Origin: an uncultured Bacteroidota bacterium
Lineage (GTDB): Bacteria; Bacteroidota; Bacteroidia; Bacteroidales; GWA2-32-17
Reading direction: 5' to 3'
Assembly: GCA_903872185.1 (NCBI GenBank)
Contig: CAIQJL010000270.1
Coordinates: 1 to 32,854 of the forward strand
DNA: 32,854 nucleotides
The notes under the pieces are model-generated. The model was not told where the DNA came from, searched no databases, and was given only the letters and a program-made list of their open reading frames with translations. Within the stretch, counting starts at the first letter, position 1. Every line of letters begins with the position of its first letter. Below are positions 1-32,854 of this stretch, in pieces. A program made the translations under genes and the position numbers.

Positions 1-9161: not shown

Positions 9162-10988
9162 ATGAGGAAGAATTTGAGGTGGGCTTTTTGTTTTTTGATT
9201 ATTGTTATTTCAATTGAAAGCTGCAAGGATACACACACGCACGACTATATTTCAGCTGATTGTAAAGACTTATTTGATTCAAATAAATATTCTGAGATTT
9301 TAAAAAATAATTTTATTAACTCATCTGATTCTGCATCAATATGTTTTACTGAACTAAATAATTTCGATACTTTAAAAATATTTTATTCTAAAAGAAATTA
9401 TAAATCAGTATGGTTTTCTGAAAGCATTGATTTCAAAATTGTTGATTCTATTTTAAATTTCTTCAATAATTCATATACCCATGGTTTAAAAACCAACTGG
9501 TATTACGGAGATGTCATTTTATCAAAAATAGAAAAATTAAAATCTGTAAAAATAAATTGCGATAGTATTTATCAGTTATTAAGCGAAATAGATATACTCT
9601 TATCGAATGCATTGATTGATTATTCTAATCATTTAAATCATGGTTTTTTTAATCCCCTTGAAAATTACGATAAATGTTACTTTCTATCACTTAATAAAAG
9701 AGATTCATCACAATTCAATAAAATTTTTAATCCCGATTCAGTTTTAACTTATTTAAATACAATTCAACCAAATGGAACAGATTATAAAAAACTTCAAAGT
9801 CAGTATATAAAATTATTAAATTTAAAATGGGATAGTATTCCTCCCGCAGATACTCCTAAAATATGTATTGGCGACTCAAATAAAGTCTTAAAGTATATAG
9901 CTAACAGGTTAATTGTTACGAAAGAATTGGATAGCACTTTTACAAATTCTAGTTTTAATATTTACGATACTACTCTTAAAAAAGCAATTATCCGTTTTCA
10001 AAGCGAGCATGGTTTATTACCTGATGGCGTAATTGGAAAAAATACGATTGTGCAAATGAATATTTCAGCAAAAGATAGAGCTATTCAGATTGCAGTAAAT
10101 TTAGAGAGATTAAGATGGAACAGTTTTAATTATCCGGCAAAGCATTTAAAAATTAATATCCCTGAATTTATGTTATACTCCTATAATGCCGATACTTTTA
10201 AGTTGGCATTAAAAGTTTGCTGTGGCGAAAAAAAGCCTGGTAACTATAACGAAAGGATGAAAAAGTATATTAAAACTCATAAAATTCAAGATAGACCACC
10301 AAACCATGAGACACCAATATTTCAATCAAAAATTTCACATCTAGTATTGAATCCAGATTGGCTTGTACCAACAAATATTGTTCAAAAAGAATTGTATTAT
10401 AACTTTATTAAAGATCCTTTTTATTTAAGAGACCACGAATACAAGGTTTACAGAGACAATATTGAAGTAAATCCTGACAGTATTAATTGGAAAAAATACG
10501 ATCCTAATCACATACCATTTAGAATTAAACAAAATCCAGGAGAAATAAATGCTTTAGGGAAAATTAAATTCGTTTTCTTTAATCCTTATGATGTATTTTT
10601 ACACGATACTCCTACTAAAAATGCTTTCGAAAGAGCATATAGAGCAGTTAGTCACGGCTGCATAAGAGTTGAAGAACCATTAAAATTAGTAAAGCTATTA
10701 TTAGATGACAAGAAATGGGAGCTAGATGATATTAGAATGGCTATAGGCCTTGAACCTGAAGATAAAAAAGATAAAAAGAAGTTCAAAAAAAGAATGGAAG
10801 ATTTTAAAGAATGGAAAGAGCTTGAAGAAAAAGACAGCGTTAAGCTTGAAACAAAAACGATTTTCTTCAAAAAACAAATTCCAATAGTTATAAATTACTT
10901 TACCGCTTTTATTGATACCAATGGTTTCCTTCAATTCAGGGACGACCTATACAAAAGAGACTTACAAATAATAAATTTATTAAAATAG
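9162..10988 (+). CDS. L,D-transpeptidase lipoprotein (YcbB/LdtD-like, YkuD domain)
   Basis: A 608-residue protein close in length to E. coli LdtD (615). The N-terminal signal ends in a lipobox-like SIESC with Cys21, suggesting a lipoprotein facing the periplasm. A scaffold region (about 40-240) precedes a peptidoglycan-binding domain (about 265-300; AIIRFQSEHGLLPDGVIGKN) and a YkuD catalytic domain (about 335-530). The active-site motif SHGCIRVEEP gives His498 and Cys500. These enzymes make 3-3 cross-links between meso-diaminopimelate residues of peptidoglycan. The lysine-rich tail after the catalytic domain is ordinary for Bacteroidota members. Two copies of the self-complementary decamer AATAATTATT (9122-9131 and 9147-9156) lie directly upstream of the ATG, but I see no TAnnTTTG element. 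The gene stands alone. Confidence 0.93.
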   Translation: MRKNLRWAFCFLIIVISIESCKDTHTHDYISADCKDLFDSNKYSEILKNNFINSSDSASICFTELNNFDTLKIFYSKRNYKSVWFSESIDFKIVDSILNFFNNSYTHGLKTNWYYGDVILSKIEKLKSVKINCDSIYQLLSEIDILLSNALIDYSNHLNHGFFNPLENYDKCYFLSLNKRDSSQFNKIFNPDSVLTYLNTIQPNGTDYKKLQSQYIKLLNLKWDSIPPADTPKICIGDSNKVLKYIANRLIVTKELDSTFTNSSFNIYDTTLKKAIIRFQSEHGLLPDGVIGKNTIVQMNISAKDRAIQIAVNLERLRWNSFNYPAKHLKINIPEFMLYSYNADTFKLALKVCCGEKKPGNYNERMKKYIKTHKIQDRPPNHETPIFQSKISHLVLNPDWLVPTNIVQKELYYNFIKDPFYLRDHEYKVYRDNIEVNPDSINWKKYDPNHIPFRIKQNPGEINALGKIKFVFFNPYDVFLHDTPTKNAFERAYRAVSHGCIRVEEPLKLVKLLLDDKKWELDDIRMAIGLEPEDKKDKKKFKKRMEDFKEWKELEEKDSVKLETKTIFFKKQIPIVINYFTAFIDTNGFLQFRDDLYKRDLQIINLLK

Positions 10989-10999
10989 TGATTATTTTT

Positions 11000-11031
11000 T
11001 TTGGTAATTAATTTTTATTGAATTAAATTTG
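11000..11031 (+). promoter_or_regulatory. Complete Bacteroidota promoter (TTTG - 20 nt - TAAATTTG)
   Basis: TTTG at 11000-11003 and TAAATTTG at 11024-11031 are separated by 20 nt, matching both consensus elements and the preferred spacing of the Bacteroidota housekeeping sigma factor. The hydrolase ATG follows 41 bp after the -7 box. Confidence 0.8.
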
Positions 11032-11072
11032 AACTTTCGAATAACTTGTTCAATAAATAAATTCAACCAACT

Positions 11073-12260
11073 ATGAAAAAAACTATTTTACTAATTTTAA
11101 GTGTAATTATTTGGGGAAATATATTTGCTCAAATAGATCCTTTAAATTCTCCCTATTCACAAAATGGAACATATTCTGTTGTAATGGATTCTGTTATGAA
11201 TTCGCAGCCAACAGATATGCTTATTTTCAGACCTTCATCTAATGTTGATGGGCCATTTCCAACTTTACTTTTTCAACCAGGCGCAAACGGAACAGGAACG
11301 AGCTATATTAATAAACATAGCTATGATTTGTACTGGTCACATTTGGCATCATATGGTTACGTAATATTTATAATTAATAATACATCTGGTGGCCCAAACG
11401 GAACACTTTTCACAACTGCACATGACTGGATTAAAACTAATACAAATAATACATCAAGCTGGATGCACTCATATGTTGATTTAGGTAGGTTTATTGTTGC
11501 AGGTCACTCCAATGGAGGCATGAATGCTACTGATATTATAATAAACAGACCATCAGAAATAAAAGGAATTATTTATATGGCATCATATCCAAACCCTGGA
11601 ATGCTTGGTTTTGGCGCTCAAAATGTAAGTACTTATAATGGAAAAGTGCTTATTCTTAATGGTGACGAAGACGATACTTCTGCACCTTTAGTTGGAACAA
11701 CAAACGCAGTTGCATTAACTGCATATCAAACTCGCTTTAGCGCAGTTTCATGTAAATCAAGAGTGCTGTTTACTGGAATTGGGCACGGTGGATTTGGAGA
11801 TTATAATAATCCTTCTCAACCAGTTGGTACAATTGGTAGAAATAAAGCTACCGCTTCAATAAGACATTATATTGTAAGCTTTTTAAATTCACAATTTAAA
11901 TATAATCAATCAAGCTTTAATAATTTTAATAGCTTAGTTTTAAGACCAACATCTGTTTCTGAATTTGAAAATACTTGCAGTACCGTTACTAGTGAAGATG
12001 TAATAGAATTAAATAATTCAAATGAATTAACTGTTTTTCCAGTTCCTGCAAAAAATAATATAAATGTAAATTTAAACAACGTACAAACAGGAAGAATTTT
12101 AATTTATAATAGTATCGGAATTGCAATGTTTAAAGGCAATATAAATAATAATTCAAAAGTTAATATAAACACTGAATCATTTCCCTCTGGCATTTATATT
12201 ATTTGTTTTGAAGGTGAGGATGGAAGTAAACTAATTCAAAAATTTATTTTAGAAAATTAG
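11073..12260 (+). CDS. Secreted alpha/beta hydrolase (cutinase/chlorophyllase-like) with T9SS sorting domain
   Basis: A 395-residue exported enzyme. Signal peptide to about residue 20 (WGNIFAQ), catalytic domain to about 290, then a linker and a T9SS type A sorting domain (TVFPVPAKNNINV ... FPSGIYIICF ... FILEN). The likely catalytic set is Ser146 in AGHSNGGM, an acid in the LNGDEDDTSAP segment (198-201), and His238 in TGIGHGGFG; FQPGANGTG around 67-75 fits an oxyanion turn. The arrangement resembles cutinase/PETase-like and chlorophyllase-type esterases. Substrate cannot be read. It has its own complete promoter and a strong bidirectional terminator just after the stop. It is a distant counterpart of the hydrolase at 30-1214 (both place the serine at 146) but the sequences are clearly different. 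Confidence 0.87.
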   Translation: MKKTILLILSVIIWGNIFAQIDPLNSPYSQNGTYSVVMDSVMNSQPTDMLIFRPSSNVDGPFPTLLFQPGANGTGTSYINKHSYDLYWSHLASYGYVIFIINNTSGGPNGTLFTTAHDWIKTNTNNTSSWMHSYVDLGRFIVAGHSNGGMNATDIIINRPSEIKGIIYMASYPNPGMLGFGAQNVSTYNGKVLILNGDEDDTSAPLVGTTNAVALTAYQTRFSAVSCKSRVLFTGIGHGGFGDYNNPSQPVGTIGRNKATASIRHYIVSFLNSQFKYNQSSFNNFNSLVLRPTSVSEFENTCSTVTSEDVIELNNSNELTVFPVPAKNNINVNLNNVQTGRILIYNSIGIAMFKGNINNNSKVNINTESFPSGIYIICFEGEDGSKLIQKFILEN

Positions 12261-12280
12261 ACTACAATCGGCTGTAAAAT

Positions 12281-12309
12281 AAAAAATCCCGAAATATTCG
12301 GGATTTTTT
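12281..12309. terminator. Bidirectional intrinsic terminator between convergent genes
   Basis: A perfect 13-bp stem (AAAAAATCCCGAA / TTCGGGATTTTTT) with a 3-nt loop, A tract on one side and T tract on the other. It sits between the stops of the hydrolase (12260, + strand) and the T9SS protein (12325, - strand), so it can terminate both. Confidence 0.93.
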
Positions 12310-12324
12310 ATTTTACTAATTTTA

Positions 12325-13236
12325 TTATTCAACAGATATTTTTTGTGTAAATTTTTCTTTTCCAGATTGAATTTGAATAAAATACATACCCTTTTTTAAA
12401 TCGCGGATATTTAAACTACTTATTTCAATTCCTTTTGGAAGAGTAAACTCTTTTACTTTTTGACCAACAAGACTAAACATAGATACTGTTGTTTCAAATT
12501 TAGATTCATAACTAAACTGAATATTAACTATATCGTTAGCAGGATTTGGAAAAATATTCACATCTTTTTGTAAATAATATTTAGTTAATCCTAATGTGCC
12601 ACCTTCAATAGTTAATTCATCAACTTTTAAAATACTTCCAGTAACTGCAGCAGTAGGGCTTGATGATACTAATAAAATTTGTAAAGTATCAGGATATTCG
12701 GTAAGTGACAAATAAGTGAAGTTTGCTTGAAAAGCTGTCCATGTTGACACAGTAGCAACATTAGTAAATTGAGCATAACCAATAGTATCAAGAGAACTTG
12801 GAACTGTAGTTGTATTTCTTTTTAGAAGAACTGCAGCTAAAAAACAATTGTCTGTAGCAGAAGGAGTATATTTATAATATCCTTTAAAAACAGCTGGTCT
12901 TTGATTAAATGGTGTGCCACCATTAATTGCAATTGGAGGCGTACTAGTCATATTAACTGAAATAGTACCATTTGTTAATATACCAGGAACCGAGTATCCA
13001 AGTGCTAATTTTGTTTCTAATTTTGCTGAATTTAAACCTGAATATACATCAACAGTTTCTTTTGTAACAACTGGAGGAGAAAAAAATCCTGCTAATGTTG
13101 CATTTGGAGTAGACCACCCTGTAGGATCAGCACCAGTTGCAGTTCCCCATGTTTCAAAACCACTATTGGTAATATACTGTGCATTAATAAATGTACAAAA
13201 AGCAGTAAATGCAATTAATAGTACAAAATGTTTCAT
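12325..13236 (-). CDS. T9SS-secreted protein with N-terminal beta-sandwich-like domain, unknown function
   Basis: A 303-residue protein with a signal peptide (MKHFVLLIAFTAFCTFINAQ) and a C-terminal T9SS sorting domain (NIFPNPANDIVNIQF, SLVGQKV, LKKGMYFIQI). The middle (about 21-210) opens with ITNSGFETW and PTGWSTPN, then VYSGLNSAKLET, the pattern of carbohydrate-binding-like beta-sandwich (PCMD-type) domains in Bacteroidota secreted proteins. No catalytic motif is visible, so it may be a binding or surface protein. It shares the strong bidirectional terminator with the convergent hydrolase. The domain assignment is tentative; the secretion assignment is firm. Confidence 0.85.
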   Translation of the reverse strand: MKHFVLLIAFTAFCTFINAQYITNSGFETWGTATGADPTGWSTPNATLAGFFSPPVVTKETVDVYSGLNSAKLETKLALGYSVPGILTNGTISVNMTSTPPIAINGGTPFNQRPAVFKGYYKYTPSATDNCFLAAVLLKRNTTTVPSSLDTIGYAQFTNVATVSTWTAFQANFTYLSLTEYPDTLQILLVSSSPTAAVTGSILKVDELTIEGGTLGLTKYYLQKDVNIFPNPANDIVNIQFSYESKFETTVSMFSLVGQKVKEFTLPKGIEISSLNIRDLKKGMYFIQIQSGKEKFTQKISVE

Positions 13237-13281
13237 AATAATGTTTTTTTAGTTTGAATTTTTAAAAGTATAGAGAAATTT

Positions 13282-13941
13282 TTAATTTAACAACTCATTT
13301 TGCTTGTTTTCATCAACAGGAACTTGCCAGTCTACATTTAAATCATCCTCACTATCGTCATGTATTACAATTTCTGGCTCAATTGAGCTTTCTTTCCTAA
13401 AATAAATTGCCAGAATTATTCCTGCAATCATTCCTAGTAAATGCGATTCCCAGGACACTTTTGGATCTAAAGGTAAAACTCCCCAAATCATACTACCATA
13501 TAAAAACACTATTAATAATGAAATGGCTAAAAGTCTAATACTTCTTAAAATTACACCACTGGTAAAAATAAAACTGGCTAAACCATAAACTATTCCGCTT
13601 GCTCCAATATGATATGCAGGTCTTCCACCAAACCAAACCCAAATGCCAGTCATTATATAAATTAAAAAGAAAACTTTATATGAAACTTTTGAATAAAAAT
13701 AAAAAAGTGCTGTTCCAAGAACCAGTAATGGAAGTGAGTTTGCAATTAAGTGATCAATATTTCCATGAATTAAAGGAGATGTAATTATTCCAATTATACC
13801 TTTAATTTTTAATGGATATAATCCAAAGCCAGAAAAGTCTTCATTTAGAATTATTTCTGAAATTTTAATTAGCCAAAGAGCACCAACAAATAGTATAGGA
13901 AAAAAAATACTTAAAAGAAATTTTTTCTTCTCGAAATTCAT
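13282..13941 (-). CDS. Rhomboid-family intramembrane serine protease
   Basis: A 219-residue membrane protein with about six hydrophobic helices. The rhomboid hallmarks are all present: the loop motif HGNIDHLIAN (59-68), the catalytic serine Ser115 in GASGIVYG, and the catalytic His167 in SHLLGMIAG. A short acidic cytoplasmic tail follows the last helix (about 180-219). These proteases cut transmembrane substrates within the bilayer; the substrate is unknown. The gene is divergent from the PBP4-type carboxypeptidase. Its ATG (13941-13939) abuts that gene's -7 element, so the start of this gene and the partner's promoter share sequence. Confidence 0.93.
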   Translation of the reverse strand: MNFEKKKFLLSIFFPILFVGALWLIKISEIILNEDFSGFGLYPLKIKGIIGIITSPLIHGNIDHLIANSLPLLVLGTALFYFYSKVSYKVFFLIYIMTGIWVWFGGRPAYHIGASGIVYGLASFIFTSGVILRSIRLLAISLLIVFLYGSMIWGVLPLDPKVSWESHLLGMIAGIILAIYFRKESSIEPEIVIHDDSEDDLNVDWQVPVDENKQNELLN

Positions 13942-13945
13942 ATCT

Positions 13946-13953
13946 TAGCTTTG
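13946..13953 (+). promoter_or_regulatory. Bacteroidota -7 element (TAGCTTTG) that decides the dacB start
   Basis: TAGCTTTG matches TAnnTTTG and overlaps the TTG (13951) chosen by the ORF track, so transcription should begin after that codon. This supports the ATG at 13999 as the true start. The -33 region would fall inside the rhomboid coding sequence and has no TTTG match. Confidence 0.65.
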
Positions 13954-13998
13954 TTGCAAATTACTAAAAGCCCGGTGTTAAAAAAAATAAATTTTAGA

Positions 13999-15474
13999 AT
14001 GTATAAAACAGCTTTTTTTTTATTTATTTCATTTATTTTAAATAATGTTATTTATGCTCAAAAAGCTATAAATGAGCAAAAAACAGACTTCAATAAAGCT
14101 ATAAAAGAATTTATTTTAGATTCTGATTTATTAAACTCATCAATTAGCTTTTATGCTATAGATTTAAATACCGACGAAGAAATTGGTAAAATTAATCCGG
14201 AATTGAGACTTTCTCCGGCTTCAACAATGAAATTATTTACAACCGCAGCTGCACTTGAAATTCTTGGCGAAGAAAAAACATTTAAAACAAAAATAGGATA
14301 TAGTGGAGCTATTAATGAAAGTGGCTTTTTAAATGGAAATATTATAATTAAAGGAGGTGGCGATCCTTGTTTTATGAGTCATAATTTTAATTCAACTTAC
14401 TATAATCCTGAAATTTTATCAAAGATTATATCTGAAATTATAAAGTCCGGAATTAAAAAAATCAACGGATCAATAGTAGGAAATGCAAGTTATTACTCTG
14501 ATAATTCGGCGCCATCAACATGGATTTTAGCTGATGTTGCAAATTATTATGGTGCATCCCCATCGGCTCTTTCAATTTTAGATAATGAATATAAACTATT
14601 TTTTAATACCGGGTTAAAATCAAATGACAGTACCTTTATTATTAAAAAGGAACCCGAAATTCCATTTATGGAATTAGAGAATATTGTAAAAACTGATAAC
14701 GTTTCTGGTGATCAATCAATAATATATGGAGGTCAGTTTGACAATTACAGAATTGCAACAGGAAAGCTACCAATAAATAAAACAAATTTTGAAGTAAAAG
14801 GATCTACCTCAAATCCCCCATTGTTAGCAGCCGAACTATTAAAAAAAGAATTAACAAAAAACGGGATAATTGTTATGGATTCTTCAATTGCAGTGCCTGG
14901 GCTAAAATTTCAAAAAATAATTAATGAAGATTACAAATACATTTATGAAATAGAATCGCCAAGATTAAAAGATATTATTTATTATACTAATATTAAAAGC
15001 ATAAACCTTTATGCTGAACATTTGTTACGACAGATTGGTGTTACTAAAAATGGAAATGGAAGTAATGCCTCAGGCATCGATGAAATAAATAATTTCTGGT
15101 TAAAAACAACTGGCAAATTGTTAATGTATGATGGGAGTGGGCTTTCACGTTTTAATGCAGTATCTGCAAAACAATTAGTTCAAGTGTTAAGTTATATGAA
15201 AAAGACTAGTAAGAATTTCAATTCCTTTTATAATTCACTTCCGGTAGCCTCAAGAAGTGGAAGTTTAAGTGGAATGTTTTCTGGTAGTTTTGCAGAAAAC
15301 AACATGCGTGCAAAAAGTGGCTATATGACTGGCGTTAGGAGTTATGCCGGTTATGTTAAAACAAAATCCTCAAAAGAAATAGCTTTTGCAATAATTATAA
15401 ATAATTATTCGTCAAGCCCTTCGGTAGTAAAGAGCAAAATAGAGCAATTTTTGATACAACTTTCTAACAATTAA
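13999..15474 (+). CDS. dacB: D-alanyl-D-alanine carboxypeptidase/endopeptidase, PBP4 type (peptidase S13)
   Basis: A 491-residue exported penicillin-binding protein starting at the ATG 48 bases inside the ORF-track entry; the signal peptide is then MYKTAFFLFISFILNNVIYA. The three active-site motifs are in order: SxxK as STMK (Ser75, Lys78), SxN as SIN in TNIKSINLYAEHLLR, and KTG as KSG in RAKSGYMTG. A long insertion between the first two motifs (about residues 105-300) is characteristic of class C PBP4 proteins. The enzyme trims the terminal D-Ala of stem peptides and cleaves 4-3 cross-links, complementing the nearby L,D-transpeptidase. It is divergent from the rhomboid gene and followed by a MORN-repeat lipoprotein gene 49 bases later. 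Confidence 0.94.
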   Translation: MYKTAFFLFISFILNNVIYAQKAINEQKTDFNKAIKEFILDSDLLNSSISFYAIDLNTDEEIGKINPELRLSPASTMKLFTTAAALEILGEEKTFKTKIGYSGAINESGFLNGNIIIKGGGDPCFMSHNFNSTYYNPEILSKIISEIIKSGIKKINGSIVGNASYYSDNSAPSTWILADVANYYGASPSALSILDNEYKLFFNTGLKSNDSTFIIKKEPEIPFMELENIVKTDNVSGDQSIIYGGQFDNYRIATGKLPINKTNFEVKGSTSNPPLLAAELLKKELTKNGIIVMDSSIAVPGLKFQKIINEDYKYIYEIESPRLKDIIYYTNIKSINLYAEHLLRQIGVTKNGNGSNASGIDEINNFWLKTTGKLLMYDGSGLSRFNAVSAKQLVQVLSYMKKTSKNFNSFYNSLPVASRSGSLSGMFSGSFAENNMRAKSGYMTGVRSYAGYVKTKSSKEIAFAIIINNYSSSPSVVKSKIEQFLIQLSNN

Positions 15475-15523
15475 TCCGTATAAGTGAGTAAAAAATTATA
15501 AATTTCTTCTATAACCCTTATTT

Positions 15524-16597
15524 ATGGGGATTAAAATTAATAAGTTAGTTTGTTTTTATATAATAACAATTCCAATTGTTTTAACGACGTTTTATTCTTG
15601 TACCAATTCATGTGATTGCTCCAAATTAACAGATAGAAAAGGAATAATGTATTTGGCTGGTGATCCAGTTCCATATACTGGTGAATGTAACGAAGATTTT
15701 TCGGGTGTTAAAAAAACTTACTTTTATAAAAAAGGAAGACTTCATGGATATTATTCAGTATGGAATGAAAAAGGACAAAAATTAGTGGAAACAAAATATG
15801 ATGATGGTGAAAAAACAGGCATAGCAAAAATATTTGATAACAATGGGAAATTAATTTTATTAGAATCATTTGAAAACGGAAAGAAAAATGGAATAGTAAA
15901 AGAATGGTTTAGTGATGGGAACATTAAACATGTTGAAAACTATAGCAATAATGTTCCAAATGGACAGGAATTATTTTATTATGACAACGGTAAAAAGAAG
16001 GAACAGAAATTTTTCAAAGATGGATTAGCTCATGGTGACTGGGTAATTTGGTACGAAAACGGAAATAAAAGAACAGAAGGAAAATATAAAGAAGGATTAG
16101 AACATGGTACATGGATTACCTGGTATGAAAACGGAAAACCAGAGAAAAAAGAAAAGTACAATGAAGGTAGACCTGAAGGAAAATTTGAAACATGGTATGA
16201 AAACGGGCAGGTTGAAACCTCTGGTAATTTTATTAATGGATATGAAGATGGACTTTGGGTTATATGGTATGAGAACGGACAAAAAAAACGTCAGGGAATT
16301 ATTAAAAATGGTAGCGAGCAAGGCTTATGGGTTTCGTGGTATCCTAGCGGACAAAAAATGAACCAAGAAACTTTTGTTGATGGTAGAGAAAATGGATTAT
16401 CTACAGCCTGGTATGAAAGCGGACAGAAAAAATCTGAAATAAATTATATCTCTGGAATCTTTAATGGCGAAATTACTAAGTGGAAAGAAAATGGCGAAGT
16501 TATAATGAAAGGAATATATGAAAATGGTGATCTTAAAAACCTTTTAATAGACAAAACCGATTCAATCAGAGGAAATAAACATATTCCTGTTTTCTAG
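15524..16597 (+). CDS. YwqK/MORN-repeat lipoprotein
   Basis: A 357-residue protein whose signal ends at a lipobox-like FYSC (Cys26), suggesting a lipoprotein. From about residue 60 to 340 it is a tandem array of roughly eleven to twelve units of about 23 residues. Each reads like W-YENG-K-x-x-G-x-Y-x-x-G-x-x-x-G, for example WVIWYENGNKRTEGKYKEG and WYENGQVETSGNFINGYEDG. This is the MORN/YwqK repeat, which folds into a continuous beta-hairpin ribbon. YwqK was first named as the antitoxin partner of YwqJ in Bacillus, but in Bacteroidota such proteins are common with no toxin nearby, and none is seen here. Likely a surface or periplasmic binding scaffold. The repeats are diverged, not copy-identical. 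Confidence 0.85.
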   Translation: MGIKINKLVCFYIITIPIVLTTFYSCTNSCDCSKLTDRKGIMYLAGDPVPYTGECNEDFSGVKKTYFYKKGRLHGYYSVWNEKGQKLVETKYDDGEKTGIAKIFDNNGKLILLESFENGKKNGIVKEWFSDGNIKHVENYSNNVPNGQELFYYDNGKKKEQKFFKDGLAHGDWVIWYENGNKRTEGKYKEGLEHGTWITWYENGKPEKKEKYNEGRPEGKFETWYENGQVETSGNFINGYEDGLWVIWYENGQKKRQGIIKNGSEQGLWVSWYPSGQKMNQETFVDGRENGLSTAWYESGQKKSEINYISGIFNGEITKWKENGEVIMKGIYENGDLKNLLIDKTDSIRGNKHIPVF

Positions 16598-16656
16598 GTT
16601 ATGTAATTTTATAACAAATCACATAATAATATTTCAAAATATTTATTTGTACTTAA

Positions 16657-17067
16657 ATGATTTGGCAAAAAGAAATTTCATTACCTAAATTCTCGAGAGG
16701 TATTCATTTAATTACTGATATAATCACAGAAAACATTGAATCTTTTCCAGCCTCGGGGTTATTAAATATTTTTGTTAAACATACATCTGCAGCAATTATT
16801 ATAAATGAAAACGCAGACCCTTCGGTTAGAAAAGACCTGGATAATTTCACAAAGTATTTGATTCCCGATGAGTTCGAAAAGTTTACTCATATTTTTGAAG
16901 GAAAAGACGATATGTCGGCTCATATAAAATCTTCAATTTTCGGGCAATCCTTAACAATTCCAATAATTAATGGAAAATTAGGCTTAGGAACATGGCAGGG
17001 AATACAGTTTTGCGAGTTTAGAATAAATGGTGGTAATAGGAGAGTTGTTTTAACAATTTACAGTTAA
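16657..17067 (+). CDS. YjbQ family protein (UPF0047, secondary thiamine-phosphate synthase)
   Basis: A 136-residue cytoplasmic protein spanning the whole family length. Signatures: VKHTSAAIIINENADPSV (46-63), then HIFEGKDDMSAHIKSS (78-93) and LGLGTWQGIQFCEF (104-117). The family forms compact trimers with a conserved His/Asp-rich site. Some members have weak thiamine-phosphate synthase activity when overproduced, but the physiological role is unsettled. It starts at an ATG 60 bases after the MORN-repeat gene; a near-consensus TTTATTTG lies just upstream. Family identification is secure. Confidence 0.93.
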   Translation: MIWQKEISLPKFSRGIHLITDIITENIESFPASGLLNIFVKHTSAAIIINENADPSVRKDLDNFTKYLIPDEFEKFTHIFEGKDDMSAHIKSSIFGQSLTIPIINGKLGLGTWQGIQFCEFRINGGNRRVVLTIYS

Positions 17068-17071
17068 CCTT

Positions 17072-17181
17072 TTGTCATTCTGAGCCCTTCCTTCGTCAGG
17101 ATATACTCCGGGAAGAATCTAGATACATATGCAGATCATTCGCAGAGTTTATCCTAACGAAGGAAGGGCCCTATATGACAG
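17072..17181. repeat. Long imperfect inverted-repeat element (hairpin A)
   Basis: Two 37-nt arms (17072-17108 and 17145-17181) are reverse complements at 30 of 37 positions and enclose a 36-nt loop. The arms contain CCCTTCCTTCGT and its complement; the outer ends read TTGTCATTCTG and ATGACAG. The loop includes GGAAGAATCT. It lies between the yjbQ stop and the stop of the first YCF48-like gene, so it may also act as a terminator. The GC-richer content and end motif suggest a dispersed intergenic palindromic repeat. Confidence 0.75.
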
Positions 17182-17192
17182 ATGAAAAAAAG

Positions 17193-18428
17193 TTACTGCT
17201 TTACCAATTTCTTTACTAAAACATTATCATTATTAAAAACCTTAACAACGTACACACCTTTAGGCAAATTATTAATATTAACTTCTGTTTTTGCTGAGAA
17301 TAATTGCTGTTCAATTAACTGTTGGCCATCAATATCACTTATTGTTAATATTAACTTTGAAATTAAAAAAATTGATGGTAATTCAATAAAAACATTATTG
17401 TTTGCTGGATTGGGATAAAAATTAATATTTTGAATTTTAGTTTTCTCCGGAATAGAACTTACTCCTCCGTTTGTGGTTTTTAAAATTGTGCCATTATTTC
17501 CAACAATAAACCCAGTATTTGAATTTGTAAAAAAAACTGAATTCAATACCTTATTAGAAGCAATATTATATATAGAATTAAAAGTATTTCCGCCATCATT
17601 TGTTTTCAATATCACACTTTCCAAAAATATCCCTATCCAACCATTATAATTATTACCAATAACATAACCAGTATCAATTTCAGTAAAAAAAAATGAAGAT
17701 GTTATGTATGCAAGATTGTTTTGTTTCAATATCCAAGAATTACCGCCATCAATTGTTTTAATAAAACTATTATAGCCACCCAATGCATAACCAATATTAG
17801 AATTAGAAAAAAATAATGAATTACAAATACCATAAAGTGGGCTTGGAATAGGAATCCAATTTGTACCACCGTTTATTGTCCTATAAATAGTATCTGCACT
17901 ACCTGCAAAACCAGTATCTTTTGATGTAAAGTATAAAGATTTTATATACTGATATTGATACTGACCTAATGAATAATTTTCAGTCCAATTAATTCCTCCA
18001 TCAATTGTTTTAATTATTTTACCAGTATTATTTATTTTACCAGCAACAAATCCTGTATCGGTATTTATAAAAAACACAGTATAATAATCACCAATATTGC
18101 TGTTTTGCGGAACCCACAAAGCACCACCGTTTGAAGTTTTTAATATTGTTCCAGTATCTCCAACTGCCCATCCAGTATGTGAATTAACAAAAAATACTTT
18201 TTTTAAATTTTGAGATGTATTACTTATTTGAGATATCCAGGTATTTCCACTATCAACTGTCTTTAATATTGTACCGGCAGCACCAACAGTAAAACCAGTA
18301 TCAGAAGTTGGAAAATATACCGAATATAAATCTTTTGTTGTAGGTATATTGTTAATATATTGCCATTGAGCATTTACAAGACATAAAATACTTAGATTAA
18401 TAAAAAATGTTAGTAATATTTTTTTCAT
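17193..18428 (-). CDS. YCF48-like seven-repeat beta-propeller protein with T9SS sorting domain (copy 1)
   Basis: A 411-residue secreted protein: signal peptide to about residue 20 (LCLVNAQ), seven propeller repeats marked by GTILKT-DGG-W cores (for example GAAGTILKTVDSGNTW, IIKTIDGGINW, YRTINGGTNW), then a T9SS type A domain (NFYPNPANNNVFIEL ... LPKGVYVVKVF ... LVKKLVKQ). The propeller resembles Ycf48/Hcf136, a photosystem II assembly factor in phototrophs; in secreted Bacteroidota proteins it is a structural or binding module, so no photosynthetic role is implied. It follows its paralog with only two bases between them, on the same strand. Residues 33-102 and 290-411 are much more alike between copies than the middle. 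Confidence 0.88.
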   Translation of the reverse strand: MKKILLTFFINLSILCLVNAQWQYINNIPTTKDLYSVYFPTSDTGFTVGAAGTILKTVDSGNTWISQISNTSQNLKKVFFVNSHTGWAVGDTGTILKTSNGGALWVPQNSNIGDYYTVFFINTDTGFVAGKINNTGKIIKTIDGGINWTENYSLGQYQYQYIKSLYFTSKDTGFAGSADTIYRTINGGTNWIPIPSPLYGICNSLFFSNSNIGYALGGYNSFIKTIDGGNSWILKQNNLAYITSSFFFTEIDTGYVIGNNYNGWIGIFLESVILKTNDGGNTFNSIYNIASNKVLNSVFFTNSNTGFIVGNNGTILKTTNGGVSSIPEKTKIQNINFYPNPANNNVFIELPSIFLISKLILTISDIDGQQLIEQQLFSAKTEVNINNLPKGVYVVKVFNNDNVLVKKLVKQ

Positions 18429-18430
18429 TT

Positions 18431-19654
18431 TTATTGCTTTACCAATTTTTTTACTAAAACATTATTATTATTAAATACCTTAACAACGTATACACCTTTA
18501 GGTAAATTAGTTATATTAACTTCTGTTTTTTCAAAAGAAATTTGTTGCTCAATTATTTGTCTGCCATTAATATCACTTATTGTTAATATTAACTTTGAAA
18601 TTAAAAAATTTGATGGAATTTCAATAAAAACATTATTGTTTGCTGGATTGGGATAAATATTAATATTTTGAATTTTAGTATTCTCCTGAATAGTAGTTTC
18701 TCCTCCGTTTGAAGTTTTTAATATAGTACCATTACTACCAACAATAAACCCAGTATTTGAATTTGTGAAAAATATTGAATTCAACATTTTTGATGAAGCT
18801 ATATTTACAAGAGAATCCCAAGTAATACCTCCGTCGATGGTTTTGAGTATTACACTTCCCATAAAAATAGGCATTGCATCGGGAGACCAATTACCACCTA
18901 CAATATACCCTATATTCATACCAGTAAAATAAAGCGATGGCATATAGTTAGCCAGAACATCTTGTAATGATGTCCATGTTTCACCTCCATTAGTAGTTTT
19001 CACAACAGTATTTATTCCTGTGCCAAATCCAATGTTTGCATTTATAAAATTAAATGATAAAATGTTTCCATTATAAGGTTCAAAAGATTTTAGAGTCCAA
19101 TTATTTCCTCCATTTGTGGTAACAAGAATAGTATCGTAAATTCCACCAACAAAACCGGTATCATTATTCTTAAAATAAGTATAATATGGAGCATAATTAG
19201 TATTACTTGTTTTAATTACCCAATTATTTCCTCCATCAGTAGTTTTAATAATTGTACCATAACTTCCAGATATATAACCTGTATCTATATTAATAAAACA
19301 AATCGACTGATAATTAAATGTATTAAAGTTTTGCAAACTCCATAAATTTCCTCCGTTTGAAGTTTTTAATATTGTTCCAGAATCTCCAACTGCCCATCCA
19401 GTAAGTGAATTAACAAATAACACCTTTTGTAAATTTTGAGATGTATTACTTATTTGAGATATCCAGGTATTTCCACTATCAACTGTCTTCAATATTGTAC
19501 CCGCAGAACCAACAGTAAAACCAGTATCGGAAGTTGGAAAATACACAGAATATAAATTATTTGTTGTTGGTATATTACTAACATACTGCCATTGAGCATT
19601 AATAAAACTTAATATGCTAATGTTAAGAATAAAAACCAGTAATGTTTTTTTCAT
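18431..19654 (-). CDS. YCF48-like seven-repeat beta-propeller protein with T9SS sorting domain (copy 2)
   Basis: A 407-residue secreted paralog of the following gene and the first gene of the two-gene unit. It has a signal peptide to about residue 20 (LSFINAQ), seven GTILKT-NGG-W repeats, and a T9SS domain with the same ending (LVKKLVKQ). The first two repeats and the C-terminal domain are close to copy 1, whereas repeats three to six differ in sequence and local length. A TACATTTG promoter element lies 33 bp upstream of the ATG, so transcription of both copies probably starts here. The pair arose by tandem duplication; the ligand is unknown. Confidence 0.88.
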   Translation of the reverse strand: MKKTLLVFILNISILSFINAQWQYVSNIPTTNNLYSVYFPTSDTGFTVGSAGTILKTVDSGNTWISQISNTSQNLQKVLFVNSLTGWAVGDSGTILKTSNGGNLWSLQNFNTFNYQSICFINIDTGYISGSYGTIIKTTDGGNNWVIKTSNTNYAPYYTYFKNNDTGFVGGIYDTILVTTNGGNNWTLKSFEPYNGNILSFNFINANIGFGTGINTVVKTTNGGETWTSLQDVLANYMPSLYFTGMNIGYIVGGNWSPDAMPIFMGSVILKTIDGGITWDSLVNIASSKMLNSIFFTNSNTGFIVGSNGTILKTSNGGETTIQENTKIQNINIYPNPANNNVFIEIPSNFLISKLILTISDINGRQIIEQQISFEKTEVNITNLPKGVYVVKVFNNNNVLVKKLVKQ

Positions 19655-19686
19655 TTTAATAATTAATCTTCAATTATTTATTAACT

Positions 19687-19694
19687 CAAATGTA
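19687..19694 (-). promoter_or_regulatory. Bacteroidota -7 element for the YCF48 pair (TACATTTG on minus strand)
   Basis: CAAATGTA on the plus strand reads TACATTTG on the minus strand, an exact TAnnTTTG match 33 bp from the ATG of copy 2. No -33 TTTG lies at the preferred spacing. Confidence 0.6.
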
Positions 19695-19742
19695 CAAAAT
19701 GTTTTTCTTTGTTGGAGAAAACTCCCACAAATACAAAAATCT

Positions 19743-19778
19743 TTGTCATTCTGTCCGCCGTGGCGGACTGGATGACAG
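19743..19778. repeat. Short palindromic element with GTCCGCC/GGCGGAC core (hairpin B)
   Basis: A 36-nt element with a perfect 7-bp GC-rich stem (GTCCGCC, GT loop, GGCGGAC), framed by TTGTCATTCT on the left and GATGACAG on the right, which extend the pairing imperfectly. Its ends resemble those of hairpin A, and its core resembles the CCGCCGCGGCGG palindromes at 26.9 and 27.4 kb. It stands out sharply from the AT-rich surroundings. Probably a dispersed REP-like repeat; it could also stop transcription. Confidence 0.7.
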
Positions 19779-20042
19779 TTTTTAATTTCACTTTTTGAGA
19801 AAAACACATTTGCAGTATATCCCATATATTTAACTTTTCGACCCAAATTTAAACTTCCTTTTTTTTAATTGAAGTTAAATACCCAATATTTTAACAACTT
19901 ACATTAAATTCATTTATTTAATAGTAATAAGCTGTTTGCACTTGACATAAACATATTTTATAACATTAATATGTCATGAAAATCTTATTTAAAAATTTCT
20001 ATTTTTGAGAAAGTTAAAAACAGTAAAATACTATATCGTTAT
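19779..20042. other. Intergenic region upstream of iorA
   Basis: No gene is seen in this part of the 388-bp gap. It holds a 7-bp inverted repeat (TGACATA at 19943-19949, TATGTCA at 19970-19976; 20-nt spacer) and a TATTTTTG promoter element at 20000-20007. The inverted repeat lies just upstream of the expected promoter and might be an operator; no riboswitch fold was recognised. Confidence 0.35.
20000..20007 (+). promoter_or_regulatory. Bacteroidota -7 element for iorAB (TATTTTTG)
   Basis: TATTTTTG matches TAnnTTTG and lies 35 bp upstream of the iorA ATG. There is no TTTG at the preferred upstream spacing. Confidence 0.5.
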
Positions 20043-21647
20043 ATGCAAAAAATGTTATTGTTAGGCGACGAAGCTATTGCTTTAGGAGCAATTGATGCAG
20101 GCTTGTCAGGAGTTTATGCTTATCCCGGAACACCTTCTACAGAAATTACTGAGTATATAGTAAGCTCAAAAATCGCTAAAGAAAAAGGTGTTAAAGCAAG
20201 ATGGTGTGCAAACGAAAAAACTGCTATGGAAGCAGCAATCGGAATGTCGTATGCTGGAAAACGCACCATGGTTTGTATGAAACATGTTGGTTTAAACGTT
20301 GCAGCCGATGGTTTTATTAATTCATCAATTACAGGCGCAAACGGAGGTTTAATAGTTGTGGTTGCCGATGATCCTTCTATGCATTCGTCACAAAACGAGC
20401 AGGACAGCAGATTTTATGGAAAATTTGCAATGATTCCAATATTTGAACCAAGTTCACAACAAGAAGCTTATAACATGGTGCACTATGGTTTCGATATTTC
20501 TGAAAAATATCGTGTACCTGTTATGATTAGAATAACTACCCGCTTAGCTCATAGTAGAGCAGGCGTTGGCAGAATGGCTGAAAAAGAGCAGAATAAATTA
20601 AAACTTCCAGCTGATTTAAAACAATTTGTTTTATTGCCTTCAATTGCACGAAAAAATTTCAAACGACTTTTAGATAATCAGGAAGTTTTTGAAAAAGATG
20701 CTGAAATTTCTGGCTTTAATAAATATGTTGAAGGTAAAGATAAATCTAAAGGAATAATTGCATGCGGTATTGCATACAATTATTTAATGGAGAATTTTCA
20801 GGAAAATGGATTTCCATTTCCGTTGTTAGCTATAGGACAACACCCTGTACCTACTAATATGCTTAAGAAGTTATATGATGAATGCCAGGAAATTTATGTA
20901 TTTGAAGATGGTTATCCTTTAGTTGAAGAAATGCTAAAAGGCTCATTAAACCTTGGCAAGCCAATTCATGGCAGATTAGATGGAACACTTACAAGAGATG
21001 GCGAACTTAATCCAAATAAAGTTGCTGTTGCATTGGGTTTAAAAGATACAATTGGTCAGCCTATTCCAGCAGTTGTAGCAAATCGTCCACCTGCATTATG
21101 CAGCGGTTGCCCTCATACTGATTCTTACCTGGCCTTAAATGAAGTATTAAAAGATTATTCAAAAGGTCGTGTATTCTCAGATATAGGATGTTATACGCTT
21201 GCTGCTTTAGCACCTCTAGAGGCAATAAATACTTGTGTTGATATGGGTGCTTCAATAACAATGGCATATGGAGCTGCTGATGCTGGATTAGTTCCTGCAA
21301 TTGCAGTTATTGGCGATTCAACTTTTACACATAGTGGAATAACTGGTCTTTTAGATTGCGTTGTTCATAAAGCTAATGTTAAAGTTTTTATACTTGATAA
21401 TTTTACAACAGGAATGACTGGCGGACAACCTTCAGCAGCAATGGGTCGAATTGAAGCTATATGCAGCGGAGTTGGAGTTGAGCCTGAACATATCAGAGTA
21501 ATTAAACCATTAGCAAAAAATCATGAAGAAAATATGAGAATTATTCGTGAGGAGTTAGCATATGATGGACCTTCAGTTATTATTCCTCGTCGTGAGTGTA
21601 TTATAACATTAGATAAAAGAATGAGAGAAAAATTTAAAAACAAGTAA
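20043..21647 (+). CDS. iorA: Indolepyruvate:ferredoxin oxidoreductase, alpha subunit
   Basis: A 534-residue cytoplasmic thiamine-diphosphate enzyme subunit that oxidatively decarboxylates aryl pyruvates (from aromatic amino acids) to acyl-CoA with ferredoxin as electron partner. The N-terminal pyrimidine-binding domain opens with LLGDEAIALGAIDAGLSG and YPGTPSTEI. The C-terminal half carries CSGCPHTDSY and the diphosphate-binding block GDSTFTHSGITG through DNFTTGMTGGQP. The C-terminal dicluster [4Fe-4S] ferredoxin domain of longer archaeal IorA is absent; the protein ends soon after IIPRRECIITLD, so electrons must leave by another route or partner. The beta subunit starts two bases after the stop. 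Reductive use for aromatic amino acid synthesis is also possible in anaerobes. Confidence 0.93.
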   Translation: MQKMLLLGDEAIALGAIDAGLSGVYAYPGTPSTEITEYIVSSKIAKEKGVKARWCANEKTAMEAAIGMSYAGKRTMVCMKHVGLNVAADGFINSSITGANGGLIVVVADDPSMHSSQNEQDSRFYGKFAMIPIFEPSSQQEAYNMVHYGFDISEKYRVPVMIRITTRLAHSRAGVGRMAEKEQNKLKLPADLKQFVLLPSIARKNFKRLLDNQEVFEKDAEISGFNKYVEGKDKSKGIIACGIAYNYLMENFQENGFPFPLLAIGQHPVPTNMLKKLYDECQEIYVFEDGYPLVEEMLKGSLNLGKPIHGRLDGTLTRDGELNPNKVAVALGLKDTIGQPIPAVVANRPPALCSGCPHTDSYLALNEVLKDYSKGRVFSDIGCYTLAALAPLEAINTCVDMGASITMAYGAADAGLVPAIAVIGDSTFTHSGITGLLDCVVHKANVKVFILDNFTTGMTGGQPSAAMGRIEAICSGVGVEPEHIRVIKPLAKNHEENMRIIREELAYDGPSVIIPRRECIITLDKRMREKFKNK

Positions 21648-21649
21648 TC

Positions 21650-22231
21650 ATGAAAAAAGATATTATAATAGCAGGAGTAGGAGGTCAGGGGATACTTTCC
21701 ATAGCTACAACTATTGGAATGGCCGCTCTTGAGATGAATCTACATTTAAAACAATCTGAGGTTCATGGAATGAGTCAAAGAGGAGGCGATGTAGTTTCTA
21801 ATTTAAGAATTTCTGATAAAGAAATTTTCTCTGACCTAATTCCTTTTGGAAAAGCAGATATGATCATTTCTGTTGAGCCAATGGAAAGTTTAAGATATTT
21901 ACCAATGTTATCAGAAAATGGTTGGTTAATAACTAATTCAGTTCCATTTAAAAATATTTCTCATTATCCTGAAGTTGAAAAAGTATTAACTGAAGTAAAG
22001 AAGTTTAAAAATCATGTATTAATTGATGCTGATGGTATAGCTAAAGATTTAGGATCAGTAAAATCTGCAAACATTGTTATACTTGGCGCAGCTTCTCCAT
22101 ATCTGGATATTCCTTTAGAAGTATTAACTATTGCAATAACCAAAATATTCAAAAATAAAGGACAAGAAGTAATTGATTTAAATCTTAAAGCATTAGAATT
22201 AGGAAGAGAGTTTTCATTAAAACAAGCTTAG
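21650..22231 (+). CDS. iorB: Indolepyruvate:ferredoxin oxidoreductase, beta subunit
   Basis: A 193-residue subunit of the 2-oxoacid:ferredoxin oxidoreductase gamma family. It opens with the hallmark GVGGQGILSIATTIG, followed by QSEVHGMSQRGGDVVSNLRI and FGKADMIISVEPME. It forms the IorAB complex with the subunit encoded two bases upstream, and the two are clearly one operon. Its end overlaps the convergent membrane-anchored gene by four bases. Length is normal for the family. Confidence 0.94.
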   Translation: MKKDIIIAGVGGQGILSIATTIGMAALEMNLHLKQSEVHGMSQRGGDVVSNLRISDKEIFSDLIPFGKADMIISVEPMESLRYLPMLSENGWLITNSVPFKNISHYPEVEKVLTEVKKFKNHVLIDADGIAKDLGSVKSANIVILGAASPYLDIPLEVLTIAITKIFKNKGQEVIDLNLKALELGREFSLKQA

Positions 22232-23331
22232 TCCCAGAACTTCTTCGCTAAATATGGGAACTCTTTAGCAAGTTCTCCAGAATAATAAAAGTCAAATCCT
22301 ACACCGCCAAAAGTATAGGGTTTTTCATTTATCATAATTGTTGATCCACCTACTTTTGGGTCTGCTTTAGGTTTTGAAAACATAAAACCAACATTATAAA
22401 GAGTTGTAAGAATTTCTGGTCTGTTTGAAATATCAAAGTTCTTTGATCTCCATTGTTTCTCAACTTGTTTCAAATATAATGCTGTGTATAAATATTGATG
22501 AAAATGATTTCTGTAATTTACTAATCTGTAATATCTTTCAGTATCAGGAAGCTCAGTAGTAAAATCAAGTAATTTTTCATATTTTTTACCAATATAATAA
22601 TCTGAAACTGAATCTTTCAGATTTCTTTCAATTGCCATTGCTGTAAAATCCTTAATACCAGTAACACCTAATGAGAATTGTGATTCAACAGAAAGTATTT
22701 TTAATGGTTTAATATACGATTTAAAAATTTCACGTTTTGAATTGAATAATCTGATTTGTTCACCAATTAAACAACAAACAATTAATCTTGGCTCAACTCC
22801 AGCTAGGTTTGCTGCACTGTCAATTATTCTTTTATCTCTGGAAATAGCAATACGTAAATCATTCCATTCCGGAACATTCATCCAGGCATATACGCTTGGC
22901 ATGGTATCTAGCTTAATTTGTTGTTCAGACAATTCTTTGGCTTTCAATAACAATAACTGGTAATCTTTATTATCAGCTAATTTATAATCCATTGCAGCAA
23001 GTAATTTATCTGCAAGAGTGGGGTCAGTTGTTGAATTAACTGCATTTAAAATAAGGTTGGCATTGTAAGGATAAAACTTTCCAATAACCATAATTTTCAT
23101 ATAATCTTCTGCTCTTTCGTTATTTAGCATTAGAAAATATGCAGAATCGTTTCTAACTGAATGTGAAGTTTTATCAGCAATTTCTTTATAAACTCTATCA
23201 TTATAATCAACGGCACCGGGATCGTCTGTTAAATGCCATTTTACAGCAAAATATGAAGCAGTTAAACCAAATCCAATAATTGAGAATATTATTACTGTAG
23301 TATAAATTAATACCTTAAAAACTTTTTTCAC
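22228..23331 (-). CDS. Membrane-anchored protein, possible lysozyme-like (transglycosylase) fold; function unknown
   Basis: A 367-residue protein with one N-terminal membrane helix (about 8-30) and a long domain outside the cytoplasm. Start is GTG at 23331; a TACTTTTG promoter element lies 29 bp upstream. No named family is recognised with confidence. Features that recall lysozyme-like transglycosylases: GVEPRLIVCCLIGEQIR (a Glu after a hydrophobic helix), SQFSLGVTGIKDFTAMAIE (compare the Slt pattern S-x-G-A-x-G-L-M-Q), and PEILTTLYNVGF. The C-terminus (KPYTFGGVGFDFYYSGELAK) is distinctive. If right, it would cut peptidoglycan glycan strands; this is inference from weak resemblance. Convergent with iorB, overlapping by four bases. 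Confidence 0.7.
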   Translation of the reverse strand: MKKVFKVLIYTTVIIFSIIGFGLTASYFAVKWHLTDDPGAVDYNDRVYKEIADKTSHSVRNDSAYFLMLNNERAEDYMKIMVIGKFYPYNANLILNAVNSTTDPTLADKLLAAMDYKLADNKDYQLLLLKAKELSEQQIKLDTMPSVYAWMNVPEWNDLRIAISRDKRIIDSAANLAGVEPRLIVCCLIGEQIRLFNSKREIFKSYIKPLKILSVESQFSLGVTGIKDFTAMAIERNLKDSVSDYYIGKKYEKLLDFTTELPDTERYYRLVNYRNHFHQYLYTALYLKQVEKQWRSKNFDISNRPEILTTLYNVGFMFSKPKADPKVGGSTIMINEKPYTFGGVGFDFYYSGELAKEFPYLAKKFWD

Positions 23332-23359
23332 GGAAACTATAGTTTGTTAAATTGTGGTG

Positions 23360-23367
23360 CAAAAGTA
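23360..23367 (-). promoter_or_regulatory. Bacteroidota -7 element (TACTTTTG, minus strand)
   Basis: CAAAAGTA on the plus strand gives TACTTTTG on the minus strand, 29 bp from the GTG start at 23331. It supports that GTG as the start. Confidence 0.6.
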
Positions 23368-23421
23368 TATTTTCTTTTTATATGTAGGGCTTAATGTAAA
23401 TAATTTATCTAAATCACTTAA

Positions 23422-24507
23422 TTAAAGGTTTTTGTTTTCGAAGTGTTTTGAATCTCCCCATTCACCATAACCAATTTCGGCACCAGCAAAATGAAGTCTT
23501 GCTTCTAGACATGATTTACAGTCTTCAATTTCTTCATTTGTGCATGGTTTATTTTCATATAAAAGGTAATTATCTCTGAAATTTCCAGGGGTAATATTGG
23601 GCATAATTATGTTTGCACCAATTTTTATTGCCTTTTCTCGACCAATAGGATCAATTGCCTGTAATGCAGTGGTTGATGCAATGTTAATGTCTTTCATTAA
23701 AATGCGAAGTATGGCAATCATTTTCAAACTTAGGTCAAATCGCTCGTTTAAAGGAAGTAATTTATCTCTGAACTCATAAAGCGGTGTTTGTTTATGTTCT
23801 ATATACGGACCCATACCACACATATCAACATCAAACTCCTTTAAAAATAATAAATCGTTTGCTAAATCTTCAATAGTTTGAAATGGTAAACCAATCATTA
23901 CACCAGTTCCAGATTGATAACCAAGTTTTTTTAAAGTATTTAATGCAATAAGTCTTTTTTCGAAACTATGTTTTGAGTTATTAGGATGAATTTTAGAATA
24001 TAGCTCCTGATTGCTTGTTTCTATTCTAAGCAAATATCTATGTGCTCCAGATTTAAACCACTGTTTATATGTTTCTTCAGACTGCTCACCTAAAGATAAG
24101 GTTAAACCTAATTTACTGTCCGATAATTTCTTTATTTCCCATATAAGTTTGTCTATTTTTTCTGTAAAAGCTGAACTTTCAATTTCACCAGATTGCAAAA
24201 CAACAGATCCATAATTATTCTCAAAAGCAAATTTTGCTGCATTTATAACTTCTTCGTCAGATAAAGTATAATGAGTTAATTCTGTATTACCAGCTCTTAT
24301 TCCGCAGTAAAGGCAATTTTTATGACAGATATTTGAGTATTCAATTAATCCTCTGAAATAAACTTTATTACCCACATATTGCTGTTTAATTTCAGCAGAT
24401 TTCTCAAAAAGTAATTTTCTATCATTGTCTGTTGCATTTAAAAGACAAATAAGATCTTCTTTATTTAAATTATTCTTTTCTAAAACCTTATTAAACAGAC
24501 TATTCAT
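23422..24507 (-). CDS. hydE: [FeFe]-hydrogenase H-cluster radical SAM maturase HydE
   Basis: A 361-residue radical SAM enzyme that helps build the diiron subcluster of [FeFe]-hydrogenase. The SAM cluster motif is Cys61-x3-Cys65-x2-Cys68 (CHKNCLYCG), preceded by VYFRGLIEYSN. A second cysteine set near the C-terminus, Cys322-x7-Cys330-x2-Cys333, has the spacing of the accessory cluster of Thermotoga HydE, which separates it from BioB and PylB. The barrel also carries VVLQSGE and IGLPFQTIEDL, typical of the family. No hydA, hydF or hydG gene is in this window, so the rest of the machinery must lie elsewhere. A TAATTTTG promoter element lies 26 bp upstream of the ATG; the gene is divergent from the kinase-RapZ fusion. 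Confidence 0.92.
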   Translation of the reverse strand: MNSLFNKVLEKNNLNKEDLICLLNATDNDRKLLFEKSAEIKQQYVGNKVYFRGLIEYSNICHKNCLYCGIRAGNTELTHYTLSDEEVINAAKFAFENNYGSVVLQSGEIESSAFTEKIDKLIWEIKKLSDSKLGLTLSLGEQSEETYKQWFKSGAHRYLLRIETSNQELYSKIHPNNSKHSFEKRLIALNTLKKLGYQSGTGVMIGLPFQTIEDLANDLLFLKEFDVDMCGMGPYIEHKQTPLYEFRDKLLPLNERFDLSLKMIAILRILMKDINIASTTALQAIDPIGREKAIKIGANIIMPNITPGNFRDNYLLYENKPCTNEEIEDCKSCLEARLHFAGAEIGYGEWGDSKHFENKNL

Positions 24508-24533
24508 TATTTTATGGCACTTATTTCTTTTTG

Positions 24534-24541
24534 CAAAATTA
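24534..24541 (-). promoter_or_regulatory. Bacteroidota -7 element for hydE (TAATTTTG, minus strand)
   Basis: CAAAATTA on the plus strand gives TAATTTTG on the minus strand, 26 bp before the hydE ATG. No -33 TTTG lies at the preferred spacing. Confidence 0.55.
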
Positions 24542-24624
24542 GATTTAAATTACAAAATAATTCATGTTATTTCGCACGTATTTAAGTTTTCAAATATAGT
24601 ATGTGAATAACTAATAGAATCGGT

Positions 24625-24657
24625 TTTGCTCACAATCGCTCAATTTTGCTAAGTTTG
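24625..24657 (+). promoter_or_regulatory. Complete Bacteroidota promoter (TTTG - 21 nt - TAAGTTTG)
   Basis: TTTG at 24625-24628 and TAAGTTTG at 24650-24657 are 21 nt apart, matching both consensus elements and spacing. The TTG start of the downstream gene is 17 bp past the -7 box, giving a leader of only about ten bases. Confidence 0.8.
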
Positions 24658-24674
24658 CTATATAATTTAAACCA

Positions 24675-26123
24675 TTGAATAATCAAAGTTCAGAACAAAA
24701 ATTAAAAGATTTGCTTTTTAAAGCAAAATCGATTGAAGTTACTAATATTCAAGAATTACCACCATCTGGATCGTACAGAAGATACTTTCGTTTATTTACT
24801 GTAAATGAAACTTTTATAGGTGCATTTAATCCTGATCCAAAAGAAAATCTTGCATTTATTCACTTTACAAAACATTTTTTAAACTGCAATTTAAATGTAC
24901 CCGAAATAATTGCAGAAGATATTGATAATCATATTTATATTCTATCTGATTTAGGCGATACAACTCTATTCTCATTTTTAGAAACAAAAAGAGTAAAAGG
25001 CGAATTTTCAGATGATATTGTTAGTACTTATAAGAAAGTACTTGATGATTTAACTGAATTTCAATTTGTAGGTGGAAATGAATTGGATTATTCGTTCTGT
25101 TATCCTCGCTCAAGCTTTGATAAACAATCAATGATGTGGGATTTAAATTACTTTAAATACTACTTTTTAAAACTTGCTAAAATTCCTTTTGACGAACAAA
25201 AATTAGAAGATGATTTTGAGGTTTTTGTAAATTATTTATCGCAAGCTGAAAGTAATTATTTTTTGTATCGCGATTTTCAGTCAAGAAATATAATGTTAAA
25301 GGATAATGAAGTATTTTTTATTGATTATCAAGGAGGTAGAAAAGGACCATTATATTATGATGTTGCTTCATTACTTTATGATGCAAAAGCAAATATTCCA
25401 CAAAATAAAAGAGAAGAATTACTTGATTATTATATTAGTAAAGTAAAAAGTATTATTCCTGTAAATGAAAAAGAGTTTAAAGGAATGTATTATTGTTTTG
25501 TACTAATCCGTATTATGCAGGCTATGGGAGCATACGGATTTAGAGGTTTCTACGAAAAGAAAGAACACTTTTTAAAGAGTATACCTTTTGCATTGCAAAA
25601 TTTAGATTGGTTATTGGAAAATGTTGAGATTCCTATTAATATTCCAGCATTAAAAGCAGTATTACAATCATTAACTACTTCAGAAGAATTAAAAAAATAT
25701 AACGAAAAAGTTTTCCCAGAAAGCTCGCTTTGTGTACAAATAAACAGCTTCTCATTTTTAAAAGAATTTCCTGAAGATAAATCAGGTAATGGTGGTGGAT
25801 TTGTATTCGATTGCAGAGCCTTACCTAATCCGGGAAGATATTCAGAATATGAAAATTTTAGTGGGTTAGATTCAAAAGTCTCAGATTTTTTAAATAATGA
25901 TGAAGAAGTAAAACATTTTTTACAAAATGTTATTAAAATTTCGGAACAAAGTGTAGAAAAATATATTTCAAGAAATTTTAATAATCTTCAAATCTCATTT
26001 GGATGTACTGGCGGTCAACACAGATCGGTATTTTGTGCAGAAAAACTTAAAGCACATTTACAATCCAAATATAATTTAAAGATTGAAATAGAACATACTA
26101 ATAGAATTAATTGGAAAAAATAA
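24675..26123 (+). CDS. APH-family sugar kinase (AmgK-like) fused to RapZ C-terminal domain
   Basis: A 482-residue fusion. Residues about 1-330 form an aminoglycoside-phosphotransferase-type kinase: a loop SGSYRRYFRLF (31-41), the catalytic YRDFQSRNIM (Asp200, Asn205) and the metal-binding FIDYQGGRKGPLYYDVASLL (Asp217). Residues about 350-482 match the C-terminal domain of RapZ: FVFDCRALPNPGRY and FGCTGGQHRSVFCAEKL (442-458). In E. coli that domain senses glucosamine-6-phosphate and controls GlmS levels. The next gene is a MurU-like nucleotidyltransferase, matching the AmgK-MurU pair that converts MurNAc to UDP-MurNAc, so an amino-sugar kinase with a sensing domain is the likely role. The TTG start is chosen because no ATG precedes the conserved region and the promoter is 17 bp away. 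Substrate is inferred. Confidence 0.87.
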   Translation: MNNQSSEQKLKDLLFKAKSIEVTNIQELPPSGSYRRYFRLFTVNETFIGAFNPDPKENLAFIHFTKHFLNCNLNVPEIIAEDIDNHIYILSDLGDTTLFSFLETKRVKGEFSDDIVSTYKKVLDDLTEFQFVGGNELDYSFCYPRSSFDKQSMMWDLNYFKYYFLKLAKIPFDEQKLEDDFEVFVNYLSQAESNYFLYRDFQSRNIMLKDNEVFFIDYQGGRKGPLYYDVASLLYDAKANIPQNKREELLDYYISKVKSIIPVNEKEFKGMYYCFVLIRIMQAMGAYGFRGFYEKKEHFLKSIPFALQNLDWLLENVEIPINIPALKAVLQSLTTSEELKKYNEKVFPESSLCVQINSFSFLKEFPEDKSGNGGGFVFDCRALPNPGRYSEYENFSGLDSKVSDFLNNDEEVKHFLQNVIKISEQSVEKYISRNFNNLQISFGCTGGQHRSVFCAEKLKAHLQSKYNLKIEIEHTNRINWKK

Positions 26124-26884
26124 TGGCAAGTAAAGGTAAAGCGATGATATTTGCTGCCGGTTTAGGAACTAGGCTTCATCCTATTACCTTATTAAAACCA
26201 AAGGCCTTGGCCGAAATAGATGGTATTACGCTTTTGGAATATGCTATTAGAAATTTAAAACATTTTGGGTTTACACAAATAATTGTTAACGTACATCATT
26301 TTGCCGATCAGGTAATTGAATTCCTTAAATCAAAAAATAATTTCGGAATAGAAATTTCAATTTCCGATGAGCGTAACAAATTGCTAGATACTGGTGGAGG
26401 ACTTAAAAATGCATCTCATTTTTTTAATGACAACAAACCATTTTTAGTTTATAATGTTGATGTACTTACTGATTTAAATCTTCGAAAACTATATAATAAT
26501 CATATTGAAAGTGGAGCTATAGCAACATTAGCAGTAAGAAACAGAAAAACTTCAAGATATTTTCTTTTTGATCAGAACGAATCGCTTTGTGGTTGGAAAA
26601 ATATGGCTACAAATGAGATTAAAATTAAATGTACATCAATTTCAAAACTTCGTCCATTCGCATTTAGTGGTATTCAGGTAATCAATAATGATTTATTTGA
26701 CATGATGACTACCTATGAAGAATGCTTTTCTATTACAGATGTATATCTAAACTTATGCTCTAATTATAAGATAAAAGCATACAATCATGATAACAGCTTT
26801 TGGATGGACTTAGGTACTGTTGAGCACATTAACCAAGCAGATGAATTGCTATCGAAGTACAATTTTTTGCTTATGCGAGAATAA
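26123..26884 (+). CDS. Sugar-phosphate nucleotidyltransferase (MurU-like)
   Basis: A 253-residue NTP transferase. The nucleotide-binding signature is FAAGLGTRLHPITLLKPKAL, followed by PFLVYNVDVLTDLN with the metal-binding Asp, and a C-terminal SFWMDLGTVEHI typical of the family. It would join a sugar-1-phosphate to UMP or GMP from UTP or GTP. The ATG at 26123 shares its A with the TAA of the kinase-RapZ gene (TAATG), so translation is coupled; the ORF-track TTG twelve bases upstream is rejected. Pairing with an APH-type kinase mirrors AmgK-MurU of cell-wall recycling, so UDP-MurNAc formation is the leading hypothesis. A GDP-sugar or UDP-GlcNAc product is the alternative. Confidence 0.88.
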   Translation: MASKGKAMIFAAGLGTRLHPITLLKPKALAEIDGITLLEYAIRNLKHFGFTQIIVNVHHFADQVIEFLKSKNNFGIEISISDERNKLLDTGGGLKNASHFFNDNKPFLVYNVDVLTDLNLRKLYNNHIESGAIATLAVRNRKTSRYFLFDQNESLCGWKNMATNEIKIKCTSISKLRPFAFSGIQVINNDLFDMMTTYEECFSITDVYLNLCSNYKIKAYNHDNSFWMDLGTVEHINQADELLSKYNFLLMRE

Positions 26885-26900
26885 TCAAAAAAGAAGACTC

Positions 26901-26938
26901 AAATTCCAAATCTCAACCCGCCGCGGCGGATCAAATTC
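26901..26938. repeat. Left inverted terminal repeat of an IVP-type element
   Basis: The 28-nt block 26911-26938, containing the palindrome core CCGCCGCGGCGG, is the reverse complement of 27349-27376 with one mismatch. An outer octamer AAATTCCA (26901-26908) is repeated inverted at 27386-27393. The GC-rich core is foreign to the AT-rich surroundings. Confidence 0.85.
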
Positions 26939-26980
26939 AAAGAAAAAGCATATCCCTTTTGAATTGGTATTTTTTAATTT

Positions 26981-27331
26981 CTAAAGTTTATTAATGATAG
27001 AGGCAAGAATTCGTTTTAATTCATAAGATTCTTTAACCAAATAAGAATTTTGTTCTAATTCTCCAAGTTTTAGTTGTTGATGTAATCGTAGAAAATAAAT
27101 TGCTTCACGCATTTCTTTTAGTGAAATTCCAATTTTCATTTTAACATCTGGTCTTGTTGGTGAGCCTTATGATTCCTCATAATTTGCTCCACTTGAAGTA
27201 GCTGCTCTAATAAGTTGGAGTTTAATATCCATTGTTTCAATGGAATTATTTACGGTTCTAAGATATAAAATAACATCAACTGCAAATTTTAAAAGTCTTT
27301 CGCAAAGATCATTTTCTTTTCTTATTTCCAT
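26981..27331 (-). pseudogene. Four-helix-bundle protein (23S rRNA intervening-sequence type), broken by a stop
   Basis: Not in the ORF track. Read from the ATG at 27331 the frame runs 116 codons to TAG at 26981 with a single internal TAA (codon 55, 27169-27167). Before the break: RKENDLCERLLKFAVDVI and LQLIRAATSSGANYEES; after it: GSPTRPDVKMKIGISLKEMR and EAIYFLRLHQ. This is the TIGR02436-type four-helix-bundle family, related to proteins encoded in 23S rRNA intervening sequences and to Avd of diversity-generating retroelements. Intact relatives have Gln-Gly just after the NYEE motif, so one CAA-to-TAA change explains the stop; no frameshift is seen. The gene sits between inverted repeats with nothing else inside, suggesting it travels as a small element. 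Confidence 0.87.
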
Positions 27332-27348
27332 ATTCCTATTTTTCCTTG

Positions 27349-27393
27349 GAATTTGATCCGCCGCGGCGGATTGAGACTTTGGTCTTGGAATTT
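27349..27393. repeat. Right inverted terminal repeat of an IVP-type element
   Basis: Block 27349-27376 pairs with 26911-26938 at 27 of 28 positions, and TGGAATTT at 27386-27393 pairs with the outer octamer on the left. The right arm has about seven extra bases between the two blocks compared with the left. It ends eight bases before the guaA stop codon, so it may also form part of the guaA 3' end. Confidence 0.85.
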
Positions 27394-27400
27394 ACAAAGC

Positions 27401-28930
27401 TTATTCCCACTCAATAGTAGCAGGTGGTTTAGAGCTAATATCATAAACAACGCGGTTAATTCCTTTCACGTTGTTAATTATTTTATTTGACACATTTGCA
27501 AGAAACTCGTATGGTAAGTGCACCCAATCAGCAGTCATTCCATCAGTACTTTGAACAGCACGTAATGCAACAACTTGTTCGTATGTGCGTTCGTCACCCA
27601 TTACACCAACAGAGTGAATTGGTAACAACATAACACCAGCTTGCCAAACAGAATCGTACAAATTACTTTCTTTTAACGAAGAAATAAAAATGCTATCCAC
27701 TTCTTGTAAAATGCTAACTTTCTCAAGAGTTATATCGCCAAGAATTCTAATTGCTAAACCTGGTCCTGGAAATGGATGGCGATTTAAAATATTTGCATCA
27801 AGATTTAATTCTTTTCCAACTCTTCTAACTTCATCTTTAAAAAGGAGGCGGAGAGGCTCAACAACTTGCAAATTCATTTTTGCAGGTAAGCCACCAACAT
27901 TATGATGTGATTTTATTGTTGCAGATGGGCCGTTAACAGATAATGATTCAATTACATCTGGATAAATAGTTCCTTGAGCTAACCATTTTACATTTTCTAT
28001 TTGTTTAGCCTCATGGTCAAAAGTTTCTATAAAAACACGACCAATAATTTTTCTTTTTTGCTCAGGATCACTTACACCTTTTAATTCACTAATAAATTGT
28101 TCAGAAGCATCAACACCCTTAATATTTAAACCAGTTTTTTTGTATGCTTCTAAAACTTCATCGTATTCATTTTTGCGTAACAAACCATTATTAACAAAAA
28201 TACAATATAAGTTTTTACCTATTGCTTTGTGCAAAAGTAGAGCAGCAACAGAAGAATCAACGCCACCTGATAAACCTAAAACTACTTTATCGTTTTCAAC
28301 TTTTTCCTGAATTTCAGAAACTATTGAATTCACAAAAGCAGCAGGAGTCCATGTTTGAGCACAACCGCAAATATTTACAATAAAATTTTTCAATAATTCC
28401 ATTCCCTGGGTTGAGTGGTATACTTCAGGATGAAACTGAATTCCATAAGTTTCTTCATTTTCAATTTTAAAAGCTCCAACTTTTACAGTTTCTGTGCTCG
28501 CTGTTATTTTATAATTTTCTGGTATTTTAGTTATTGTATCACCATGCGACATCCACACCTGAGTATCTTTGGAAATATTTTGAAATAATTTATCGTTGTT
28601 ATCAATAAATTGAAGGTTCGCTCTTCCATATTCTCTATGATTAGAAGGCAATACTTCACCACCAAAATGATGTGAAAGATATTGTGCTCCATAACAAATT
28701 CCTAATAATGGAAATTTACCTTTAATATTTGCACTATCAAATTTTGGAGAACTTTCATCTCTAACAGAATATGGGCTACCAGATAAAATTACACCTTTTA
28801 CACCTTCATCAACAGAAAAAGATTTATTAAACGGATGTATTTCGCAATAAACATTTAATTCTCTTACTCTTCTGGCAATTAGTTGAGTATACTGAGATCC
28901 AAAATCTAAAATAATTATTTTTTCAGCCAC
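27401..28930 (-). CDS. guaA: GMP synthase (glutamine-hydrolysing)
   Basis: A 509-residue two-domain enzyme that converts XMP to GMP using glutamine and ATP. The class I glutamine amidotransferase domain (about 1-190) has the nucleophile Cys79 in LGICYGAQY and the [11 protein letters not shown] block. The ATP-pyrophosphatase domain follows with the P-loop [13 protein letters not shown] (about 217-229), HHNVGGLP and [14 protein letters not shown]. The C-terminal dimerisation domain ends in the family signature KPPATIEWE. The start is GTG. All key residues are present and the length is normal. Its 3' end borders the inverted-repeat element carrying the broken four-helix-bundle gene. Confidence 0.97.
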
Positions 28931-29014
28931 GTATTTAAGTTTTTAACTAATTTGTAAAATTAGCATTTGAATATGCGAAATCTTATATTTAAAATAAAAG
29001 TTTTTAACTTGATA

Positions 29015-31186
29015 TTAATAATTGATATTTGCTTTATTCTCAGGTAAACAAATCAATTTTTGAGTATATACAATTTTATTTAACTCTATTTTAAGAAAAT
29101 AACAGCCAGGGGTTAGCTTTGCTGTAATATCACTTAAAAGAATTTCATTTACTTTTGGTATAGTTTCAAATTCTTTGCTAATTATTTTTTTACCAGAAAT
29201 ATCAATTATAGAAATGTTTGCAAATTTAGAATCTAAAGAATTAAATCGAATTATTGCATTTTCTATAAAAGGATTTGGAAATACAATAAATCCAGTTGAA
29301 GGAAGTGTGTTTTCTTCTATTCCAGTAGTTGAAGACACATAATCAATTGCCCAACCTGACGCAGTAATATCAGTATTTGTAAAGAATTTAATACAAACAA
29401 TTGGCGCTTGTATTGTTAATGATCCAGTAGGTGGGTTTAAATGATTAAAAGTAGCTATAGAACTTCCACTTGAAAAGTTGTTTTTATAAATCTGAACATA
29501 ATCACCAAGATTATTTGTTGCCAGATTAAATTCAGTAAAGCTTAAAGTTATAGATTGGGCATTTGCTGGTTTTATTACCCAACGACAATTTGTAGCATTA
29601 TTATAATCACAAATTCCACTTCCATCAGAAACATTTCCACTTTGATTTGTTACTGTATCGGTCTGGCAATATTTTACTGAATAGTTAGCTAAAAATCCAT
29701 CAGAAACTTCGCTATTATCAGACTTAAATGTTACAAATAAATTTTTAGAACTCGACTCTAATAAAGTAGGAGATAGGTTTTCTGAAGTTAAAGGAAAATT
29801 CATACTATTATAACTTGCCAATAGCTGCGATTGAGCATTACTACCATCATAAACATTTAGTGTATCACCATTTGATAAACCAAATTGATTAAAACCTAGC
29901 TTAAGCTTTATACCACAATCCGGATTAAGTAGCCATGAACAATCGGAATTGTTATTGTAAAGTTTTATACTACTACCATCTGAAAATGTACCGTTGCTTC
30001 CAACTATTTCTTTATAACCCGAACAAAATGTAGGATAAGTGTAATTTATTGTATCTGGGTAAATATCAACAACTAATTCCTGACAAAGATTGAAATTATA
30101 ACCATTTGGATTTAATTGGTCTAGGTAGAAAAAACCATCCTGTGAACTTCCCCAACCCCAGTTAAAATGAAAGAAAGTATTTGACTGATAACCATCGCAA
30201 ACAAAAGCATGACCGCTAATATAAGTAGTATCTTCCCAGCCTGCATAATATAATGGTTTTTTTTGATCCAGATTTGCAATTATTATACTATCCCATGGTA
30301 AAGTTGTACTATCTCTAAAAATATATCTGGTTTGAGAACAATATTTAAAATAATTTTTGAATGAAAGAGCAGCATGGTGATTCCACATTCCTGAGCCACC
30401 TGGTCCATAATTCATATCTACTGAAACACCAATGTGAAATAACAACTTAGCTATTGCTAGATTAGTAAAAGTTAAATGATTTGCCATTGCATCCCAATCA
30501 TAAGTGCTATTTGAAAAATCTGCAGAAATAACACCATAATCAGGATGATTATATGTGTATGAACTAAAACCAGTTTGTGGCCATCTGTGGTAAAACATAA
30601 TTTGTCCCATTGCAGTTGCAACGCACCCTGCATATGTATGACCACCCGGACCAGCAGCATCGGCAGGACATAATTCATTATAAAATTTATCTTGATTCCA
30701 TGTTGAAGTAAGGAGAGGAGCAATAGCTTTTTCTTTTAGAACGTTGTTATTATTTTTTTGATAATACTTCCATGCATTATCAATTGTACTATTAGTTTGT
30801 TTTAAATTTGTAACTGCACTATAAATCTGTTTTTTATAATTATTCATCCAAAAAATAAAATTTGGATTTTCCTGATCTTTAGAATAATTACTCTCAAACG
30901 AATAGCCCAATATTGGAAAAACATTTCGTTGAGCCGAAACAATAACAAAACCATTAGGCTCAAAATTGAAAATATAATATAAAGGTATATTGTCTGTTGA
31001 ATTTATTAATTCATAATTAATAATATTTGTTTCATTTGACTTTACCGAGAAAAATGTTTTTGCTTTTTCTAAATAAAAATTTTTGGCAATTAGTTGTAAA
31101 GTGTCAGTGGAAATAGGCTGGGCGTATATCTGCAATTTGTTTATTGAACAAAACAGTAGTATGAGAAAAGCAATTTTTCGAATCAT
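29015..31186 (-). CDS. Secreted C10 (streptopain-like) cysteine protease with two CUB-like domains and T9SS sorting domain
   Basis: A 723-residue exported protease. Order: signal peptide (to about 22, QIYAQ); propeptide of the Spi type (about 25-150, with PNGFVIVSAQRNVFPILGYS); C10 catalytic domain (about 155-390); two CUB-like beta-sandwich domains (about 393-505 and 507-625; DGSSIKLYNNNSDCSWLL and YNNATNCRWVIKPANAQ); and a T9SS sorting domain. Catalytic Cys188 is in YAGCVATAMGQIM and His326 in SGHAFVCDGY, with FNWGWGSSQDGFF after it as in SpeB, PrtT and interpain. The enzyme is likely made as a zymogen and works outside the cell on protein substrates. A second cysteine protease gene lies directly upstream, but a hairpin terminator separates them. 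Confidence 0.93.
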   Translation of the reverse strand: MIRKIAFLILLFCSINKLQIYAQPISTDTLQLIAKNFYLEKAKTFFSVKSNETNIINYELINSTDNIPLYYIFNFEPNGFVIVSAQRNVFPILGYSFESNYSKDQENPNFIFWMNNYKKQIYSAVTNLKQTNSTIDNAWKYYQKNNNNVLKEKAIAPLLTSTWNQDKFYNELCPADAAGPGGHTYAGCVATAMGQIMFYHRWPQTGFSSYTYNHPDYGVISADFSNSTYDWDAMANHLTFTNLAIAKLLFHIGVSVDMNYGPGGSGMWNHHAALSFKNYFKYCSQTRYIFRDSTTLPWDSIIIANLDQKKPLYYAGWEDTTYISGHAFVCDGYQSNTFFHFNWGWGSSQDGFFYLDQLNPNGYNFNLCQELVVDIYPDTINYTYPTFCSGYKEIVGSNGTFSDGSSIKLYNNNSDCSWLLNPDCGIKLKLGFNQFGLSNGDTLNVYDGSNAQSQLLASYNSMNFPLTSENLSPTLLESSSKNLFVTFKSDNSEVSDGFLANYSVKYCQTDTVTNQSGNVSDGSGICDYNNATNCRWVIKPANAQSITLSFTEFNLATNNLGDYVQIYKNNFSSGSSIATFNHLNPPTGSLTIQAPIVCIKFFTNTDITASGWAIDYVSSTTGIEENTLPSTGFIVFPNPFIENAIIRFNSLDSKFANISIIDISGKKIISKEFETIPKVNEILLSDITAKLTPGCYFLKIELNKIVYTQKLICLPENKANINY

Positions 31187-31212
31187 AATCTAAATTTTTA
31201 TAAAAATAAAAA

Positions 31213-31236
31213 AATGCCCGAATAGTTTCGAGCATT
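31213..31236 (-). terminator. Intrinsic terminator after the C1 protease gene
   Basis: Arms AATGCCCGAA (31213-31222) and TTCGAGCATT (31227-31236) pair with one mismatch around a 4-nt loop. Read on the minus strand the hairpin is followed by a TTTTTTTATTTTTA tract, and it lies ten bases past the stop of the C1 protease. It leaves only about 26 bases before the C10 protease ATG. Confidence 0.8.
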
Positions 31237-31246
31237 AATAATTTTT

Positions 31247-32485
31247 TTATTTAAACTTTTTAAGAAGATCTTTGACAGCATCTTTATGAACTGTAAAATT
31301 CATCATCTTAAGTTTAACATAGTCCTCGCTGAAAAAATAATAACCAAATTCTTTTGCATTAACATCATTGTTTCTTGAGCCAGAACCGGAATCTTTTATC
31401 ATATACCACCGTTGTCCTTTATAATCAACATATCCAACTAAATGTATTCCATGATCATCTGTAGTTGTTTTGTTTGAAAAACGAAACTGACGAGCTTCAT
31501 CATTAATAGAACTAGATGGGATATCAAAAGAAGGCACTATAGCACATTGTGTTTCTGAATCAAAACCAGCTTCTGAAACATCACCGCCAATTGCAACTGT
31601 GTAGCCACTTTCAATACATTTACGAAGAGTAGCTGTATATTCATCAAGTGGAACATTATAATAATCTTTGCTTCTCCACCAGTTATCGTCAACATCATAT
31701 AGTACTTTCTGATAAAATGGTTCCTGCATAATAGAAAGAATATCAATATAATCGTCAGGAATAATTTTCACAACATCACTTAAATATTGTTTTGGTGTAT
31801 ATTGTTTTCCATTAACAGTAACCGATGTAGGTGGTTCGCCAATATAATGATTCATAATAGATTTAATAGTAGAAATAACTTCTTCTTCATTCCATGCATT
31901 TGATAATTTCACAGAATTTAAATACGAATCCATTTCTGCCTTCATTGCCTCATGACTATGATATTTACGACAATTATTTAATCCGTTATATGCTTCATAT
32001 GGAATTGCACCATATAATTTAAATATTCTTGTAACAGCATTTGCTTCACTTCCTTCACCAAAAACTGAAGTACCACGAGTTTTAATATATTCTCTTGCTT
32101 TTTCAACATATTCCCAGTATGCAATAAAAATCTCGCTTAGTTTAATTTTTTGATTTGTTAAACGAAATACTTCTGATTCAAAATATGAAATTGTTGAATA
32201 TGACCAACAAGTGCCTGCATTTCCCTGTGAAATAGGAGAGTTATGCCATTGAGTTTTATATAAATCAATTTTATTTGGCAAGTCTTTTCCTTTTAAATCA
32301 GCTTTAAACCTTTGAACTTGTTTAGGTGGAGCAGCATTTTCTTCTACATTCCTAACATCTTTCATTATTACATTTTGATAATAGCCCGGTTGATACAATT
32401 TAAATATAGCTTTATCTTTATTATCCTGCGCCTGAATAATTGTAATTACAAAAAATGTAATTGCCAGTAGAACAATTTTTTTCAT
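31247..32485 (-). CDS. C1-family cysteine peptidase (bleomycin hydrolase/aminopeptidase C-like)
   Basis: A 412-residue papain-fold peptidase with a signal peptide (MKKIVLLAITFFVITIIQAQ), so it acts outside the cytoplasm, unlike typical PepC. The catalytic Cys93 is in SQGNAGTCWSYSTISYFESE and the His is in DDHGIHLVGYVDYKGQRWYM (about 349). The long helical insertion after the first motif (KLSEIFIAYWEYVEKAREYI) is the bleomycin-hydrolase hallmark. The position of the papain Asn (usually NSWG) reads KDSGSGS, with Asp in place of Asn and no Trp. This may be normal for secreted Bacteroidota members or alter activity. The gene has its own terminator, so it is not simply cotranscribed with the C10 protease downstream. 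Confidence 0.9.
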   Translation of the reverse strand: MKKIVLLAITFFVITIIQAQDNKDKAIFKLYQPGYYQNVIMKDVRNVEENAAPPKQVQRFKADLKGKDLPNKIDLYKTQWHNSPISQGNAGTCWSYSTISYFESEVFRLTNQKIKLSEIFIAYWEYVEKAREYIKTRGTSVFGEGSEANAVTRIFKLYGAIPYEAYNGLNNCRKYHSHEAMKAEMDSYLNSVKLSNAWNEEEVISTIKSIMNHYIGEPPTSVTVNGKQYTPKQYLSDVVKIIPDDYIDILSIMQEPFYQKVLYDVDDNWWRSKDYYNVPLDEYTATLRKCIESGYTVAIGGDVSEAGFDSETQCAIVPSFDIPSSSINDEARQFRFSNKTTTDDHGIHLVGYVDYKGQRWYMIKDSGSGSRNNDVNAKEFGYYFFSEDYVKLKMMNFTVHKDAVKDLLKKFK

Positions 32486-32537
32486 GATTTAGAATTATTA
32501 AATTATTTTTATCTAAGATAGTAGTTTTTCTTAAATT

Positions 32538-32854
32538 CTACACAGATAATTGAAGTCCGTCAATTGCTAAATATGTTTCTTTAAAAACTTCTCTTGATTC
32601 TACTAAGAACTCATCAAGCTCCTTATATCTTACAGAATAATGACCAATAATAAGCTTGTCTACATTTGCTGTTTTTGCAATTTCAGCTGCCTGTGAAGCT
32701 GTTGAGTGAAATGTTGTGTTTGCTCGTTCAAGTAAATTTTCTAAAAAAGTAGCTTCATGATAAAGTAAATTTACACCTTTAATATATGGTACTATATCGG
32801 GTGTATAAATTGTATCCGAACAGTATGCATATGATCTTGGATTTTCTGTTTTTA
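32538..32854 (-). CDS. rnz: Ribonuclease Z, C-terminal part (runs off the window)
   Basis: Not in the ORF track because its start lies beyond the window edge. The last ~104 residues are visible, ending at TAG 32538-32540. They match the end of tRNase Z, a metallo-beta-lactamase-fold enzyme that removes 3' trailers from tRNA precursors: AYCSDT, GVNLLYHEATFLENL, the HSTASQAAEIA block, and the metal-binding IGHYSVRY. Length and motif order are as expected for the 300-residue bacterial form. The 52-bp gap to the C1 protease start contains no clear terminator or promoter. Confidence 0.93.
   Translation of the reverse strand, partial: KTENPRSYAYCSDTIYTPDIVPYIKGVNLLYHEATFLENLLERANTTFHSTASQAAEIAKTANVDKLIIGHYSVRYKELDEFLVESREVFKETYLAIDGLQLSV

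Follow-up and report, generated by a model that had tools for sequence, protein, structure and literature searches.

A kinase fused to a RapZ C-terminal domain and paired with a MurU-like nucleotidyltransferase: a candidate MurNAc-salvage locus of Bacteroidota

In a 32,854-nucleotide stretch of DNA from an uncultured Bacteroidota bacterium (contig CAIQJL010000270.1; hereafter the window), an AmgK-like kinase is joined in one reading frame to the C-terminal domain of RapZ (RapZ_C) and followed by a MurU-like sugar-1-phosphate nucleotidyltransferase (NT). Kinase and NT most probably salvage MurNAc to UDP-MurNAc. The full reading, in which RapZ_C in addition serves as the MurNAc-6-phosphate phosphatase in the manner of MupP, has in our view about an even chance of being correct. 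It would place the locus in a pathway that starts with AnmK, which converts 1,6-anhydroMurNAc to MurNAc-6-phosphate, and that avoids MurQ, the etherase degrading MurNAc-6-phosphate to GlcNAc-6-phosphate. In Pseudomonas and Caulobacter, where MurQ is missing, MupP, AmgK and MurU take its place (PMC5371407, PMC13046382). The pathway is known already, as are the families of kinase and NT and the domain RapZ_C. No paper linking RapZ_C to a MurNAc-salvage kinase was found in the literature searched, which covered few subscription journals, nor does that literature describe the combination, its spread, its near-exclusivity with MurQ or a phosphatase-kinase interpretation, although domain databases may well list the architecture.

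Results

Organization of the locus

The fused protein is encoded on the plus strand at 24675..26123 (482 aa, TTG start), as supported by the ORF, by Pfam (APH and RapZ_C) and NCBIfam matches and by an AlphaFold model with a mean pLDDT of 91.7 and a pTM of 0.71. Its stop codon (26121-26123) overlaps the ATG of the NT (26123-26125) in a TAATG, and the NT extends over 26123..26884 (plus strand, 253 aa). The fusion, its sequence motifs and the overlapping NT had all been named in a preliminary description of this DNA and were confirmed. An assembly error can be dismissed, since independent assemblies hold closely similar fusions (91% amino acid identity in L028, 72% in L029). A complete promoter had been claimed as well, and a Bacteroidota-type promoter-like element, TTTG-N21-TAAGTTTG, indeed exists at 24625..24657 (plus strand; pattern search of the window) in what is a plausible promoter position upstream of the fusion ORF; as the pattern occurs twice in the window, with 2.04 occurrences expected by chance, it was dropped as evidence.

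Two more peptidoglycan genes lie in the window, encoding an L,D-transpeptidase (YkuD, Scaffold and PG_binding_1 domains; 9162-10988) and an S13 D-Ala-D-Ala carboxypeptidase (13951-15474). In the gap downstream of the NT, an ORF for a small helical bundle may survive as a remnant, interrupted by an in-frame stop (26990-27330, minus strand) and located beside the GC-rich stretch CCGCCGCGGCGG. The minus strand further encodes two Ycf48-like (PSII_BNR) proteins in tandem, each with a type IX secretion tail (17193-19654), and, beside a papain-like protein, a secreted C10 peptidase that combines a Spi inhibitor prodomain with CUB domains and a type IX secretion tail (29015-31186 and 31247-32485).

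Kinase and nucleotidyltransferase

The kinase domain covers residues 31-303 (24765..25583, plus strand) and was recognized by Pfam APH (E=1.5e-8, residues 33-253), by the NCBIfam AmgK model NF045759 and by its fold. The AmgK model was the best among the curated kinase models, with 63.5 bits against an equivalog cut-off of 550, and an assignment as AmgK equivalog was rejected on this score. The nearest solved structure was 3csv both by sequence and by fold; when the whole fusion was used as query, which spans both domains, kinases dominated the matches. Conservation was read from an alignment of 102 fused copies. In the catalytic loop YRDFQSRN (residues 198-205; 25266..25289, plus strand) R199, D200, R204 and N205 are invariant in 102/102 copies, as are D217 and Q219 of the metal-site motif DYQ (25323..25331, plus strand; within IDYQGG, residues 216-221), so that the catalytic Asp (D200), the Asn (N205) and the metal-binding Asp (D217) of an APH fold are all in place.

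For the NT, the best curated model was NCBIfam MurU (NF045761) with 129 bits against an equivalog cut-off of 250, and here too the equivalog assignment was rejected. Its structure model (pLDDT 93.5) shows a minimal nucleotidyltransferase fold nearest to MurU, with MurU structures at ranks 1-3 of the fold search (4y7t, 4y7u, 4y7v) and PaMurU (8hhd) at ranks 6-7. An NT of the same family is found directly downstream in 44 of the 96 assessable fused loci, mostly at a distance of no more than 35 bases, and a strong NT orthologue was present in all 12 genomes tested, several of them without an adjacent copy. Apart from the NT, no neighbour is conserved across lineages. Prolixibacteraceae loci, for example, carry YebC, DUF218, an M28 peptidase and others without an evident pathway, and the HydE-like gene upstream of the fusion in the window is divergent and not a conserved neighbour. 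Taken together, profiles, folds, synteny and the co-occurrence described below support the AmgK/MurU-like assignment and the context of amino-sugar recycling that had been suggested earlier.

The RapZ_C domain

RapZ_C comprises residues 354-475 (25734..26099, plus strand), matches PF22740 above its gathering cut-off (E=3.4e-32) and also the RapZ structures 5o5s and 5o5o. Its loop CTGGQHRS (residues 444-451; 26004..26027, plus strand) is of the phosphate-binding C-x5-R-S type and lies in the AlphaFold model between a strand (437-444) and a helix (450-465). Extended to GCTGGQHRS (443-451), it contains the C-x2-G-x2-R-S signature of cysteine-dependent phosphatase loops. Throughout the 102 fused copies C444, T445, G446, G447, H449, R450 and S451 are invariant, together with D379, R381, N385 and the glycines 373-375. 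D379 (25809..25811, plus strand) corresponds to D182 of E. coli RapZ and is a candidate general acid, and the three glycines (25791..25799, plus strand) belong to a short insert missing from E. coli RapZ.

RapZ_C thus shares with RapZ/YvcJ the GCTGGxHRS pocket, with the equivalents of C247, T248, G249, H252 and R253 kept, as well as those of D182, R184 and N188. It differs from them in the GGG insert, in the replacement of the pocket residue H190 by Gly in 102/102 copies, in the loss of most RNA contacts and of the basic C-terminal tail, and in its fusion to a kinase without the P-loop N-terminal domain. Of the RNA contacts, K194, R211, R238 and K251 are mostly gone from the 102-copy alignment, along with the tail; at the positions of K170 and R196 most copies have a basic residue, but the copy in the window has lost both charges. 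The RapZ model NF003828 aligns to the fusion only from profile position 139 and reaches 99.9 bits against a cut-off of 244, which led to rejection of the fusion as a RapZ equivalog. The earlier suggestion that the RNA-adapter half of RapZ is missing was therefore right. Pfam found no HAD domain in the fusion, and RapZ_C would be at most a functional analogue of MupP.

Spread and splitting of the fusion

A scan of 84,980 species genomes led to 166 confirmed stretches encoding relatives, and the labels of the best 80 of the 166 include Bacteroidales, Prolixibacteraceae, Saprospiraceae, Cyclobacteriaceae, Ignavibacteriales, Neomarinimicrobiota and Calditrichota. Bacteroidota carry the fusion widely, a cultured example being Draconibacterium orientale (L050), and contigs assigned by their labels to Ignavibacteria, Neomarinimicrobiota and Calditrichota have it as well. 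From the phylum of the window, 248 genomes were sampled evenly (the first sample); 27 of them contain RapZ_C, as a single copy each. Most of these copies belong to fusions, in frames of 478-524 aa, five sit in short frames, and none lies in a frame of the size of full-length RapZ. When the 248 genomes were searched with a profile built from the kinase half, close orthologues appeared in 28, namely all 27 carriers of RapZ_C and one further genome (G009). RapZ_C is accompanied by the kinase in 27/27 genomes, including those in which the two are split or unlinked. The exception, G009, encodes its close kinase orthologue with an adjacent NT (L139:4090-5798) in a genome without RapZ_C, AnmK, MurQ and NamZ.

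Separate adjacent genes for a kinase of about 340 aa, a RapZ_C of 133-135 aa and the NT were observed in four loci (L011, L025-L027), and in one genome (G180) the three lie on three different contigs. In a maximum-likelihood tree, family f5 has its split kinases nested among fused kinases (99/99), and that of L011 is placed elsewhere; the split forms consequently look derived, and this at least twice, although finer placements are unsure because of long branches on some rows.

Co-occurrence with AnmK and MurQ

In the first sample the AmgK-like kinase is present in 68 of the 69 genomes without MurQ and in 13 of the 179 with MurQ. Such counts are to be read with the kinship of the genomes in mind, as these are not independent and 53 of the 68 represent one family, f18. 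Restriction to AnmK-bearing genomes, by which f18 drops out, left 8 genomes with RapZ_C and without MurQ, 11 with both, none with neither and 154 with MurQ only. RapZ_C is hence found in 8/8 genomes with AnmK but no MurQ, from five families, compared with 11/165 genomes with AnmK and MurQ (Fisher p=4e-9, kinship ignored). Among kinase-bearing genomes, RapZ_C is present in 19/19 with AnmK and in 8/62 without it.

A second sample consisted of genomes of the class, of which only those new with respect to the first sample were counted. Here MurQ is missing in 8/9 genomes with RapZ_C and in 8/163 without it, most of the latter eight being incomplete or very small assemblies. Five genomes combine AnmK with the lack of both MurQ and RapZ_C; completeness is 60-86% in four of them, and the fifth reaches 92%, with 5% contamination. 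Almost every well-assembled genome with AnmK and without MurQ carries RapZ_C. A partial control for ancestry is provided by swaps within three families (f46, f69 and f90), in each of which members with RapZ_C and without MurQ stand beside members with MurQ and without RapZ_C. The genome of the window itself has AnmK, MurQ and the fusion and probably possesses both MurNAc routes.

A lineage with the kinase and without RapZ_C

The kinase occurs without RapZ_C, AnmK and MurQ in the 53 genomes of family f18 and in G009. The two f18 loci that were read show a kinase, a MurU-like NT, the exo-muramidase NamZ and a sodium:solute symporter (Pfam families in L142). In L142:4515-9107, and also in L143, this apparent operon encodes a divergent AmgK-like kinase and an NT with an added hexapeptide domain, and it is a candidate MurNAc uptake-and-salvage operon. 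With NamZ and a symporter in the kinase operon, free MurNAc is to be expected in f18, so that dephosphorylation would be unneeded. NamZ is also encoded in nearly all genomes with RapZ_C, though not in that of the window. The contrast with f18, which has neither AnmK nor RapZ_C, and with it the 19/19 against 8/62 given above, favour a phosphatase role of RapZ_C but, resting on two lineages, are suggestive only.

Discussion

From the domain composition, the conserved loop and the distribution of AnmK and MurQ, the locus may be understood as a compact anabolic MurNAc-salvage (MurU) pathway. MurNAc-6-phosphate would come from AnmK, whose gene lies outside the locus, and where AnmK is present and MurQ absent this compound must shed its phosphate before a 1-kinase can act. 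RapZ_C would remove the 6-phosphate by means of its cysteine-dependent C-x5-R-S loop, with C444 as nucleophile, R450 as phosphate ligand and D379 as the candidate general acid, and so fill the place that MupP, a HAD enzyme, has in Pseudomonas. Next, the AmgK-like half of the fusion would put a phosphate on C1 of the sugar, and the MurU-like enzyme encoded alongside would form UDP-MurNAc. We infer the phosphatase chemistry, MurNAc-6-phosphate as its substrate, C1 as the position phosphorylated and the use of UTP. More tentatively, and somewhat less likely to hold than not, RapZ_C could stand for a family of cysteine-dependent aminosugar-6-phosphate phosphatases, with the fused protein of Bacteroidota and their relatives shifting the phosphate of MurNAc from C6 to C1 and the RNA-regulating RapZ of enterobacteria perhaps having re-purposed the same active site.

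The locus resembles the AnmK-MupP-AmgK-MurU route (PMC5371407, PMC13046382) in that an AmgK-like kinase is paired with a MurU-like enzyme, that it turns up where MurQ is missing and that AnmK is often present; it differs in that the proposed phosphatase is a kinase-fused RapZ_C instead of a HAD-type MupP and in scores far under the equivalog cut-offs. It would work like MupP-AmgK-MurU while standing, by these cut-offs, outside the AmgK, MurU and RapZ equivalog families. Within the Bacteroidota, an AmgK/MurU route from MurNAc to UDP-MurNAc is part of the salvage system of Tannerella forsythia (MurT, MurK, MurQ, AmgK, MurU), which is reported to lack AnmK and to import free MurNAc (PMC7670621, PMC5790795).

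A phosphatase function of E. coli RapZ has already been considered in print: its pocket was described by the RapZ group as resembling a tyrosine phosphatase loop, with hydrolysis of GlcN6P under investigation (PMC7199280), and the C247S variant is inactive, its thiol having been suggested to be possibly catalytic (PMC9841335). The pocket binds sulphate or malonate via H190, T248, G249, H252 and R253 (PMC5737377). RapZ_C shares with C-x5-R phosphatases of the PTP type the strand-helix loop with invariant Cys and Arg, but the C-terminal domain of RapZ is nearer to a subdomain of phosphofructokinase than to PTP folds (PMC5737377), which counts against the phosphatase reading. The same is true for the missed AmgK and MurU cut-offs, for MurQ in the genome of the window and for the 11 genomes that have RapZ_C without AnmK (8 in the first sample and 3 more in the second). 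In the latter, one possibility for the source of MurNAc-6-phosphate is a MurNAc 6-kinase like MurK of Tannerella (PMC5790795).

The preliminary description had proposed that RapZ_C gates a recycling kinase according to amino-sugar supply, or reports on that supply. On such a view RapZ_C would have no catalytic part and would regulate the MurNAc 1-kinase by sensing GlcN6P or another amino-sugar phosphate; kinase and NT would still salvage MurNAc, and some HAD enzyme would remove the 6-phosphate. None of the tests made here supports sensing, and we regard this explanation as rather unlikely, although a regulatory role of RapZ_C is possible. In its favour, the C-terminal domain of E. coli RapZ binds GlcN6P (PMC7073468), the pocket does not vary in its phosphate part, a fusion to an enzyme would suit allostery, and the genomes checked do encode HAD proteins. 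However, ten HADs from two genomes (G005 and G180) all stayed below the strict cut-off of the curated MupP model, the best with 63 bits against 359; HADs being many and the model strict, a divergent HAD phosphatase or MupP may be present instead. A sensor does not predict RapZ_C in all genomes of the first sample with AnmK and without MurQ, nor does it fit well with the exchange of H190 for Gly, with a full C-x5-R-S loop with its Cys, or with the persistence of RapZ_C as a separate and even unlinked gene. Together with the lack of RapZ_C in the lineage with NamZ and symporter, these observations make a sensor less economical than an enzyme. Both functions are not mutually exclusive, since a slow phosphatase can also sense.

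It is still less probable, if worth keeping in mind, that kinase and NT serve another amino sugar such as GlcNAc or a sugar of surface glycans, with RapZ_C acting on its 6-phosphate. The scores under the AmgK and MurU cut-offs, the annotation of AmgK as acting on GlcNAc too and the genomes with RapZ_C but no AnmK would agree with this, whereas the near-exclusive relation with MurQ, an enzyme specific for MurNAc-6-phosphate, NamZ beside the related kinase in f18 and MurU as the best fold of the NT point to MurNAc. That RapZ_C still regulates by binding RNA, and so ties MurNAc salvage to the control of mRNAs or sRNAs, appears very improbable: the C-terminal domain of E. coli RapZ alone does bind sRNA (PMC5737377) and two of the basic positions are kept in most copies, but the other contacts and the tail are mostly lost, the window copy lacks even the K170 and R196 charges, and full-length RapZ was not seen in the 248 genomes of the phylum sample. 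Hardly credible is a neutral juxtaposition of two domains with unrelated functions; the fused arrangement has been lost at least twice, as such a juxtaposition would allow, but the pocket is strictly conserved and the co-occurrence remains obligate after separation.

If RapZ_C is the MurNAc-6-phosphate phosphatase, the missing step of MurNAc salvage would be supplied for many Bacteroidota and neighbouring phyla, and the question left by the RapZ authors, whether a tyrosine-phosphatase-like pocket hydrolyses sugar phosphates, would gain an RNA-free setting. The genes could then be annotated better and would mark those bacteria that are likely to recycle MurNAc directly to UDP-MurNAc.
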